A stretch of DNA of 64,000 nt from Nitrososphaerota archaeon (GTDB lineage Archaea > Thermoproteota > Nitrososphaeria > Nitrososphaerales > Nitrosopumilaceae). The notes beneath the pieces were generated by a model. That model worked only from the letters and a program-made list of their open reading frames with translations. It ran no database searches and was not told the origin of the DNA. Location: positions 1 to 64,000 of the forward strand of contig JACRJT010000037.1 of assembly GCA_016215465.1 (NCBI GenBank). The letters run 5' to 3'. Positions within the stretch are counted from its first letter, which is position 1. Every line of letters begins with the position of its first letter. The translations under genes and the position numbers were made by a program. Below, piece after piece: positions 1 through 64,000 of the stretch.

Positions 1-1
1 C

Positions 2-169
2 ATCAAGAGAAGGTTTGGATCTGAAATCAGATCATATGATGATGCCATGAGAGAAAAGGAGTTGTTGTACCGCGTTTTGGCTTACAACTGTCATAGGATG
101 TGTATGATTTCTTGCTTGTTGTGGATGGTTTCTAGGGAGCCGATATTGTGTAATTGGATTTTTAGGTAA
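2..169 (+). CDS. Transposase C-terminal fragment (cut by window start)
   Basis: An open frame runs from the first bases to a TAA at 167-169. The 55 residues include IKRRFGSEIRSYDDA and ELLYRVLAYNCHRM, the pattern seen at the C-terminus of IS4/IS5-type DDE transposases (a K-R-x-F-G turn followed by an E-L-L...A-Y-N helix holding the tail of the RNase H-like fold). The catalytic aspartates lie outside the window, so family and completeness cannot be judged. It marks an insertion sequence at the left edge of the window; the gene-poor stretch that follows fits a region disturbed by mobile DNA. Confidence 0.6.
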   Translation: MKRRFGSEIRSYDDAMREKELLYRVLAYNCHRMCMISCLLWMVSREPILCNWIFR

Positions 170-235
170 TGCCAAACCTCCGTCCTAACTACCATTCATA
201 CGACTTGCTACCAAAAATGAGATTGGAATCTAAAC

Positions 236-345
236 ATACAACGAGAAAACGGTGGGAAAACTACAACGAAATAGTTTCGCAATAACATGATCGTTTTCCT
301 TTTTCTGTCAGTCTACGACGCAGATATGACAGTTTCTCGTTGTAT
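236..345. repeat. 13-bp inverted repeat pair
   Basis: ATACAACGAGAAA at 236-248 is matched by its exact reverse complement at 333-345, with 84 bp between. It sits just after the transposase fragment. It could be a miniature element or a long hairpin; no direct repeats were found next to the arms. Confidence 0.4.
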
Positions 346-695
346 CATGTACGTCAAAATATTATTTAAGCATGATCTTGTTTTTCAAGAAATCAAAAAG
401 AGATTAGAATTTTTTTTACTATTCATTATGTGGAATGCAATCAACTAAGTGGTAAAAAACGGCACTCACGGCTTAAGGTCAACAACTGAAAGTACGTTGA
501 CGACAGCCACAAATGCCTGTGATAATCTGCATCATTCTACTATTATTTTGTGTGGTGTCTGAATCAAACATGTTGGGTAGAAAAAATTAGACCTGTTTTA
601 GAAAACCGATCTGATGTGCGTAATCGTAGATATCATCACCTAGATGCAAAAATTGGATGGCCGATGATAGCGACAGTATGTAATGGCTATTTGTT

Positions 696-821
696 CTAAT
701 TATTTTGAATCAACATCTCAGAGTCTTTCTTGTTGCGTAATTCTAGGTCTATTTTGTCAATATCTGATATGGTTGGCTCCGATTTACACATTTGATGAAA
801 CATTCGTGTGGTTACAACCAT
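696..821 (-). CDS. Possible small ORF, 41 aa
   Basis: An ATG at 819-821 opens a 41-codon frame ending with TAG at 696-698. The C-terminal half (SDIDKIDLELRNKKDSEML) looks like the charged helical tails common in small archaeal proteins. No convincing promoter is visible and I recognise no family. It is the only coding-like frame in the 0.9-kb gap and may be chance. Confidence 0.25.
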   Translation of the reverse strand: MVVTTRMFHQMCKSEPTISDIDKIDLELRNKKDSEMLIQNN

Positions 822-1060
822 GTTTTACAAATCTACCAATAGCATAATAGAGATATGTTGTTCAAATCAAGCACACACCGTTACTTTGCATCACTGGCAT
901 CGTCACTGAAATGCTCTATCTTAGTTGTCCCTCAAGGTTAATTTTGGAATTAATTTGTGAGCAGCCCTAGTTTGAAAATTTTATCTTACCATTCTGACTT
1001 TTCTAAAGACTTGGAAAAATTAATCTGATCTTCTATTTTTTAAAATCACTGCCCCCGAAT

Positions 1061-1588
1061 TTAGAAAATCTCGACGGTTATAACGCCAAAATAATACCCG
1101 ACAAGCGTAAGTGCGATACTCCACACGCACGATCCAAAAAACGTGTATGTGATAAACTTGGCAGGTTTCATTCGAAGCAGTCCTGCCGGAATCGAAATCA
1201 TCTCCCTTAAGACTGGAACCATTCTTCCAAAAAATACTGCCTTGTCGCCGTATTTTTCAAACCATTTCTCTATCTTTGCAAGTCGTTCGTCTGTAATTTT
1301 GGCGTATCTGAGGTACCGTAATAACGCAATTCGTCCAAGCTTTATGCACACAAAATAGATTATCGTGGAGCCAATTGTTGCACCAGTTCCGCCTGCTATG
1401 CCAAGCCCTATGGCCTCAAATAGACTCATGTGATTCTGTGATGCCAAGTATCCTGCCAGGGGGAAAATAGCAAATGTTGGAACCGGTGGAAAAACAGTTT
1501 CGATTATTGCAGCGACAAATACTCCTGCATACAAATACTGTGAGACCAGTGAGCTTATCCATTGAACCAATGCTTGTATTTCTAGCAA
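1061..1588 (-). CDS. DedA/VTT family membrane protein
   Basis: The 175-residue protein has the DedA (SNARE-associated/VTT) pattern: a hydrophobic N-terminus, an ETVFPPVPTFAIFPLAG segment around residue 30 (the conserved acidic-proline re-entrant region), a glycine-rich membrane helix (GIAGGTGATIGSTIIYF), the conserved RMVPVLREMISIPAGLLRM motif near residue 125, and C-terminal membrane helices. Relatives are polytopic membrane proteins implicated in lipid scrambling and proton-dependent envelope homeostasis; the substrate here is unknown. The start is TTG and overlaps the end of the small zinc-ribbon gene upstream (1582-1713), so the pair is probably co-transcribed with the membrane protein at 1715-2098. 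It is slightly shorter than typical DedA proteins but nothing essential appears missing. Confidence 0.88.
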   Translation of the reverse strand: MLEIQALVQWISSLVSQYLYAGVFVAAIIETVFPPVPTFAIFPLAGYLASQNHMSLFEAIGLGIAGGTGATIGSTIIYFVCIKLGRIALLRYLRYAKITDERLAKIEKWFEKYGDKAVFFGRMVPVLREMISIPAGLLRMKPAKFITYTFFGSCVWSIALTLVGYYFGVITVEIF

Positions 1589-1713
1589 CTTTGATTCTCA
1601 GTTAGGTAGTAGTGGAGCTCTGTATAACACTCTGTACAATATTCCTGATCATTGGTATGTGTGCATTCGTATGTTTTGTTTGTATCTTTGTTGCATTTGG
1701 TGCAAATTGTCAT
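1582..1713 (-). CDS. Small zinc-ribbon protein, 43 aa
   Basis: ATG at 1711-1713 opens a 43-codon frame ending TAG at 1582-1584. Two CxxC pairs (CTKC near residue 4 and CTEC near residue 26) are spaced as in a zinc ribbon, and a third Cys closes the protein. The start follows the stop of the upstream membrane-protein gene by one base, and the end overlaps the TTG start of dedA by 7 nt, so the gene fits exactly into a three-gene operon. That packing, with the cysteine pattern, is the main evidence that it is real. Its function is unknown; a metal-binding or protein-interaction role is an inference. Confidence 0.65.
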   Translation of the reverse strand: MTICTKCNKDTNKTYECTHTNDQEYCTECYTELHYYLTENQSC

Positions 1714-1714
1714 G

Positions 1715-2098
1715 TTATTTTCGGATTTTTACTGTTCCCAGTCCGATGATAAATGCTCCTACTGCAATCAGGGGCACTGCCTCTGCAATTGCATTTCTTC
1801 CTGTATTGACCGCCTCTGCTGAAGGCGGCATTAAAATTACAACTGCACCGCCGATTATTATCAAAATTCCTGCCACAAACAGCATGACTGCAAGTGGTTT
1901 TGATGATTCTTTTCTTGATATGAAAAATCCTATGATTGGCAATATCATTGCGGGGCCACCCATTGCCATGCCTCTGATTTTATGATCAAACTGCAAAAAT
2001 CCTGTTCCAGTTCCACCGCCGACTGCAACATCTGCTCCATATATCACAAGTAATGCTATTGAGATTCCAGTCATGATTAGGGCTGCTTTTATTGCCAT
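1715..2098 (-). CDS. Conserved-looking membrane protein, four helices
   Basis: The 127-residue protein has about four hydrophobic segments: residues 5-25, 44-62 (GGPAMILPIIGFFIS), 68-90 (LAVMLFVAGILIIIGGAVVIL) and 102-122. No family is recognised. A short basic tail (KIRK) suggests a cytoplasmic C-terminus. It is the first gene of the probable operon with the 43-aa zinc-ribbon protein and DedA, so a role in the membrane or envelope is plausible but unproven. Confidence 0.7.
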   Translation of the reverse strand: MAIKAALIMTGISIALLVIYGADVAVGGGTGTGFLQFDHKIRGMAMGGPAMILPIIGFFISRKESSKPLAVMLFVAGILIIIGGAVVILMPPSAEAVNTGRNAIAEAVPLIAVGAFIIGLGTVKIRK

Positions 2099-2194
2099 GA
2101 TTCGCCGTCAGTTTAATTAATTAATAAACCGTCTGGTCATTCTACAAAAGTCATATCTTTTTGCCTTAAATCGCTCTAAGATATTTGGTGTTTT

Positions 2195-3235
2195 CTAAAA
2201 GTTCTTTGGTAATCTGATGATAAAAGTAGTCGGGTTGTTCTTTGCAGCAATGCTTCCGCCGTGCTGCTCGATGATTTTTTTGCAAATTGACAAGCCTAGC
2301 CCTGTTCCTGTCTGCTTTGTTGTGAATAATGGATCGAATATTTTTGGCAGCACATCTTGGGGAATTCCTGGACCTGAATCCTCAAATGCAATTATCGCAT
2401 TTGCACCATTGTCTATAATTCTCACGTTGATTGTTCCATTGTTCTCAATTGATTGAGCTGCATTAACTAAAAGATTTGTGAAAACCGCCTCAATTTTTGT
2501 CATATCTACATTTATTTTCATTTCACTGTTCTCTACATTGATTTTTACATTGCTTCCAAAGTTTCCATCCAATACAGCTTGGTTGATCAACTGTGTGATC
2601 TGACACGTTTGCAAGTTGAGCTGTGTAGAGCGCCCGTACTCCAAAACGTCGTCTACCTGATGTGAAATTCTTTCTATCGCTCTGTGCAGTTTGCCATAGT
2701 AGACAATTTTTTCCTCGATTCGGAGCTTTTGCTTATTTTCCATTACCTCAATTACGTTTTTGATTGTAGATAACGGGTTTCTTAGGTCATGCGCCATTCT
2801 CGATGCAAGCTCGCCAATTATTGCAAGCTTTTGTGACTTGATCAGTTCATCGGTTTTTTCGTTTACCTGCCTTTCGAGCTGATCTTTTTGAAGCTCTAAT
2901 TCCTTTTCTTTTAGGACTACTTTTTCTAAATTCTTTTTCAAATCAACTGATAGCTTGCCGTTCTCTATTCTCTGTTTTTCCAATTCTTGGTTTCGTTTTT
3001 CCAATTCTTCGTTTCTGATGCTCAAATTTTCTGTGAGGCCTTGCAAAAACTCAATTTTTTCTTTCAGTCCTAGATTCATTTTCATTACCTCGTTGAACCT
3101 TGCATTTGACTGGTTTGCCAACTCTTGTAATTGGTTTCCTCTTTCCTCGACTTCGGTCTTTGCCTGGTTTAATTCCGTTATCGTCTTTCCTGTAAGTCCT
3201 GAGAATTTTTCAAAATAGGATGATTGTTCTGACAT
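2195..3235 (-). CDS. Soluble coiled-coil sensor histidine kinase
   Basis: The 346-aa protein has a long predicted coiled coil (residues about 20-135, rich in E, K, L and Q) followed by a HisKA domain with the phospho-acceptor His149 in [18 protein letters not shown] and a HATPase_c domain with N box (LLVNAAQSIENNG), G1 box (EDSGPGIP) and G2 box (TGTGLGLSICKKIIEQHGG). There is no transmembrane segment or known input domain, so the coiled coil may respond to a partner protein. No receiver gene lies next to it. The kinase core closely resembles the five other kinases in this window, including the ending NNPTTFIIRLPK. Confidence 0.9.
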   Translation of the reverse strand: MSEQSSYFEKFSGLTGKTITELNQAKTEVEERGNQLQELANQSNARFNEVMKMNLGLKEKIEFLQGLTENLSIRNEELEKRNQELEKQRIENGKLSVDLKKNLEKVVLKEKELELQKDQLERQVNEKTDELIKSQKLAIIGELASRMAHDLRNPLSTIKNVIEVMENKQKLRIEEKIVYYGKLHRAIERISHQVDDVLEYGRSTQLNLQTCQITQLINQAVLDGNFGSNVKINVENSEMKINVDMTKIEAVFTNLLVNAAQSIENNGTINVRIIDNGANAIIAFEDSGPGIPQDVLPKIFDPLFTTKQTGTGLGLSICKKIIEQHGGSIAAKNNPTTFIIRLPKNF

Positions 3236-3328
3236 TCCCGTTTTTTATGATTTTTTTACTTGGTATTATCCTGTGTTTGTAATAATCAAACAAACAAATT
3301 TGAAAAACTTGGTCAGCGTTTGCCGTAT

Positions 3329-4024
3329 CTATTGGAGAGCGCCAAAGACACTCATTATGAAATCCCCGTAAATCAACTGGACTACAAAGCCTGCAGTTAT
3401 GAATATCATATACGGGATGCCTGGTGTTACCCATGTGTCGCTTTTCTTGCAAAAAACCGCGTTTTCTGCATGCTGTAATGCCAAGTTCAGTTTCTTTTGG
3501 TTTCCAATTTTTCGCTCAATTGAAAAGCTGAATCTCGGATTTGCGGCTCTATATCCTACAAACATTGCGATTATTTTCTTTTTTGTAGACTCATCAAAGC
3601 CTTCGAAAATGTTCTTTTTTGTTGCAAGCAGTATTGCATTTCTTGTAATGTTGATGATCATTGGCGCTATTGACATTAGAACTGCGTTTGTCAGAGTAGT
3701 AAACGGCGTCACCATATTCCCAGTCATGGTGAGGCTTGGCGCAAGAACTGCAAGCACAATCAAGGCAAAAGCGTCTGCCCCTCCAAACAATCCTATTCTC
3801 CACACTAGCAGGACAAATGGTGCAATGATCAGCGAGATTCCAATTTTGGGCAATTCTTGGCTTAGATCAGTTCCGAGCAAAACTAGGCCAATTCCTAGTG
3901 CGCCAAAAACCACCCAAATAATATCACTAATTTCCCTTTTTTTAATGTCTGATACAGTAGCAATTCCGAGCATTGCAAGTGATAAAATGATCCTGATTTG
4001 ATCTAGGTATGCTAATTCTGACAT
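3329..4024 (-). CDS. Archaeal type IV prepilin/preflagellin peptidase (A24 family)
   Basis: The protein has about six membrane helices and the two aspartates of the GxGD aspartyl peptidases: Asp26 in SDIKKREISD just after the first helix and Asp84 in the GGAD motif. It would remove class III signal peptides from archaellins and type IV pilins at the cytoplasmic membrane face. At 231 aa it matches archaeal FlaK/EppA-like enzymes rather than bacterial PilD, which carries an extra N-methyltransferase part. A cytoplasmic insert with FVGYRAANPRFSF lies before the last helix. No pilin or archaellum genes are in the window, so its substrate class cannot be told. Confidence 0.85.
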   Translation of the reverse strand: MSELAYLDQIRIILSLAMLGIATVSDIKKREISDIIWVVFGALGIGLVLLGTDLSQELPKIGISLIIAPFVLLVWRIGLFGGADAFALIVLAVLAPSLTMTGNMVTPFTTLTNAVLMSIAPMIINITRNAILLATKKNIFEGFDESTKKKIIAMFVGYRAANPRFSFSIERKIGNQKKLNLALQHAENAVFCKKSDTWVTPGIPYMIFITAGFVVQLIYGDFIMSVFGALQ

Positions 4025-4092
4025 TGCCCTTTTACTTTACTTGATTTGGAGTTTATTTAATGACAAGCTTGAGTTTTTTGTTTAAACGTAGT

Positions 4093-4920
4093 TTAGTGTG
4101 ATACCTGTTTTGCAATTTTTTTCACTGGCTCAGTTTCCTTTGAGCGCTTCCAGAGGTGCTCGCAGAGACTGTACATGTTGTTTGTCATCTCAATGGAATT
4201 ACTGTCCAAAACAGAGTCACTGTCATCATTCATGTCCATGGTCTCACTAAATCCGCCTGACATTACGACATGTTTTTGATCCTCCACTATCATTCTGCTT
4301 TTTGATGGAAGTTTGCCTATTCTTATTTCAGAGGCGCCAAGTTTTGCTATGATTGAAAGTGTGTTGGGATCATCACTATCTGTAATTATTCTAATCTGCC
4401 CCCCTCGATCCTTGCAAATTTTGATTTTTTCTGGTATCGCAGTATGATACATTCGCAAAAGATCCTTTTCTGTGGTGACTATGTATATCGTTCCTACAGA
4501 TTCTTGTAGCATTTTTCCAATTCTAGAATAAATATTGTGTCTTCCTTGAATTATTGAAACAGTAGGGGTGTCACTCAATGGCTGTTTTCTTGTGATGTCT
4601 TTTAGATCTACTGCAAGTTTGCTGGCAAGCTTTTGCATTGTGATAAATTCATTTTCTTTACGGCTGATGATGTTTGTCAGCGCTTCCTTTGGTTCAATTG
4701 GCTTGCAAATTATTGGATTTGTAAGAGTCGTGGTGATTAACCCTGTGCTTCTTAACTTTTCAAGTGATCTGTATGCCTTACCTCTTTCAATTTCCAGTTT
4801 CGCGGCAATGTTTCCAACTGAAAGCGGTCCAATTTGTAGTAGCCCTATGTATATTTTAGAATCAATTTCTTCAAGGTCAAAATGTTTTAGCATTGTGATT
4901 AGTTCGTCTTTGTCCTGCAA
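4093..4920 (-). CDS. TrmB family transcriptional regulator
   Basis: Residues about 8-75 form a winged helix-turn-helix of the TrmB type (EIDSKIYIGLLQIGPLSVGN then IERGKAYRSLEKLRSTGLI). The C-terminal part (about 120-260) resembles the phospholipase-D-like ligand-binding region of TrmB proteins, with TPTVSIIQGRHNIYSRIGKM and a conserved-looking KSRMIVEDQKHVVMSGG block. TrmB proteins regulate sugar or other metabolic genes in archaea; the effector here is unknown. It stands alone between prepilin peptidase and purK. Confidence 0.85.
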   Translation of the reverse strand: MQDKDELITMLKHFDLEEIDSKIYIGLLQIGPLSVGNIAAKLEIERGKAYRSLEKLRSTGLITTTLTNPIICKPIEPKEALTNIISRKENEFITMQKLASKLAVDLKDITRKQPLSDTPTVSIIQGRHNIYSRIGKMLQESVGTIYIVTTEKDLLRMYHTAIPEKIKICKDRGGQIRIITDSDDPNTLSIIAKLGASEIRIGKLPSKSRMIVEDQKHVVMSGGFSETMDMNDDSDSVLDSNSIEMTNNMYSLCEHLWKRSKETEPVKKIAKQVSH

Positions 4921-5001
4921 ATTACAAATCTGAATTGTAAATCAAGTATATTAGCTTGAGGGTGTGAAAAATCTTATTGTGCTGTATTTGTGGCTACAAA
5001 A

Positions 5002-6150
5002 TTATGCCGGAATTGGGCTGATTCTGTCTTTTACTAAATTAATTGATTCTAGTAACCCGTCTATTCCCTCCGTACCTTTTTCATCAACCAAATTAAAGTG
5101 GCCGAGTTTTCTTTGCGGTTTTGACTCTTCTTTGCCGTACATCTTGATATGCAGATTATCGAGTTTTATTTCAGGCATTTTGTATTTTCCCTGAAAATTA
5201 TCCGGACCCAAAATGTTGTACATGATTGTCGGGTGAATCAGCGTTGGGTCTCCAAGCTCAAGGCCGATTATTGCACGCAGATGTTGCTCAAATTGTGATG
5301 TCTTGCTTGATTGCAAGGTGTGATGTCCTGAATTGTGAACACGTGGTGCAATTTCATTTATCAAAATATGATCTTGTCTTGTCACAAACATCTCTATTCC
5401 AAATACTCCTGCCCCATGGAGCACCTGCATTGTCTTTTTTGCTATTTTTTCTGCTTCTGATGCAACGTTTTTTGTTACTCTTGCAGGTGCAATCGTCATT
5501 TTCAAAATATTGTTTTCGTGAATGTTTTCAACAACCGGATATGTTACAATTTGCCCTTTGGTGTTTCTTGCAGCAATCACTGATACCTCCATTTTAAAGT
5601 CGACAAATCTTTCAAGCATGAGTAGTTTTCCGGAAAAATAATTTAACGCCTGTTCCAAGTCACTCTCAGATTTTATCTTAAAATTTCCACGGCCATCATA
5701 TGCATCTCTTCTCGCCTTGAGTAATGCAGGATATCCAAAATCTAATATTTTTTTTCTAAGATCGTCAAGCGATGTTATTTCGACAAAATCTGTAACTGCT
5801 ATCCCATTGTCCTTAAGAAATGATTTTTGTAAAAACTTGTCTTGAATTATTCTCAGAGTTTCAGGAGATGGGTTGATTGTTGTTTTGGACTCTGCAATTT
5901 TTAGGACGGAGCTGTCACCTGATTCTATTTCATATGTTAGAATGTCTGCCTTTGAGGCAAGCTCCAAGATTGCGTTTTTATCCTTAAAATCCCCAACAAT
6001 TTGCTTTGCGCCAACTTGTGATGCAGAACAGTTTGGTGTAGGGTCCAGTACTATTACATCTGATATGTGCTCTGGCATTTTTTTTGCAGCCTCCGTTAAC
6101 ATCATTCCAAGCTGGCCGCCGCCAATTATGCCCAAAATTTGCTTCAACAT
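5002..6150 (-). CDS. purK: 5-(carboxyamino)imidazole ribonucleotide synthase
   Basis: PurK carboxylates aminoimidazole ribonucleotide to N5-CAIR using ATP and bicarbonate. The N-terminus has the nucleotide-binding GIIGGGQLGMMLTEAAKKM, and the ATP-grasp fold follows with KARRDAYDGRGNFKI, a hinge EISVIAARN-like segment (read here as MEVSVIAARNTKG) and the metal-binding EIAPRVHNSGHHT. Length (382 aa) is normal. The substrate-linked partner purE lies at 16138 on the other strand, so purK and purE point away from each other across a 10-kb block of signalling genes; in many prokaryotes the two genes are adjacent. Confidence 0.95.
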   Translation of the reverse strand: MLKQILGIIGGGQLGMMLTEAAKKMPEHISDVIVLDPTPNCSASQVGAKQIVGDFKDKNAILELASKADILTYEIESGDSSVLKIAESKTTINPSPETLRIIQDKFLQKSFLKDNGIAVTDFVEITSLDDLRKKILDFGYPALLKARRDAYDGRGNFKIKSESDLEQALNYFSGKLLMLERFVDFKMEVSVIAARNTKGQIVTYPVVENIHENNILKMTIAPARVTKNVASEAEKIAKKTMQVLHGAGVFGIEMFVTRQDHILINEIAPRVHNSGHHTLQSSKTSQFEQHLRAIIGLELGDPTLIHPTIMYNILGPDNFQGKYKMPEIKLDNLHIKMYGKEESKPQRKLGHFNLVDEKGTEGIDGLLESINLVKDRISPIPA

Positions 6151-6170
6151 TACATCAGACGAGTATTGGA

Positions 6171-6209
6171 TTAAAAATAGTTAAGCCCTCCTTTTACAGG
6201 GTTAATCTC
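6171..6209. repeat. Intergenic repeat, copy 1
   Basis: The segment beginning TTAAAAATAGTTAAGCCC recurs with 18 identical bases, followed by a similar C/T-rich stretch, a CCC...GGG pairing and TTAAT, at about 9253-9291. Both copies are intergenic. A shorter, weaker likeness (CCCCTTATGGGAAT) lies at 12732-12745. The role is unknown; a small hairpin-forming element or transcript-end signal is possible. Confidence 0.4.
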
Positions 6210-6293
6210 TACCTTTTTGTAAGATCAGCGTATTTTTGATTCGTGCATAAACTTACAAGAAAGATCTTTTTATGTCCGAGTTAAAGTAACAAC

Positions 6294-6310
6294 AAAAGAT
6301 TCAATCTTTT
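6294..6310 (-). terminator. Hairpin, possible end of the cheY transcript
   Basis: AAAAGAT TCA ATCTTTT is a perfect 7-bp stem with a 3-base loop, followed by T-rich DNA on the plus strand and mixed T-rich DNA on the minus strand. It lies about 170 bp after the cheY stop. Archaeal termination depends mainly on T tracts, so the role is tentative. Confidence 0.3.
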
Positions 6311-6477
6311 TTGAATATATTGTTAGTTCGAAAATCTATCTGATCTTTCGTAGTCTGAGATTACGCAATAATTTTGTGCCTGAGAATGACTGATTCGTTC
6401 TTATTCTCAGTATGGATTGCTTTTAGAGAACAGAAACTAGATGCATTCAAACAAACTCCATTTGCATTAATCATGTC

Positions 6478-6864
6478 TTATCTTTGTCGCAAAACTTTGT
6501 TGATTACCAAGCCGACATTACTTCTATCAAATGGCTTTACAATGTAATCTCGGGCGCCAATCTTCATTGCATCTTGGACTATTTGCTTCTGCTCAACAGA
6601 TGTGACCATTATCACCTTTGCCATAGGGTTTATTTTCATTATGGCTCGTAGCGCCTGAATTCCATCTGCTCGTGGCATGTTTACATCAAGTGTGACTAGA
6701 TCTGGTTTTTGGGCTTGAAATGCCTTTACTCCCTCTACCCCATCACCTGCTTCAATTATTTCGGTAGCAAGACCATTTCCCTTGACTATGTCCCGAAGTA
6801 GAGTTCTCATAAATGAGGCATCATCAACTATTAGGATTTTTTTCGTTTGTGGAACTACACTCAT
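6478..6864 (-). CDS. CheY-like receiver, single domain
   Basis: The 128-aa protein is a complete receiver domain. Acidic pocket residues Asp14 and Asp15 (ILIVDDASFM), phospho-acceptor Asp60 (VTLDVNMP), Thr88 (IMVTSV) and Lys110 (YIVKPF) are all present. It is closest in style to true CheY (DDASFMRTLL, ARDYIVKPF). With no output domain it would act by docking to a partner, such as the archaellum motor through CheF or other signalling proteins. No other chemotaxis genes are in the window. It opens the block of two-component genes between purK and purE. Confidence 0.92.
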   Translation of the reverse strand: MSVVPQTKKILIVDDASFMRTLLRDIVKGNGLATEIIEAGDGVEGVKAFQAQKPDLVTLDVNMPRADGIQALRAIMKINPMAKVIMVTSVEQKQIVQDAMKIGARDYIVKPFDRSNVGLVINKVLRQR

Positions 6865-7053
6865 TGTTTACACTCTTGACAATTTTTTATTGCGAATGAA
6901 TTTTGATCGACTTGGCAGATTTCTGATTTTACATGTATTTGCGTCATGTCTATGAGAAGATATTTTCATTTGATAATAATGTCGAGTATGTTTACAGTGA
7001 TCACATTCAACAATGTAATGTTTTAAAACCACGAAAACTTTGTCAATATCAAG

Positions 7054-7383
7054 TTGGAATCGTTAGAACCGTTAAAGAAAAGCATCCCAATAATCATTAA
7101 TGCTTTCCTAGCTAACGTAGTTGATCACCCAAAAGACAAAAAGGAATGGAAGTTTGGCTATGATCTTGACTTTTACCACGGTGAGGCAACAGGTTGGCTT
7201 GAAGGCCAGCTTGTAGGATTGTTCTCAGGTCTGTATAGTCGTCAACCGTCAGAAGGTGAAATGGGACAAATCAGGGGGCTGACGTTCGCTTTTATGCCTG
7301 AATTGAGGGCTACTCTTCTTGAAACCATCCCAACAATTAGAAAATCCACGTTAAAAAACACCGATGGACAAATTACTCCATAA
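7054..7383 (+). CDS. Uncharacterised protein, 109 aa
   Basis: The frame starts at TTG and gives a soluble protein with a central FYHGEATGWLEGQLVGLFSG segment and a conserved-looking MPELRATLLETIP helix. No known domain is recognised. It sits between the CheY-like receiver and the CBS histidine kinase in the signalling block, so it may belong with them, but nothing in the sequence proves this. An earlier start is possible because no ATG lies close by. Confidence 0.6.
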   Translation: MESLEPLKKSIPIIINAFLANVVDHPKDKKEWKFGYDLDFYHGEATGWLEGQLVGLFSGLYSRQPSEGEMGQIRGLTFAFMPELRATLLETIPTIRKSTLKNTDGQITP

Positions 7384-7648
7384 CTTGTTATCAAATGATT
7401 TTTTCGTGTTTTGTTTTCATGATTGGATTTTCGTCTAATTGCAGATGTAAAAAATCATAATTGTAGTTACACCGTGTCAAATCATGCTTTTATCTGTAAA
7501 ATAAATTTGGTGCAAAATTGCAAAATTTGCCAATCTGTCTACGCTGACAGTTATGGTGTACTTTCTTTTGATATCATGATATGCTAATATGATATTTTTA
7601 ACAAAAACAGACGTAGATTAAATAACCTCTGACGACCATAGGGAAGAA

Positions 7649-9175
7649 ATGCCCGTAAAGGACATGTTTCTTGGATATGAACACAGAGAATTACTCAATT
7701 CCAGAGTTGGCGACATGTTTGATTTTGAAAACACACTACCAACTGCAGTCCATATATCAGATAATGTGACTGATTGTATCAATGTACTAAAAGATGATGA
7801 GCTTTGTCATGATGGCGCACTTGTAAAAAGCCGTGACAAGCATGTTGGAATAGTCACTGGAAGAGAGCTCACCGCAGGATTGTTGTCTTTAGGTGTGAAA
7901 AAATTTGTGGGACGTTCAATAGGAGATTATTTTAGTTCAAATTTTAACACTCTGACAGAAGATGAGACTCTTTTGGATTTTATTCAAAAGATACAAAGAT
8001 CAAGAAGAGGTTTTGGACTGGTACTGAGAGATAAAAAACTGGTAGGCAAACTCTCAATTAGAGATGTTGTATCACTTTACCTGAAAATGGATTCAAGTGC
8101 AACACTTAGAGATTTTCCAGCACACCAAATGATCTCAGTATCACCTACGACTACCATAAAAGAATCCCTTCTCCTAATGATGAAATCCCATATAAGAAAG
8201 ATTTTCCTCAAAGATAAGTTATGTCCGTTCATATCAGAAAGAAACGTTTTGGGACTTGTGGCAAGTTGTGCATCAAAAAATGACTATATTACCTTAGATA
8301 AGCCCATAACTGAATGTAAGAAAAACTATGCCATTGCGCTAAAGGAAGAAAAAATAAAAGATGCCTGCCAAAAACTATTGCTTTCCAATTCTACATGTAT
8401 TGTATATGATAAAAAATACATTTTTACAGCATGGGATATTGCGACATCCTTTCTTGTTGATAGAATTCATGATTATCAAAAACAACTCCTCTCATCAGAA
8501 AAACTGGCAATGATGGGGGAACTTTCAGCAAAGCTAAACCATGAGCTAAGAAATCCCCTGTCAATAATCAAAAATTCATCCGAACTGCTCAAAGCAAGGG
8601 GTGGAAATAATCTGAATCTAGAACAGATTACCTATATTCAAATGATCGATCGGGCTGTAGCACGAATGGCTCATCAGATAGATGACGTACTTGATTTTGT
8701 AAGAATAACTGATTTGAACATTACTGCGTCATCAATATCTGACTTGGTTGGCGATACACTAGAAAGCATTACTCTTCCCCAAGGTATGTCTCTTGTAACA
8801 AACATTGAAGATCATTGTGTGCAATGCGACAAGGTAAAGATCAAAGTTGTCATTAAGAATCTAATCTTAAATGCAATAGATGCCATGATGGAAAAAAGAG
8901 GTAAACAAAAGGAAATTCACATTAATGCAAAACAGGAGAATGACATCACAGTACTCGAAATCAGTGATACGGGTGTAGGAATTTCTCAAAGGGATCTGGC
9001 AAGAATTTTTGAGCCATTATACACAACAAAACAAACTGGATCAGGACTTGGCCTTGCAATTTCCAAATTTATTGTAGATTTTCATAAAGGCGACATCTCG
9101 GTATCTAGCAAGGCAAATGAAGGAACAACGGTTACCGTTCTATTACCAATGAAGCCTTTTGGTAATGCAAATTAG
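7649..9175 (+). CDS. Soluble histidine kinase with CBS-domain sensor
   Basis: The N-terminal 260 residues resemble tandem CBS motifs, e.g. HVGIVTGRELTAGLL, KLVGKLSIRDVVSLYL and TTTIKESLLLMMKSHIRKIF; CBS pairs bind adenosyl compounds such as AMP, ATP or SAM. The kinase core follows: His298 in ELSAKLNHELRNPLSIIK, an N box (LILNAIDAMMEKRG), G1 (SDTGVGIS) and G2 (TGSGLGLAISKFIVDFHKG). No membrane segment is present. The layout suggests a kinase that reads the cell's energy or cofactor state, which is an inference. A TATA-like ATTAAATAA about 30 nt before the ATG fits a near-leaderless promoter. The receiver at 9373-9738 is convergent and is a candidate partner. Confidence 0.9.
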   Translation: MPVKDMFLGYEHRELLNSRVGDMFDFENTLPTAVHISDNVTDCINVLKDDELCHDGALVKSRDKHVGIVTGRELTAGLLSLGVKKFVGRSIGDYFSSNFNTLTEDETLLDFIQKIQRSRRGFGLVLRDKKLVGKLSIRDVVSLYLKMDSSATLRDFPAHQMISVSPTTTIKESLLLMMKSHIRKIFLKDKLCPFISERNVLGLVASCASKNDYITLDKPITECKKNYAIALKEEKIKDACQKLLLSNSTCIVYDKKYIFTAWDIATSFLVDRIHDYQKQLLSSEKLAMMGELSAKLNHELRNPLSIIKNSSELLKARGGNNLNLEQITYIQMIDRAVARMAHQIDDVLDFVRITDLNITASSISDLVGDTLESITLPQGMSLVTNIEDHCVQCDKVKIKVVIKNLILNAIDAMMEKRGKQKEIHINAKQENDITVLEISDTGVGISQRDLARIFEPLYTTKQTGSGLGLAISKFIVDFHKGDISVSSKANEGTTVTVLLPMKPFGNAN

Positions 9176-9252
9176 ATTCGGTATGAACCAGAGTAATCTG
9201 GATTGTTTTTATTTCTCAGCATTATTGGTGTTATACCTTAAAAATAACTAGT

Positions 9253-9291
9253 GTTAAAAATAGTTAAGCCCCTCTTTTTATGGGAATTAAT
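9253..9291. repeat. Intergenic repeat, copy 2
   Basis: This second copy of the element at 6171-6209 shares TTAAAAATAGTTAAGCCC exactly and keeps a CCC...GGG pairing and TTAAT further on. It lies between the convergent ends of the CBS kinase and the next receiver gene. Confidence 0.4.
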
Positions 9292-9372
9292 CCATATTTT
9301 TTCAGATCTGGTATACGACAAAACTATGACTAGGTGTAATTACATCTGTGGATTTTTCTATAAAATATAATA

Positions 9373-9738
9373 TTAAGAAAGCAGTACTTTTTCTATTAGA
9401 AATACTATTTTCTCAATATCGATTGGCTTACAAACGATTGCAGCTATGGGCAATTCTTTTAGCATGGCTGTAATTTCCACAGTAGGACTTCCAGTTAATA
9501 GTATGATCTTGGCATTTTTGTCTAGGCTAAAAATTTCTTTTGTAGCATAATATCCATCATAATATGGCATTCTAACGTCTAGAAAAAGAATGTCAGGTTT
9601 TTTTTGTTTGTACAATTTAACTGCATCTTTTCCATTGTAAGCAGTACCAACTACGTTTATTCCCCGCATCTCGAGCAATTCTTTGAAAATTTTTACAAAA
9701 TCTGCCTCGTCATCAACTATGACCACTTTGATATTCAT
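9373..9738 (-). CDS. Receiver-only response regulator
   Basis: This 121-aa receiver has Asp9/Asp10 (VIVDDEADF), phospho-acceptor Asp54 (ILFLDVRMP), Thr82 (ILLTGSP) and Lys104 (VCKPIDIEK). No output domain follows. Its start is 2 nt downstream of the stop of the PAS kinase at 9741-10799, so the two form a tight kinase-receiver pair and are very likely cognate. The CKPIDIEKIVFLIEKVL ending resembles the HKPLEIDEVMNLLG ending of the receiver at 11038, suggesting local duplication. Confidence 0.92.
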   Translation of the reverse strand: MNIKVVIVDDEADFVKIFKELLEMRGINVVGTAYNGKDAVKLYKQKKPDILFLDVRMPYYDGYYATKEIFSLDKNAKIILLTGSPTVEITAMLKELPIAAIVCKPIDIEKIVFLIEKVLLS

Positions 9739-9740
9739 TT

Positions 9741-10799
9741 TTAGATCTCCTCATTTTTTGGGAGATGAATTAAGAATGTTGTCCCTACATTCTTTTTTGT
9801 TTTGACATTGATGGTACCACCATGTTTTTCAATAATTGCTTTACAACTAGGCAAGCCTAAACCAGTTCCAATCTGTCGTGTTGTAAATAATGGATCAAAA
9901 ATCTTTGATAGCAGATCACGTGGTATGCCGGGACCATTGTCTTCTACTTCAACAAGTACATGAGTGCCTTTACTTTTAATTCTGAGATTAATTTTACCCT
10001 CATTATTCATCGCTTGAATTGCATTTAAAATCAGATTCAAAAAAACAATTTCTAATTTTTCAGCATCACATTTTATTTTTACATCGTTTTTTGGGATGCT
10101 GATCTTTATTTTACCATAACATTTTACTCGTCTGACCGTGTCCTTTAAGATTTGTAATAATGAATATGTTTTAAGATTTAGTGGTTGCGGTTTAACATAA
10201 TCTAATACCTCTTCAACCTGGTGAGACATTCTTGTTATGGATCTTTGGATCATTGAAAAATATTCAGAGTAACGTGATAATGCCGGATCCTTCGTCAATT
10301 CTAATATCTGAATTGCTCCTTTTATTATGGAGAGTGGATTTCTTAAATCGTGTGCAATTCTTGCAGATAATTCTCCGATGGCTTCTAATCTTTTTGTTTT
10401 TATGCCCTCGATTTCTTTTGTAGTGTAGATTTCACTGATATCTCTCATAACCGTATGGCTTCCAATCAATTTGCCCTTGTCATCATAAATATTGCTGGCA
10501 CTCAAAAGAACTGGAAAAATAGTCCCGTTTTTTCTTTTAAGCCAGATTTCGTGATTTAATACAAATCCAGAAGACCGCCATTTTTGAAAAGTCTGTTTCA
10601 TTTCATTTATGCTTTTTTCTGCTACGTGATCAAAAATTGACGAGCCAATTACTTCATTCATTGAATAGCCAAGTGTTCTTGCATATGCTTTGTTGCATAA
10701 AATTATTTTTCCACTCAGATCAACTGTTCTATATAGATCAAGTGATTCAAAATAATATTTAGCATATACTGCTGAATCCTTTGTTGAGGATTTTTTCAT
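9741..10799 (-). CDS. PAS-domain histidine kinase
   Basis: An N-terminal PAS domain (about residues 20-125: GKIILCNKAYARTLGYSMNE, with HEIWLKRKNGTIFPVLLS and a PAC-like SHTVMRDISE) precedes HisKA with His150 in [18 protein letters not shown] and HATPase_c with LILNAIQAMNNEG, EDNGPGIP and GTGLGLPSCKAIIEKHGG. There is no transmembrane segment, so it senses inside the cell, through redox state or a small ligand if typical of PAS. The receiver at 9373-9738 follows after 2 nt as its likely partner. Confidence 0.93.
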   Translation of the reverse strand: MKKSSTKDSAVYAKYYFESLDLYRTVDLSGKIILCNKAYARTLGYSMNEVIGSSIFDHVAEKSINEMKQTFQKWRSSGFVLNHEIWLKRKNGTIFPVLLSASNIYDDKGKLIGSHTVMRDISEIYTTKEIEGIKTKRLEAIGELSARIAHDLRNPLSIIKGAIQILELTKDPALSRYSEYFSMIQRSITRMSHQVEEVLDYVKPQPLNLKTYSLLQILKDTVRRVKCYGKIKISIPKNDVKIKCDAEKLEIVFLNLILNAIQAMNNEGKINLRIKSKGTHVLVEVEDNGPGIPRDLLSKIFDPLFTTRQIGTGLGLPSCKAIIEKHGGTINVKTKKNVGTTFLIHLPKNEEI

Positions 10800-11037
10800 T
10801 ATACTTACTGTAATTTTTGTTATTCTAAATATGTGCTACTAGAAGAACAACAAAGTTCATTTTTGATACATATTTAGTATTGATTAGCCTATTTCAGAAT
10901 AATATTGAGAGAAATAGTTCTTAAAAAGAATACCCATGAATATTTACAGTAATATCTGATTTTAAAATACATGTTCCTCAATGAGTGTTTGAAAGTAACA
11001 GACAAGAATACAATATGGAAAAACTTGCATCATAGAT

Positions 11038-11415
11038 GTGGCAAAAACCATGTCTGCAATAGTGATTGATGATGATCATGACATGGTGGAAGTGTTATCC
11101 GAACTTTTGAAGATCAAAGGTGTAGATGTTGTCGCAAAAGGTTATGATGGAAATGATGCTGTTACTGCGTACAAGATTTTGAAGCCAGATATTGTGTTTT
11201 TGGATCTTATGATGGATAATTACGATGGGTTCTTCGCGCTTGAAAATATCCGAAGAATTGATCCTAATGCCAAGGTAGTAATTATAACTGCTGATGAAAA
11301 TTATGAAACAAAACAAAAATTGAAAAAGCTAAGCCCTACCAAAGTTTTTCACAAACCACTTGAAATTGACGAAGTAATGAATTTGCTTGGTACTTTTGAA
11401 GATTTTGATTCTTAG
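11038..11415 (+). CDS. Receiver-only response regulator
   Basis: The 125-aa receiver has an acidic cluster Asp11-13 (IVIDDDHDM), phospho-acceptor Asp56 (VFLDLMMDNYDG), Thr84 (VIITADE) and Lys106 (VFHKPLEIDE). The start is GTG at 11038, with an ATG four codons later as an alternative. It precedes the PAS kinase at 11585 on the same strand, with a 169-bp gap. The last aspartates (FEDFDS) form a short acidic tail. There is no output domain. Confidence 0.9.
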   Translation: MAKTMSAIVIDDDHDMVEVLSELLKIKGVDVVAKGYDGNDAVTAYKILKPDIVFLDLMMDNYDGFFALENIRRIDPNAKVVIITADENYETKQKLKKLSPTKVFHKPLEIDEVMNLLGTFEDFDS

Positions 11416-11584
11416 CTCATGTTCGGCATACAAAATTAAATTCAATTCCAGTTTACAGCATAAAACTAATCTAAAAGAGATTTTTGTTGAATTAGATAAT
11501 TATCTCATCTGAAATAGGGCAAAAGAAAGTGTTATCATAATGATCAAACTATTTCTTATAATGAGTTAAAAAACTTGTAAAATA

Positions 11585-12712
11585 ATGCTAAGCGATATCG
11601 TCTCTTGTCAATTTGATTTAAAACGAATAGAACGACTTCTTAAAATACAGCACGCCTTAGATCTCCACTCCATCATAGGAATTACTGATACGAACGGTAT
11701 AATCACCTACGTGAACAAGGAATTTTGTAGAATATCAAAATATGCTGAAGACGAATTAATCGGTCAGGATCATCGTATACTAAAATCGGGATTCCATTCG
11801 GATGAATTCTACACTGGAATGTGGAAAACCATATCGAGTGGTCGCATTTGGAGAGGAAGTGTAAAAAATATGGCCAAAGATGGTTCTTTTTATTGGGTAA
11901 AGACAATCATTGTTCCATTACTTGATGAGTTTGGTAAACCAATAGAATACGTATCAATTCGCACGGATATAACAAAAGAAAAAGAACTACAAGAAAGATT
12001 GGCAGAATCCACTAACAAGCTTGTAAGTGCAGAAAGATTTTCTGCAATTGGAGAATTATCCTCAAGGCTTGCACACGACTTAAGAAATCCTCTTTCCGTA
12101 ATAAAAGCAGAAGTAGACATATTCAAATTCAAAAACAAAAATAGTGATGAAAAAACTTTACAATCGTGTCAAAGGGTGGAAAATGCAGTAGCAAAAATAA
12201 CATATCAGATAAACACCGTCTTGGATTTTGTTAGGACGAAACCTCTTCATCTTGATAAAAACTCTGTTTCTTCTATCATTGAATCGACACTTTCTAATAT
12301 TGTGATACCTGATAGAATAAAAATAATTTCGCCTCAAACTGATACTGTGATTATATGCGACTCACATCAACTTGAAGTGGTATTTGAAAACCTGATAACA
12401 AATTCAATTCAAGCTATGGAAAACGATGGCACCGTTACAATTAGAGTGATTGAAGAAAATAATTCAGTGATTATTCAAATCGAAGATACTGGTGATGGTA
12501 TCCCTGATGAAATCGTTCCAAAAATATTTGAGCCTCTCTTTACTACAAAACACAAGGGCACTGGTCTCGGATTAGCAAGTGTCAAAAATATAATAGAACA
12601 GCATCAGGGTAAAATTTCATTAAAAAATAACCCAACTACATTCACCATCCGTTTGCCGCAACAACTAAAACTACCTTTAGAAGAAAAACTAACCATCGAT
12701 TCTATCCCATAG
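11585..12712 (+). CDS. PAS-domain histidine kinase
   Basis: Residues about 25-130 form a PAS domain of the type found in redox or aerotaxis sensors: [20 protein letters not shown], then [16 protein letters not shown] and [19 protein letters not shown], ending with a PAC motif ([17 protein letters not shown]). HisKA has His164 ([17 protein letters not shown]) and HATPase_c has [21 protein letters not shown] and [18 protein letters not shown]. The protein is soluble. The [11 protein letters not shown] block is typical of PAS domains near methyl-accepting sensors. The likely partner is the receiver at 11038. Confidence 0.93.
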
Positions 12713-13075
12713 TGTTTTTGGACTACTGAAAACCCCTTATGGGAATCAAAATTGAACAAATAGGGCGTTTCTCTGTTCTGATGCGTATTGTATAATTGTT
12801 GTATGGTGATGAATTTCGAGGCTGTTTTTATCTTGATAGCGAGTTGATCCTCCTTTAAGAGACGACCTTATTGAAATAATTAATTAGATTATGTAAACCA
12901 TGGTTAAAACAGTCAGAATCGGCAAAAAAGTTTCTTTCAACTCCTTATTTATCCCGCAAAGATGTCGTGTTTTCTGATTATTTTCACATCAAGATGGCTT
13001 GTAACTTCATCTTGTAGATAATTGTGAAATTAGTGCAAAATCAAACTAAATCTTTGAATAAAAAATATGTGATGT
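12713..13075. other. Intergenic region, 3' to two convergent genes
   Basis: No gene is seen. A CCCC...GGG hairpin (12732-12745) follows the kinase stop. A 24-bp sequence at 12888-12911, including the palindrome AACCATGGTT, recurs upstream of the next kinase at 14140-14163. Confidence 0.5.
12888..12911 (+). repeat. 24-bp direct repeat, copy 1
   Basis: ATTATGTAAACCAT is followed by GG and TTAAAACA. The same sequence with AA in place of GG is found at 14140-14163, in the same orientation. The two copies flank the Met-rich protein gene. They could be regulatory sites or the scar of an insertion. Confidence 0.5.
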
Positions 13076-13927
13076 TTAAGAAAATAATTTCTTTACCTTT
13101 GCAAGTTCGGTTTTGATAGAGTCAATTTTTGCATCTATTTTCTGTGCAGGCTCGTCCTTTTGTATGATGTTTCTAAGATCAGCTCGTAAAAGCAGTTCGA
13201 TTTTTTCCATTTGCTCGAGGTCTTTAGCCGCAATTGCACTTTCAACATATTCGTAATTTTCCAAGTATGCTGTTGTTGCAAGTGAGAGTGCAGTGTTCTT
13301 GTCTCCATCATTATATCTTGACGAGACTTGGTCAAGCAAATCCTCGATGTTATTTATTGTTGAGAGAACTTCGTTATTCTTTGTTATTGGTGTTCCCATC
13401 ATGGAACCCATCATATTTCCACCCATCATTCCCTGATTCATCCAACCGGATCCCATCATGCTTTGCCAGTTAGTATTGTTGCTCATCCAAGGACCCATCC
13501 AGCTTTGTTGGAATTGTGGGTTGTTCATCATTCCGTACATGAACTGTTGGTTTTGCATCATCATGCCCATCATCTGTTGGCTCGTCTGTGGGTTGCTCAT
13601 CATACTATTCATCATGCTTGGGCCCATCATACTCATCATTGTCTGCATGTGTTGAGGATTGTTCATCATTATGTCGTGCATTTGTTGAATTGCTTGTGGG
13701 TTGCTCATCATACTGCTCATCCAGTTGTTCATTACTTGAGGATTATTTATCATGGTTTGATGCCACTGAGTCATAGTTTGCGGATTATTCATCATTTGTT
13801 GCATTTGCTGCGGCGTCATGTGCATAAAGCTGGAAGACTGGTTTGCTGAAAAAACTGCATAGCTAATTCCCAACCCTGCAAAGAAAACACCTATGGCAAC
13901 TCCGATTAATAATGATTGATTTGCCAT
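13076..13927 (-). CDS. Membrane-anchored methionine-rich protein with FTR1-type helical domain
   Basis: From the ATG at 13925-13927 the protein has an N-terminal hydrophobic segment (LLIGVAIGVFFAGLGISYAVF, an anchor or signal peptide), then about 150 residues of imperfect repeats built on MMNNPQ/MMSNPQ with dozens of methionines and many N, Q and W residues, and a C-terminal helical domain (about the last 90 residues). That domain contains AYLENYEYVESAIAAKDLEQ and ELLLRADLRNIIQ, the pattern seen twice in the FTR1 permease at 50714-52936. Methionine clusters outside the membrane typically bind Cu(I). An extracytoplasmic metal-binding role is therefore likely but inferred. An upstream in-frame ATG at 13975 would add 16 residues that do not look like a signal peptide. 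Confidence 0.8.
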   Translation of the reverse strand: MANQSLLIGVAIGVFFAGLGISYAVFSANQSSSFMHMTPQQMQQMMNNPQTMTQWHQTMINNPQVMNNWMSSMMSNPQAIQQMHDIMMNNPQHMQTMMSMMGPSMMNSMMSNPQTSQQMMGMMMQNQQFMYGMMNNPQFQQSWMGPWMSNNTNWQSMMGSGWMNQGMMGGNMMGSMMGTPITKNNEVLSTINNIEDLLDQVSSRYNDGDKNTALSLATTAYLENYEYVESAIAAKDLEQMEKIELLLRADLRNIIQKDEPAQKIDAKIDSIKTELAKVKKLFS

Positions 13928-14350
13928 TGTTAGGTATGCACTCCTAAAGATAATAACATTACAATCGATTTTCATCTCTGATTCTCAATTATGAACATAG
14001 TTTAGGAGGAAATAGTGTAAAATCTGTAACTTCAATTATGCCCATCTGAAAATTGTAGGGGCGGTCAAATTTGAACCGACTCTGTAGGAAGTTGAACCAA
14101 TTAATACCAATTTGAGTCAGGATTGTATTAGTTAACTAAATTATGTAAACCATAATTAAAACAACTTGATTATCGTTTATTCTACTTACAAAATTATCCT
14201 GACTTTTTGTCTGGCATAAATCTCAGACTATATTTGCCATAGTAAAACACTACACCGGTGTTTTGTGAAAATACATATTTATCCATAATTCGTGAAATTT
14301 TCGATGATTATGATATCTATTCCAACTATGAGAATAAGGAAGTCAAACTA
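13928..14350. other. Intergenic region upstream of two divergent genes
   Basis: It holds the promoters of the Met-rich gene (minus) and the DUF3068 kinase (plus), the second copy of the 24-bp repeat (14140-14163), and GGTCAAATTTGAACC at about 14067-14081. Read on the minus strand, that last sequence resembles a tRNA T-arm, but no tRNA body is present. Confidence 0.45.
14140..14163 (+). repeat. 24-bp direct repeat, copy 2
   Basis: This copy matches 12888-12911 at 22 of 24 bases (AA instead of GG at the centre). It lies about 190 bp before the start of the DUF3068 kinase. Confidence 0.5.
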
Positions 14351-15850
14351 ATGTCAAAAAATGTAATCATTAAACATTTTACGATAGTTATCTCAGTAAC
14401 CATCATCATTGTCGCACTCTGGACTTTTATCATTGTGCCTGAGTATGAACAATTACCACCAAATTTTACACTTAACATGGAATATGAGGGAAAAGATCAA
14501 ATTGTAAATAATGTTAATGGAGAATTATCTGAGCCATATGTGCTCAAAGACATTTTGTCTCAAAAAGCTATATCTGTCAATGACAACATTCTAACTATAT
14601 CCTCAACTGTAACTGGCATGAGGGCGGATACTGGAGAGATAGTTTTTCAAGATAATCAAAAATATGATGTAGATCGAATTACTCTGATGCATTCTGACAA
14701 ACCCAATAAACGATTTGGATTTTTGCCCGGAGTGAAAAAACAGGATTATGATTTTCTTCATCCTCTAATTTTTGATAACTCTGTCCTTGTTTTTCAAGGA
14801 ACTGATAAAATAAACGATTTAGAGGTTTACAAATTTTCAGTAAAGTCTTTAGAACATGATGTGTCATCTGCGTTTCCCTCTTTTTCTTCCCACACGATAT
14901 GGGCAGACACTTATGCTACATTGTGGATAGAACCGATTACTGGTGATATGCTTCGTTTTGAAAAAAGTTGGGATAACTATTTAGTTGAAGAAGGACTACA
15001 TAAAAACACAATAGAAAAAGGTTGGAAGCATACTACTGCTTTTACTGAATCAATCTTAACGCAAAACGCTAAGACGAAAATAGTCAACCTGAACTTCTCC
15101 AAAGTTATTATGCCTGTATTTTTAGCATCTATAAGTTTAGGATTGGGATCTGTTCTGATTTTATGGTTTAGATTAACAACCATCAGGAAAAAAAATGACC
15201 AGTTATCACTGCTTGGTAATTTGACCGCAAGAATAGCACATGACCTCAAAAACCCACTAAGTGTCATAAAAAGTGATCTTGCAATGATGTCTTTACAAGA
15301 AAAAGAAAATCCAGATGAAAAAATGGAACAGAGAATCAAACGTCTTCAAAGAACTGTAAATAGAATGGAACATCAAATTGCTGGAGTTATGGATTTTGTG
15401 AGAAAAAAACCATTAACATTCGGGCGTTTTTCATCACGGGAACTAATAGAAACCGCTCTTGAGAGTATTACTATTCCAGAGAACATCAAAATACTTACTC
15501 CAGCACACGACGTTGTAATAATTGGAGATCTTATACAATTAGGGGTAGTTCTGTCCAACATAATTACCAATTCGATACAAGCAATAGGAACATCTGGAGA
15601 AATTTCAATATTGATGGAGGATAATCCGGACTACGTAATTATTAGTATAATAGATTCAGGTCCAGGCATACCTGAGAAGGATTTGCCTAAAATCTTTGAT
15701 TTATTATTTACAACAAAACAAACCGGTACGGGGTTGGGGTTATTCAGTTGTAAAACAATTATTGAAAATCACGGAGGAAGTATTTCGGTCAAAAACAATC
15801 CTGCTACTTTTACTATCCTTCTTCCAAAGAAACAGACTAAAACAAATTGA
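14351..15850 (+). CDS. Membrane histidine kinase with DUF3068-like extracytoplasmic sensor
   Basis: Membrane helix 1 (TIVISVTIIIVALWTFIIV) is followed by about 240 extracytoplasmic residues and helix 2 (VIMPVFLASISLGLGSVLIL), then HisKA with the acceptor His in LTARIAHDLKNPLSVIK and HATPase_c with IITNSIQAIGTSG, IDSGPGIP and GTGLGLFSCKTIIENHGG. The outer part carries the pattern of DUF3068 (actinobacterial PorA-like) proteins: YDVDRITL, GFLPGVKKQDYDF, FQGTDKINDLEVYKFSV and TLWIEPITGDMLRFEK, with a helix on each side as in that family. DUF3068 in a kinase is unusual. The frame is open back to a GTG at 14258; I chose the ATG at 14351 because it places the first helix near the N-terminus and has AAGGA upstream. 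Confidence 0.85.
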   Translation: MSKNVIIKHFTIVISVTIIIVALWTFIIVPEYEQLPPNFTLNMEYEGKDQIVNNVNGELSEPYVLKDILSQKAISVNDNILTISSTVTGMRADTGEIVFQDNQKYDVDRITLMHSDKPNKRFGFLPGVKKQDYDFLHPLIFDNSVLVFQGTDKINDLEVYKFSVKSLEHDVSSAFPSFSSHTIWADTYATLWIEPITGDMLRFEKSWDNYLVEEGLHKNTIEKGWKHTTAFTESILTQNAKTKIVNLNFSKVIMPVFLASISLGLGSVLILWFRLTTIRKKNDQLSLLGNLTARIAHDLKNPLSVIKSDLAMMSLQEKENPDEKMEQRIKRLQRTVNRMEHQIAGVMDFVRKKPLTFGRFSSRELIETALESITIPENIKILTPAHDVVIIGDLIQLGVVLSNIITNSIQAIGTSGEISILMEDNPDYVIISIIDSGPGIPEKDLPKIFDLLFTTKQTGTGLGLFSCKTIIENHGGSISVKNNPATFTILLPKKQTKTN

Positions 15851-16128
15851 CATTTTATTTCAAATGTACTAGATCGTAATTCCATATGATATTTTGTGAT
15901 GTTGGATACTTTAAAGATGGAGGGAAAACCCATCTTAGAATAATGACATAATTGAGATCCTTTTTACTCAATCCGTAAAACAATTCCTTATTGAATCCAT
16001 CTAAGCGGTAAGAGTCGCAATGTTGACCTGAAAAACCTAAATGTTTTAGGATCAACATAAAATTTTATCATTTATTCTAATTTGAAGCAGACTATTTTTT
16101 CAGATATTGTTAAAAGCGTCGCTCTCTT
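15851..16128. other. Intergenic region before purE
   Basis: About 280 bp without a convincing gene. A TATA-like TTAAAAG near 16110 lies about 28 nt before the purE ATG and fits a leaderless promoter. Confidence 0.4.
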
Positions 16129-16137
16129 TTGAGTATC

Positions 16138-16710
16138 ATGGTTACAAAAAAGCCACTAGTCGGAATAATAATGGGATCAAGCTCTGATAGCAAGGTAATG
16201 CACAGTGCAGCAAAAATCCTAGACGACTTTGGAATTCCACACGAAGACCAAATCATATCAGCTCATCGAACCCCGACAAGACTAGAAGAGTATGCAAAGC
16301 ATGCGGAAAAAAATGGATTTAAAATAATAATTGCAGGCGCTGGTGGCTCTGCACACTTGCCTGGAATGGTTGCATCTCATACCATAATTCCTGTAATTGC
16401 AGTACCGATAATGGTGTATAATGACAAGTCAGAGAAAAAACAAGAACGATTCAAGTTTTCGGCATTTGGCGGAATGGATTCACTCTTGTCCATAGTTGAA
16501 ATGCCAAACGGATCCCCCGTTGCTACAGTTGGCATCAACAAGGCCGCAAATGCCGGATTATACGCAGTAAAAATTCTTGCAAATGAATTTACAGAACTGC
16601 AAAAGAAACTAAGAACATTCAAGCAAAAGCAGCATCAATCGGTACTTGAAGAATCAGATGAGATGAAAAAAACAGGCCTTGTCAAATTCGTACAAAAGAA
16701 ATTCAAATGA
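16138..16710 (+). CDS. purE: N5-CAIR mutase (class I PurE)
   Basis: PurE rearranges N5-CAIR, made by PurK, to CAIR. The sequence has the substrate-binding GIIMGSSSDSKVM near the N-terminus, the catalytic-histidine motif IISAHRTPTRL, the GAGGSAHLPGMVASHT loop and the PNGSPVATVGINKAANAGL region. Length (190 aa) is typical plus a lysine-rich tail of about 30 residues. The ATG at 16138 is preferred over the TTG at 16129, given the promoter spacing. The gene is divergent from purK but about 10 kb away. Confidence 0.95.
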   Translation: MVTKKPLVGIIMGSSSDSKVMHSAAKILDDFGIPHEDQIISAHRTPTRLEEYAKHAEKNGFKIIIAGAGGSAHLPGMVASHTIIPVIAVPIMVYNDKSEKKQERFKFSAFGGMDSLLSIVEMPNGSPVATVGINKAANAGLYAVKILANEFTELQKKLRTFKQKQHQSVLEESDEMKKTGLVKFVQKKFK

Positions 16711-16712
16711 TT

Positions 16713-17921
16713 CTATGTCAGTATTTTGAATTGAATGTTCTTTGATTTTAGGTGCGCGACTAGCTTTTGTGCGTGTTCCTTTCCTTCCATTTCAAGACTG
16801 AGTGTTACGCCTGCAGTTCCGGCATCAATGTTTGAGCTTAGTCTGTCATGAACTACCTCTACAATGTTTACGCTCAATGAGGCTATCTCATCTACTACTT
16901 CTTTTAGCGCACCTGGCTTGTCTTTTAGCAAAATGAAGATTTTGACCAGCCTGCTCATTGCGGTGAGGCCCTTTGCTACTATCTGCCCCAAAAGATACAT
17001 GTCTATATTTCCACCGCCTAAAATTGGGACGACTTTTTTGCCTTGTGCTGGTCTTGCATTAAGGAGATATGCAAGTGTAACTGCACCTGCCGGCTCTACT
17101 ACCATCTTTGCACGCTCCATTAGCAAAAACATTGTCTTGACTATCTGAGTGTCGTCGACAAGAACGATGTCGTCAATTAGATCATTAATTATTTTAAATG
17201 TCAATTTTCCTGGCATCTTTACTGAGATTCCATCTGCAATTGTTCTCTCGCCTTTTACTGCTTGCAGTCTTCCTACCTTCACTGAGTTTTTCATTGCAGG
17301 AAATGCTTTTGATTCAACACCAATTACTTTGACTTTTGGGTTTTTTGCCTTGACTGCAATCAAAACGCCTGCAGCTAACCCACCACCGCCTATTGGGACG
17401 TAGATTTCATCTACATCTGGGAGGTCTTCTAAAATTTCTACTCCTATTGCACCGTTAGCCGCAATTATTTTTGGATCATCAAACGCATGGATTATTTTTG
17501 CACCTGTTTTCTTTGAAACCTCTTGTGCTTTTGCCCATGACTCATCATAGTTTATTCCCTCAAGTATGACCTTTGCACCATATCCTCGAGTTGCAGCAAC
17601 TTTTGCAGGAGATGCAGTAACTGGCATCACTATGGTGCATGGTATTTTTTCAAGCTTTGATGCAAATGCCACCCCCTGCGCATGGTTTCCAGCTGATGCC
17701 GCAATTACTCCATTTTTCTTTTCCTCTTTTGTGAGGGATTTTATTTTTGCATACGCTCCTCTGAGCTTAAATGAACCCGTCCTTTGCTGAAACTCTGCTT
17801 TAAGATACACCTTTGAGCCAGACATTTTGCTAAACGTGTCTGTGTATAACAGGGGAGTTTTTCGAATTATGTTTCCGTATGATTGCCTAATTTTGATAAT
17901 TTCGTCATAAGTTGGATTCAT
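16713..17921 (-). CDS. ilvA: Threonine ammonia-lyase (biosynthetic type) with ACT domain
   Basis: This PLP enzyme makes 2-oxobutanoate from threonine for isoleucine synthesis. Visible are the PLP-lysine motif GSFKLRGAYAK, the ASAGNHAQGVAFASK loop, the PLP-phosphate glycine loop PIGGGGLAAG and a C-terminal ACT-like domain (from about RLVKIFILLKDKPGALKEVV), which usually gives allosteric control by isoleucine or valine. The ATG at 17919-17921 is chosen: a TATA-like ATTAAATATAG lies 25-30 nt upstream, as expected for a leaderless transcript. A GTG at 17972 would add 17 residues. It is convergent with purE, with only 2 nt between stops. Confidence 0.92.
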   Translation of the reverse strand: MNPTYDEIIKIRQSYGNIIRKTPLLYTDTFSKMSGSKVYLKAEFQQRTGSFKLRGAYAKIKSLTKEEKKNGVIAASAGNHAQGVAFASKLEKIPCTIVMPVTASPAKVAATRGYGAKVILEGINYDESWAKAQEVSKKTGAKIIHAFDDPKIIAANGAIGVEILEDLPDVDEIYVPIGGGGLAAGVLIAVKAKNPKVKVIGVESKAFPAMKNSVKVGRLQAVKGERTIADGISVKMPGKLTFKIINDLIDDIVLVDDTQIVKTMFLLMERAKMVVEPAGAVTLAYLLNARPAQGKKVVPILGGGNIDMYLLGQIVAKGLTAMSRLVKIFILLKDKPGALKEVVDEIASLSVNIVEVVHDRLSSNIDAGTAGVTLSLEMEGKEHAQKLVAHLKSKNIQFKILT

Positions 17922-17945
17922 TAGATTTGATCGCAGTTCCTCAAC

Positions 17946-17956
17946 TATATTTAATT
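17946..17956 (-). promoter_or_regulatory. TATA-like box of ilvA
   Basis: On the minus strand ATTAAATATAG lies 25-35 nt before the ATG at 17921. This is the usual archaeal distance for a transcript that begins at the start codon, and it decides the ilvA start. Confidence 0.5.
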
Positions 17957-18053
17957 TCTCGTGTGGAACCACACGTGATTTAGAAAATTTGTAGTTTTTG
18001 TTCGAGTGACATCAGGATATCCTTAAATAGAATAACGATGATCGTACATACTC

Positions 18054-18110
18054 TGTCAAAGGGTCAGTTCTCCCCTAAGAACTATTCAATTAGTTCCTGA
18101 TCCTTTGACA
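18054..18110 (+). ncRNA. Candidate structured small RNA with its own promoter
   Basis: Bases 18054-18067 pair with 18097-18110 in a 14-bp stem (one G-U pair if transcribed as plus strand). The 29-base interior can form GTTCT/AGAAC or AACTA/TAGTT hairpins, which share bases. A TATA-like TTAAATA at 18023-18029 is centred about 26-28 nt before the stem, so a plus-strand transcript would begin almost exactly at its base. No ORF covers it. Otherwise the structure could be a 3' stem for the minus-strand gene at 18153-18992, whose stop lies 43 nt away. It cannot be the ilvA leader, because the ilvA promoter lies beyond it. Confidence 0.4.
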
Positions 18111-18152
18111 TTGTTATTACAAAAGTTGTATCACGACGAATATAAGAATTTC

Positions 18153-18992
18153 TTAGTTTGATAATGCATTAATTATGTCGTTTAGAGATTTTGTGACATA
18201 TTCCTTTGTTTCTGCAGACATTCGTCTTGGGTCAAAAATTGCCTCCTTTGATTTCTTTTTGATGTAGTCAAGATCAAACGTACAAAGGCATCCCTCTTCC
18301 CCGCCAATCAGCTTGCTTTCATCAAGCAACACAGACGTAGTTTGGTATGTTTCTACAAGTAAATTATCTAACTCTTTGAATAATTCTTTTTTTCTTTCTG
18401 CTTTTGCCTTAAAGTCAAAATCTGTCTTTCCGTTCATATCCTCAACTAGTTTTTCCCTCATTTTGTCGTTTTCAAAGAGCACCTCGAACAGCTTTTGTCC
18501 ATCAACATCCTTGAACCCGAGGGATTCGAGTTTTTCCTTTATCATACTGTCTGTCATTTCTGCAAGCTCCTTTTCTTTGTCTATTGTACTGTCCAAAAGA
18601 TCTGCCAATTCTTTTTGGATTTTTTGTACCTCGATGCTCACTTTGTAGTATAGCAACGCGTGATATTGTAGTGACATGTGCCAAAGCAGGACATAGTTTC
18701 CGACCTGTTTTTCAAGCTTAACGAATATTCTCCTCAAATCCTCATCGTTTGTTATGGAAATTCCACCTGTTTTCCAGTCTGGCAGACTGTTCATTATTTT
18801 GCTGTAAAATGCCTTTATGCCCTCTGGATCAAAAGTGGTCTGCTCAGTTACCGTGGTGTCACCAAGCATAACCTTGACGCTTGCAGGCTTGGTAATCTGC
18901 TCTATGTTTTTCTGAAATATTTCGCTTATTTTTTGAGATTTTTCACCCAAATCTTTCATAAATTCGTCTGTAGTATTGCTTCCTAGACGCAC
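18153..18992 (-). CDS. Uncharacterised alpha-helical protein, 279 aa
   Basis: The protein is rich in charged residues and predicted helices, with a long central coiled-coil-like stretch (about residues 115-215). Landmarks are WHMSLQYHALLYYKVSIEVQ around residue 105 and EEGCLCTFDLDYIKKKSKEA near residue 235. There is no signal peptide or membrane segment. I do not recognise the family. The start is GTG at 18990-18992 with a TATA-like TTTTAGTC about 25 nt before; an internal ATG (residue 12) is possible. Confidence 0.75.
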   Translation of the reverse strand: MRLGSNTTDEFMKDLGEKSQKISEIFQKNIEQITKPASVKVMLGDTTVTEQTTFDPEGIKAFYSKIMNSLPDWKTGGISITNDEDLRRIFVKLEKQVGNYVLLWHMSLQYHALLYYKVSIEVQKIQKELADLLDSTIDKEKELAEMTDSMIKEKLESLGFKDVDGQKLFEVLFENDKMREKLVEDMNGKTDFDFKAKAERKKELFKELDNLLVETYQTTSVLLDESKLIGGEEGCLCTFDLDYIKKKSKEAIFDPRRMSAETKEYVTKSLNDIINALSN

Positions 18993-19150
18993 AAGTGAGC
19001 CTATCCTTTGAGACTAAAAATCCTATGTCTGGGTTCAGTCATTTGGGCGAACCTGTGTATTTCTTGCCAATAAGCGAATCTCGTTGAGCTGCAGTTTTCT
19101 ATTTTACCTACCAATCTCTTATATACAAAATATGTCTAATTGTTCTGGGA

Positions 19151-19273
19151 ATGTCCGTTCACAGGATACTTTGCTCCATCTGCAGCGTAGAAGTGGTCCA
19201 GTATTACGATGACGGCTATAAAGGAAAAAGAGCAAAATGTCCTGTCTGTGAGATTAGTTTTCCATTAGAATAG
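19151..19273 (+). CDS. Small zinc-ribbon protein, 40 aa
   Basis: ATG at 19151 opens a 40-codon frame ending TAG at 19271-19273. It has CSIC near residue 8 and CPVC near residue 31, two CxxC knuckles about 20 residues apart as in a zinc ribbon. A TATA-like CTTATATAC near 19118 lies about 30 nt before the ATG. The cyclase gene begins 14 nt after its stop, so the two may share a transcript. Its function is unknown. Confidence 0.6.
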   Translation: MSVHRILCSICSVEVVQYYDDGYKGKRAKCPVCEISFPLE

Positions 19274-19287
19274 GTGATTATTACAAG

Positions 19288-20106
19288 ATGAGCGGAACTG
19301 AAAGTAACAAGATAAAAAGCGACCCGACCGAAAATTCTTCGACCAAAACAAAACCTGATTATGGCATAATCGACATGATGCTAAGTCACGGTGAATTAAG
19401 GGTCATTGACTCAGAAACTCTGATCAAAGAAACTCAGAATCGGGTATGGCATGCGTTAAAGAGTGGTTATGAATATTCTCCAGTAGAAGACCAGTCTGAC
19501 GCATTTTTGCGAAAACATGTCTCATCTAGAATGAAAATGGTTGTAATGTATGTGGATTTGGTCGGCTCTACAAATATTGCACTTGAGCTTCCGGAAGATA
19601 AGGTTGCAATCATAATTACCTGCTTTGCGCAGGAAATGGCGTCTACAATACGACACCATAACGGATACGTGCTAAAGTTCGTAGGTGATGCGGTAATCGG
19701 GTACTTTGTTGCAGAAGAAAACCAGCTCCAACCTGCAGACGATGCGGTACTGTGTGCAAAATCCATGGTATCCGTAATCCAAAAAGGAATCAACCCAATT
19801 CTGAATCAATATGACTATCCAGATTTGGCAATCAAAATAGGAATTGATTATGGTGAAAACATGATAGTTAGATATGGTGCAGACGCCAAAAAATCACACG
19901 TTGACATTTTGGGACCATCAATGAACATCGCAGCAAAAATCCAAAACATGGCAAAACCAAACCAAATTCTTGTAGGCGATGATATCTATACTAGGATTCA
20001 CCCCTCAATCCAATCTTCATTTGAAAAAGTTGTCTGGAAGAACAATGAATGGAAATATCGGAGGTCTTCTGGCGAACTGTATCCTGTCTACGCGTACATC
20101 GATTAG
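19288..20106 (+). CDS. Class III adenylate/guanylate cyclase
   Basis: The catalytic domain occupies about residues 80-265. Both metal-binding aspartates are present: the first in MYVDLVGSTNIALEL and the second in LKFVGDAVIGYFVAEE. The LGPSMNIAAKIQNMAKPNQI block supplies the usual N-x-x-A/R transition-state region. The N-terminal 80 residues are polar and of unknown function, with no membrane segment, so this is a soluble enzyme that would need to dimerise. Whether it makes cAMP or cGMP cannot be told from sequence. The preceding 40-aa zinc ribbon may be co-transcribed. Confidence 0.88.
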   Translation: MSGTESNKIKSDPTENSSTKTKPDYGIIDMMLSHGELRVIDSETLIKETQNRVWHALKSGYEYSPVEDQSDAFLRKHVSSRMKMVVMYVDLVGSTNIALELPEDKVAIIITCFAQEMASTIRHHNGYVLKFVGDAVIGYFVAEENQLQPADDAVLCAKSMVSVIQKGINPILNQYDYPDLAIKIGIDYGENMIVRYGADAKKSHVDILGPSMNIAAKIQNMAKPNQILVGDDIYTRIHPSIQSSFEKVVWKNNEWKYRRSSGELYPVYAYID

Positions 20107-20249
20107 ACTGTGAATCTTTCTGGACACTCGACGTGCTCGTAGTGGTGATCAGTGAATCTTTCACTTACCACGTAAATTACAATTTTGTGCAATTCACTGT
20201 CCATGATGTTCTTTTTGCACTTTATGCAGTTCTTCAAATCTACCTTCAT
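20103..20249 (-). CDS. Small Cys/His protein, 48 aa
   Basis: ATG at 20247-20249 opens a 48-codon frame ending TAA at 20103-20105, overlapping the cyclase stop by 3 nt on the opposite strand. Cysteines in CIKCKK (residues 8 and 11), a HHYEHVEC cluster near residue 36 and CPERF suggest a metal-binding fold. A TATA-like CTTATAG sits about 27 nt before the ATG, flanked by an inverted repeat (20270-20294). The promoter spacing and cysteine pattern support a real gene; its function is unknown. Confidence 0.5.
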   Translation of the reverse strand: MKVDLKNCIKCKKNIMDSELHKIVIYVVSERFTDHHYEHVECPERFTV

Positions 20250-20269
20250 TACAGGCTGGGTGCGATCTC

Positions 20270-20294
20270 TGATCGCTATAAGGATCTGCGATCA
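20270..20294. promoter_or_regulatory. Inverted repeat around a TATA-like box
   Basis: TGATCGC at 20270-20276 and GCGATCA at 20288-20294 flank 11 bp that include the minus-strand TATA-like CTTATAG of the 48-aa gene. A protein bound to both arms would cover the promoter. Confidence 0.4.
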
Positions 20295-20349
20295 GCTCAA
20301 TTTGATTAAAAATGCCCCTGAATTTACAACCGAGTATATGTAATGCCTG

Positions 20350-20766
20350 ATGCCAAAGCAAAAATACCTCGTTATTTCTAGCAATAATGTCATGAATCCG
20401 GTAGAAATGAAAATGTTCATGGAGATACACGGCTATCCATCAGGGTTTAGTCTGAGCCCGTTTAATCTTCCAAGATATCCTCCTGGGGCAAATGCGCCGT
20501 TTTCAATGAATCCTGCAAAACTCAAAGAAAAGATAATCCGTGAAAACGAAACATTCTCTGTAAAACTGCATGACTTTAACAAGATGTATCTTCAACAGGC
20601 CTCGAGCCTACTTGAGATGACATCAAAGATGGTTCCACCAGGACACCCGATGTACTCTCAAGCTAGACCTGAAGTAGTTGAGGGTGAAAACGAAAAACTG
20701 CGTAAAGAAAATTCGGAATTGAAAAATCGCTTTGAGCAATTGACAAAATCGAAAAAGCGGGACTAG
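20350..20766 (+). CDS. Uncharacterised protein with C-terminal coiled coil, 138 aa
   Basis: Residues 15-60 include HGYPSGFSLSPFNLPRYPPG, a proline-rich segment. From about residue 90 the chain becomes a charged coiled coil (EGENEKLRKENSELKNRFEQ) with a basic end (KSKKRD). No known domain is recognised. The ATG at 20350 is used. An in-frame ATG at 20392 is a serious alternative, because an AAAATACC TATA-like sequence lies about 25 nt before it. Confidence 0.65.
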   Translation: MPKQKYLVISSNNVMNPVEMKMFMEIHGYPSGFSLSPFNLPRYPPGANAPFSMNPAKLKEKIIRENETFSVKLHDFNKMYLQQASSLLEMTSKMVPPGHPMYSQARPEVVEGENEKLRKENSELKNRFEQLTKSKKRD

Positions 20767-20907
20767 CTAAAGGTATTTCCTGTATTTTCTGAAAATCTGC
20801 CGTATTATTTCCAATTCTTTACCGTCCAGTGAATTGTTTGGCTGAGTCTTTTGTAGATATGTATTAAGGTGCAGTCTCTCGCTGCTTTTCAAGGTAATTG
20901 CTGACAT
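20767..20907 (-). CDS. Small basic protein, 46 aa
   Basis: ATG at 20905-20907 opens a 46-codon frame ending TAG at 20767-20769, just after the converging gene at 20350-20766. The sequence (e.g. LHLNTYLQKTQPNNSLDGKE, then a basic RKYRKYL end) has natural-looking composition. No family or clear promoter is seen, so the call rests on fit and composition. Confidence 0.4.
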   Translation of the reverse strand: MSAITLKSSERLHLNTYLQKTQPNNSLDGKELEIIRQIFRKYRKYL

Positions 20908-21011
20908 CTGAGTCAAGTAGCAAGGATTATTCTGATAGGATCAGAATCTGCACTTATTTGGTCTTGTTTAAATCACAAACTCTTTTAACTTTTGACTTGT
21001 GTAGTAATGGC

Positions 21012-21398
21012 ATGAGCAAAACCCCCGAACAAAAATGGAAGGATTCTATTATATCGTATAGGAAAAACTGTCAGAAAATTATCGCAATTTCAAAATTGGT
21101 TCGATATGCTGGAGTAATTAATGAATACGGAAGAACGCTTACTGGAATAATACAGCCTGGAATAAAACCAATTCTAAAACCCGAGGATGCAAAAAACGAG
21201 TTCTTCATTGTTTCAAATCTGATTACTCTGCGACACGTCCAATCAAAGGCGTTTGGCTCCCTTGATCATATTGTACTGCAGCACAAAAAAGCAACAATTG
21301 TTTGCGTTCCGGACGGAAATATCATGTATTATGTATCACTGAATCCTGGCGTAAAGTCGCTTGATGAAACAATAAGAAAGATAAAGAGATTGTTTTAG
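21012..21398 (+). CDS. Small conserved-type thaumarchaeal protein (DUF6659-like)
   Basis: From the ATG at 21012 the protein is about 128 aa. It contains VRYAGVINEYGRTLTGIIQPG, close to the R-x-A-G-V-I-N-x-x-G-R motif I associate with small thaumarchaeal proteins of the DUF6659 type, and ends with a beta-rich part (ATIVCVPDGNIMYYVSLNPG). Such proteins look like compact profilin- or roadblock-like folds; no biochemical role is known to me. A TATA-like TTTTAAC lies about 25 nt upstream of this ATG. The frame is open back to 20898, but those extra residues do not fit the family. Confidence 0.65.
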   Translation: MSKTPEQKWKDSIISYRKNCQKIIAISKLVRYAGVINEYGRTLTGIIQPGIKPILKPEDAKNEFFIVSNLITLRHVQSKAFGSLDHIVLQHKKATIVCVPDGNIMYYVSLNPGVKSLDETIRKIKRLF

Positions 21399-21808
21399 AC
21401 TGGCGTAAATCCGTGGTAGCCTGATGTCTGTTGCGCTTTGTCGACAAATATGGGCTCAAATAACGATACCATGTATTCGTCCGGATCCAAAACTATTGCG
21501 TTTTTTCCAGACTCCCTGTCTACGATGTCTCGGTATATTGTGACGCCTTTTGCCTTTAGCTCCTCAAGTGCTGATTTCACATCGCCTACCAAAAATCCAA
21601 TCACTATTCCGTTTTCAAGTGATGTTCCAAGGTGCTTTGCAGTCAACGATGCCGGGTGCAGACTCAAAAGTGCGCCTGACTGACCCAAGTCAACCCATGA
21701 TCTTCTCTGGTTTTTTATTGGAAGCCCCATGATGTTGTGGTAAAATTCTACAGACTTGTCCAAGTCCTTAACTGCGAGGATGACATTTCCGACTCTTTTT
21801 ATGTTCAC
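21395..21808 (-). CDS. VOC superfamily (glyoxalase/dioxygenase-like) protein
   Basis: The 137-aa protein has the paired beta-alpha-beta-beta-beta modules of the vicinal oxygen chelate fold. The first begins VGNVILAVKDLDKSVEFYHN, and the second ends IVLDPDEYMVSLFEP, with the typical glutamate in SLFEP. Several metal-ligand positions are not the classic His/Glu set, so the reaction is unclear. GTG at 21806-21808 is chosen as the start because a TATA-like ATTTAAC lies about 25 nt before it and the fold begins right after it. The frame is open to 21907, but that extension covers a hairpin-rich sequence. Confidence 0.75.
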   Translation of the reverse strand: MNIKRVGNVILAVKDLDKSVEFYHNIMGLPIKNQRRSWVDLGQSGALLSLHPASLTAKHLGTSLENGIVIGFLVGDVKSALEELKAKGVTIYRDIVDRESGKNAIVLDPDEYMVSLFEPIFVDKAQQTSGYHGFTPV

Positions 21809-21863
21809 GACTCTGTTATACACTACAATGTTAAATGCTTTATGAAATGATGAGTGAAAAAAA

Positions 21864-22003
21864 CCCACACCCTTTAGGGTTGGGATGAAAGCGAGTCCTG
21901 ATTGCAAAAAGATCTGATGGATAAACTAGAATGAAGTAATGCCTGTGGGCATCTCAACAAGGTCGATGAGGCAAGCTAAAGCATGTGGACTTGGGTATTT
22001 CAC
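21864..22003 (+). mobile_element. Possible orphan right end of an IS200/IS605-type element
   Basis: A strong hairpin (ACCCTTTAGGGT core with CCCA/TGGG pairing outside) is followed by GGGATGAAAGCGAGTCC. About 100 nt later come AATGCCTGTGGGCATCTCAA, a GCAAGC box and finally ACTTGGGTATTTCAC. This order resembles the 3' end of IS200/IS605 tnpB elements, the part transcribed as guide-like RNA. No tnpB ORF lies upstream on the plus strand; the VOC gene occupies that place on the other strand. This is recognition by pattern only. Confidence 0.35.
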
Positions 22004-22218
22004 TGTATTTCCATCATAGTTTCAGTTCGCTCAACGCCGGGAATCATTTGGATTTTTGTTGTAATTTCCCTGATTTCAGATAAATTCTTGACGTCAACAA
22101 ATGCGACTGCGTCAAACTGGCCGGATACTGGAAATGAATTATACACAAAGTCCATCTTGCCAAGCTTTGCGGCAATGAGTTTCTTTGGCGATTTGACTAA
22201 GATTACTGCTTTTACCAT
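22000..22218 (-). CDS. Stand-alone Lrp/AsnC ligand-binding (RAM) domain protein
   Basis: The 72-aa protein is a single RAM/ACT-like ferredoxin fold: AVILVKSPKKLIAAKL, a GQFDAVAFVDVKNLSEIREI middle and a PGVERTETMMEI end. It lacks the DNA-binding helix-turn-helix of Lrp. Such proteins sense amino acids or modulate full-length Lrp regulators by mixed oligomers. Its start overlaps the upstream paralogue by 7 nt, so the two are translated together and may form a hetero-oligomer. Confidence 0.85.
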   Translation of the reverse strand: MVKAVILVKSPKKLIAAKLGKMDFVYNSFPVSGQFDAVAFVDVKNLSEIREITTKIQMIPGVERTETMMEIQ

Positions 22219-22451
22219 CCCAAGTTTACCTCCACTTCGATGAGGGTTTCAGTACTGACAATTTCCTTTATTTTCTTAAAGTCAATTACCATGTTGTTTA
22301 TCTCATCCATCGTCCCAGACAATAAAACGCAAATATCTGCCCTGCCGGTTACTGGCATGATTTCTTTGAGCAATTTGCGCTTTTTCCGCAGTGCCTCTAT
22401 GACCTTGTCCGTCTTGCCTGGCTTTATTGTGATGAGGCACACTGCGCGCAT
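22212..22451 (-). CDS. Stand-alone Lrp/AsnC ligand-binding (RAM) domain protein
   Basis: This 79-aa RAM-domain protein is a paralogue of its downstream neighbour: AVCLITIKPGKTDKVIEALR, then GRADICVLLSGTMDEINNMV and VSTETLIEVEVN. No HTH is present. The pair is probably a divergent duplication. The ligand is unknown. Confidence 0.85.
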   Translation of the reverse strand: MRAVCLITIKPGKTDKVIEALRKKRKLLKEIMPVTGRADICVLLSGTMDEINNMVIDFKKIKEIVSTETLIEVEVNLGW

Positions 22452-22483
22452 ATGTGGTATAATGAGTTTTTGCGGATAAAGGT

Positions 22484-22717
22484 TTAGTCTTCGACTTCTT
22501 GGGATCTTGCTTCTTCCAAGTATGCCTTTCTTGCCTCTAGTTCTGCTTCCTTGTCTTCTTCTAATTTTTCGTCTATAATCACCAAGCCATCGTCTGCTAC
22601 GAAGTCGTCTTTTGATTTCTTTGATTTTTTCTTGGCATCCTTAGCTGGTTTTTCCTTTTTTGGTGCTACTTTTGCAGCTTTTTCCTTTTTAGACTTTGGT
22701 TCTTTTGTTTTTGCCAA
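22484..22717 (-). CDS. Lysine-rich low-complexity protein, 77 aa
   Basis: The first half is almost all K, A, E and P (KSKKEKAAKVAPKKEKPAKD); the second half turns acidic (IDEKLEEDKEAELEARKAYL). Such a bipolar, disordered chain could bind nucleic acid, but no family is recognised. The start is an ATG beside a TTAAC stretch. The transposon at 22767 is inserted about 50 bp upstream of the start, outside an AATACATC-like promoter element. Confidence 0.65.
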   Translation of the reverse strand: MAKTKEPKSKKEKAAKVAPKKEKPAKDAKKKSKKSKDDFVADDGLVIIDEKLEEDKEAELEARKAYLEEARSQEVED

Positions 22718-22760
22718 GTTAACTTTCTCATGAGGCTATTTTGATGTATTAAAACATTAC

Positions 22761-22766
22761 TTTGAA
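22761..22766. repeat. Target-site duplication, left (TTTGAA)
   Basis: TTTGAA directly precedes the left inverted repeat and is repeated directly after the right one at 27414-27419. Confidence 0.7.
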
Positions 22767-22790
22767 GGGTTCTGTCGGGTTGTCGAGACC
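22767..22790 (+). repeat. Terminal inverted repeat, left
   Basis: 24 bp beginning GGGTTCTGTCGGG and ending TGTCGAGACC, identical to the reverse complement of 27390-27413. Confidence 0.9.
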
Positions 22791-22824
22791 TTTTCGATCA
22801 CCAAAATTTTCAAGGTGTTAGGTG

Positions 22825-22968
22825 GTGTTTTTATTGATAGATAGTTCAACCATTGAGTTTATTCTTACCGCGTCACTTACAGGCGGTGTATTTTTTGCAG
22901 GTTATTATGCAAGAAAACTACAAAACGATCTTAACGTCGTCTTCTCTTGGTCAAAAAGAGAGCAATAA
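22825..22968 (+). CDS. Possible single-helix membrane peptide, 47 aa
   Basis: A GTG at 22825 opens a 47-codon frame ending TAA at 22966-22968. It contains one hydrophobic helix (STIEFILTASLTGGVFFAGYY) and a polar end (LNVVFSWSKREQ). It lies just inside the left transposon end and overlaps the 3' end of the opposing membrane-protein gene by 38 nt. The start codon is uncertain. It resembles the element's other small membrane proteins in style. Confidence 0.35.
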   Translation: MFLLIDSSTIEFILTASLTGGVFFAGYYARKLQNDLNVVFSWSKREQ

Positions 22969-23131
22969 TTACTATCCCGATCACACCGAAGATGACAGCA
23001 CCAGTAGCAGGTATGTTACCTAATGAAGATAATTTGTGGTCGGGTATTATTGAATCACCAAATTCGTATACTAACCCTGCAACAGTTGCAAGTATTAACG
23101 CAATTATAACACACATAACCCATCTTGCCAT
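22931..23131 (-). CDS. Small membrane protein with two helices, 66 aa
   Basis: Two hydrophobic segments (MCVIIALILATVAGLVYEF and TGAVIFGVIGIVIIALFL) are joined by a polar loop (GDSIIPDHKLSSLGNIPA) and end in a KRRRR anchor. A TATA-like CTTTATCTAG lies about 30 nt before the ATG. It is the outermost minus-strand gene in the transposon. Its function is unknown; small membrane proteins are common on mobile elements. Confidence 0.6.
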   Translation of the reverse strand: MARWVMCVIIALILATVAGLVYEFGDSIIPDHKLSSLGNIPATGAVIFGVIGIVIIALFLTKRRRR

Positions 23132-23311
23132 GATCGATCTGGATCAGATGACAACTAGATAAAGATACAGATTTGTTGCTATTTTTCAGGCGAAATCTCT
23201 ACTTTCCTACCTTACTGGAGTTAGAATCTAATTCTATTGGGCTATCAAGACCTGAGATAATATCCCCTAAATACAAAAGTTAAATAGTATTTTTTTGACC
23301 TAAAATCACGT

Positions 23312-23899
23312 TTGGTCGTTTCAATAACAACACTTGCAAAAGAGATCCAAAAACAATTTCCACGTGTTATCAAACCCAACAATTATGCAGACCTCATTTT
23401 AGAGGGAAAGAAAATAAATGCAACCAATAAAAATAATGCAGTAAAAAGAAGAAAGTTTTTAGAATCTGGAATTGTTACACCGTCCACCTTCAACTCATCA
23501 TATTCTAGATTGGGATTGTTAGTACAGTTACCTAACATGGACAAAACTTTTGCAACATCATCATCACGTCGTGGACTTTCATTTAGTCCCAGTTTAACAT
23601 TATCTTGGTTGAATTACGAAAGATATTATATGTATAAACACATTGTTAAAAATCTACAAATTAAGAAAATTGTTTGCAGTGTATTGAAAATACCAATTAA
23701 TTCTTCTTTGGATTCAATACAAAAAAAGATGGAATTGGGAAATGCCATCAAACAGGTAGGTATTTACAAACGAGTTTATGAAAAAATAAAAAGAACACAA
23801 TCTGTTGAAGGTTATATGTGGATGGGTGTTGTAACAATTCCAGCTAGTCATTATTACCTAAGCGACCTATCAAACTCTTTATTACGTAAGGTGAACTAA
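23312..23899 (+). CDS. Unrecognised transposon-borne protein, 195 aa
   Basis: A basic protein without a membrane segment or recognised motif. It includes NNAVKRRKFLESGIVTPSTF near residue 45 and an aromatic WLNYERYYMYKHIVKN stretch near residue 100, both of which could contact nucleic acid. The start is TTG with a TATA-like TTAAATAG about 28 nt upstream. The 52-aa zinc-ribbon gene follows 14 nt after its stop. Its content of S, N, K and I differs from the host proteins nearby. Confidence 0.6.
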   Translation: MVVSITTLAKEIQKQFPRVIKPNNYADLILEGKKINATNKNNAVKRRKFLESGIVTPSTFNSSYSRLGLLVQLPNMDKTFATSSSRRGLSFSPSLTLSWLNYERYYMYKHIVKNLQIKKIVCSVLKIPINSSLDSIQKKMELGNAIKQVGIYKRVYEKIKRTQSVEGYMWMGVVTIPASHYYLSDLSNSLLRKVN

Positions 23900-23913
23900 A
23901 AAGAGGTGATAGA

Positions 23914-24072
23914 ATGTTAGTTGAAATGAAACCAAATGAAGAAACGCGAGGCATGGTCTGTGGAGGATGCGGTCACGCATTTTCAAGTCACAAGATTACT
24001 GTAAATACAAAAACTTCCAAACTAAATGGAAAGTGTAAGGTTTGCGGCTGCAATGGAATATCGGAAGGATAA
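23914..24072 (+). CDS. Small zinc-ribbon protein, 52 aa
   Basis: ATG at 23914 opens a 52-codon frame ending TAA at 24070-24072. It has CGGCGH near residue 16 and CKVCGC near residue 41, the two knuckles of a zinc ribbon. A Shine-Dalgarno-like GAGGTGAT ends four bases before the ATG, so it is probably translated from the mRNA of the upstream 195-aa gene. The first knuckle, GMVCGGCGHAFSS, resembles ribbons of transcription or replication proteins. Its role in the transposon is unknown. Confidence 0.65.
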   Translation: MLVEMKPNEETRGMVCGGCGHAFSSHKITVNTKTSKLNGKCKVCGCNGISEG

Positions 24073-24226
24073 AAATTTAATTTTTTTAATTTCTTTCCAA
24101 CATTTTTAGATTATTTGTAATATCTGTTTACTTTCTCAATTTATTTTCAATCTCGGATTCTGCAAACTTGCCAAGACCTAAAGCGGATTGAATAATAGTA
24201 GTTCGATCAGTAATTATCTTTCAAGA

Positions 24227-25036
24227 TTAAGATACTGGAAGATTGCAATATACACAAAACCTATCGGGTGCAGGAATGCCACATCTTGGACATATGGGGA
24301 TTCTTTTCTTAATCAAGTCAAGGTGTTCTTCAGGCTTATCTATTTGATAAAAAACCTGTTTGCCTTTTCTACCGACCTCATGTATCCAACCAAATCTTAT
24401 GAATAATGCAAATGCAGCTGCCCCCGGCTGTCTATTATTCTCAAAATCTGTCTGATTGATGTCTTCAGCTTGTTTTTTGTATATCGGCTCACGGTTATAT
24501 TTTTCCCAAACCTTCAACACTGTTTTCCACATACGTATGATTTTTGAATCATTATCAAGTAAGCTTCCAAACGAGTATGAAGTGGGTTTTTTCGCAGGAT
24601 TTGCTCTAAAAATAATCTTCCATGTGGAAGGATCATCATTTTTTGTACAACAATAATAAGTTCCACGATGAGGCCAGCTGTTTTTATCAGTGGTGAAATT
24701 AAATTGTAATGTGTATCCTTCAAAATAACTTTCTACTGGCATCATTTGTTCTGACATGAATGGTATTGGTTCAGTTTGAAGAATACGTCTGATTTCCGCA
24801 ATGGATGTATGGCTATTTAATATATAATTTCCAAGATTGATTTGTAGAATTAATTTTCTGTAAATTAGATTATCGAATGCCTTGCTTAAATTGGGGTCTG
24901 TTTTGAATCTGCCAAAACTCTTGAATAAATCTAATTTGTTTTTTAATTCAAAAGTTCCTCGATCCGATCTTTCAATAAACCTCTCGATTAGTCTTTTTTC
25001 CCAAAATTCTAGGCTTTGAGACGCAATTTTTATCAC
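24227..25036 (-). CDS. Transposon-borne protein with winged helix and C-terminal zinc ribbon
   Basis: The 269-aa protein ends with CPRCGIPAPDRFCVYC, a clear zinc ribbon. Before it, AAAFALFIRFGWIHEVGRKG looks like a winged-helix wing. The N-terminal 180 residues (aromatic YFEGYTLQFNF, GTYYCCTKNDDPSTWKIIFR) match nothing I know. A DNA-binding regulator or accessory transposition protein is possible. After the TAA and a nearby TGA, the same frame stays open for 30 more coding-like codons (24128-24220), ending GLGKFAESEIENKLRK, so the protein may once have been longer. Confidence 0.65.
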   Translation of the reverse strand: MIKIASQSLEFWEKRLIERFIERSDRGTFELKNKLDLFKSFGRFKTDPNLSKAFDNLIYRKLILQINLGNYILNSHTSIAEIRRILQTEPIPFMSEQMMPVESYFEGYTLQFNFTTDKNSWPHRGTYYCCTKNDDPSTWKIIFRANPAKKPTSYSFGSLLDNDSKIIRMWKTVLKVWEKYNREPIYKKQAEDINQTDFENNRQPGAAAFALFIRFGWIHEVGRKGKQVFYQIDKPEEHLDLIKKRIPICPRCGIPAPDRFCVYCNLPVS

Positions 25037-25118
25037 TGTTTAAGTAGCCCTTTGTGACTAAAATGTATTTCCAAGCTTGAACGGTTGGAATATCTTTAAA
25101 TAATTTTTAGCAACGATA

Positions 25119-25472
25119 TTGAACGTGACATTGGAAGAAATTAAGAAGATAGTAGAATATAGATTGCCGTTTCAAAGATTAGATCCACGATCTAAGACGT
25201 TGCATGTGTTAGATTGCCTGTTATCTAATTATGAACTACCTCAAACCGTTGAAGAAATACAAAGTTTTACAAACTTGGATAGCACAATCATACAAGAAGC
25301 CTTAGAAGCCTTTGTCAATGAAAAAATCATCATTTTACAAAAAGACGAGGATGAAGCGGCATATGTAGCCAATTTCCATTCACCAAAAACTGCGGGTTTA
25401 TTCCAATATTATAGGGCAGTATTAGATGAGAATTTATCTAATTTAGAATATAACAAAATAGATTTAAAATAG
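25119..25472 (+). CDS. Small HTH-like protein, 117 aa
   Basis: Residues 20-90 suggest a winged helix: DPRSKTLHVLDCLLSNYELP, then TVEEIQSFTNLDSTIIQEAL as a possible recognition region and EKIIILQKDEDEAAYVANF as the wing. It could regulate the element. The TTG start has a TATA-like CTTTAAATAA about 25 nt upstream, so it is probably leaderless. It converges with the 74-aa gene at 25477. Confidence 0.6.
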   Translation: MNVTLEEIKKIVEYRLPFQRLDPRSKTLHVLDCLLSNYELPQTVEEIQSFTNLDSTIIQEALEAFVNEKIIILQKDEDEAAYVANFHSPKTAGLFQYYRAVLDENLSNLEYNKIDLK

Positions 25473-25476
25473 TAAA

Positions 25477-25701
25477 TTACTCCAGCATCGATTCTATCTT
25501 TGAAATCTTCTCAATGAGTTCCTTTTTCTGCCTTTTCAGATAATCTAATTCTGATTGCAATGCCTTTCTTTTAGCCTCAGAACTAGATGCAAGACCGCAA
25601 TACACTTCCTGTTTTTTTCCATCCTCATAGTATGTGAAATAGAGATACTTGTTACCTCTGATCTCCCTGATCCTTGATGACATCTGCTTTACAAAACTCA
25701 T
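25477..25701 (-). CDS. Small coiled-coil protein, 74 aa
   Basis: The first half (RGNKYLYFTYYEDGKKQEVY followed by CGL) has the beta-hairpin pattern of small DNA-binding N-terminal modules found before some recombinases and in DUF6788-type proteins. The second half is a strong coiled coil (LDYLKRQKKELIEKISKIES). The gene is divergent from the transposase, with 71 bp between starts, so it could repress it. This is an inference from position. Confidence 0.6.
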   Translation of the reverse strand: MSFVKQMSSRIREIRGNKYLYFTYYEDGKKQEVYCGLASSSEAKRKALQSELDYLKRQKKELIEKISKIESMLE

Positions 25702-25772
25702 TCAGATTATTAAAAGTTACCCCATAATTATCGGTAATGTTTATATTGTGTTACCCCCGTAATAGAGGTAAG

Positions 25773-26888
25773 ATGAATCCAAGAACTCAACGAGCAAAAC
25801 AAATGATGGAATCAGGTAGTAACGTTTCACAATTTGCCTCAGACAAGTTCACTGTAAGATCACAAACCAATCCAGAGAAATCATACACGATAACCAAGAC
25901 AGATAATGGTCTTGTCTGCGAGTGCCCAGATCATCAAACCAGACAGGCAGATTGCAAGCACATCAAGATAGTTTTACAGGTAATCATGAAAAACAAGTGC
26001 TACCAAGACAACACTTTCAGAATCATGGAGAGGGCAAAACTGCAACTCTGCAAGTTCTGTGATTCAGGCAGAATAACCAAGAAAGGTATGAGAAAGACAA
26101 AAGACGGCATTGTACAGATTTTCAAGTGCCTAGACTGCAAAAAGAGATTTTCAACCAATTTCGGTTTTGAAAAAATGAGACATGATCAGAATACAATCAC
26201 AGGTGCATTGCAGATGTATTATTCTGGTATGTCTGTAAGGGATATAGAAAACCATTATGAAATGTTAGGAATAAAAGTTGACCATTCAACTATCTATGAT
26301 TGGATCTGCAAATACTCCACAATGACTTCAAACTATCTGAATGAAATCGTTCCAAGAGTAGGAAATTGGGTAAGAGCAGACGAGGTTTGGGTAAAGGTTG
26401 CAGGAGAGCAAAAATACCTTTTTGCAAGCATGGATGACGATACAAGATACTGGTTAGCATCAGATTTGGCAGACACAAAATTCCAGCATAACGCAGACAA
26501 ATTGCTTGAACTCACAAAAAAGACGATTGGCAAGAATCCAAGACATTTCATTACTGACGGATTGCCAGCATACAAGAAATCATCAAAGAAAGTGTTTGGC
26601 AAAAAGACAAACCACATGAGACACATTCACATCCAGAAAGACATGAACAATAACAAGATGGAAAGGCTCAACGGTGAGATAAGAGACAGGGAAAAGGTGT
26701 TCAGGGGTCTAAAGAAGAAAGACACGCCAATCTTTGACGGAATGAAAGCATACTATAATTTCACCAAAAAGCACGGTGCTTTGAAAGGCAAGACTCCAGC
26801 GGAACAAGCCATGATAAAGGTAGATGGTTTGAACCGATGGAAAACCATCATACAGAACGCCAGCCTTTACAAGCAAAATCATGAATAA
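25773..26888 (+). CDS. IS6-like DDE transposase with SWIM and zinc-finger N-terminus
   Basis: Three parts are visible. Residues about 20-75 hold a SWIM motif (CECPDHQTRQADCKHIKIV: CxC...CxH). Residues 90-125 form a zinc finger (CKFCDSG and CLDCKKRF). The catalytic RNase H-like domain follows an HTH (MSVRDIENHYEMLGIKVDHS), with the acidic triad in RADEVWVKV, FITDGLPAYKK and NNKMERLNGEIRDREKVFRG, an IS6/IS240-type layout. The ATG at 25773 is preferred to 25737: it has GAGGT 3-8 nt before it, while 25737 lies in a promoter-like TTTATATTG. Fusion of a SWIM domain to this transposase type is noteworthy. All catalytic residues appear intact. Confidence 0.88.
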   Translation: MNPRTQRAKQMMESGSNVSQFASDKFTVRSQTNPEKSYTITKTDNGLVCECPDHQTRQADCKHIKIVLQVIMKNKCYQDNTFRIMERAKLQLCKFCDSGRITKKGMRKTKDGIVQIFKCLDCKKRFSTNFGFEKMRHDQNTITGALQMYYSGMSVRDIENHYEMLGIKVDHSTIYDWICKYSTMTSNYLNEIVPRVGNWVRADEVWVKVAGEQKYLFASMDDDTRYWLASDLADTKFQHNADKLLELTKKTIGKNPRHFITDGLPAYKKSSKKVFGKKTNHMRHIHIQKDMNNNKMERLNGEIRDREKVFRGLKKKDTPIFDGMKAYYNFTKKHGALKGKTPAEQAMIKVDGLNRWKTIIQNASLYKQNHE

Positions 26889-26933
26889 TTTTTTTCGATC
26901 ATCTTAAATAATTACAATCTGTTTTCAAGTAAA

Positions 26934-27146
26934 ATGGAAGTAGATATTGCCACTCTAGTTAGCGTGTTTTTAGCACTTATTGGCGGAATAGTTACTGCGG
27001 TGGTATTTCTGGTGAAACTTTCCGAGAGAGTAAAACATCTTGAAGGTAACCCTTTACTTTTAGCATTTAAACAGATTGAACAAAATTCAGCAATCGATAT
27101 GTTCAGTGATTACATAAAGAAAACGTTGGAGAAGAAAAATGGCTAA
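26934..27146 (+). CDS. Small membrane protein, 70 aa
   Basis: One N-terminal helix (LVSVFLALIGGIVTAVVFLV) is followed by an amphipathic cytoplasmic part ending KKTLEKKNG. A TATA-like CTTAAATAA lies about 28 nt before the ATG, giving it its own promoter after the transposase. Its end overlaps the next gene by 8 nt. Topology (outside short, inside helix) resembles phage-holin or toxin-like small proteins, but no family is recognised. Confidence 0.6.
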   Translation: MEVDIATLVSVFLALIGGIVTAVVFLVKLSERVKHLEGNPLLLAFKQIEQNSAIDMFSDYIKKTLEKKNG

Positions 27147-27354
27147 ATTGACAATCGAAGAGATTCAAAAAAGACAAGAACTTACAGAGAAACTAAAAAC
27201 AAAGGTATTAACCGTAAACGAGGGCGAAGAACTCAAAAGACTTTTAGAAAAGGAAAAGGAACAGGCGACATCTTTAGGAGATATTATTGCTGTACTTGGA
27301 ATAGCGTTCTTGATAGGACTAGTAATCGCGTTTCTTGCAGATGATAAAAAATAA
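27139..27354 (+). CDS. Small membrane protein, 71 aa
   Basis: A charged coiled-coil N-terminus (LTVNEGEELKRLLEKEKEQA) precedes a C-terminal helix (IIAVLGIAFLIGLVIAFL) and a short DDKK end, a tail-anchored layout. It starts inside the previous gene (8-nt overlap), so the two membrane proteins are translationally coupled and may form a complex. It is the last gene before the right transposon end. Confidence 0.6.
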   Translation: MAKLTIEEIQKRQELTEKLKTKVLTVNEGEELKRLLEKEKEQATSLGDIIAVLGIAFLIGLVIAFLADDKK

Positions 27355-27389
27355 CAATCTCATATAACAGACGATTTTTATGTAGTTCG

Positions 27390-27413
27390 GGTCTCGACAA
27401 CCCGACAGAACCC
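27390..27413 (-). repeat. Terminal inverted repeat, right
   Basis: The exact reverse complement of 22767-22790 over 24 bp. Confidence 0.9.
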
Positions 27414-27419
27414 TTTGAA
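27414..27419. repeat. Target-site duplication, right (TTTGAA)
   Basis: Direct copy of 22761-22766, immediately outside the right inverted repeat. Confidence 0.7.
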
Positions 27420-27517
27420 GTTATTTATGGACATTAATTCTCGTGATCGTGCAAGATGTATTTTGAACTAGAATAGATCTGGCCTTGCTCAAATGAAAAT
27501 GTATTAAATAAAAAATG

Positions 27518-27591
27518 TGCCAAGGGTGGGACTTGAATCCACGACAGCTCGGTCTTCAGCCGAGTGCTCTCCCAGGCTGAGCTACCTTGGC
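27518..27591 (-). tRNA. tRNA-Phe (GAA)
   Basis: The minus strand folds as a 74-nt cloverleaf: acceptor GCCAAGG with CCTTGGC and discriminator A, D-arm GCTC/GAGC, anticodon arm CTCGG CTGAAGA CCGAG with anticodon GAA, and T-arm GTGGA TTCAAGT CCCAC. The last T-stem pair is A-C instead of the near-universal G53-C61. No CCA is encoded and no intron is seen. The transposon's right end lies about 100 bp beyond its 3' end. Confidence 0.93.
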
Positions 27592-27652
27592 GTCAATTTT
27601 TCTGTAAACTGGGGGGAATTAAAGTGTCTTTTGCTTTGAAAAAATCCGCAAT

Positions 27653-28189
27653 CTATGGCTTCCAGACTATGTCGCTTGTTCCATTTCGCTTATTGGCGAC
27701 ACGCGCAAGCACAAACAAAAGATCTGATAGTCGATTAAGGTATTTTTGACAGTGTGCGTTGATCTGCTCGTCCTTTGCCAGTGCCACAACATTTGTCTCA
27801 GCTCGTCTAACTATGGTTCTTGCCATGTGCAAATGCGCTGCAATTTGGTGGCCTCCAGGAAGTATGAAGTTTGTAAGGGGACTCAACTCTGCCTCGAATC
27901 TATCTATGCTTTTTTCTAGATTTTCAACCATCTGTGCTGTGATTCTGCTGTTTAGTTTTTCTAAATCTGGATTGGATAGATCAGAGCCTGCAACAAACAG
28001 TTCATTTTGTATTCTTGTAAGTAATTCCTTGATATCTGCATCAACACTGTGTGATAATACTACTCCAAGCGAAGAGTTTGCTTCATCTACTGCCCCATAT
28101 GCAATTATTCGTAAATCTGATTTTGAAACGCGTTTTCCTCCCTGGAGTCCAGTGGTTCCATCATCTCCTGTTTTTGTGTATATTTTCAA
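27653..28189 (-). CDS. Cob(I)alamin adenosyltransferase, PduO type
   Basis: This enzyme adds the 5'-deoxyadenosyl group to cob(I)alamin to make coenzyme B12. The N-terminal IYTKTGDDGTTGLQGG is the ATP-binding loop, followed by DLRIIAYGAVDEANSSLG. The C-terminal half has the trimer and cobalamin-binding residues in FILPGGHQIAAHLHMARTIV and RRAE...LNRLSDLLFVLAR. Length (178 aa) is typical. A B12 coenzyme fits the archaeal methylmalonyl-CoA mutase step of the carbon cycle (not seen here); the CbtAB cobalt system is in this window at 53796. Confidence 0.95.
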   Translation of the reverse strand: MKIYTKTGDDGTTGLQGGKRVSKSDLRIIAYGAVDEANSSLGVVLSHSVDADIKELLTRIQNELFVAGSDLSNPDLEKLNSRITAQMVENLEKSIDRFEAELSPLTNFILPGGHQIAAHLHMARTIVRRAETNVVALAKDEQINAHCQKYLNRLSDLLFVLARVANKRNGTSDIVWKP

Positions 28190-28310
28190 GTAAGAAGATT
28201 TTCGGATTCGCAGTTATTATCTTGTTCGAATTTGATTTCCACAAAATAATTTTACCGATTGGTTTTGCAACTCTGCAATTTATTTATAGGCCGGAGAGGT
28301 ACAGTTTGAC

Positions 28311-28436
28311 ATGGTAAAAAAAGCTACATGCCCATACTGTGAATCAGAATTTGATAGCAACGAAGATCTTTCAAAACACATTGATAGAATACATGGCGAC
28401 TCTGGTTTACTGGAAGGCTCTACAAAAAAATTCTAA
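28311..28436 (+). CDS. Small C2H2 zinc-finger protein, 41 aa
   Basis: ATG at 28311 opens a 41-codon frame with CPYCESEFDSNEDLSKHIDR followed by IH: Cys-x2-Cys and His-x4-His in the classic C2H2 spacing. A TATA-like TTTATAG lies about 28 nt upstream. Stop TAA at 28434-28436. Single C2H2 proteins of this size are common in archaea; targets are unknown. It parallels the two-finger protein at 41377. Confidence 0.75.
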   Translation: MVKKATCPYCESEFDSNEDLSKHIDRIHGDSGLLEGSTKKF

Positions 28437-28525
28437 ACTCCAATTGAACTCAAAACCCAAATTATTTTATTAAATTTTTAATGAATTCGATAGATTAATA
28501 GAATATTTGAAACATGTTGGTATGA

Positions 28526-29053
28526 TTGCTTGAAGATTTTCTAAAAACCGCCATAGAATTAAAGGCCATCCCAAGGCAGGGCTGGATAAACAAGCTTGGC
28601 CTCAAGGATCCAGAATCTGTTGCAGATCATTGTTATTCGATGGCCGTGATGGCAATGATATTTTCGGATTTGAAAAAACTTGACACTGAAAAAATGATCA
28701 AAATGACCCTTTTGCACGATTTGGCAGAAGCCATAACCGGGGATCTTACACCTGACGATGTAATCAAATCAAAAAAAGAGAAAATGGAGAACCGTGCAAT
28801 GAAAAAAATTCTTGCCAATTTACCTGAACCCATCAGAATCAAATATGAAAAACTCTGGATGGAGTATCAGCAAAACAGCACAAGAGAGGCCCGACTCTTA
28901 CACCAAATCGACAAATTGGAAATGGCACTGCAGGCAAAATCCTACAAAAAAAGATTCACAAAAAAACAACTAAAACCGTTTTTTGATTCGGCAAAAAAGG
29001 AAATCACTGACCCCGAACTCAAAAAGGCATTTAAAAAAATTTGTAAGATTTAG
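28526..29053 (+). CDS. HD-domain phosphohydrolase, YfbR/HDDC2-like 5'-nucleotidase
   Basis: The metal-binding residues of the HD superfamily are in VADHCYSMAVMAMIF and LLHDLAEAITGDLTPDD, the pattern of YfbR/HDDC2-type (deoxy)nucleoside monophosphatases. The middle LHQIDKLEMALQAKSY provides the last aspartate. At 175 aa it is a single-domain protein. It may trim deoxynucleotide pools; the exact substrate is not visible. The start codon is TTG, with no nearby ATG in frame. Confidence 0.88.
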   Translation: MLEDFLKTAIELKAIPRQGWINKLGLKDPESVADHCYSMAVMAMIFSDLKKLDTEKMIKMTLLHDLAEAITGDLTPDDVIKSKKEKMENRAMKKILANLPEPIRIKYEKLWMEYQQNSTREARLLHQIDKLEMALQAKSYKKRFTKKQLKPFFDSAKKEITDPELKKAFKKICKI

Positions 29054-29078
29054 AAATCCCCATTGTGCGATTTCTGAT

Positions 29079-29315
29079 GTGTCTGAGCAAGAAAAAGACA
29101 ATCTAATCCGCGCTCAAAACGAGCTTATCGGAGTGTTATTTGAGATAATAAAGAGACTACAGGCAAACAATACCTTGGATGAGGAATATTTCCGGATTAT
29201 TGCAAGTGAGAATGTGGGGAATGCTGACAAAAAACGGCTAGATGAAATCCTCATACAGCGAACAGAAAATAGCAAAATCGTTGCAAAACTTTTGGAAAAA
29301 CTACAGCCCAATTAA
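29079..29315 (+). CDS. Small helical protein, 78 aa
   Basis: From the GTG at 29079 the chain is mostly charged helix: EQEKDNLIRAQNELIGVLFE, then EYFRIIASENVGNADKKRLD and an end EKLQPN. No family is recognised. The reading frame stays open upstream to 28983, but that part overlaps the HD gene in another frame and is unlikely to be used. It converges with the next gene, overlapping by 4 nt. Confidence 0.55.
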   Translation: MSEQEKDNLIRAQNELIGVLFEIIKRLQANNTLDEEYFRIIASENVGNADKKRLDEILIQRTENSKIVAKLLEKLQPN

Positions 29316-29644
29316 TGACAGCTGCAATCATCCCCGTCGTGGTCTGAGAGAACACGTAGTTTCTTTCCGCCCTGCTCAAATCTCGCCTGCACATAATGTG
29401 AGATGTTTGTTATTCGAACAATTGTCGGCTTGTGCTTCCAGCTGCCCTCGTTTTCAAACCATGACTCTATCTCATCAACATCGTAATATTCTCCACTCTC
29501 AAGGGTTCGGATGAACACGTCTTTGATTAACTGCTCGTCTTTGCCAGTTAGGCTTTTCTTGTCATACACCTGGGTCGTGATTTCATTTAGGCGAATTATG
29601 GTGTTGTTTGACAGCGGCATAATTTCCATGCCTTGTGATGTCAT
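29312..29644 (-). CDS. Uncharacterised protein with Cys/His/Asp tail, 110 aa
   Basis: A soluble helical protein: TGKDEQLIKDVFIRTLESGE, then YYDVDEIESWFENEGSWKH. It ends SDHDGDDCSCH, a compact set of possible metal ligands. I recognise no domain. The conserved-looking DVDEIESWF segment suggests a small interaction domain. It is divergent from the 115-aa gene at 29699. Confidence 0.65.
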   Translation of the reverse strand: MTSQGMEIMPLSNNTIIRLNEITTQVYDKKSLTGKDEQLIKDVFIRTLESGEYYDVDEIESWFENEGSWKHKPTIVRITNISHYVQARFEQGGKKLRVLSDHDGDDCSCH

Positions 29645-29698
29645 ATAAAATATCGTCTGACTGACTACGTTTTAATAATTAATTTTGTACACTGAGTC

Positions 29699-30046
29699 AT
29701 GCAGTACTTTCAGGCATTAAAGATGGGACAAAAAAGAGTCCAGGCCTCAAGGGACTATCTAAACAAGCTGACAAACAATAGGGCAATGCCAGCACTTGCA
29801 CTGCGAGACACAAAGTCAGATGTCTGGGAGCCAGTAGGCGAAGAAAATTATTATGCGATAGTTGACGAATCAAGCGGATTTGTCCTGACTGATACTAGCG
29901 GATACATCATATCTATTTGTGACAAGGATGGTTTCTCAAAGACACTAGTTCAAGGTGTGACTCAGGAGCAAAAAGAGCATATTGTCAAGGAGTTTGAAAA
30001 GGACAACGTACCACAATTCAAGGGTAAAGTAATTCTTCCAGTATAG
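29699..30046 (+). CDS. Uncharacterised protein, 115 aa
   Basis: A soluble protein with a helical N-terminus (QASRDYLNKLTNNRAMPALA) and a beta-rich centre (NYYAIVDESSGFVLTDTSGY). It contains no cofactor motif I recognise. It ends 25 nt before the ornithine cyclodeaminase gene on the same strand, so they may be co-transcribed. Confidence 0.65.
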   Translation: MQYFQALKMGQKRVQASRDYLNKLTNNRAMPALALRDTKSDVWEPVGEENYYAIVDESSGFVLTDTSGYIISICDKDGFSKTLVQGVTQEQKEHIVKEFEKDNVPQFKGKVILPV

Positions 30047-30071
30047 GAACAAAACAACAAAACTAGAGGCG

Positions 30072-31352
30072 GTGTCAATTATTGTGCATGCAAGAGATTT
30101 TAAATTCTGTCAGGTGGATATTCACAGAATGAAGTTTTCAGCCGAAGTTGAGGTAAAGGGACACCTAATCGATTCTATGATACTTACCAAAATATTTGAT
30201 GTTGTAATGGACATGGGAGGCGAGTTTGAGGTCCTTAACATGCAGGTTGGAAAGAAGAAAAAGGATCTAAGCTATGCCAAGCTGCAAATTCAGGGAAAAA
30301 CCAAAGACCACCTTGAAAAACTACTAGAGCAGGTTTACAGGGCTGGTGCCATTTCTACCAAAGGAAAAGCAGTAGCGCTCAAAGATGCACCAAAAGACAT
30401 GGTGATGCCAGATAATTTCTATAGCACGACAAATAATGCAACGCATGTCTTTCTTGGCGGAAAATGGATAGACGTAGAAAATACAATGATGGACAAATGC
30501 ATTCTAGTCAAAGAAGGAAAAGCAATGTGCATTCCAATTAGAGATGTAAAAAAAGGCGACAAGATAGTTGTCGGAGAAACGGGCGTAAAGGTAACTCCGC
30601 CTGAACGTCCGCGTGACGGCGCTAACGTCTTTGAATTCATGGGGAGCAGTAGCTCAAGTGAGAGACCAACACAGCACATTGCAAAAAAGGTAGCTCAAGA
30701 TATTTTCAAGACAAAAAAAACAGGAGGAAAAATAATAATCGTTGGTGGTCCCGCAATAGTGCATACTGGAGCAGCTGATTCTGTCGCAGAATTAATTCGA
30801 ATGGGATACATTGATGGGCTTTTAGCAGGAAACGCGCTTGCGGTTCACGATATTGAATATGCCACACTTGGTACCTCACTTGGCATGAATGTTCATGATG
30901 GTTCACTTGCCGTCAAGGGACACCGAAACCATATGGAGGCAATCAATTCTGTCTTCAAGTCTGGCTCAATTGCAAACATGGTGAAAACAAAAAAACTCAC
31001 AAGAGGGATAATGTATGAGTGTGTAAAGCGAAAAATCCCATTTGTCTTGGCAGGTTCCATCCGCGACGACGGCCCACTCCCTGATGTTATAACTGACACT
31101 GCGGTTGCACAGAAAAAATACAAAGAGGTGTTAAAGGGGGCAAAAATGGTTATCATGATATCGACAATGCTTCACTCGATAGCGACAGGAAACATGCTTC
31201 CAGCAAATGTCAAAGTAGTTGTAATTGACATCAACCAGCCGACGGTAACTAAGCTGATGGACAGAGGTACCTGGCAGGCATTGGGAATCGTATCTGATGT
31301 TGGGGCATTTTTGCCGCTAGTTGCGCAGGAATTAAAGCATCTAAAACACTAA
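30072..31352 (+). CDS. Archaeal ornithine cyclodeaminase, TIGR00300 family
   Basis: This family (formerly the LOR/SDH-like group) converts ornithine to proline in archaea and bacteria that lack the usual route; relatives use NAD or a nickel-pincer nucleotide. Typical features: FSAEVEVKGHLIDSMILTKI near the N-terminus, the KPPERP-like VTPPERPRDGANVFEFMGSS linker, a nucleotide-binding KIIIVGGPAIVHTGAADSVA and the HDIEYATLGTSLGMNVHDGS block. Length is 426 aa. A GAGGCG Shine-Dalgarno-like stretch precedes the GTG at 30072. The ATG 19 codons later matches the usual family start, so the first 19 residues may not be made. Confidence 0.88.
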   Translation: MSIIVHARDFKFCQVDIHRMKFSAEVEVKGHLIDSMILTKIFDVVMDMGGEFEVLNMQVGKKKKDLSYAKLQIQGKTKDHLEKLLEQVYRAGAISTKGKAVALKDAPKDMVMPDNFYSTTNNATHVFLGGKWIDVENTMMDKCILVKEGKAMCIPIRDVKKGDKIVVGETGVKVTPPERPRDGANVFEFMGSSSSSERPTQHIAKKVAQDIFKTKKTGGKIIIVGGPAIVHTGAADSVAELIRMGYIDGLLAGNALAVHDIEYATLGTSLGMNVHDGSLAVKGHRNHMEAINSVFKSGSIANMVKTKKLTRGIMYECVKRKIPFVLAGSIRDDGPLPDVITDTAVAQKKYKEVLKGAKMVIMISTMLHSIATGNMLPANVKVVVIDINQPTVTKLMDRGTWQALGIVSDVGAFLPLVAQELKHLKH

Positions 31353-33274
31353 GTCTGCTTTATCTCGCTCAGAACATGAGGATTTTCAAGCGCAGATGTA
31401 TCGCCCGTATCTTCGCCAAGCATCTTTGCCCTAAGGAGGCGCCGCATCACCTTACCTGTTCGAGTTTTTGGCATGTCTGATATGACAAGAACAATTTTTG
31501 GCTTGGCAATCTTGCCTATTTTTTCAGAGACAAACTCTTCAATTTCAGACTGGATGGTTTTTTGATCAACTTTATCTTTTAGTACGATAAAGAGTGCAAT
31601 CGCATTCCCAGTTATTTCATCTGGAATTGAAATTGCTGCTGCCTCTGCAATTTTTTTATGTGTTGTCACTACCTGCTCGATTTCAACCGTGCTCAGTCTG
31701 TGCCCTGAGACATTGATGACGTCATCGACTCTGCCATACATATACCATAGTCCGTCGTCGTCAACCATGACGTAATCTCCATGAAACCACACATCCTTGT
31801 ACTGGCTCCAGTAGCTTTGAATGTATCTTTCAGAATCGTTGAGCAAGCCCCTTGTCATGGTAGGCCATGGGGATTTTATGATCAGAAATCCTTTTTTGTT
31901 TTTAACTGATTTTTGCATTTCGTCAATTACGTCAAGATCAAATCCAGGACACGGTATGCCAACTGTGGTTGGTTTTAGCTTCATTCCGGGAAACACCGAA
32001 AGCATTGCTCCGCCAATTTCTGTCCCGCCTGCCAAGTTCATAATTGGAATTTTCTTGTTTCCAATTTTTTCATAGAGCCACCACCACGACTCTTCATCAA
32101 TTGGCTCACCAGTTGTTGGAATTATTCTAATTTTGTCTAGGTTGAACTGCTTTCTTGGCTCTTGTCCCTGTTTTCTAAACATTCGAACCGCAGTTGGCGA
32201 TATCCCGAAAATTGTTACTTCGTATTTTTCAAGCATTTTCCACAGTCTGTCAGGAGTTGGCCAGTCAATTGCCCCGTCATAGATTATTGCAGTTGCCCCA
32301 ATTTCCAAAAGACCATAAACATTCCATGTCTGGCCTGTTATCCAGCCGATATCTGCAGGCCAAAACAAAATGTCGTCTGGCCTCATATCTATCAGATATG
32401 AAGCCTGGTGGCCGGCATACACTGAAAAACCTCCATGCGTGTGGATTACCCCCTTTGGCTTGCCTGTTGTGCCTGAAGTATACAGAATAAACAGCGGATC
32501 CTCAGATTCCATAGATTCTGGCTTGTATGAATCTGGCTGGTCTTCTACCAATCTTGAATAATCTAAAACCGAGTCTGAAAAATCATACCTGTCTACTCTT
32601 TTGTATGGTACCACGATTAGTTTTTCAATTTTTGTATCCTGTATGGATTCTGGCAGTGTCTTTTTTTGTGACACTGGGTTTCCCTTTCTTGAAAATCCGT
32701 CTGAGACAAAAAGGACTTTTGCGTTGCAGTCTTGGAGCCTGATTTTTAGGGACTCTGTACTGTATCCTGAGAAAATTACCGTCTGAACTGCGCCAATTTT
32801 TGCACATGCTAAAATAGCAACTATTGCCTCAAAAATCATCGGCATGTATATTGCGACAACGTCCCCTTTTTGCACATCTAGTGATTTTAGGGCGTTTGCA
32901 AGCTTGCTTACCTGAATTTCAAGCTGTGAGTATGTAACTGCTTTTTCCGTGCCGTCTTCGGATACAAAGCAGTATGCAATTTTGTTTGGAGTTTTTTCTG
33001 CAAATTTCTCCACAGTTGAGTTTATGATGTTTATTTTTCCATCGGTAAACCATTTGGACCATGGCTTGCCGTTTGAAAAATCAGAAACTATTGTGTATTT
33101 TTTATCCCATACTATCCCAATGTCGTCATTTACTGCATTCCAGAACCAATTCGAGTCGGCTTTTGATTTTTTGGTAAGATCTGCAAATGATGAGATGTTG
33201 TGTTTTTTCATGAATCTGGCAATGTTTGATTTTTCAATCTGCTCCTTAGTTGGTTTGAAAATAAAATCACTCAA
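31349..33274 (-). CDS. AMP-forming acyl-CoA synthetase (acetyl/propionyl-CoA type)
   Basis: The protein of about 641 aa has the ANL-family motifs: P-loop LYTSGTTGKPKGVIHTHGG, WPADIGWITGQTWNVYG, PTTGEPIDEESWWWLYE, the hinge region WYMYGRVDDVINVSGHRLST and the catalytic lysine in KTRTGKVMRR. It makes acyl-CoA and AMP plus PPi from a short carboxylic acid. Acetate or propionate are likely, 3-hydroxypropionate possible; the ammonia oxidisers' main carbon cycle is reported to use ADP-forming synthetases instead. The frame is open to 33343, inside the upstream gene; I chose TTG at 33272-33274, just ahead of the conserved N-terminal domain. It is last in the aspS-gat operon direction. Confidence 0.88.
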   Translation of the reverse strand: MSDFIFKPTKEQIEKSNIARFMKKHNISSFADLTKKSKADSNWFWNAVNDDIGIVWDKKYTIVSDFSNGKPWSKWFTDGKINIINSTVEKFAEKTPNKIAYCFVSEDGTEKAVTYSQLEIQVSKLANALKSLDVQKGDVVAIYMPMIFEAIVAILACAKIGAVQTVIFSGYSTESLKIRLQDCNAKVLFVSDGFSRKGNPVSQKKTLPESIQDTKIEKLIVVPYKRVDRYDFSDSVLDYSRLVEDQPDSYKPESMESEDPLFILYTSGTTGKPKGVIHTHGGFSVYAGHQASYLIDMRPDDILFWPADIGWITGQTWNVYGLLEIGATAIIYDGAIDWPTPDRLWKMLEKYEVTIFGISPTAVRMFRKQGQEPRKQFNLDKIRIIPTTGEPIDEESWWWLYEKIGNKKIPIMNLAGGTEIGGAMLSVFPGMKLKPTTVGIPCPGFDLDVIDEMQKSVKNKKGFLIIKSPWPTMTRGLLNDSERYIQSYWSQYKDVWFHGDYVMVDDDGLWYMYGRVDDVINVSGHRLSTVEIEQVVTTHKKIAEAAAISIPDEITGNAIALFIVLKDKVDQKTIQSEIEEFVSEKIGKIAKPKIVLVISDMPKTRTGKVMRRLLRAKMLGEDTGDTSALENPHVLSEIKQT

Positions 33275-33309
33275 GTGACTCTTCTCAAAATTTGTTTGGC
33301 ATAAATGGA

Positions 33310-33579
33310 TTATGATATGTCGATTCCGAGTCGCCTTGCACACGAAATCGCTGTTTTCCCATCGTCCTCAGTTATGTCTGCCCGTCTGAATTTGACAATC
33401 CATTTGGTATTTGTCATGCGGGTGTTTTCAAAATAGTATTCTCTTAGAACATCAGATATTGTGGTGTTGATTTCGTGCCTAATTTCGGCAGGATCTGCCC
33501 CTTTTAGCCATGAAAATTCAGGCAAATTTGACATTATTTTGGCAATTTCCGCCTCGTCTGGCTCTAGTCCGGAATCCAT
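33310..33579 (-). CDS. Uncharacterised gatB-linked protein, 89 aa
   Basis: The start lies directly after the gatB stop (no gap), so it belongs to that operon. It has an acidic N-terminus, PEFSWLKGADPAEIRHEINT, and a C-terminus FRRADITEDDGKTAISCARR. No enzyme motif is visible. An accessory role in tRNA-dependent amidation is conceivable only from position. Confidence 0.7.
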   Translation of the reverse strand: MDSGLEPDEAEIAKIMSNLPEFSWLKGADPAEIRHEINTTISDVLREYYFENTRMTNTKWIVKFRRADITEDDGKTAISCARRLGIDIS

Positions 33580-34980
33580 TTACGTTGAAATTTTTTCTTT
33601 GAGGATTTTTAGTGTCAGGGTAGGATCTGCAGTTCCTTTCGTTTTTTGCATCACCTTTCCCACCAAATAGTTGATTGTTTGCGGGTTTTCCTTTGCCTGC
33701 TGTACTGCAGTTGGTTCTTGTGTCATCACATCCAATATTATCTTTGCAAGCTCCCCCTCATCTGATATTTTAGCAAGGCCTGTCTGTGAAATGATTTCTG
33801 ACACTGACTTGCCGGTCTTTACTATTTCTTGTAGTGCATTTTTTGCAGAACTGCGAGTTATTTTTCCAGTGTTTGTTATTTCAATTAAATCCGCAAGATG
33901 CTTTGGCGTAAGCTTGCTCTGCTCTCTTTTTTCCCGAGTATCTACCAAGCCCATCAGGTCCGTTGTTATCATGTTTGCAATTTCTTTTGCGTTAGATTCG
34001 GTATGGGCCTGCTCAAATAAATCCGAATAATACTTGTCAGATGATAATACGTCTGCTACCTGTACGGGTATGTCGTATTTTGTAATGTATCGCTCTTTTT
34101 TTGAGCTGATGCTTTCTGGCATGTTCTTTTTCCATTTTTCAATGGACTCTGAATCCAAAATTACCCACGGTATGTCACCCTCAAGAATATACCTATAGTC
34201 TTCATCTTCTTCTTTTGATCTTGACGATATGGTGATTTTTCGCTTGTCGTCCCAGTGCCTTGTCTCTTGGGCAATTGCTATCCCTCTTTCTGCAAGACTT
34301 TGCTGTCTTGTCAGCTCAAAGTGGATTGATTTTTCCAAGTCATGGAATGAGCCAATGTTTTTGACCTCTACTCGCAATCCCCCCTCGATGGACACGTTTG
34401 CGTCTGCACGCATTGCGCCTTCAAGTGACGGATCAGAGACTCCAAGGTTTTCAAGCAAATCCGATAGAATGTTTAGAAATATTCTGACCTGTCTTGGGTT
34501 GTCAAAGTCTGGCTCAGTTACAATTTCAACTAGTGGCGTGCCTGCCCGATTATAATCAACAAGCGTGATCTGGGTTCGCTCAGAGGCACCCTCGTAAATT
34601 AGCCTTCCTGGGTCTTCCTCAAGCTGGATTCTTCGTATTCGAATCTCTTTTCCCTCAATTGATACTTTTCCCTGCTCGCCAATACTTGTTGGGCCATACA
34701 TGTTAAGCTGGGTAATCTGAAAGTTTTTTGGCAAATCTGGATAAAAGTAATTTTTCCTAAAAAAGCCAAGCCTTTGCGGGGTCTTGCAGTTTAGTGCCAT
34801 TGCAATCATGCTTGCCTTTTCTACTGCCTTTTGATTTAGTCTTGGCAGGGAGCCTGGCAGTCCAATGCAAACTGGGCAAAGATTTGTGTTTGGTTCAAAT
34901 TCCCTATAGTTTGCCTTGCATGAGCAGAACAGCTTGCTTTGAAGATTTGTCAGCTGGCAGTGGATCTCTAGTCCTATCAT
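33580..34980 (-). CDS. gatB: Asp-tRNA(Asn)/Glu-tRNA(Gln) amidotransferase subunit B
   Basis: GatB activates the carboxyl group of the mischarged tRNA and receives ammonia from GatA. Features: GLEIHCQLTNLQSKLFCSC with zinc-binding cysteines, LCPVCIGLPGSLPRLNQKAV, FFRKNYFYPDLPKNFQITQ and the IQLEEDPGRLIYE acceptor region. The C-terminal helical YqeY-like tail (from about residue 385) binds tRNA. At 466 aa it is complete. It overlaps gatA by 4 nt. In archaea GatCAB usually serves asparagine, as GatDE handles glutamine. Confidence 0.96.
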   Translation of the reverse strand: MIGLEIHCQLTNLQSKLFCSCKANYREFEPNTNLCPVCIGLPGSLPRLNQKAVEKASMIAMALNCKTPQRLGFFRKNYFYPDLPKNFQITQLNMYGPTSIGEQGKVSIEGKEIRIRRIQLEEDPGRLIYEGASERTQITLVDYNRAGTPLVEIVTEPDFDNPRQVRIFLNILSDLLENLGVSDPSLEGAMRADANVSIEGGLRVEVKNIGSFHDLEKSIHFELTRQQSLAERGIAIAQETRHWDDKRKITISSRSKEEDEDYRYILEGDIPWVILDSESIEKWKKNMPESISSKKERYITKYDIPVQVADVLSSDKYYSDLFEQAHTESNAKEIANMITTDLMGLVDTREKREQSKLTPKHLADLIEITNTGKITRSSAKNALQEIVKTGKSVSEIISQTGLAKISDEGELAKIILDVMTQEPTAVQQAKENPQTINYLVGKVMQKTKGTADPTLTLKILKEKIST

Positions 34981-36425
34981 AGTGATACTCCTGGAAGGCT
35001 TGTCGTTCCCTGCAATGCGTATGCTGCCTGCAAGAGTTGTTTTTCCTGCAACGAGTTTGCGTGAATTTGTATTCCAATTGGCAAGCCATTGTGAATTTCA
35101 AATGGGACTGATATTGCTGGGATTCCAGTCAGGTTTGCAGTGACAGTATTGATGTCTGCCATGTACATTGCCAGCGGGTCGTCGATTTTTTCTCCGAACT
35201 TGAATGGCAAAATGGGGACTGTTGGGGAAATTAGAAAATCAAATTTTTTGAATGCCTCTAGAACCTGTTTTTTTAATTTACTTTTTACCTTGAGTGCTTT
35301 TAGCAAATATTTTCCTGCAAACCCTGCCGACGGGACAAATCCGCCTATGATCATTCTTCTTGTTACCTCTGGCCCGAAATTTCTCCTTGCCTTTGATATG
35401 TAGGATTTGAACTCATACCCTTCCAAATCCATGGGATATCCGTATCGTATGTTATCGTATCTTGAGAGGTTGCTTCCAGCCTCGGCAGTGGTCAGAACGT
35501 AATAGGTTGCAACTGTGTATTCTACCATGTCTAATGACATTTCTTCGATTTTTGCCCCCAATTTTTCAAACGAGTCAACTGCGCGCCAAAATGTCGATTC
35601 TACGTTTTTGTCTAGCCCTGCACCTTTGCTCATTTCTTTTATGATGCCTATTTTTTTGCCCTGTATTCCTGAATCTATTTCTGCAAGATAATCTTGGGCG
35701 TGATTATCAATTGTAGTGCTGTCATTAGGATCTTTTCCTGCAATGTGGTTTAAGAGAAACGCTACGTCTTCGACCTTTCTCGCAATTGGACCGATTTGCT
35801 CTATGCTGTTTGCATATGATATCAATCCATATCGAGAAACTAGGCCATATGTGGGCTTGAGTCCTACCACTGAGCAAAAGCTTGCAGGGTTTCTAACTGA
35901 GCCTCCAGTGTCTGAGCCAAGCGATGCTACACATTCTAATGCTGAAACCGATGCTGCGCTTCCGCCAGACGAGCCTCCTGGGACATAATCTGTATTCCAC
36001 GGATTTTTGCTTGGGCCAAATGCGGAAAATTCTGTTGCAACGCCCATTGCAAACTCGTCAAGGTTTGCCTTTCCGATCAGTATTGCGTCTTGTGATTTTA
36101 GCTTTGATACGACGGTTGCGTCATACGGAGATACGTAATCTGATAGCATCTTTGAGGCGCATGTTGTTTTTCCATCCTTGATTGATATGTTGTCCTTGAT
36201 TGATATGGGCATTCCGTAAAAGGCACCTATTTTTTCTTTTGATTTTATTTTTTTATCAACAGCCTTTGCCTGATCAAGTGCTTTTTCGTTAATTGAGATA
36301 AACGCGTGCAGTTTGCCTTCATGTCTTGATATCTGATCAAGTGTTTTTGCGATAAACTCCTCCGCAGTTATGTTTCCGTTTTTTACGTCGCTGATGTATT
36401 CTAGGGCAGAAATTGCAAGATTCAA
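34977..36425 (-). CDS. gatA: Asp-tRNA(Asn)/Glu-tRNA(Gln) amidotransferase subunit A
   Basis: GatA is the amidase-signature glutaminase that supplies ammonia to GatB. The Ser-cisSer-Lys triad is visible: the lysine in PISIKDNISIKDGKTTCAS, and the serines in GGSSGGSAASVSALECVASL and GSDTGGSVRNPASFC. The conserved GLKPTYGLVSRYGLI and DTVGTIG-like EQIGPIARKVEDVA parts follow. Length (482 aa) is normal. The order aspS-gatC-gatA-gatB keeps every gene within 1-2 nt or overlapping. Confidence 0.97.
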   Translation of the reverse strand: MNLAISALEYISDVKNGNITAEEFIAKTLDQISRHEGKLHAFISINEKALDQAKAVDKKIKSKEKIGAFYGMPISIKDNISIKDGKTTCASKMLSDYVSPYDATVVSKLKSQDAILIGKANLDEFAMGVATEFSAFGPSKNPWNTDYVPGGSSGGSAASVSALECVASLGSDTGGSVRNPASFCSVVGLKPTYGLVSRYGLISYANSIEQIGPIARKVEDVAFLLNHIAGKDPNDSTTIDNHAQDYLAEIDSGIQGKKIGIIKEMSKGAGLDKNVESTFWRAVDSFEKLGAKIEEMSLDMVEYTVATYYVLTTAEAGSNLSRYDNIRYGYPMDLEGYEFKSYISKARRNFGPEVTRRMIIGGFVPSAGFAGKYLLKALKVKSKLKKQVLEAFKKFDFLISPTVPILPFKFGEKIDDPLAMYMADINTVTANLTGIPAISVPFEIHNGLPIGIQIHANSLQEKQLLQAAYALQGTTSLPGVSL

Positions 36426-36426
36426 G

Positions 36427-36702
36427 TTAATTCATCTTTGGCGCTCTGACAAAAGTTCCCTTGTAGTTTTTGAGATTGGCGATAAGTTTTGATTCAAACG
36501 GAATGAATTTGTCCTCTCGAAGTTCGTTTACTGTTACCTCTTGAACTGGAATTTCCTCTGATTCGATGTCTGCCTTGTCCAGAATGTCAAAATAATTCAT
36601 TATCTTTTGGATTCGCTCAAAATATTCATCAGTACTATCAATATCGATTCTCATTAATTTTGCAACGTGTTCTATGTCTTCTTTGGTTACCAAATGTATC
36701 AC
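36427..36702 (-). CDS. gatC: Asp-tRNA(Asn)/Glu-tRNA(Gln) amidotransferase subunit C
   Basis: A small wrapping subunit that holds GatA and GatB together. The 91-aa chain has the family's TKEDIEHVAKLMRIDIDSTD helix and the conserved proline-rich link to later residues ending APKMN. It lies exactly between aspS and gatA, with 0 and 1 nt of spacing. Confidence 0.9.
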   Translation of the reverse strand: MIHLVTKEDIEHVAKLMRIDIDSTDEYFERIQKIMNYFDILDKADIESEEIPVQEVTVNELREDKFIPFESKLIANLKNYKGTFVRAPKMN

Positions 36703-38013
36703 CTATGGCGTAAGCCTGTCTACGTCTCTTGGATAAAATGTAGTGTCTCTTATGTTTTCAGTGCCTGTCAGCGACATTATCAGCCTCTCAAGGCCGATCC
36801 CACACCCTGCGTGGGGCGGAACTCCGTAATCAAATGCCCTCAAGTGGTACTCAAAGGCATCTATTTTGAGGCCTTTGTTTTTCATTCTTTCCTCGAGCTC
36901 TGAGCGTTTTTCAACCCTCGTACTACCTGATGATAACTCCAAGTCTCCAAACATTAAATCAAATGACTCTGAAACCTTGGGGTCTTGCTTGCTGATTTTG
37001 ACATAGAATGGCTTTGGTCCTGTTGGCCAATCCTTGATAAAGTAAAATCCGCTCAGTCCAATTTTTTTCAGGTTTGATGGGTACAAGTCGTCGCCCCACT
37101 CTGTTTTAGCTCCTGCCTTTTGCATTTTTTCAACGAGTTCTGTGTATGGGTATTGTGGAATTGTATCTGGCATATCTGGAACTATGAATTCTGATTCTGG
37201 ATTTTCCTTTGCATAATCTTGAACTGTTTTAATTGCAATTTTTATCAACTGTTCAATTCTACTCATCACGTCAGTATAGTCAATGTATGCTTCTTCCATG
37301 TCTATTGAGATTGCCTCAGACAAGTGTCTGTTTGTACGTGATGGTTCTGCTCTAAATATCGGTGCAATTTCAAAGACCTTTTCGAAGCTCATCGTCAGTT
37401 GTTCTTTGTACAACTGGGGCGACTGGGCCAAAAACGCCTCTTTGTTGTAGTAAAATATCGGAAAGAGTGCAGCTCCTCCCTCTGTTGCAGTTGCAATCAT
37501 TTTTGGCGTATTGATTTCCAAAAACCCATTATCGTAAAAATAATCTCTAATTGATTTTAGGACAAGGCTTCTTGCCTTAAAGACGTGCTGGAGTGATTTT
37601 CGCTTAAGGTCAATTGGTCGAACCTCTAACCTGGTGTCTATGTTTTTGACAGTCTTTGCGTATGGCTCAAACGGTGCGATTTTTTCTACTTCTGAGAACA
37701 CCTTGATCTCTTTAGGTATTACCTCTATTCCGCGCGGGGCCTTTTCTGATGGCTTTACCGTGCCAATTATGCCAATTGACGAGTGTGCCTTGAGATGTGA
37801 TATTTTTTCACGAATTTCATCAGGGCAGCTTCCTGCCTTTGCAAGAACCTGAATTTCGCCCTCTTTGTCCTTTAGCATCATAAACGAAATGTTGCCGTGC
37901 CCTCTGACGCTTAGAACCCACCCCATTATGGTGACGTCAGAATCAGCCAGTGCTGGGGATAATTGACTGGAATAATGAGACCTGCGCCATTTTTCAAGAT
38001 CTGTTCCTATCAT
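36703..38013 (-). CDS. aspS: Aspartyl-tRNA synthetase, archaeal type
   Basis: The N-terminal OB-fold anticodon domain (VTIMGWVLSVRGHGNISFMM) precedes the class II catalytic core: motif 1 around KSIRDYFYDNGFLEINTPKM, motif 2 FRAEPSRTNRHLSEAISID and motif 3 GCGIGLERLIMSLTG. The compact 436-aa form without a large GAD insertion is archaeal/eukaryotic. Linkage to gatCAB suggests that it also charges tRNA-Asn with aspartate (non-discriminating), the substrate the amidotransferase then converts. The ATG stands at the head of the operon. Confidence 0.95.
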   Translation of the reverse strand: MIGTDLEKWRRSHYSSQLSPALADSDVTIMGWVLSVRGHGNISFMMLKDKEGEIQVLAKAGSCPDEIREKISHLKAHSSIGIIGTVKPSEKAPRGIEVIPKEIKVFSEVEKIAPFEPYAKTVKNIDTRLEVRPIDLKRKSLQHVFKARSLVLKSIRDYFYDNGFLEINTPKMIATATEGGAALFPIFYYNKEAFLAQSPQLYKEQLTMSFEKVFEIAPIFRAEPSRTNRHLSEAISIDMEEAYIDYTDVMSRIEQLIKIAIKTVQDYAKENPESEFIVPDMPDTIPQYPYTELVEKMQKAGAKTEWGDDLYPSNLKKIGLSGFYFIKDWPTGPKPFYVKISKQDPKVSESFDLMFGDLELSSGSTRVEKRSELEERMKNKGLKIDAFEYHLRAFDYGVPPHAGCGIGLERLIMSLTGTENIRDTTFYPRDVDRLTP

Positions 38014-38094
38014 GTGATGTATTTTGCTCAGTTTTGAGGTATTTATTTTAACGAAAAAGACGTTTTTACTGACTGTTTACAAATGATTCACAAA

Positions 38095-39462
38095 TTAGGA
38101 ATTCTGCTTTGTTGCCTGTCTTTCGTCTTTGAACAAGACATCGTCAAGAGTTGTGATGTTAAATTCGTTTAGTGATTTTTTCTTTATTTTACCGACAAGC
38201 GTAATGTCTCGCTTAAAGAACAGGTTGACTGTCCAATCCATGGCAACTCTGCATTTTTTCTCAAACGTTGGAAGCATTGTAAGATAGTATGTCTTCCAAA
38301 TCACCCATGCTATTGTACCTGATGTTTTGTATCCAAAAACAGACGCAATGCCATTTCGCTTTCCAATCACTGCCATCATTCCCTTACTTTCATAATTGAA
38401 TTCTTTATCTTGGACCTTTCCAGTAATTGCAGATCTTAGATTGTGGGATACGATCTTGCTTTCTCGCAACGCGTGCTGTGCTGTTGGGGGATAGATGTTT
38501 CCTGTTTTTGTATCAGTTATTGCAGCGCAGTCTCCGAGTGCAAATACATTTTCGTATTTTGGAATTCTCAGATGACTGTCAACAACTATCTTGCCTGCCT
38601 TGTGTTCACAGTCAAGACCAGATACAACAGAATCAATTGTAACGCCGGCAGTCCAAATTATTGTACTACATGGAACCGATTCACCATTTCCCAAGAACAC
38701 AAAATCATTTCCAGCATCAACTGCCTTTGTATTTGGAATTATTCGAATTCCTGACTTTTGTAGGGACTCTGTGGCCTTTTTTGCAATGTCTGGATCAAGC
38801 TCAGGCAATATTCCCCCATTTGCAGAAACTAAAACCATCTTGATGTCGTCTTGGTTGATATTTCGGTAAAAATGCCTTGCAGATTCTTTTACAAAATCAT
38901 TTAATTCGCCAACTGTTTCAACTCCTGCAAATCCCCCGCCCACCACGACAAACGTCATTAGTTTTTCCCGAACTGTCTTGTCATCTTCTTGGTCAGCTAT
39001 TTCCATCATGTGGATTACGTGACTCTTTATGGCAATCGCGTCTTGGATTGTTTTCATCGTAAACGAATTTTTTTCAATTCTCTTATTTCCAAAATAATTT
39101 GTCGTGCTGCCAAGCGCAATTACCAAATAATCATAATCTAATACCTTTACTTTGCCGTCAAATGCGCGGGTGATGGCAACAAGCTTGTTTTTTATATCGA
39201 TTGCAGATACTTTGGCCTGATAGAATTTTTCGTTTTTACAAAACGTTCGCAGTGGAATCGAAATATCACTTGGATGTATTATCCCAGATGCGATTTCAGG
39301 CAGCATTGGCGTAAACAGGAAAAAGTTGTCTTCATTTACAAGGCTGATTTTTACGCTTTTGTTGTTTTTGAAGATTTTTTGCAGTTGCTGCAATACCGAA
39401 ATTCCTGCAAATCCGCCGCCCAAAATCAGAATCTTTTTTTGATTATCTGAGTCCAAGCACAA
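38095..39462 (-). CDS. Type II NADH dehydrogenase (NDH-2) / FAD-dependent oxidoreductase
   Basis: Two Rossmann motifs are present: KKILILGGGFAGISVLQQL near the N-terminus for FAD and FVVVGGGFAGVETVGEL near residue 170 for NAD(P)H. The second FAD contact is in VFALGDCAAITD, and QHALRESKIVSHNL follows. The C-terminal 60 residues, with TIAWVIWKTYYLTML, suggest an amphipathic membrane-binding segment. NDH-2 passes electrons from NADH to the quinone pool without pumping protons. Some relatives act on sulfide, so the donor is not certain. The start is TTG. Confidence 0.9.
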   Translation of the reverse strand: MCLDSDNQKKILILGGGFAGISVLQQLQKIFKNNKSVKISLVNEDNFFLFTPMLPEIASGIIHPSDISIPLRTFCKNEKFYQAKVSAIDIKNKLVAITRAFDGKVKVLDYDYLVIALGSTTNYFGNKRIEKNSFTMKTIQDAIAIKSHVIHMMEIADQEDDKTVREKLMTFVVVGGGFAGVETVGELNDFVKESARHFYRNINQDDIKMVLVSANGGILPELDPDIAKKATESLQKSGIRIIPNTKAVDAGNDFVFLGNGESVPCSTIIWTAGVTIDSVVSGLDCEHKAGKIVVDSHLRIPKYENVFALGDCAAITDTKTGNIYPPTAQHALRESKIVSHNLRSAITGKVQDKEFNYESKGMMAVIGKRNGIASVFGYKTSGTIAWVIWKTYYLTMLPTFEKKCRVAMDWTVNLFFKRDITLVGKIKKKSLNEFNITTLDDVLFKDERQATKQNS

Positions 39463-39661
39463 TTCCTCTTTTTTGAATTATGAAATAACTGCGAAATTCT
39501 TGATTTTCGCTTTGATGATAAAACAGAACCTTGTTTTTCTTTGTGATTAATACGCCAAAAACTCTAAGGACGTTTCTAACTTGGATTATGCAGCATGAAA
39601 AAAGTCCACTTGGGGTATATCTTGTGTAATACATTATGATTATGGAGTTTTGGTGTAGCAA
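39443..39661 (-). CDS. Doubtful ORF upstream of NDH-2, up to 72 aa
   Basis: A frame with YTPSGLFSCCIIQVRNVLRV and ITKKNKVLFYHQSENQEFRS fills the gap before the NDH-2 gene and overlaps its start by 20 nt. An internal ATG (residue 10) could be the start. The sequence is not obviously random, but I know no family and see no clear promoter. Confidence 0.3.
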   Translation of the reverse strand: MLHQNSIIIMYYTRYTPSGLFSCCIIQVRNVLRVFGVLITKKNKVLFYHQSENQEFRSYFIIQKRGIVLGLR

Positions 39662-39675
39662 AAGGCCTAGTTTGT

Positions 39676-39996
39676 TTGGGAAAAACGGACGAATTCAACG
39701 AGTTTATGCGTGCTCCTTTTTATTATGTGCTTGAAAAATTAATTAGCACTATTCGTTTAGCCAAATCAATGGAAGAAGATTCTGATTTGGGCGAATTTGT
39801 AAAGGAGTTCAAACAAGTTATTGCCGATAGCCTTGAAATTTTGTCTGATTTGGATTGTGATTTTGTTCAAACAACGGAAGATGAGTTGACTCCAATTACC
39901 AATTTACAAGAGGTACGTGAGGCAACTGATGATATTACTCATTTTGCCAAAATCAAAAAGGCGGAATCCGAACTCGTTAGAAGAAAGTTTCAATAA
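39676..39996 (+). CDS. Uncharacterised helical protein, 106 aa
   Basis: A soluble all-helical protein: FYYVLEKLISTIRLAKSMEE, then LGEFVKEFKQVIADSLEILS. It ends KKAESELVRRKFQ. It starts at TTG in a stretch with no in-frame ATG nearby, apart from MRAPFYYV (residue 11). There is no known domain. It converges with the membrane-linked protein at 40006. Confidence 0.6.
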   Translation: MGKTDEFNEFMRAPFYYVLEKLISTIRLAKSMEEDSDLGEFVKEFKQVIADSLEILSDLDCDFVQTTEDELTPITNLQEVREATDDITHFAKIKKAESELVRRKFQ

Positions 39997-40005
39997 ATCG
40001 GAATC

Positions 40006-40800
40006 TCATTTGTAGAGATTCTTTAGATACGTGTCCTCTGCTACCAGCTCATTTATTCCTGCCAAAACTCCTGTAATTATGGCATCGTTTAGGTTAAAGA
40101 CTGGCTGAGTTATTTTTCCATCTTTATCCCTGTAAATAATTTCAATCATAAGATCGTGCTCGTTTAGGCCCTTTTGCCTAGATATGATACTTGCCTTGAT
40201 GATACCTTCTGCAGAAATTACGATCTCTTTTGAATCACTGGATGTGAAAACAACCCTGTGTTTTTCATTCTTTTTGTGCTCAAGTACTAGCATTCCTCCA
40301 ATATTTGGTAAGTCCCATCCTGGATATCCTTCAACATAGTCGCATTGGTATTCTCTGAAATCCGATTTTGTAAAGTATTCCTCGGAATTAATTGCGCATG
40401 AATCCTTTAGGTGGATTATCTGCTCTCTTATGTACCTCCATAAGTTGCTCTCGAATTTTTTTGCAGTGTAAAATTTTGTCAGCGTGGCAGCTATTCCTAT
40501 TACTGGAATGACAAACAATGGTGCCGAAGACAGGAGATTCTTTCCCCATTCGCCGGTTCCTATTTCTATTTCGATATTGTCTGGAGTTCCGTTAACTGAA
40601 ATGTTTATGCTTCTTCTTGTTCCTGTGGTAGTTCTCAAGATCCCATTCTTTCTTGCCTGAACAAAGCACCAAGATGGGGGGTTTTCCTTATCTTTCGATA
40701 TGGCTACTTCAAAGCTGTGCTCTTGCAAATATGTGGTAATCCTTGTTGCAAGCCTGTTGATATCAAGACAACAATCAAAAAATCGTTGTGTTTTTGCCAT
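40006..40800 (-). CDS. Uncharacterised protein with one membrane segment, 264 aa
   Basis: From the ATG at 40798-40800 the chain has an N-terminal domain resembling small response or antitoxin-like folds (RFFDCCLDINRLATRITTYL), a hydrophobic segment (LLSSAPLFVIPVIGIAATL) around residue 110, and a C-terminal beta-rich domain (GMLVLEHKKNEKHRVVFTSS). No family is recognised. Starts at 40857 or 40815 are open in frame but add only low-complexity residues. Confidence 0.65.
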   Translation of the reverse strand: MAKTQRFFDCCLDINRLATRITTYLQEHSFEVAISKDKENPPSWCFVQARKNGILRTTTGTRRSINISVNGTPDNIEIEIGTGEWGKNLLSSAPLFVIPVIGIAATLTKFYTAKKFESNLWRYIREQIIHLKDSCAINSEEYFTKSDFREYQCDYVEGYPGWDLPNIGGMLVLEHKKNEKHRVVFTSSDSKEIVISAEGIIKASIISRQKGLNEHDLMIEIIYRDKDGKITQPVFNLNDAIITGVLAGINELVAEDTYLKNLYK

Positions 40801-40933
40801 TTTGTATTGGATCATCGTTGTTGTGGATAAGAAGACTAGTCTGAATGTTCCGAACAAAATATTTCTGAATTTGTGAACATTAGCTTAATGTCCAATCTTA
40901 AATAGTAAATGTGATCATACTAGCACGTAAACG

Positions 40934-41353
40934 ATGCTGGTCACAGAAAACGAAATTTATGGAATTAAAGAATTCATAGATTCCCTAAACTCTGAAAAAG
41001 AAAGCGCCGTAATTGTTGAGGGAAAACGCGACTCGATTGCTCTAAAAAAACTTGGATTTACCGAAAAAGTCTTGGAATTTCATAGATTTGGAGGCTTGAC
41101 AAAATTTGTAGATTCGGTATCTGATCAAAAGAATTTGATTATACTTTTTGATTTTGACAGAAAAGGCAAATACCTAACAAGGAGAGTAATTGAGCAATTG
41201 GAACACCGAACAAGAATCGATTTATCCTACAAGAAAAAGCTGGTTCAAATCACAAGGGGTAAAATTCGTGCAATTGAGGAACTTGGCAGATACGAGCAGT
41301 TTTTGTACGGCGTTACCGGCTTTATCTATCCAAACCCAAAAAATCTTTTTTAA
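40934..41353 (+). CDS. Small Toprim-domain protein
   Basis: The 139-aa protein is a compact Toprim fold like those of archaeal UPF0292 and RNase M5-type proteins. Signature parts are AVIVEGKRDSIALKKLG, with the catalytic glutamate, and LIILFDFDRKGKYLTRRV, with the DxD-like metal site. Toprim proteins cut or join nucleic acids using magnesium; the target here is unknown. Start ATG at 40934. It is followed 23 nt later by the C2H2 protein. Confidence 0.85.
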   Translation: MLVTENEIYGIKEFIDSLNSEKESAVIVEGKRDSIALKKLGFTEKVLEFHRFGGLTKFVDSVSDQKNLIILFDFDRKGKYLTRRVIEQLEHRTRIDLSYKKKLVQITRGKIRAIEELGRYEQFLYGVTGFIYPNPKNLF

Positions 41354-41376
41354 GCAATGCTGCCATTAATAGCGAG

Positions 41377-41589
41377 TTGAAGTTCTTTGGCCGTAACGAC
41401 AATACCTGCGATAAATGTAAGCAGAAATTCAAGACTCACGAAGAACTAATCCGTCATGCGCGACATGACCACCATCATGTTATCCCAAAATGCGCCGAAT
41501 GCGGAAAGGAGTTCATCCACGAAAAGGACAGACTACACCACGCAAAAGAAGAACGCCAAAAAAAGCTGTCAAAACGTGGCATAGACTGA
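41377..41589 (+). CDS. Two-finger C2H2 zinc-finger protein, 70 aa
   Basis: Two fingers are visible: CDKCKQKFKTHEELIRHARH and CAECGKEFIHEKDRLHHAKE, both with Cys-x2-Cys followed by a pair of histidines. A basic tail (RQKKLSKRGID) follows. The TTG start lies 23 nt after the Toprim gene, so the two may be co-transcribed. A nucleic-acid or protein-binding role is likely; targets are unknown. Confidence 0.75.
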   Translation: MKFFGRNDNTCDKCKQKFKTHEELIRHARHDHHHVIPKCAECGKEFIHEKDRLHHAKEERQKKLSKRGID

Positions 41590-41776
41590 AAAAATCTTTT
41601 ATCAATTAGTAAAAAATTATGCGTATTCCTTTTTAATCAGAAAAACGTAATGTGTGCTCAGGCAAGCAGGACGATCTCTTGTTGTGAGTAAAATCGCAAC
41701 ATCATGTGAACTTGTTTGCCTTTTGAATTTAGCGGCATTTTCCAGATTCCCTATGAGAATCTATGTGTTTGACAGA

Positions 41777-43051
41777 TTAGGCTTGATCTATGATTTTAGG
41801 GATTTTAATAATAAATTTTGTCGGATTGTTCTGTACTGTGATTTTGCCTTTGTGTGCATCTACAATATTTTTACAGCTTACTAGTCCCAATCCTGTCCCA
41901 TAGGGTTTTGTTGTAAATAATGGTTCAAATATTTTTGGCATTTCATCGTCTTTAATTCCTGGGCCGGAATCTTCAATTTCAATAATTACATCGTGCAAGT
42001 CGCTGCCTAATCTGACGGTCACCGTTCCATTCTTTTCCCCAATTGCTTGAACTGCATTTGAAATAAGATTGCTCAATAATACTACCACTTGTTTTTGATC
42101 ACATCTCAAACTCACGTCATTTTCTGGCAGCGTGAGTTGAATGTTTGGGGGAATTTCTGTAGTTTTGGCAGCTGAAGTGATTATTTCTCTTATCGAGTTT
42201 TCTCTAAGTTGTGGTTCTTTCGTTCTAACAAAATCCATCACATCGTCTATCTGGTGGTTCATTCTGCGTGCCGACATCTCGATCATTTTGTAGCGTTCTT
42301 TGGTCTTTTCATCAATGCCATCTGATTTTGCCAAGAGTATTTCCGATGTCATTTTGATCACACCTAGTGGATTTCTCAGATCATGCGCAAGACGTGCCGC
42401 CATTTCGCCAATCGTGTACAATCGCTCCATTTTTGTTAACCTTTCAGTATCTTCTTTCAAAATTCTAAGAATCAGCCACATCATGAAAAGATGAACACCA
42501 ATATTTACAATGGCAAGTAGAATTTGGAGAAGAATCAGGTTTGAGGACATTTTCTCTACTTCCAACCCAAGATCCAAAGTCAGGGCATCGTTTTGCTCTA
42601 CAAGTTTTTGTGCAATTTGACTAATTTCAAGCAGTTTGGATTTTGCATCAATATTTGATTCTGATCTAATGAACTCCGTTATTTTCTCATTGTATTTTAC
42701 AAATGAGTCGTAAATTGCCTCCCAGTGCGGATAAAATTTTGTGTCAAGTGAATCTATTTTTAATCCTGATTCACTGCCACCGTTTTTGAGAAACATCAGG
42801 TTATTCTCATAATTTTTGAGCTCCAAAATCAAGCCTTCCTGTGATTCTCCACCAATGTTATAGTTTTGTAGTTTAACAAGAATATTTGCGGTAAGAAATC
42901 TATCCCTTCCAGATACGTTTACAGCGTTTCCTAGAAAGATTTTTTCAGATTCTAATACCTGTAAAGAAAGGAAACTTGACAGTATTATTGCAATTTGAAT
43001 TGCAATGATTACGCTGATTTTTTTTGAGGCATTCACGTGTTTTTTTGACAT
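41777..43051 (-). CDS. Membrane histidine kinase with PilJ-like sensor domain
   Basis: Helix 1 (ISVIIAIQIAIILSSFLSL) and helix 2 (ILLQILLAIVNIGVHLFMMW) enclose about 140 extracytoplasmic residues. They begin NAVNVSGRDRFLTANILVKL, which matches the N/S-G-R-x-R-x-L motif of PilJ-type (type IV pili chemotaxis and nitrate sensor) input domains. The kinase core has His223 ([17 protein letters not shown]), SNLISNAVQAIGEKNG, EDSGPGIK and GTGLGLVSCKNIVDAHKG. PilJ-like domains often bind nitrate or related anions; the ligand here is not known. No receiver gene is adjacent. Confidence 0.88.
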   Translation of the reverse strand: MSKKHVNASKKISVIIAIQIAIILSSFLSLQVLESEKIFLGNAVNVSGRDRFLTANILVKLQNYNIGGESQEGLILELKNYENNLMFLKNGGSESGLKIDSLDTKFYPHWEAIYDSFVKYNEKITEFIRSESNIDAKSKLLEISQIAQKLVEQNDALTLDLGLEVEKMSSNLILLQILLAIVNIGVHLFMMWLILRILKEDTERLTKMERLYTIGEMAARLAHDLRNPLGVIKMTSEILLAKSDGIDEKTKERYKMIEMSARRMNHQIDDVMDFVRTKEPQLRENSIREIITSAAKTTEIPPNIQLTLPENDVSLRCDQKQVVVLLSNLISNAVQAIGEKNGTVTVRLGSDLHDVIIEIEDSGPGIKDDEMPKIFEPLFTTKPYGTGLGLVSCKNIVDAHKGKITVQNNPTKFIIKIPKIIDQA

Positions 43052-43229
43052 CTGAAAAGACTATTTCCTACCGTAAGAATTTTAGTATTATTATGAATAT
43101 GTATTGTTTCTCAAACTTGACCATGTGATGAGGGTTATCTATCTACCAGATGTGCACAAAAATCAAATCTAATTTTTATTCAATCTGGAGCATACTACGA
43201 TCGTATTTATCTAAAACAAAATCATCAAT

Positions 43230-43919
43230 TTGGTATTGAATACAGAGTCGCCAAAGGATTTGGTTCCAGAATTTTTTGATAAAACCGCACAGACCTATGA
43301 TTCCGTGGTAAATTGGACCACCTTTGGGAAAGACAAATACTGGAAAAAGGAAATTCTCAAACAAATTCCTAAATGTGAAACAATACTTGATCTTGCTTGC
43401 GGCACCGGCATACTTACATTTCAAATAGCAAAACAGTTTCCTAACTCACAAATAACTGGCATAGATATTACAGAAAGTTATCTAAGCGTGGCAAAAAAGA
43501 AATTAAAACCGCATCATAAGGTTTCTTTTTTAAAACAAGATGCAGAAAAACTAGATCTGCCTCAAAAATTTGACTGCATTGTATCCTCATACATCCCAAA
43601 ATACTGTAATCCTGAAAATCTAATCCCCGTATGTGTGAATCACATAAAACCAAACGGGAAGATAATCTTGCATGATTTTATGTATCCTGAGGGCAAAATT
43701 ATCAAGACCTTGTGGAATGCATATTTTGTCATATTGAATGTTGTCGGTTATTTTATGCCACAGTGGAAGAACGTGTTTACTGATCTTCCAAAACTGATAC
43801 GATCTACAAAATGGCTAGATGATTATGAGAAAGTCATGAAAAAGTGCGGTTTGGAAACTAGACTGCAATCATTAACTTGGAATAGTTCAGCCGTTCTGAC
43901 AGGCATAAAGAAGGTCTAG
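43230..43919 (+). CDS. SAM-dependent methyltransferase, UbiE/Coq5-like
   Basis: The Rossmann-type methyltransferase fold is clear: ETILDLACGTGILTFQIAKQ (motif I), QITGIDITESYLSVAKKKL (motif II), KQDAEKLDLPQKFDCIVSSY and ILHDFMYPEGKIIKTLWNAY. The overall layout matches the UbiE/MenG type that methylates quinone precursors. Beside it lie a chorismate-lyase-like gene and a polytopic membrane protein, so a role in thaumarchaeal menaquinone or another lipoquinone is possible. The TTG start has a TATA-like TATTTATC about 25 nt upstream. Confidence 0.85.
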   Translation: MVLNTESPKDLVPEFFDKTAQTYDSVVNWTTFGKDKYWKKEILKQIPKCETILDLACGTGILTFQIAKQFPNSQITGIDITESYLSVAKKKLKPHHKVSFLKQDAEKLDLPQKFDCIVSSYIPKYCNPENLIPVCVNHIKPNGKIILHDFMYPEGKIIKTLWNAYFVILNVVGYFMPQWKNVFTDLPKLIRSTKWLDDYEKVMKKCGLETRLQSLTWNSSAVLTGIKKV

Positions 43920-44288
43920 CCGTATTTCTTCTGAGATTTGAAACCAAACTGAACCGTCTTGCACTATTTCATAATCACGTGTAATTTTTTCCCCATCAGT
44001 GCTTACTGTAATTATAATGGCACGTCGATGTACTGCAGCGTGGTGTTTTTGAAGTATTGTACCTATCCCCTCTTTTTTCCTCAAGAGTTCGGCTAGTATG
44101 TATTGCGGGATTGTTTTTGAATCAAATCGTACTGTGGCAGAAACTATTGGAAACTGATCTGCCGAAATGATTATTTTTCTTAGGTATTCGGTTTGACCTA
44201 TCGGAGTTTGCTCAATTACCTTAAAACTAACATTTCTTTTTAAAATGTCTGCTACAATTTGCTCCATGTGGCCAATTGGAGTATTCAA
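43887..44288 (-). CDS. Chorismate lyase-like protein (DUF98/UbiC-like fold)
   Basis: The 133-aa protein has the family's repeated P-I-G motif and arginine region: TPIGQTEYLRKIIISADQFP, and ILAELLRKKEGIGTILQKHH before HRRAIIITVS. The DUF98/UbiC group cleaves chorismate to hydroxybenzoates. Sequence identity looks low, so the assignment is to the fold family only. The gene converges on the methyltransferase (33-nt overlap) and is followed downstream of its own start by the membrane protein at 44347. Confidence 0.6.
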   Translation of the reverse strand: MNTPIGHMEQIVADILKRNVSFKVIEQTPIGQTEYLRKIIISADQFPIVSATVRFDSKTIPQYILAELLRKKEGIGTILQKHHAAVHRRAIIITVSTDGEKITRDYEIVQDGSVWFQISEEIRLDLLYACQNG

Positions 44289-44346
44289 AATTGTCTCTGC
44301 TAACAGTTCTAGAGTATTCGTATGATATCATACTATGATCAATCAA

Positions 44347-45033
44347 TTAAAGATGTCTTGCTAATAGATAGAATGCCGTACTTACAATGACACCAATGCT
44401 TGTACATTGCAATATGATTTCTTTTCTACGTGTTTCTGAATAATTGGAAGGCTGACGCTTTAGTTCCTTGTATTTTCTTGAGGTAATTATCAACAAATAG
44501 CTCAGAGCACCAGCTATTCCTGTCATTATGACGGTCTCCTGTGATATCGAGTTTGACTGAATTACCGAGCCGGCAAGCACTGGCAGCATGCCCCAAGACA
44601 CAACGAAGGTCAAATTATTGTGGAACCGTCCTTTGAATAATTCCAAGTTATATGCAAAAAGAAAGAATGACTCTAAAATTCCAATTGGGATCAAAAACGG
44701 CGAATCCAAAAACGCGTAATACATGCCTATTGCAAATGCACCGCCCAATGAGAGTAGAGATATTGCTACGAGTTTTCTTTTAGACAGAAAACCCCACGGC
44801 TTTGTCTTACTCCCCACGGAATCAAGGCAGTGTGCTGCTATCCCAAGTGCGAGAAAATACAAAACGCAGATTGCCACAAGCCTGTCTAATGAGAAATCGG
44901 TGGTAAAAGAACCCCAGGCTGCAAAGGACACGACCATTCCCGTATATGGTAAAAACAAGATTCCAACGCTTACTCTGAAATTTTTTGAGCCAAACTTTGG
45001 GACAAACCATTCTGATGTTCTATCTCTTTGCAT
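44347..45033 (-). CDS. Polytopic membrane protein, possibly UbiA-like prenyltransferase
   Basis: About seven hydrophobic helices span the 228-aa protein. The conserved-looking FFLFAYNLELFKGRFHNNLT and SWGMLPVLAGSVIQ resemble bacterial membrane proteins distantly related to UbiA-type prenyltransferases, and AAHCLDSVGSKTKPWG could be a remnant of the first aspartate-rich motif. Canonical NDxxD motifs are not seen, so prenyltransferase activity is uncertain. The chorismate-lyase-like and methyltransferase neighbours make a quinone role attractive. Confidence 0.6.
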   Translation of the reverse strand: MQRDRTSEWFVPKFGSKNFRVSVGILFLPYTGMVVSFAAWGSFTTDFSLDRLVAICVLYFLALGIAAHCLDSVGSKTKPWGFLSKRKLVAISLLSLGGAFAIGMYYAFLDSPFLIPIGILESFFLFAYNLELFKGRFHNNLTFVVSWGMLPVLAGSVIQSNSISQETVIMTGIAGALSYLLIITSRKYKELKRQPSNYSETRRKEIILQCTSIGVIVSTAFYLLARHL

Positions 45034-45167
45034 AGTCTCTTATGCACTTCGTTACTTATATTGTGGATTAGATGATCAGATCCTACGCTTATAGTTGGAG
45101 ATATTCATTTTGTGTTTTGGTGATTATCTATAAACTCTGACTAAAAAATAAAGAAAAGATTGGAAAG

Positions 45168-45950
45168 TTATTTGCTTCCAATCAAAAAGATTACACTTGC
45201 TGATGTGCTGACATCCTGGTCGGATGAAAACACCGGTGTTGATGAAGCAGAATCCATAGCTCCTTCTGCCTTTGCATAATAATATGGCATTGGCGGGGGG
45301 CTTGAAACACCATCCAAAATAACTGATTTCACACCAATTATTTGGTAGTCTAGTGGGGTCAATGCCTTATCTGCTCGCTCTCTTGCGTTTTCGATTGCTT
45401 TTGACAACAAGTCATCGCTTAGGCTTTTTTGGTTGTCAGGAGACAATGAAAAGAACACAGTATCTACTCTGTTGACGCCTTCATCCACTGCTGCGTCTAT
45501 GATGTTTGATACCAAATCAAGTTTCGCTGTTTTTACTTTGATTATGTTAGAAACACTGTATCCGGTAAGCTTTTGCTTCCAGATTCCTGTCTCTTTTTCT
45601 TGGTATGACTCATACACTGGGTAGATGCTAAACTGGGCAGTGCTTATCTCAGATTCGGTTATCCCTACTCCCTTGATTGCTGCTACTACTTGGTTCATCA
45701 TTTCAGAGTTTGCATTGAGCGCTTCTTTGGCAGTTGGTTTCTGAACTTCTACTCCAAACTGAACATTCAACAAGTCTGGTTTTATTGTTGCAGTGGCGGT
45801 TCCGCTCACGGAGATTGTCTTTTCTCGTGATGGGTATGGGGTCGGTTCTGTCTGTGCCTCTGCTAGGCTTCCCGATGGGACTGCTCCAAGGGCAAATGCC
45901 ATAACAAGAACGATTCCTGTCGCTGCTGCGATTGTCAATGTTTTGTTCAT
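45168..45950 (-). CDS. Secreted SIMPL (DUF541) domain protein
   Basis: A signal peptide (residues about 1-32, with hydrophobic core IAAATGIVLVMAFALGAV) precedes a full SIMPL domain: TISVSGTATATIKPDLLNVQ, NANSEMMNQVVAAIKGVGI, GYSVSNIIKVKTAKLDLVSN and ENARERADKALTPLDYQIIG. SIMPL proteins in bacteria and archaea are envelope-linked with poorly known roles in stress. The gene is divergent from the membrane-bound HTH regulator at 46043; a 20-bp inverted repeat over its TATA-like box suggests regulation by that neighbour. Confidence 0.9.
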   Translation of the reverse strand: MNKTLTIAAATGIVLVMAFALGAVPSGSLAEAQTEPTPYPSREKTISVSGTATATIKPDLLNVQFGVEVQKPTAKEALNANSEMMNQVVAAIKGVGITESEISTAQFSIYPVYESYQEKETGIWKQKLTGYSVSNIIKVKTAKLDLVSNIIDAAVDEGVNRVDTVFFSLSPDNQKSLSDDLLSKAIENARERADKALTPLDYQIIGVKSVILDGVSSPPPMPYYYAKAEGAMDSASSTPVFSSDQDVSTSASVIFLIGSK

Positions 45951-45984
45951 GGTTTCATATGGAGTAGGTTTCGCTATAACCTTT

Positions 45985-46004
45985 GATTAAAATAGGATTT
46001 AATC
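45985..46004. promoter_or_regulatory. Inverted repeat between SIMPL and HTH genes
   Basis: GATTAAAATAGGATTTAATC has perfect 7-bp arms with a 6-bp centre. On the minus strand it covers the TATA-like TTTTAATC of the SIMPL gene. On the plus strand it lies just before the TATA-like ATTAAAG of the HTH gene. It is a likely operator for both. Confidence 0.4.
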
Positions 46005-46042
46005 GAAAATCTATTAAAGACGCATCAGGGTAGCCTTGTTTT

Positions 46043-46729
46043 ATGGGCGATGCAGAAGATCCAATTGGAATTAATGATAAAATTGAAATCCTCTCAACTG
46101 ATGATCAAAGAATAAAGACAGTAGGCGAGCTTCTCAGCTCTGATTCTAGCAGGACAATTTTAAAACTATTATTCAATGACCACATGACTGCAAACCAAAT
46201 TGCGCAAAAAACTGAAACATCATTGCCATTAGTGATGTATCATCTAAAAAAAATGCAAGATGCTGGAATTGTAACCATATCATCTACTGGAAAAAATACA
46301 AAATCACACGACATGAAATATTACACTGTTGACAAGTTTGCAATCGTGATTTTACCAGCTGGACTATCAGAAAAGGCAAAATCAAGCAAATCACTACACA
46401 ATTCTTTTAACCGAATTTACCGATTTGCAACAATTGGTGGAGCGGCCCTTGCAACATGGTTTTCATCCCAATTCATACAACACCAACAGACAGTAGTGTA
46501 TGAATCGCCACAAAATACCGATTCTATGATGAAGGCTGCCCCTGAAATGGCACAGCGGTCATTACCGGCACCTGAAGTGCCTCAATCTGCACAGGATGCA
46601 GGAATTCAAATGTACCAAGCTACAACTGGTGAGCCAACTACTGACATCTACCTGTCCCTCATAATCACCTTAAGCGTGGTTGTTGTGGGCCTAATCATAG
46701 AGAGAATAATCAGAGCACGTAGAAAATAA
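46043..46729 (+). CDS. Membrane-anchored ArsR-like HTH regulator
   Basis: The cytoplasmic N-terminus is a winged helix of the ArsR type: LSSDSSRTILKLLFNDHMTA, then QIAQKTETSLPLVMYHLKKM and KYYTVDKFAI as the wing. Two membrane segments follow (about residues 132-148 and IYLSLIITLSVVVVGLIIE near residue 205). Between them lies a segment rich in P, Q and M (MMKAAPEMAQRSLPAPEVPQ). The design suggests one-component sensing across the membrane, with DNA binding inside. The divergent SIMPL gene is the obvious target. Confidence 0.8.
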   Translation: MGDAEDPIGINDKIEILSTDDQRIKTVGELLSSDSSRTILKLLFNDHMTANQIAQKTETSLPLVMYHLKKMQDAGIVTISSTGKNTKSHDMKYYTVDKFAIVILPAGLSEKAKSSKSLHNSFNRIYRFATIGGAALATWFSSQFIQHQQTVVYESPQNTDSMMKAAPEMAQRSLPAPEVPQSAQDAGIQMYQATTGEPTTDIYLSLIITLSVVVVGLIIERIIRARRK

Positions 46730-46761
46730 CACTAAAAACTACACCGATATTGCATAAAACC

Positions 46762-47010
46762 ATGGCTCTCACAAACAGGGAAAAGGCAATAGTTGCAATA
46801 TCAAATGCAATCTCTGTGTATTCAGTCTATACAAAAAATCCCGACATGTTACCAAAAAACATGTCAATGATTGACTTTGTCCTAAAATCGACCCCAGAGC
46901 ATCTCAAAAAAGAGATTTCAATTGACCTAATTGACGAAATTTTTGCGTATGTCTCCAAAACACAAAGTGAACTTTCAGACTCTGCCGTGCCGTCATTGGA
47001 TTCTGACTAA
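46762..47010 (+). CDS. Uncharacterised protein, 82 aa
   Basis: A small soluble protein: TNREKAIVAISNAISVYSVY, then MSMIDFVLKSTPEHLKKEIS and an acidic end SLDSD. The ATG at 46762 is preferred to the TTG at 46750. No domain is recognised. It sits 32 nt after the HTH gene on the same strand, so it could be part of that transcript. Confidence 0.6.
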   Translation: MALTNREKAIVAISNAISVYSVYTKNPDMLPKNMSMIDFVLKSTPEHLKKEISIDLIDEIFAYVSKTQSELSDSAVPSLDSD

Positions 47011-47073
47011 GTGACTTAGCCTGCTTAACAGAGCCAACTTTCATAAACCCAATAATTTAACAAAAATTAAAGG

Positions 47074-48099
47074 ATGACTACGATTGCAACTCTTGGCTCC
47101 CATTGCGCTCTACAGGTTCTAAAGGGAGCAAAAGATGAGGGCCTAAAAACACTTCTTGTCTGCGAAAAAAAACGTGAAAGTCTGTATCGCCGATTTGGTT
47201 TTATCGACAAGTTAATTCTGGTGGACTCATTTCTAGACGTTCTCGATTCAAAATATTCAAAGATTTTAGAAAAAAACGATACTGTTTTGATTCCACATGG
47301 CACGCTAATCGCTCAAATGAGTACGGAACAAATTGAATCAATCAAGACTCCAATATTTGGCAACAAATGGATTCTCAGATGGGAGTCTGATAGAAATCTC
47401 AAAGAGAAATTAATGCTGGAGGCAAAGCTTGATGTTCCAAAATCAATCCCAAATCCAAAAAACATCAAACGACTGACCATAGCCAAAAGACATGGTGCAG
47501 CTGGTGGAAAAGGATACTTTCTTACATCTACTGAAAAAGACTATATCAAAAAAAGAAACCATCTAATCAAAACTGGACTGATCAAAGGCGACCGAGACCT
47601 ATACCTGCAGGAATATGTGATGGGAGTTTTGGCATACTTGCAATTTTTCTACTCGCCATTAAAAGACGAGCTAGAATTCTTTGGAGTGGACAAAAGACAC
47701 GAGTCCGACATCGAGGGATTGGCAAGAATTCCGTCACAACAGCAAATGGGGATGGATTACATCTCTTCGTTTAACGTGATAGGGAACAGCCCGATGGTTT
47801 TGAGAGAATCTTTACTTGATGCGGTATATGATATGGGTGAAAGGTTTGTCAAGGCGTCAAAGAGGCTAGTCAAACCCGGAATGAACGGTCCATTTTGTAT
47901 AGAGGGCGTATATGATCAAGACGGCAAATTTTGGACATTTGAGTTTTCAGCACGCATAGTTGCAGGAACAAACATCTACATGGACGGCTCACCATATTCT
48001 ACATTACTGTATGATGTCCCGATGAGCATGGGTAGAAGAATAGCTCGAGAAGTAAAAACAGCAGCAAAACAAAAGAAATTAGATAAAATCACTACCTAA
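47074..48099 (+). CDS. purP: FAICAR synthetase (5-formaminoimidazole-4-carboxamide ribonucleotide synthetase)
   Basis: PurP is the archaeal ATP-grasp enzyme that formylates AICAR with formate, replacing the folate-dependent step of PurH. The 341-aa chain has TIATLGSHCALQVLKGAKDE at the start, AKRHGAAGGKGYFLTSTEKD as the grasp loop, LYLQEYVMGVLAYLQFFYSP and the metal-binding FSARIVAGTNIYMDGSPYS. It is a marker for archaeal purine synthesis, matching purK and purE elsewhere in the window. Confidence 0.95.
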   Translation: MTTIATLGSHCALQVLKGAKDEGLKTLLVCEKKRESLYRRFGFIDKLILVDSFLDVLDSKYSKILEKNDTVLIPHGTLIAQMSTEQIESIKTPIFGNKWILRWESDRNLKEKLMLEAKLDVPKSIPNPKNIKRLTIAKRHGAAGGKGYFLTSTEKDYIKKRNHLIKTGLIKGDRDLYLQEYVMGVLAYLQFFYSPLKDELEFFGVDKRHESDIEGLARIPSQQQMGMDYISSFNVIGNSPMVLRESLLDAVYDMGERFVKASKRLVKPGMNGPFCIEGVYDQDGKFWTFEFSARIVAGTNIYMDGSPYSTLLYDVPMSMGRRIAREVKTAAKQKKLDKITT

Positions 48100-48568
48100 A
48101 ATGCACTAGTTTTGTTCTAGAGAACATTACTGCCATGGCAGAAACAATTCCCATTATTGCCAACACTCCAAATGGGAACTCTGGAATCACGCTTGTTCCA
48201 ATGATTTCGATCTCTTCAGTTGCAATCGGAATTACAAATGAGAGTTCTGTCATGTCTTCAGTGTGCGTTATGGAATAATCCGTTTCAGATCCGTCTAACA
48301 GTATGATAAATTCGTCATTTTCTGCACTGATTAATTCAGATGGAAATGACAGTTCAAACGTAGACTCGTCGACATTTACGGTTCCAATCAAAAGCGACGG
48401 TAGTTCTTTATCTACATCCATGGAAATCAGATCTCCGTCAAAACTATAAGAAAGATTGAACGTTCTTTCGTCTATATCAAGATCATAACTTCCAGATTCT
48501 GAAAAGGATAATGGGATTATCGACAAAATCACAATTGTACTAATAACAAAAAGGTAATTTTTCAACAC
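48092..48568 (-). CDS. Surface protein with PEFG-CTERM-like sorting tail
   Basis: A signal peptide (YLFVISTIVILSIIPLSF) precedes about 100 beta-rich residues (e.g. SYDLDIDERTFNLSYSFDGD and LPSLLIGTVNVDESTFELSF). The C-terminus is VIPEFPFGVLAIMGIVSAMA, a following hydrophobic stretch and SRTKLVHFR. The P-E-F...G motif, hydrophobic helix and basic end match the PEFG-CTERM signals that thaumarchaeal archaeosortases are thought to process. The protein would be anchored or transferred at the outer face of the membrane. Its stop overlaps the purP stop by 8 nt. Confidence 0.7.
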   Translation of the reverse strand: MLKNYLFVISTIVILSIIPLSFSESGSYDLDIDERTFNLSYSFDGDLISMDVDKELPSLLIGTVNVDESTFELSFPSELISAENDEFIILLDGSETDYSITHTEDMTELSFVIPIATEEIEIIGTSVIPEFPFGVLAIMGIVSAMAVMFSRTKLVHFR

Positions 48569-48612
48569 ATGTTGTTAACCTATAACAATATAGATTTTTC
48601 CGTATTTCGACC

Positions 48613-50733
48613 TTAGTTTGTTTCAACAATTATTGCAGCTTTCTCAGAGTTGTCAAGCTCTTGTTGTACTGCGTTTAGGATGTGTGATACCGACGTCAGG
48701 CTTGAAAAGTCAACTAGTTTTAGGTTGTTCAAAAGATACACCTGTGGTGCAATGTCATTGTTTCTGGATTCCAAAAAGTCGTCTAATTCTTCTAGGATTG
48801 ATATTTTTCCGCCTTGGAATATTTTTGCATTTTTATGAGACAATTTCATTCGGCCAAATCTGTCCAGTACCAAGACATGATGCCTGTTTTTCTTGGAAAA
48901 TAGCTTTTTTTCTGAAACATGCCCTGTGAACACAAAATAATGGTCAGTTTCAAAGCTTAACTCCACAAGTTCCCTGCTAATTTCCATCATTTCGCTTGCC
49001 CTGATCAGTGCCTCATCAAGTGTAAAGATGTTCTTTGCATTTTCCGTACTGTCAAGTTCCACATTTCCTGTTGCGGACACTCGAAGTAGCGCTTTTTCTG
49101 AAATGTATTCGCTGTTTATTAGAATTGATTCTGGCACTGCTCCCCTATCAATCATGATTGCGTGGATTTTTTTGTGCATTTCAGATATTTGCTCAGGTGT
49201 CGGGTTGGATATCGTATGCTCGATTTCTTCTTGAATCATTGATGATGCCACACCAATTGACGATATCACTTCTGCATGTTCTGCTTTTTTGTATGGAACT
49301 CCGAGTTGCTTTGCAACAAAAGGAACTAGTACTGATGCACCCCCACCGCCTCCAATTATCTGGGTTTTTGCTTTTTCCATCTTGAACTCCTTCAGGATTT
49401 TCGAGATTGCCTTTGTTATCTCAAATGACGCTGTCTGGATTACCGACATTGCCGCCTCAGGACCAGTCACCCTGAGCTCGCGCCCAAGTAGTTCCATTGC
49501 GATTTTTGCAGAAGATTGGTTTGCAAAGGAATAATCGTCTTTTTCTATCATGCCAAGTGCATTTGCAGCACACGTATTTGTGATTGCAAATGTTTCATCA
49601 TCACATTTTACTGCAACGTATGATTCGATGTCGTTTTCTTTGGGTTTTATTGTGATGATTTTTCCTTTTTTCAGAATGTCTGGGTCTGCAAAACACGCAT
49701 ACTTCAAACCTGCAATGTGTGCACTTCGTGGACCAACCTTCCAAACTCGCCCATCCTTTATCTTTATCATGCTGCCTCCAGCCACACCTAAAATACGAAC
49801 GTCCATGGAACGGATGCATGTTGGATGATCCTTTATGGTAACATAACGAATCTCTGGCTTGCCATTTTTTATTATACAAATATTGGTGCTGGTTCCGCCA
49901 ACTTCGACAAATATCCCATCTGTTACCTTGAGGTACAGCAAGGCACCTGCAACACTAGCAGCTGGCCCTGAAAGAATGGTCAGAATGGGTTTTGTTCTAA
50001 ATGTATCCATGTTTGTAACTCCGCCATCCCCTTTCATGATCATTAGCGGTGCGTTAACTCCTGCGTTTCTAATCGCTTCTTCTACAAAATTTGCAACCTC
50101 AAATGTTTTTGGAAGAACACTTGCGTTGATTGCTGCAGTCAATGTCCTAATCTCAAGGCCATAAATTCCAGAAATTTCATGGGATGCAGTAGCAGGAATG
50201 TTTCCTTGCATCGCGTTTTTCATTACAAACATTTCATTTGACGGATCATCGACTCCAAACGCTTCTGTTGCAACAATTACCTTGACTCCTTTATCCTTTA
50301 GGGTATTAATTGCCTGATGTACCTCTTTCTCTGAAATTAAATGAGACGTATCAAGAAAGACATGTTCTGTCTTTAAGCTTTGATCAGAGTTAAACGTGGC
50401 ATCCTGAAGCGTGGTTCTTTTTATAACGTCCCCTTTTTCTGGCGTCACACCCATTGCAATTATCCCAACCTTTGCAGTGTCTGATTCAAGCAGCGCGTTA
50501 ATTGCCTGAGTTGTACTATGTGCAATTAATTCTATTTCGGATAATTCGATTTTTGATTCACCAACTAGTTGTGATAGTGCAAGTACGATTCCCTCTGAGA
50601 CACCTTTTTGCGCCTTGTGTGTAGTTGGAGTAGTTGATTTGCCTATAAGCTGCCCAGTTTTGATGTCTATTGCGATTGCCTTTGTGAACGTACCGCCTAC
50701 ATCGATTCCTATTCTAATGCGCCGTGGACTCAT
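48613..50733 (-). CDS. Hydantoinase A / oxoprolinase family protein
   Basis: The N-terminus has the ASKHA-type phosphate loop IRIGIDVGGTFTKAIAIDIK; further on come STTQAINALLE, KPILTILSGPAASVAGALLY and the second nucleotide motif VEVGGTSTNICIIKNG. The family (HyuA subunit or the N-methylhydantoinase A / oxoprolinase group) cleaves ring amides using ATP. No HyuB partner is next to it, and archaeal family members may act alone or on other substrates. It overlaps the FTR1 permease gene by 20 nt. ATG at 50731-50733 is used. Confidence 0.85.
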   Translation of the reverse strand: MSPRRIRIGIDVGGTFTKAIAIDIKTGQLIGKSTTPTTHKAQKGVSEGIVLALSQLVGESKIELSEIELIAHSTTQAINALLESDTAKVGIIAMGVTPEKGDVIKRTTLQDATFNSDQSLKTEHVFLDTSHLISEKEVHQAINTLKDKGVKVIVATEAFGVDDPSNEMFVMKNAMQGNIPATASHEISGIYGLEIRTLTAAINASVLPKTFEVANFVEEAIRNAGVNAPLMIMKGDGGVTNMDTFRTKPILTILSGPAASVAGALLYLKVTDGIFVEVGGTSTNICIIKNGKPEIRYVTIKDHPTCIRSMDVRILGVAGGSMIKIKDGRVWKVGPRSAHIAGLKYACFADPDILKKGKIITIKPKENDIESYVAVKCDDETFAITNTCAANALGMIEKDDYSFANQSSAKIAMELLGRELRVTGPEAAMSVIQTASFEITKAISKILKEFKMEKAKTQIIGGGGGASVLVPFVAKQLGVPYKKAEHAEVISSIGVASSMIQEEIEHTISNPTPEQISEMHKKIHAIMIDRGAVPESILINSEYISEKALLRVSATGNVELDSTENAKNIFTLDEALIRASEMMEISRELVELSFETDHYFVFTGHVSEKKLFSKKNRHHVLVLDRFGRMKLSHKNAKIFQGGKISILEELDDFLESRNNDIAPQVYLLNNLKLVDFSSLTSVSHILNAVQQELDNSEKAAIIVETN

Positions 50734-52936
50734 CAATTTCCCTTCTTGATTTGCGCATTGTGGCTATTTTCTCTTCCCTTTTTGGCTTCAAAACAAGTAC
50801 GTATGATGCCGCTGCCAGATATATTCCAAGCATGATTATTTGTGCAATTATTGTCTCAAGTGTCGGATAAATTCCAGTCATCTTTGCCATGTTGATATCA
50901 AGTCTTGGAACAATTCCCAGAAGACTGGTAAATGGCAAAATGTCAAGTGTTTGTAATTCTCTTACGGCATTACCCAAAAATGCAATTGAGAGATACGCGC
51001 CTACCCCCATCGTAAGGCCGAAAAGCATCTTGAGCGGTAGCCTTTTTCCTATTTTTCTCGTTACAAAGTATACTCCAAGCAGGGTTGCAATTCCTGCGAT
51101 GAATCCCAACCCGACATAGGTTTCCATGTATTTTGCAAATCCGAACATTGCCTCGTAAAACAACACCGTCTCAAATCCTTCTCTGTACACTGTGAAAAAT
51201 GAAAGCATTACAAACACCACTGTGCCTCCTGTGGTTGATGCCTGCCAGACTTTAGCCTTGACAAACTCCATCCATTTTTTGTGCTCTATTTTATTTAGGA
51301 TCCAAAAACTCACATAAAACAATACAGCGGTTGCAGAAAGCGCCGCAATTGCCTCAATTAGCTCCCTATTTGCGCCAGATATTTTGATGAGATATGATGC
51401 GATAAACCACGTTACGGCGGTTGCAACAATTGCCAAGATTATTCCGTAGTGCACAAATCGCTTAAATTTTGTATTCCTGGATGCCTCAAGGTAAGTAAGA
51501 ATGGCACCTAGGATTAGAACTGATTCTAGCCCCTCTCGGAAAATAACTGCGAACGATGATGTAAACGCAATTGTGGGTGCAATCTGGCCAGTTCCAGTGA
51601 CTAGTCTTTCAGATTCATCAAGGCTTCGCTTTACTGCAATTGTAGCTTGCTCTATTTTATCATAATCCGCTTTCTGGTTTATCAAACTTCTAAGCTCGGC
51701 AAACTGAAGCTCAACTTGCAATGTAAAGTCAGGATCAATTGTTCGTAATGGAATTTCCACGTGTTCGTAGCTGTCCAAATATGCTGTTCTTGCAGAAACA
51801 AATGCTGCTTGGGTATTGCCCTCTTTGTACTGATTTAGCATTGTCTGTAGGGTTATTCGAATAAAATCAATCTGGCTTCGTACGCCCGACTTTTGTTCTT
51901 CTGTAGCTGAACCCATTTCTTTTGCTGCTTTTTTGAGTTCAACTCTGGATGCTGGTTGACTGTCAGGCGATGATTTTGAAATCATCTTTTCCGTGTTATC
52001 CAAGTCTGCAAGTATTGGATCATTGATGAATGACTGTATTTCATCGTATGATTTTTTTTCTTGTATCATTGCTCGTAAATTTTCTCTCATGTTTAATTCC
52101 ATTTTGTGCAAGAGAGTTTCGTCTACCTTGCCAATGTCTGCTTCGAGATACTCAAAGTTGTCAAGATATGCAGCAATGACATGTTCTTCTGCTTTTGCAT
52201 AATTATTGTCTTTGATTTCAGACAATGTTTGATCATAATGTTGCCTTATCATGGCATACAAACTGGCATGATCTGATGATGCAGAGTCAGTTCCCGTAAG
52301 GTCGCGCTGTATTGTGGTGATCAGTTTTCCAACGGAGACAAAATCCTGCTTTTGAGCAATCTTCGATTTTAACTCATCAAAGAATGAGTTGATCTCACCA
52401 GTTTGCCTTTCGTCAAACGAGGAATCAGAGCTAAACAGTTGAACTGCCTTATCAACAAGAGACGTAGCTATGGAATGGCGTTCATTGTCGTTTTCTGAAA
52501 TCGCAATTTGATAATTTTCATCTACCGTCATCAGTAAATCGGATACGACAAATGGAATATGCTGTGACTTTGGAAATTTGGCCACTTGTTGTTCCGCTAC
52601 TGTGATATCTGCCAATATTTCACTGGAATGAGCCCTGTTTTCTATTTTGGAGTGTATGTCAAGAAGCACCAAGTGCAAATCATTGGCCGGCTCCACATTT
52701 GCTTCTCTAAGTAAGTCCATTTGGTGACCGTAAAAATCAGTAGTGAATTTAGAATACTTTGTAGCTTGCTCGTAATCATTACTCAATATGCTTGTTTTTG
52801 TTAGGTTAATTCCAATCTGCACTATTTCGCTGGTTGACTGGGCAGTATGATCATTTACGGTTTGTGCAAAAGATACCTGGTTGACTGACAAAATAACAAA
52901 CAATGCAGATAAAAGCACAATTTGTCGATGGTTCAA
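50714..52936 (-). CDS. FTR1 family iron permease with helical extracytoplasmic domain
   Basis: A signal peptide (residues 1-24, ending QVSFA) is followed by about 420 extracytoplasmic residues that include two copies of a helical repeat with AYLDNFEYLEADIGKVDETL and AYLDSYEHVEIPLRTIDPDF. The C-terminal membrane part (about seven helices) carries the iron-exchange motifs: FAVIFREGLESVLILGAILT near residue 460 and FFTVYREGFETVLFYEAMFG near residue 590 (R-E-x-x-E). FTR1/EfeU-type permeases import iron. The promoter has a TATA-like GCTTTAAATAC and a DtxR-type inverted repeat (52943-52958) between it and the ATG, suggesting repression by iron. At 740 aa it is much longer than EfeU because of the outer domain. 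Confidence 0.9.
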   Translation of the reverse strand: MNHRQIVLLSALFVILSVNQVSFAQTVNDHTAQSTSEIVQIGINLTKTSILSNDYEQATKYSKFTTDFYGHQMDLLREANVEPANDLHLVLLDIHSKIENRAHSSEILADITVAEQQVAKFPKSQHIPFVVSDLLMTVDENYQIAISENDNERHSIATSLVDKAVQLFSSDSSFDERQTGEINSFFDELKSKIAQKQDFVSVGKLITTIQRDLTGTDSASSDHASLYAMIRQHYDQTLSEIKDNNYAKAEEHVIAAYLDNFEYLEADIGKVDETLLHKMELNMRENLRAMIQEKKSYDEIQSFINDPILADLDNTEKMISKSSPDSQPASRVELKKAAKEMGSATEEQKSGVRSQIDFIRITLQTMLNQYKEGNTQAAFVSARTAYLDSYEHVEIPLRTIDPDFTLQVELQFAELRSLINQKADYDKIEQATIAVKRSLDESERLVTGTGQIAPTIAFTSSFAVIFREGLESVLILGAILTYLEASRNTKFKRFVHYGIILAIVATAVTWFIASYLIKISGANRELIEAIAALSATAVLFYVSFWILNKIEHKKWMEFVKAKVWQASTTGGTVVFVMLSFFTVYREGFETVLFYEAMFGFAKYMETYVGLGFIAGIATLLGVYFVTRKIGKRLPLKMLFGLTMGVGAYLSIAFLGNAVRELQTLDILPFTSLLGIVPRLDINMAKMTGIYPTLETIIAQIIMLGIYLAAASYVLVLKPKREEKIATMRKSRREIDESTAH

Positions 52937-52942
52937 TGTGTG

Positions 52943-52958
52943 GTTAGGATTAGCTAAC
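52943..52958. promoter_or_regulatory. DtxR/IdeR-like inverted repeat before FTR1
   Basis: GTTAGGATTAGCTAAC resembles the metal-repressor pattern TTAGG...CTAA. It lies between the TATA-like box (TTTAAATAC on the minus strand) and the ATG, where a repressor would block transcription. GGTTAGGATTAG also occurs before the His-rich membrane protein at 58964-58975. Confidence 0.4.
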
Positions 52959-53010
52959 TGTATTTAAAGCAGGGATATGTTCTAAGAATTTAGAATGAGA
53001 ATCGAAAAAA

Positions 53011-53337
53011 CTAATTCGACTGTAAATTCAACGTTGGGTTTGTTCCACCCACTATGATTTCCGCTTTTTTAATTCTACTTTTGTAATACTTGATTTTTTT
53101 CCCGGCGTTTGAGATTTCGAATTTATCTACGTAAACAAGTGTTAGTACCTCAAGGTTTGACAAAATTTTGTAGACTGTGGAGATTGACATTTTTTGCTCA
53201 TCTGCGATTTTTTGTGCATCTTTTGCTTTTGCCGTAATTGAAAATAGCACAGATCTGGAGTAAACGTTTGTCAAAGTTTCTATGATTTGCTGCGTTATGT
53301 CATATTGGCTGAGCTGAAAAACAGTATTTTTCTTCAT
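53011..53337 (-). CDS. Winged-helix regulator, tandem copy 1
   Basis: The 108-aa protein is a single winged helix: YDITQQIIETLTNVYSRSVL, then AQKIADEQKMSISTVYKILS (helix-turn-helix) and a beta wing with VYVDKFEISNAGKKIKYYKS. The adjacent gene at 53354 is a clear paralogue (shared YDVTQ/YDITQ, STVYKILSNLE and YKSRIKKAEI blocks). They probably arose by duplication and may form heterodimers. Position between FTR1 and cbtAB suggests control of metal uptake. Confidence 0.8.
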   Translation of the reverse strand: MKKNTVFQLSQYDITQQIIETLTNVYSRSVLFSITAKAKDAQKIADEQKMSISTVYKILSNLEVLTLVYVDKFEISNAGKKIKYYKSRIKKAEIIVGGTNPTLNLQSN

Positions 53338-53353
53338 AATTCATACCCCTCAA

Positions 53354-53683
53354 TTAATTTGGTGCCAAAACAAGAGTCGGCTCCGGCTTTTTGATACTGA
53401 TGTCTGCCTTGCTTATTCTGCTTCGATAGACTTTGAATTTTCTACCCTTATCAGATATCATCCAGCGTTCTACGCGAATTAATGTCAAATTCTCAAGATC
53501 TGAGAGTTTTTTGTAAACTGAGCTTAGTGGAATCTTGTATTTGTCTGAAACTTCTGCTGCAGTACGGCCTTGTTTGATTAATGAAAACAAAATAGTCCTA
53601 GATTCGGCGTCTGCCAACGCCTCAATTACTTTTTGTGTTACATCATATTTCTTTAATTGTGGAAGCGTAAATCTGCGACCCAA
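53354..53683 (-). CDS. Winged-helix regulator, tandem copy 2
   Basis: A 109-aa paralogue of the next gene: LPQLKKYDVTQKVIEALADA, AAEVSDKYKIPLSSVYKKLS and RVERWMISDKGRKFKVYRSR. Both end with a short hydrophobic and proline tail (PEPTLVLAPN here, NPTLNLQSN there). No cysteine or histidine set for metal sensing is visible. The two genes lie 16 nt apart. Confidence 0.8.
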   Translation of the reverse strand: MGRRFTLPQLKKYDVTQKVIEALADAESRTILFSLIKQGRTAAEVSDKYKIPLSSVYKKLSDLENLTLIRVERWMISDKGRKFKVYRSRISKADISIKKPEPTLVLAPN

Positions 53684-53795
53684 GACACTGTTCTACTTTG
53701 TGTTGTTATTTAAATAAAATGTTATCCTTCTCATTCTATAAAATGAGAACACTTCATAATGAAAACTTGAAAATAATTATGCCGGACAATGCAAC

Positions 53796-54524
53796 CTACT
53801 GGAATCTTGCCTGTTTTACTCTGTCTGGTTGTAGTTTTTGCCACAACACACCGAAAATCAATCCAACCGATAACCAAAATGCTGAGACCCCAACCAAAGA
53901 CACCGCCCTAAATCCATTTACTAGGTCCGCCGGAGCAGTTATCGCATCTGGGTTTTGAGGCATTACTACAAACACTGTAGCAATAAACCCCGCATATCCT
54001 AAAACTGCAACGAATCTCTTGCTTTTGAGTCGCCTGAAAACCTGATAAAACCCGAGTGCACCAAATCCTGAAATCGCGATAAACGAAACGTACAACATCT
54101 GTCTTAGAAGGATTGTTTCTGGATCTCCTACTGTCGGGGGGTTTGCAGGATATTTTGCAAATGGTATTAGATACAATGTAATCCACATGATTGCTGCAAG
54201 GGCTAGTGCTTTTTTGGCAAAACTGTTTCCAGGAAGAATGTTTTTTGCATATCCAAAAACGATTCCAAACAATGCCCCAATCGCAGTGCCAAGTATTGCC
54301 CCTGCCAACAATTGTCCACCCTTTTGCCATGCTCGGTATGAATAATATTCTGCCCAAAACTGTGACGTATCTTTTGCTTCGCCAGATGCAAACATGTGCT
54401 GATTTTCAATTCCAATTGCCTTATCCAAATATGGTTCAACAAGTGCCAAATTTACCAGACCGTGGATGACTCCAGCTGAGCACCCAGACAACAAAATAAT
54501 TGTAATAAAAAGAGACATCCTCAT
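53796..54524 (-). CDS. cbtA: Cobalt transporter subunit CbtA
   Basis: CbtA is a membrane protein with about six helices found next to CbtB in B12-related loci. Here GCSAGVIHGLVNLALVEPYL opens helix 1 and its loop. GQLLAGAILGTAIGALFGIV and FGYAKNILPGNSF follow, and IAISGFGALGFYQVFRRLKS comes later. Length (242 aa) is typical. It follows cbtB by 9 nt, and the two are presumably one transcript. Cobalt fits the need for cobalamin, and the cobalamin adenosyltransferase at 27653 is in the same window. Confidence 0.88.
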   Translation of the reverse strand: MRMSLFITIILLSGCSAGVIHGLVNLALVEPYLDKAIGIENQHMFASGEAKDTSQFWAEYYSYRAWQKGGQLLAGAILGTAIGALFGIVFGYAKNILPGNSFAKKALALAAIMWITLYLIPFAKYPANPPTVGDPETILLRQMLYVSFIAISGFGALGFYQVFRRLKSKRFVAVLGYAGFIATVFVVMPQNPDAITAPADLVNGFRAVSLVGVSAFWLSVGLIFGVLWQKLQPDRVKQARFQ

Positions 54525-54533
54525 GACTAGTCA

Positions 54534-54749
54534 CTAGTGGCAGGGAAATCCTGCTGCATGTCTCATGTCATGGGTCAGTTCATGTATGTACAAGTCTGCA
54601 TATGCTTGTTCGCCAAAGACAATGCTGAATAATTGTCCCTGATCAAATCCTACCTCAAATATCCCAAATGCAAAAATTGTAGCTAATACAAGTAATGCGA
54701 CCTTTGGAACACTTGATTTTGCGATTGTAATCTCTTTTGAGAAAGACAT
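54534..54749 (-). CDS. cbtB: Cobalt transporter subunit CbtB
   Basis: CbtB is a single-helix protein with a histidine-rich end. The 71-aa chain has a helix (VPKVALLVLATIFAFGIF) and ends HELTHDMRHAAGFPCH, which holds four histidines and a cysteine as likely metal ligands. A TATA-like ATTTAAATAC lies about 25 nt before the ATG. The palindrome at 54783-54799 sits just upstream of it, between this gene and the divergent regulator. Confidence 0.9.
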   Translation of the reverse strand: MSFSKEITIAKSSVPKVALLVLATIFAFGIFEVGFDQGQLFSIVFGEQAYADLYIHELTHDMRHAAGFPCH

Positions 54750-54782
54750 GAAATCTGAGCATGAATGAATGTATTTAAATTC

Positions 54783-54799
54783 TTGGATGAATCATCCAA
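54783..54799. promoter_or_regulatory. 17-bp palindrome between cbtB and the DUF4443 gene
   Basis: TTGGATGAATCATCCAA has perfect 8-bp arms around a single A. It lies between the TATA-like ATTTAAATA of cbtB (minus strand) and TATTTAAC before the divergent gene. That is a natural operator position for the neighbouring HTH regulator or a metal sensor. Confidence 0.5.
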
Positions 54800-54812
54800 T
54801 ATTTAACTAAAA

Positions 54813-55457
54813 ATGAACTCCGTGCAACAAGTGCAAACACTGCAAAACATCGTGTCACGAAAAGGATCAAGTAAGGTTCTAACGTTTTCAGTACCACATG
54901 TGTTCAAGGCATTGCAGATGTTACATGAAAATGAATATGTGAGTAGATCCAGTTTTTGCCAGAATTTGCACATGGGGGAGGGGGCAGTCAAGACAATGAT
55001 CATGCACCTAAAGGAAGAATCCATGGTAAGATCAACGAAATCTGGAACCTTTCTTACCGCCAAGGGGAAAGTCTTCATAAAAAATTTACTAGAGATAATT
55101 TTTGCGGAATGCGATATTAAAAAATGCCAAATTGCGCAAGGAAAATTCAATCACGCAGTTATTTTGAAAAATTATTCATTTGCGACAAAGACCGGAGTCG
55201 AACAACGAGATTACACCATACTGTATGGGGCATTGGGGGCAACCACTCTCCTTTACAAGGAAGACAGATTTGTTTTCCCAAATGAAAATATCGATTGTCT
55301 ACTAAATGATCAAGAAACTAGAAACTTGCTGATAAGTGAGCTGCATCCAAAAAACGGAGATATGATAATAATTGCATCTGCAAATGATCCATTTGTTGCA
55401 GAGATTGCGGCGAAAAACTCTGCGTTGTGGACACTTGCCACGCACAACAGACAGTAA
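54813..55457 (+). CDS. HTH regulator with DUF4443-like C-terminus
   Basis: The N-terminal 90 residues form a winged helix (VPHVFKALQMLHENEYVSRS, then MGEGAVKTMIMHLKEESMVR). The C-terminal half matches archaeal DUF4443 proteins: GVEQRDYTILYGALGATTLL and FPNENIDCLLNDQETRNLLI. It is divergent from cbtBA across a 17-bp palindrome, so it probably controls cobalt uptake; a metal-sensing site is not obvious. The ATG at 54813 is close to its TATA-like box; a GTG at 54831 would fit leaderless spacing better. Confidence 0.75.
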   Translation: MNSVQQVQTLQNIVSRKGSSKVLTFSVPHVFKALQMLHENEYVSRSSFCQNLHMGEGAVKTMIMHLKEESMVRSTKSGTFLTAKGKVFIKNLLEIIFAECDIKKCQIAQGKFNHAVILKNYSFATKTGVEQRDYTILYGALGATTLLYKEDRFVFPNENIDCLLNDQETRNLLISELHPKNGDMIIIASANDPFVAEIAAKNSALWTLATHNRQ

Positions 55458-55488
55458 ACTATTTGAAGAGTACATCACGTGTGAACTT

Positions 55489-56142
55489 GTGGCAAAATAC
55501 TACCTACTTGCAATTCCAGCAATTATTGGAATAATTGGAGGGATATTTGCAGTGACATATTTTGGAAACCAGAATAATTCCCAAGGTAAGGAGACTTTTA
55601 CAATGCAGCAATTAATTGAAAACGGTTCCCCATACGAAGGAAACCCATTGGCGCCAATCACCATAGTTGAATGGGGCGATTATCAGTGTACATTTTGTCA
55701 TTTGTTTCACGACTCAAGCATGGGAACAATCAAGGATGAATACGTCCAATCAGGCAAGGCAAACTTTGTTTTTAGAGACTTTCCATTAAACGGCCCAGAC
55801 TCAATTCTTGCAGCAGAGGCATCTCATTGCGCAAAAGATCAAGGAAAGTTCTGGGAGTATCATGATGAGATATACAATAATTGGGATGGCGAGAATACAG
55901 GCTGGGTGAGCAAGGACTCACTAAGCAGTTTTGCCCAAAACGTAGGATTGGATGTTGATCAGTTCAAGTCTTGTCTTGATTCATCTAAATACAAACAAGA
56001 TGTCATTGACGCATATGACTTTGGGCAAAAGGTTGGAATCGATGCAACGCCGTCATTTCTTATCATAAAGGACGACAAGATTGTCAAGATTACGGGAAAT
56101 CAGCCAATCGATGTATTTAGAAAAACACTTGACGACATGTAA
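55489..56142 (+). CDS. Membrane-anchored DsbA-like thioredoxin
   Basis: The GTG at 55489 gives a 217-aa protein with an N-terminal anchor (YYLLAIPAIIGIIGGIFAVT). The outward-facing DsbA-type domain carries the active-site pair in VEWGDYQCTFCHLFHDSSMG, followed by FVFRDFPLNGPDSILAAEAS and the cis-proline in IDATPSFLIIKDDK. It likely makes or rearranges disulfides outside the membrane, or reduces metal-binding proteins. The frame is open upstream to 55372, but those residues overlap the DUF4443 gene in another frame. Confidence 0.85.
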   Translation: MAKYYLLAIPAIIGIIGGIFAVTYFGNQNNSQGKETFTMQQLIENGSPYEGNPLAPITIVEWGDYQCTFCHLFHDSSMGTIKDEYVQSGKANFVFRDFPLNGPDSILAAEASHCAKDQGKFWEYHDEIYNNWDGENTGWVSKDSLSSFAQNVGLDVDQFKSCLDSSKYKQDVIDAYDFGQKVGIDATPSFLIIKDDKIVKITGNQPIDVFRKTLDDM

Positions 56143-56523
56143 CTATTCTTCAAATTTGTGCAAATCGTTTGCAACCTGATTGTCATATTTTGGATTTGAG
56201 TCAAGCAATCCCCTCAATATCATGTTCTTGATGCAGTATGAGACGTATTCTGGTTCAACTCCTCCATACTTTGCTGCCTTTTTTGACACATCTTGGAATA
56301 GCGTTTCATTGTCCATTTTCATCGTTTGACACATGTTAACGCGTAATAACATGCCAAGCTGAACTAGCTTGTGCATTGAAAGATCTTTTCCCTCCAGGTA
56401 AATCTGTGAGATGGTTTCTTCCATGTGGTAGAATCCCTGAGAAGTTACCCTGTACCGGAATAGTTTTGGATAGTCTTCCAACTCGATACAGTATGGCAGC
56501 ATATTTTTTTCCACGTACCGCAA
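56143..56523 (-). CDS. Uncharacterised protein, 126 aa
   Basis: A soluble protein with cysteine and tyrosine scattered: MLPYCIELEDYPKLFRYRVT, then GFYHMEETISQIYLEGKDLS and EPEYVSYCIKNMILRGLLDS. No family is recognised. It ends next to the thioredoxin stop (convergent) and is divergent from aRF1, with 110 bp between starts. Confidence 0.6.
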   Translation of the reverse strand: MRYVEKNMLPYCIELEDYPKLFRYRVTSQGFYHMEETISQIYLEGKDLSMHKLVQLGMLLRVNMCQTMKMDNETLFQDVSKKAAKYGGVEPEYVSYCIKNMILRGLLDSNPKYDNQVANDLHKFEE

Positions 56524-56633
56524 ACCATGACTTGATTAATTATTACTGCGGCACTTTGTGACAAAAGTAGATTCCATTTTGGAATGCTTTGATTGCCCAA
56601 ACTTCTTAATACTGAATCTATAGAAGTCAAATA

Positions 56634-57908
56634 ATGGGCAAAATTACGATTGAAAAGCAGGATTCCGTCAAACTTTACAAAATAAAAAAAACACTTGATG
56701 AGCTTTCACGCATATCTGGTAGGGGAACTGAATTGATTTCAGTGTACGTTCCAAAGGGAAAACAGCTTCATCTAGTCATAAACACACTAAGAGAAGAGCA
56801 AGGGACTGCAGACAACATAAAGTCAGATCTCACAAGAAGTCATGTGGTTGACTCGCTATCGAGAGTCCAGCAGAGACTAAAGCTGTACAAAAACACTCCT
56901 GATCATGGTCTTGTGATATTTTGCGGTGCTGTGCCTCCAGAAGGCGGCGGGCCAATTGGTAGCGAAGTTATCAAGGTCTGGGAGATAGAACCGCCAAAGG
57001 ATCTTACCACCTTTCTATACCGTTGTGATGATCATTTTCATGTAGATATTCTAAAGGACATGTTAAAGGATGACAATCTAATTGGATTTTTGGCAATTGA
57101 CACAAAGGATGCTGGATGGGGTCTTCTTTATGGAAATAAAATCGAGGTGCTGAGAGAAACAAGCTCCGGCGTTGCAGGAAAACACCGACAGGGAGGCCAG
57201 TCCGCAAGAAGATTTGAAAGGTTACGAGAAATGGAACTTACGTATTACTACAATAGAATTGCAGAAGTAACAAAGGAATTTTTTATCGACATTTACCCAA
57301 TAAAGGGATTGGTTGTATCCGGACCCGGTCCAACAAAAGAAGACTTTCTAAAATCAAATTATCTTGAATATCGACTGCAGAACATGGTGATTGCTGTTTT
57401 GGACACATCGTATTCTGGCTCAGAGGGAATTCGCGAGGCGTTTGTAAAGGCAAGCGATGTCTTGTCTGACTTTAGACTGTCTGAAGAAAAAATACTAGTT
57501 GAAAAACTATTCCGCGAAGTCAATTCTCATTCCGGTAAAGGTATGTACGGACTCAAAGATGTAATACATTATTTGAAAAATAATGTTGTTGAGACTTTAC
57601 TAATCACGGATGACACAAACCTGTACAGACTAGAAATAAAGTGCAATAGATGTCAAAACATACAGGAAGAAATCGTCGATAGATTAAAGCTGATTCCACG
57701 AAAAACCGAACTTCTAAACAAGCCTTGCCCGAGCTGTAAAAGCACAGACCAAGAGGCAATATCACAAGATTTAGTCGATTATCTATCCCTTCTTGCAGCT
57801 CAGGTTGGAACAAAAGTCGAGGTGATTTCAGGCGTCACAGAATATGGTGCAATGTTATCAAGCCTTGGCAAAGTTGGTGCAATACTCCGATACAACCCAA
57901 ATCAGTAA
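56634..57908 (+). CDS. Peptide chain release factor aRF1
   Basis: aRF1 reads all three stop codons and releases the peptide at the ribosome. The stop-codon motif is present in GTADNIKSDLTRSHV (NIKS), the peptidyl-transferase motif in GKHRQGGQSARRFERLRE (GGQ), and the zinc-like pair in KCNRCQNIQEE and CPSCKSTDQE. Length (424 aa) matches archaeal and eukaryotic eRF1-type factors. A TATA-like CTTAATACTG about 25 nt before the ATG fits leaderless initiation. Confidence 0.96.
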   Translation: MGKITIEKQDSVKLYKIKKTLDELSRISGRGTELISVYVPKGKQLHLVINTLREEQGTADNIKSDLTRSHVVDSLSRVQQRLKLYKNTPDHGLVIFCGAVPPEGGGPIGSEVIKVWEIEPPKDLTTFLYRCDDHFHVDILKDMLKDDNLIGFLAIDTKDAGWGLLYGNKIEVLRETSSGVAGKHRQGGQSARRFERLREMELTYYYNRIAEVTKEFFIDIYPIKGLVVSGPGPTKEDFLKSNYLEYRLQNMVIAVLDTSYSGSEGIREAFVKASDVLSDFRLSEEKILVEKLFREVNSHSGKGMYGLKDVIHYLKNNVVETLLITDDTNLYRLEIKCNRCQNIQEEIVDRLKLIPRKTELLNKPCPSCKSTDQEAISQDLVDYLSLLAAQVGTKVEVISGVTEYGAMLSSLGKVGAILRYNPNQ

Positions 57909-57910
57909 AC

Positions 57911-58381
57911 CTATCTTATCGCCGCACTGTCTTGCGTAGCTGTCATCACATTACCGTCCTGCGCATTGATTATTCTGTTTTTGATGCTTGCACCCTCAAT
58001 TTTTTTAATCAAAAAGGTCAGTGAAAATGGTTTTTGAATTATCTGAATCGTTTCGTCTTTTAGGTCTTGGAGTTTTTGCATTATTCCCTGCCCGTATGCT
58101 GAAAGAAAGATCAGCCTTTGGTTTGGCCTATATTCTAGGATTTCTCTTGCAGTGTCGGCACCTGTTTTTCTTGGCATGTCGTGGTCTAATAGAACCAAGT
58201 CAAATGGGGGTGCTCTGCTTTTCCTAAACAGCTCGTCGTATTTTGCCTCATTTAGGTAATAATCAATGCACTCCACTCCATCTTTTGCCATCGTAACTTT
58301 GTGATTTCTTTTCTCAAGTGCAATTTTGTATTGCTTTGCAGTAAACTCGTTATCCTCTGCAATCAATATGTCAAGTGGCAT
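57911..58381 (-). CDS. Receiver-only response regulator
   Basis: A CheY-like receiver of 156 aa from the ATG at 58379-58381: acidic pocket in DILIAEDNEFTAKQYKIALE, phospho-acceptor Asp in FDLVLLDHDMPRKTGADTAR, and the conserved lysine in QIIQKPFSLTFLIKK. A 20-residue insert (NEAKYDELFRKSRAPPFDLV) sits before the acceptor strand. The last 25 residues (IINAQDGNVMTATQDSAAIR) are a polar tail. There is no output domain and no kinase next to it. Confidence 0.88.
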   Translation of the reverse strand: MPLDILIAEDNEFTAKQYKIALEKRNHKVTMAKDGVECIDYYLNEAKYDELFRKSRAPPFDLVLLDHDMPRKTGADTAREILEYRPNQRLIFLSAYGQGIMQKLQDLKDETIQIIQKPFSLTFLIKKIEGASIKNRIINAQDGNVMTATQDSAAIR

Positions 58382-58468
58382 AAAAGTCTCTAACGGAAAT
58401 ACGTGTTTTAAGACTAGTTTTTTTGTTTCAAACAAACATTATCAAAATATGCCAACATGAAATCAAAA

Positions 58469-58873
58469 TTATTCGTGCTCACGAATTTGCTTTGCCAGTG
58501 TTTTGAGTTCGTCATCTGACAGAATTGTTCTCTTTGTCCATATGGCGCCGGCGTCATTGTACCTTGGGATGATATGAATGTGGACGTGAGGTATGATCTG
58601 CTTTGCAGCCCTGCCATTATTCTGAGCAAGACTGAATGCATCTGCCTTTGTTGCAGCAAGTATTTTGCTTGCAATGTGAGGTATTTTGGAAAAAAGATTC
58701 CCGACATCTATTGATTCCATGTCTGTGATTTTTTCATAGTGTTTTTTTGGCACGACTAGGGAATGACCTTTATCGATTGGGTACTTGTCTAAAAACGCCA
58801 CATGATCCGTATCCTCATAGATAAAGTGCCCGTCCCGCTTTCCAGATACAATGTCACAAAATATGCAGTGCAT
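58469..58873 (-). CDS. HIT family nucleotide hydrolase
   Basis: The 134-aa protein has the HIT signature IPHVHIHIIPRYND with the catalytic histidines, and an N-terminal CIFCDIVSGKRDGHFIYEDT with CxxC and His that may bind zinc. The central VAFLDKYPIDKGHSLVVPKK is the substrate-side beta-strand set. It would cleave AMP-linked substrates such as ADP-ribose-like or aminoacyl adenylates. ATG at 58871-58873 is used; 58894 is open in frame. Confidence 0.92.
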   Translation of the reverse strand: MHCIFCDIVSGKRDGHFIYEDTDHVAFLDKYPIDKGHSLVVPKKHYEKITDMESIDVGNLFSKIPHIASKILAATKADAFSLAQNNGRAAKQIIPHVHIHIIPRYNDAGAIWTKRTILSDDELKTLAKQIREHE

Positions 58874-59019
58874 GATTACAACCGTGTCAAACAATTTAAT
58901 ATATTATCGATCATTTAAAATTTCGAAAAATTACACAATCCAAAATTCCTGCCATTTATGCAAGGTTAGGATTAGTATCGATTAGTTAATTAGTCCTATT
59001 TTTTGAGTGTGGGTGTTTC

Positions 59020-59628
59020 ATGGGCAAAAAAGAAAGAGAGAATAAAGAAGAGCGTCGTGAAAGCTTTGTAGACAGACAATCAAGACAAAAACGAAAAAAC
59101 ATGCTAATTGGAATAGCTGTCTTGGCAGGAATTGTAGCAATTATCGCATTTGCAAGTTTTCACTTCATAACAAAAACACAATCAAGCCCGCTTAATGCCC
59201 CAGAAGGAGCCGGAAAGCTTGGGGATGAACACGAACATGCCTCATTACTGGTAAGAATCTTTGGCGATAAATTCGACTTCTCGCCGCAGTTATACCAAGT
59301 AAAAAGCCCGTACATCCACTTTGAAGGCGAGGACGGCAATACAATCCACAGACATGCGTCAAATATCAAACTAGGCTATCTGTTTGACACGATAAAAGTC
59401 GATCTGACTGATGAGTGCTTTGCATTCCCAGACAAAAAGCCAGAACACACCTTCTGCGCAAATGAGGATTACACACTCAAATTCTTCGTCAACCATCAAA
59501 AAGTAAACAGCATCAGAGACTATGTCATAAATGAGGATGACAGAATACTGATTTCATACGGTAACGAAAATCAAACCGCAATAGATGCACAACTACTGGA
59601 ACTTGATGGCCAACTAATCAAAAAATAG
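59020..59628 (+). CDS. Membrane-anchored His-rich protein, 202 aa
   Basis: A charged cytoplasmic start (KKERENKEERRESFVDRQSR) precedes one membrane helix (MLIGIAVLAGIVAIIAFASF). The outer part includes GDEHEHASLLVRIFGDKFDF, then IHFEGEDGNTIHRHASNIKL and ECFAFPDKKPEHTFCANEDY. The H-E-H, H-R-H and Cys pattern could bind copper or another metal outside the cell. No family is recognised. GGTTAGGATTAG (58964-58975), also found before FTR1, lies upstream. Confidence 0.75.
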   Translation: MGKKERENKEERRESFVDRQSRQKRKNMLIGIAVLAGIVAIIAFASFHFITKTQSSPLNAPEGAGKLGDEHEHASLLVRIFGDKFDFSPQLYQVKSPYIHFEGEDGNTIHRHASNIKLGYLFDTIKVDLTDECFAFPDKKPEHTFCANEDYTLKFFVNHQKVNSIRDYVINEDDRILISYGNENQTAIDAQLLELDGQLIKK

Positions 59629-59688
59629 TTTCGCAGTTTGAAAATTGAAAATATTCTAATATAGCAAAACCAATCAGGTCATCATATC

Positions 59689-61377
59689 ATGAATAACACT
59701 GATATTTCAAGTAGAAACGTAGTCGAAGGCACATCAAGATCACCCCATAGGGCAATGTACAAGGCAATGGGGCTAACAGATAATGATCTTAGTCGCAAAT
59801 TCATCGGAGTGTCCCATACTGGAAACGAGGCCACGCCATGTAATATCCACCTTGGAAGACTGGCACAAAAAGCAAAGGAAGGAGTTTATGATGCAGGTGC
59901 CACCCCAAGAGAATTTAGTACCATTGCAGTAAGCGATGGAATTGCAATGGGACATGAAGGAATGAAATCATCCCTCGTCAGCAGAGAAGTCATCGCAGAC
60001 TCGATTGAGTTAATGGTTCGGGCTCATCAGTATGATGGTCTTGTAGGAATTGCAGGATGCGACAAAAGCTTACCTGGTACAATGATGGCAATGGCAAGAC
60101 TAAACCTTCCATCCGTTTTCGTTTATGGCGGAACAATAATGCCTGGATACTATAACGGTAAACCGCTAACTGTTCAAGACGTATATGAGGCGGTGGGAGC
60201 ATTTGATGCCGGCCAATTATCACTTGAGGCGTTAAAGAACATTGAAAACTATGCATGCCCAACTGCAGGTTCCTGTGGAGGAATGTTTACTGCAAATACA
60301 ATGGCATCGATTTCTGAAGCACTGGGCATCTCATTGCCCGGCAGCGCTAGCCCGCCAGCAGAAGACGAAAGAAGAGAAAAAATGGTATATGACACAGGAG
60401 TCGCAACTGCAAAACTTTTAGAGCTAAACATCAAACCAAGAGACATTTTGACATTCGAGGCATTTGAAAATGCCATAACTATGCTAAATGCAATAGGTGG
60501 TTCTACAAACGCAATATTGCACCTTTTGGCAATTTCAAACGAAGCAAGAGTGAAGCTCACATATGATGATTTTGAACGAGTTAGAAAAAAGGTTCCACAT
60601 ATTGCAGACCTCAAGCCTGGCGGAATGTACGTCATGAATGATCTAGACAAAGTAGGCGGGGTTCCCTTAATGCTCAAAAAACTACTAGATAGAAAATTGC
60701 TTCATGAAGACGTCATGACAGTCACCGGAAAAACAATGAAGCAAAACCTTGATGCAATAACAATTCCGCCACCTGTAAATGCAGATGTTGTTAGGCCAAT
60801 TGGCACTCCTCTCCATAAAGTTGGAACAGCAGTAATACTCAAAGGCTCACTTGCTCCCGACGGCGCGGTTGTAAAAATTGCAGGAGTCAAGATCGACAAA
60901 TTTACTGGAAAAGCCAAGGTCTTCGATAGAGAAGAAGATGCGTTTGACGCAGTATCAAAAAACGAAATCAAAGAAGGTGACGTGGTTGTAATTAGATACG
61001 AAGGTCCAAAGGGTGGCCCTGGAATGCGAGAGATGCTTGCAGTAACTGCCGCGATAGTTGGACAGGGATTGGGCGAAAAAGTTGCACTAGTTACCGACGG
61101 CAGATTTTCGGGTGCAACGCGCGGCTTTATGATTGGACACGTTGCACCAGAGGCATATGTTGGCGGAAATATTGCGCTTGTCAAAAACGGAGACAGAATC
61201 ATAATTGACACTGAGACAAACATAATTGATCTTGACGTTCCAAAAGAAGAACTAGACCAAAGAAGAAAAGAGTGGAAACCAAGAAAGCCAAACTATGAAA
61301 CCGGCGCGCTTGCAAAATATGCATCACTCGTAGGATCTGCAGCACAAGGCGCAATTACCAGCCCTGTTTGGCAATAA
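59689..61377 (+). CDS. ilvD: Dihydroxy-acid dehydratase
   Basis: IlvD dehydrates dihydroxy acids in valine and isoleucine synthesis using an iron-sulfur cluster. Cluster and active-site motifs are present: [40 protein letters not shown], and [20 protein letters not shown] with [20 protein letters not shown]. At 562 aa it is a complete IlvD/Edd protein. The TATA-like region AATATTCTAATATAG precedes the ATG. ilvA (16713) supplies oxobutanoate for the same pathway. Confidence 0.96.
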
Positions 61378-61388
61378 TTAGAAAAACA

Positions 61389-61589
61389 CTAGTTGTGTAA
61401 GCTGCACACGAGAACAATTTTGTCCTCAAGTCTTTTTGCTGTAAGGCCTAGTCCTTCACCCAGTTCTTTTTTGCAAACATGACATGTTGCCTCACTTACC
61501 GTACTATGCAAGTGGATTTCTGGTTTTGTAAAGTGTAGATCATAGTATAGAGTATGAGTTTTCGGCTTTGTTGCAAGGATCTGACTCAT
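61389..61589 (-). CDS. Small zinc-binding protein, 66 aa
   Basis: Cysteine and histidine pairs ATCHVCKKELGEG near residue 35 and VLVCSLHN at the end resemble a compact zinc module. The TATA-like CTTTATATG lies about 27 nt before the ATG at 61587-61589, with a tandem TACGGTA pair just upstream of it. Its stop lies 11 nt from that of ilvD. No family is recognised. Confidence 0.6.
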   Translation of the reverse strand: MSQILATKPKTHTLYYDLHFTKPEIHLHSTVSEATCHVCKKELGEGLGLTAKRLEDKIVLVCSLHN

Positions 61590-61620
61590 GGGTATAATAC
61601 GTCAAGATCGCATATAAAGG

Positions 61621-61637
61621 TACCGTACCATACCGTA
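61621..61637. promoter_or_regulatory. Tandem 7-bp repeats before the small zinc protein
   Basis: TACCGTA at 61621-61627 recurs at 61631-61637, exactly 10 bp later, just upstream of the minus-strand TATA-like box. Repeats on one face of the helix suggest a protein binding site. Confidence 0.35.
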
Positions 61638-61761
61638 ATTCCTACGACCTTGTACCCAAATTAGGCTCAAAACAAAGCGATTTTTTGAAAAAATATCATT
61701 TTAATTTCAACCAAATGCTAAAACTTGTTTAAAAGTTATAAATATGCCACGGCCGCTTTGA

Positions 61762-63120
61762 TTGACATGGGTGGCCTTCTTTGGAAATTCCGGTCCTACA
61801 GTAATACATCTAGATCTATCTGGCTCACAGTTTGAAATCTATTCTAAAATAGAAAAAAATTATTCACACACGTTTCTGTTTGAATCACTAACCGGTCCTG
61901 AGGAGCTTGCAGAAACATCGCTAATTGGATTTGATCCAGACGTCATTTTGCAAGGATATGAAGACAGAATCGTTTTACAGTACCGTGATGGTTCAACTAA
62001 GACTATCGCTACGACTGATCCAATAGCGGAGATAAAAAATTTGATTGGCCATACAAATGACACCTCATTTAGATATCTTGGGGGGGCAGTCGGCATAATT
62101 AATTATGATGCAATAAAATTATACGAAAAAATTCCAATTAGAAACAATCAAACCCCTCTGATGGAGTTTGGAATTTATCAGGACGGCATTTTGTATGACA
62201 ACAAGACAAAAAAATTACTCTACTTTTATTATAATAAAAATCGAATTAATGACATAAAACTATCTGAGCCAAATTTTGGCAAATTGGAAATTTCAGATAT
62301 TTCTGTAAACATGGATGAAAAAAAATTCTCAGAAATTGTCAGCAAGGCAAAAAAATACATTCATGACGGAGACATTTTTCAGGTAGTGCTCTCAAGAAGA
62401 TTCAATTTTGGCATCAAAGGAAGCCATCTGAGAATTTACAAGGAATTGCGTTCGCTAAACCCGTCTCCATACCTATATCACATGAAGTTTGGGCAAAAAA
62501 CATTCATTGGTTCTAGTCCCGAAATGCTAGTCCGAGTCACAGGAAATGAGGTAGAAACATTCCCAATTGCAGGTACAAGAAAAATTACCGAAGATGAGGG
62601 AAAAAATGAGATGCTAAGGCAGGAACTCTTAAACGATGAAAAAGAGCTTGCTGAGCACACAATGCTCGTGGATCTTGGAAGAAACGATATAGGCAGGGTT
62701 TGCAAATATGGGAGCGTACGCGTAACGGAGTTGATGCAGGTAAAGCGATTCTCGCATGTCCAGCACATAGTATCACATGTTGTGGGCACGCTTGATTCAA
62801 AACATGACATGTTTACAGCATTTGAGGCAGTTTTTCCAGCTGGAACCGTAACTGGTGCACCAAAGGTCAGGGCGATGGAGATAATCAATGAGTTGGAGGC
62901 AGATGTCCGAGGCCAGTATGCTGGGGCAGTAGGCTATTTTTCAAACAACGGCTGCTGCGATTTTGCAATAGCCATACGTAGTATATTCATTGATGGAGAA
63001 TCAGGTTTTGCCCAAAGTGGCGCAGGGATTGTGGCTGACTCTATACCAGAAAACGAATTCAAGGAAACGGAGCACAAGGTTGGGGCAATGCTTGTTGCAT
63101 TAAAGGAGGCGACAAAATGA
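61762..63120 (+). CDS. trpE: Anthranilate synthase component I
   Basis: TrpE turns chorismate and ammonia into anthranilate. The chorismate-binding core holds SLNPSPYLYHMKFGQKTFIG, PIAGTRKITEDEGKNEMLRQ, LVDLGRNDIGRVCKYGSVRV and FPAGTVTGAPKVRAMEIINE. The N-terminal EFSTPVxL-like part (HLDLSGSQFEIYSKIEKNYS) belongs to the regulatory domain. The start is TTG at 61762 with a TATA-like TTATAAATA about 25 nt upstream (leaderless). It overlaps trpG by 4 nt. Confidence 0.95.
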   Translation: MTWVAFFGNSGPTVIHLDLSGSQFEIYSKIEKNYSHTFLFESLTGPEELAETSLIGFDPDVILQGYEDRIVLQYRDGSTKTIATTDPIAEIKNLIGHTNDTSFRYLGGAVGIINYDAIKLYEKIPIRNNQTPLMEFGIYQDGILYDNKTKKLLYFYYNKNRINDIKLSEPNFGKLEISDISVNMDEKKFSEIVSKAKKYIHDGDIFQVVLSRRFNFGIKGSHLRIYKELRSLNPSPYLYHMKFGQKTFIGSSPEMLVRVTGNEVETFPIAGTRKITEDEGKNEMLRQELLNDEKELAEHTMLVDLGRNDIGRVCKYGSVRVTELMQVKRFSHVQHIVSHVVGTLDSKHDMFTAFEAVFPAGTVTGAPKVRAMEIINELEADVRGQYAGAVGYFSNNGCCDFAIAIRSIFIDGESGFAQSGAGIVADSIPENEFKETEHKVGAMLVALKEATK

Positions 63121-63704
63121 AATTTCTAATTCTCGATAACTATGATTCGTTTGTATACAATATTGCTCAGGTTTTAGGCGAGCTTGGAGTAGAATCCGAC
63201 GTAATTAGAAATGACAAAATAACAATAGATCAAATACAAAAAAACCATTACGATGCAATAGTCATATCCCCAGGACCTGGCACCCCCGAAGACAAAAAGT
63301 ATTTTGGAGTTTGCTCAGATGTAATTAGAAAACTTGGACCTACAACACCAATTCTTGGAGTGTGTCTTGGGCACCAGGGAATAATCCACGAGTTTGGTGG
63401 CAAGGTAGTCAATGCCGGAAACGTAAGGCATGGAAAAACAAGCCAGATTAAACATACCGATGAGTCAATTTTTCATGGAGTAAACAATCCATTTAGAGCA
63501 ACAAGATATCATTCACTTGTAGGGGACAAGACAATCATTCCAGATGTTCTCAAAATAACTGCGGTGGCAGAGGACGACGGCGAAGTGATGGGCGTAAGCC
63601 ACAAAGAATACCTAATTGAGGGAGTGCAGTTTCATCCAGAGTCCATTTTAACCACCGAGGGGAAAAAAATATTTCAAAACTTCATCAACATGATAAAGAA
63701 ATGA
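63117..63704 (+). CDS. trpG: Anthranilate synthase component II (glutamine amidotransferase)
   Basis: TrpG supplies ammonia from glutamine to TrpE. The class I amidotransferase triad is visible: nucleophile Cys in PILGVCLGHQGIIHEFGG, and His-x-Glu in GVQFHPESILTTEGKKIF. The oxyanion part is VISPGPGTPEDKK. At 195 aa it is complete. ATG overlaps the trpE stop, and its own stop overlaps trpD. Confidence 0.95.
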   Translation: MKFLILDNYDSFVYNIAQVLGELGVESDVIRNDKITIDQIQKNHYDAIVISPGPGTPEDKKYFGVCSDVIRKLGPTTPILGVCLGHQGIIHEFGGKVVNAGNVRHGKTSQIKHTDESIFHGVNNPFRATRYHSLVGDKTIIPDVLKITAVAEDDGEVMGVSHKEYLIEGVQFHPESILTTEGKKIFQNFINMIKK

Positions 63705-64000
63705 TCACAAAATACATAGAAATTCTCCAGAGAGGTCAAGACTTGACCTTAGATGAAATGTCAATTGTAATGGGCGATCTGCTAAGTGATAAGATTTCAG
63801 ATTCTGAAAAGGCGGAATTTCTGAAAAACCTGTCAAAAAAAGGAGAAACTGACGAGGAGCTTTACTCCATGCTAAATGAGATAGACAGGCATGGAATTCA
63901 CATCAACCCTGCGTGTAAAGGCACGATAATTGACGTCTGTGGAACAGGCGGCGATAAATTGCAAACTTTTAACATTTCAACTACTGCAGCGTTTGTTATT
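63701..64000 (+). CDS. trpD: Anthranilate phosphoribosyltransferase, N-terminal part (cut by window end)
   Basis: The frame opens at ATG 63701 (overlapping the trpG stop) and runs off the window after 100 codons. The helical N-terminal domain (YIEILQRGQDLTLDEMSIVM) and the start of the PRPP-binding loop (GTIIDVCGTGGDKLQTFNIS) are clear. TrpD links anthranilate to PRPP, the step after TrpEG, in a trpEGD operon. Confidence 0.93.
   Translation, partial: MITKYIEILQRGQDLTLDEMSIVMGDLLSDKISDSEKAEFLKNLSKKGETDEELYSMLNEIDRHGIHINPACKGTIIDVCGTGGDKLQTFNISTTAAFVI

Follow-up and report, generated by a model that had tools for sequence, protein, structure and literature searches.

The protein encoded at 13076..13927 (−) of the window, by which we mean the whole 64,000-nucleotide stretch analysed, ends in a four-helix domain homologous to the ectodomain repeats of an FTR1 family iron permease encoded at 50714..52936 (−) of the same stretch, and sequence comparison indicates that a copper-associated module has here been joined to the outer domain of FTR1. 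We propose that the protein is an anchored extracellular metal handler, with Cu(I) on its methionine-rich part, that serves FTR1 iron uptake, a reading whose chances we judge to be evenly balanced.

Anatomy of the methionine-rich anchored protein

The genome from which the window comes spans 1.70 Mb in 53 contigs, is 96% complete and probably belongs to a relative of the ammonia-oxidising archaea in Nitrosotenuis or close to it. The open reading frame covers 13076-13975 (−), and we took the gene to begin at the in-frame ATG at 13927, where most orthologues start, which gives a protein of 283 aa. Its N-terminal membrane anchor (about residues 6-26; 13850..13912, −) is a hydrophobic stretch common to orthologues and short paralogues. 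Composition and period define the methionine-rich repeat region that follows (residues 31-182; 13382..13837, −), whose 152 residues include 42 methionines, 15 MM and 10 MxxM motifs, four histidines and no cysteine. It is built of ~14-residue MMNNPQ-type units, with a 1.71x excess of methionine spacings at 14 residues, and AlphaFold2 models it as a low-confidence run of short predicted helices. The ~100 residues of non-repetitive sequence after the repeats hold the C-terminal domain, here called domain B (residues 184-282; 13082..13378, −), which AlphaFold2 predicts confidently as a four-helix bundle (pLDDT about 90-98). The original prediction of an anchor, ~150 residues of methionine repeats and a C-terminal domain had coordinates and frame right. 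Compared with the Nitrosotenuis chungbukensis orthologue, the whole gene has a dN/dS of ~0.14 (for domain B alone, synonymous sites are saturated), and it evolves under purifying selection.

The C-terminal domain is shared with FTR1

The FTR1 of the window, a 740-aa permease with a long N-terminal ectodomain, scores 65.5 bits on PF03239 against a cut-off of 25.3, while its TIGR00145 match falls below the cut-off of that model. The permease part (50777..51574, −) has two RE-G-x-E motifs (REGLESVLI and REGFETVLF), of which REGLE and REGFE are invariant across nine relatives. An earlier reading of the letters had claimed that the C-terminus of the 13076-13927 protein recurs twice in this permease, and the similarity is statistically secure. 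BLASTP aligns that C-terminus with FTR1 residues 235-320 (E = 2e-8) and 352-447 (E = 7e-8), and profile-profile alignment of the domain with the two FTR1 segments, using independently built alignments in hhalign, gives probabilities of 99.4 (E 1.7e-21) and 98.8 (E 7.8e-17). Both copies, AYLDNFEYLEADI (residues 229-314; 51995..52252, −) and AYLDSYEHVEIPL (residues 358-441; 51614..51865, −), are recovered by BLASTP, iterated HMM and hhalign alike, and the iterated HMM adds a weaker, diverged third copy at residues 130-214 (52295..52549, −; 53.5 bits).

Short helical domains are known to yield spurious matches, such as the designed helical proteins returned by our PDB search, and the resemblance could in principle be due to chance or to low complexity in helical segments; we regard this as virtually excluded. 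Smith-Waterman scores of domain B against the two FTR1 copies are 110 and 107, compared with a maximum of 68 over 2000 shuffles, and the next-best ORF of the window reaches 50, so that FTR1 is the sole other ORF above background. The shuffle and window controls, the profile-profile probabilities and the specificity of domain B, across whole genomes, to those that bear FTR1 all contradict a chance origin.

The C-terminus carries a conserved Y-(L)-x-x-(Y/F)-E-x-x-E ... E core. Tyr37, Glu42, Glu45 and Glu60 of the domain-B alignment (Tyr221, Glu226, Glu229 and Glu244 of the 13076-13927 protein) are invariant over 20 diverse archaeal copies, most of these positions are retained in bacterial copies, and together they could form a metal-binding site or a network with a structural role. 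We found no entry for domain B in Pfam or NCBIfam, and none of the libraries or papers searched was found to describe it as a family. A PDB search for solved structures related to domain B or FetM gave just designed or unrelated helical proteins, and Foldseek of the methionine-rich protein model returned generic four-helix bundles, topped by PsbQ (E 0.11). The tree of domain-B copies, built on 101 columns, is mostly unresolved.

Domain B follows FTR1 across genomes

Most archaeal FTR1 ectodomains hold two clear copies of domain B, and that of genome G043 holds three. Two copies in the G043 FTR1 (L049, 4649-7462) are near-identical and in tandem, a recent duplication. Beyond the permease, domain B occurs in secreted proteins of 370-580 aa that are encoded within or close to the FTR1 operon and in many cases have a PEFG-CTERM-like end (that of the window genome is on contig C35, locus L038), and as stand-alone secreted proteins of ~150 aa. 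Bacterial copies were found in the E. coli plasmid protein FetM (three copies), in a cytochrome c/FTR1 permease and in Deinococcus taeanensis, whose FTR1 holds a single copy and has the gene for a separate three-repeat protein directly upstream. Because an HMM of archaeal methionine-rich proteins only matches FetM (E ~1e-12) and the Deinococcus proteins (3e-15; Z = 20000), domain B is an old domain of FTR1 systems and no archaeal peculiarity. It is uncatalogued, and it marks such systems in bacteria as well as in archaea. BMAH01000059.1 (L150), labelled Gammaproteobacteria bacterium BBSC-SA02, also encodes a close look-alike of the archaeal PEFG/domain-B proteins, which is likely to be archaeal contamination of that assembly.

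Among 250 genomes of class Nitrososphaeria, FTR1 is present in 92, domain B in 80 and both in 75. Five genomes have domain B with no detected FTR1 (G015, G037, G053, G228 and G261), and the 17 FTR1 genomes lacking domain B consist of 15 whose FTR1s are short (about 270-315 aa), one whose 351-aa match is weak and one whose hit is sub-threshold. In the best-sampled genus (g12, 53 genomes with readable status counted), domain B is in 16/16 FTR1-positive and 0/37 FTR1-negative genomes (Fisher p 7e-14, ignoring phylogeny). Since FTR1 itself contains domain B, extra copies are the count that matters: 73 of the 75 genomes with both exceed the two domain-B matches that FTR1 usually contributes, although in a few genomes, where FTR1 has three copies or is encoded twice, FTR1 alone can supply the excess. 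Fusions of the methionine-rich module to domain B are accompanied by FTR1 in 10 of the 10 such genomes in the sample, although these fusions are concentrated in one genus and, phylogeny being shared, the genomes are not independent data points in the co-occurrence counts. Domain B tracks the gain and loss of FTR1. The co-occurrence with FTR1 that had been predicted for the protein is borne out for domain B and for the fusion; it does not extend to the methionine-rich part, because that module is independent of FTR1 and is found in many FTR1-negative genomes.

The FTR1 locus and its secreted PEFG proteins

The start of a gene for a hydantoinase/acetophenone-carboxylase-like protein (48613..50736, −) overlaps the end of FTR1 in the window, and this conserved neighbour is present in 18 of the 19 FTR1-linked loci or stretches examined. 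It overlaps or abuts FTR1 at nearly all archaeal loci examined (L040-L045, L074-L093) and lies beside FTR1 again on a Deinococcus plasmid (L215). Two small winged-helix regulator-like ORFs stand upstream of FTR1 (53011..53683, −), and the gene for CbtA, a putative cobalt transporter subunit (PF09490), lies close to FTR1 both here (53796-54524) and at seven other FTR1 loci. No oxidase of any kind was seen in the FTR1 operons examined, and the methionine-rich gene of the window sits 37 kb from FTR1, outside its operon.

EfeO, Algp7 and EfeM are periplasmic partners of EfeU/FTR1. The secreted PEFG protein beside archaeal FTR1 is modelled by AlphaFold2 as three four-helix repeats, the last of which is domain B, against the two all-helical bundles of the EfeO/EfeM fold. 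Foldseek of this model lists EfeO, Algp7 and EfeM among hits with non-significant E values of about 0.5-0.9 (about 0.5-0.8 for EfeO and EfeM). Across the 250 genomes, M75 (PF09375) matches are confined to two of the PEFG proteins. Taken as whole proteins, that of G110 and a close relative in G093 (at L075 and L085) pass the Pfam cut-off of 23.5 with 37.3 and 26.4; 14 other aligned PEFG proteins, including that at L038, gave no PF09375 match. Neither did the C-terminus of the 13076-13927 protein match PF09375, and we rejected a firm homology between domain B and M75, the weak profile-profile comparison (probability 10-13) being no more than suggestive. A distant relationship of the PEFG proteins themselves to EfeO/EfeM is likely but unproven, left so because most members lack an M75 match and the profile-profile score is weak. 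The PEFG proteins beside FTR1 (L038, 5940-7046; L075, 5086-6822; L085, 4011-5762) resemble divergent EfeO/EfeM. In the first repeat of the PEFG protein, His43, His62, His65 and Glu69 are invariant, which suggests a metal site. In EfeUOB/M systems an FTR1-type permease, EfeU, goes with the M75 proteins EfeO/EfeM. The probable likeness to them would lie in the four-helix repeats, the weak fold matches and the two M75 matches of the secreted PEFG proteins, whereas the methionine-rich protein has just the domain-B unit.

The methionine-rich module and its neighbours point to copper

The anchor and methionine-rich repeats form a separate family in Nitrososphaeria, with members also in FTR1-negative genomes. 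Among 65 distinct members, sampled by score and long reading frames rather than at random, the C-terminus is a cupredoxin in 18, domain B in 11, short in 26 and something else in 10. The cupredoxin C-termini score above the Pfam cut-offs (PF00127, PF13473). One methionine-rich anchor carries interchangeable C-termini, cupredoxin or FTR1-type, and these partners would place the methionine-rich segment on the extracellular side. At least two cupredoxin types are fused to such anchors, one of them NosZ CuA-like (L078, L079, L081, L082, L095-L100 and others). Other anchors, of ~358 aa, end in a long C-terminus of another type (L112, 1209-2282; L114, 4453-5523); the L112 protein matches DUF7482 and the L114 protein resembles it.

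Known methionine-rich copper proteins include CopC/PcoC, with their methionine-rich loops, and the ectodomains of CTR1. Like these, the 13076-13927 protein is dense in methionine, with MxxM and MM motifs, few histidines and no cysteine, and is probably extracellular; unlike them, it has a single anchor, NPQ-capped helical repeats of ~14 residues and exchangeable ends, and it matches no Pfam copper family. In the open literature searched, we found no paper on this family.

Within two genes of the sampled methionine-rich genes we counted VIT1 (9), CDF (6) and P-type ATPases (6), and two adjacent P-type ATPases tested score 583.6 and 545.1 bits on the copper-translocating model TIGR01511 (cut-off 397). 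Copper is the likeliest metal of the methionine-rich region because of these neighbours and of the module's other end-domains. The original prediction of a metal-binding partner, for Cu(I) or Fe, is partly supported: of the two metals, copper gains independent backing, at the level of sequence, from the cupredoxin fusions, the adjoining copper ATPases and the pairing of FetM with FetP. YHS-domain copper-type P-type ATPases adjoin methionine-rich genes at L065, L070, L082, L105 and L110, although marine AOA genomes are stated to encode no Cu efflux proteins (PMC9723733). A VIT1 gene beside a methionine-rich paralogue of the window's own genome (L069, 7520-8161) starts within the usual N-terminus, which may reflect a wrongly called start, a frameshift or a truncation. 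A membrane protein of 192 aa that bears an EGGEQ motif (L054, 9203-9778; L055, 8797-9372) is the neighbour of two methionine-rich orthologues and has no Pfam or NCBIfam match; it was rejected as an FTR1 homologue, just 21 residues being aligned at a probability of 0.7.

The genes that fuse the module to domain B lie at several different loci. They adjoin VIT1, CDF or P-ATPase genes and not FTR1. This arrangement speaks against a partnership with FTR1, as does the occurrence of the module without domain B and in FTR1-negative genomes, and it makes copper tolerance the main rival. In favour of a partnership, the fusion of G111 is ~9 kb away from the FTR1 operon. In general copper or transition-metal tolerance, the anchor might scavenge excess Cu(I) at the surface and pass it to, or act together with, efflux or storage transporters (Cu-ATPase, CDF, VIT1). 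Domain B would then be an ordinary bundle for metal binding or oligomerisation, taken over from the FTR1 system and given no part in iron import. The family's neighbours, which are Cu-translocating P-type ATPases, CDF, ArsR regulators and VIT1, fit such a role, and short paralogues without domain B share these neighbourhoods (L066-L070). However, pure tolerance predicts nothing of the near-perfect association of domain B outside FTR1 with FTR1 presence, nor FTR1 in all fusion genomes tested, and on balance we find this explanation doubtful.

Improbable, in our view, is a protein working on the iron side, in which the domain-B glutamates bind Fe(III)/Fe(II), the whole is an extra extracellular subunit for FTR1 or VIT1, and the methionine-rich stretch acts as a flexible spacer that tolerates oxidation, or else as a weak site for soft metals. 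The invariance of Glu42, Glu45 and Glu60, largely retained in bacterial FTR1 copies, would suit it, and VIT1, of an iron/manganese transporter family, adjoins 4 of the 11 fusions; yet VIT1 also stands beside methionine-rich paralogues without domain B, methionine content is conserved, and the fusion of the module to cupredoxins elsewhere points to copper. We give still less credence, and very little, to a surface sensor accessory that presents bound metal for signalling to the histidine kinase with a PorA-like outer domain encoded divergently at 14258..15850 (+). That kinase has an outer domain and belongs to a two-component cluster around the methionine-rich gene, and a kinase or response regulator is found near a few relatives, but the pairing is absent from most orthologues, and we rejected the kinase as a conserved partner. 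The cluster itself comprises four histidine kinases and two response regulators within 7649-15850 of the window.

A candidate copper partner for FTR1 in ammonia-oxidising archaea

The proposal that the protein handles Cu(I) for FTR1 iron uptake draws on several known systems. FetM, with its three copies of the same four-helix ectodomain domain, is paired with periplasmic FetP (PF10634), and P19 has a copper site close to an acidic metal site (PMC9174327). By contrast with FetM/FetP and P19-cFtr1, the archaeal protein is a methionine-rich anchor fused to the ectodomain unit and encoded outside the FTR1 operon, and it has no match to PF10634 (P19/FetP). The open literature searched yielded no paper covering FetM, FetP and FTR1 together. 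With Fet3p-Ftr1p of yeast the archaeal system has in common an FTR1-type permease, and a copper protein as its extracellular partner is a proposed analogy; Cu-oxidase domains, as in a Fet3-type multicopper oxidase, have no match in the 13076-13927 protein. FTR1-type importers elsewhere operate alongside extracellular copper proteins, namely Fet3p, P19 and EfeO with its cupredoxin part, and in each of these an acidic site for iron has a copper site close by (PMC9174327). In marine AOA FTR1 is reported without fet3p (PMC9723733).

The domain-B end of the protein makes the FTR1 system its likeliest destination, and from the existence of copper-partnered FTR1 elsewhere, together with AOA FTR1 lacking fet3p, we infer that the protein may bring Cu(I) to that system. 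The methionine-rich repeats would bind Cu(I) reversibly at the cell surface, and domain B would serve the FTR1 system either by docking on the FTR1/PEFG repeats or by holding iron in a carboxylate-rich way. Copper would thereby be placed next to FTR1, as a redox partner or as a buffer that keeps copper out of the iron route; both the contact with FTR1 and this redox or buffering role are suggested by analogy with Fet3p, P19/FetP and EfeO. A broader claim, which we consider somewhat unlikely, is that AOA have a copper-linked FTR1 importer made up of FTR1, an EfeO-like secreted protein and a methionine-rich Cu(I) anchor that replaces the multicopper oxidase or P19. The parts are of known kinds, FTR1 systems and methionine-rich copper proteins, and we found no account of their combination in the literature and libraries searched.

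Ammonia-oxidising archaea have a strong dependence on copper, and little is understood of how they take up iron. Nitrosopumilus maritimus has no known iron-specific transporter (PMC6776035). The 13076-13927 protein is a concrete candidate for a copper-iron link in these organisms, and if the copper-linked importer is real, surface copper status would set or power their iron uptake.
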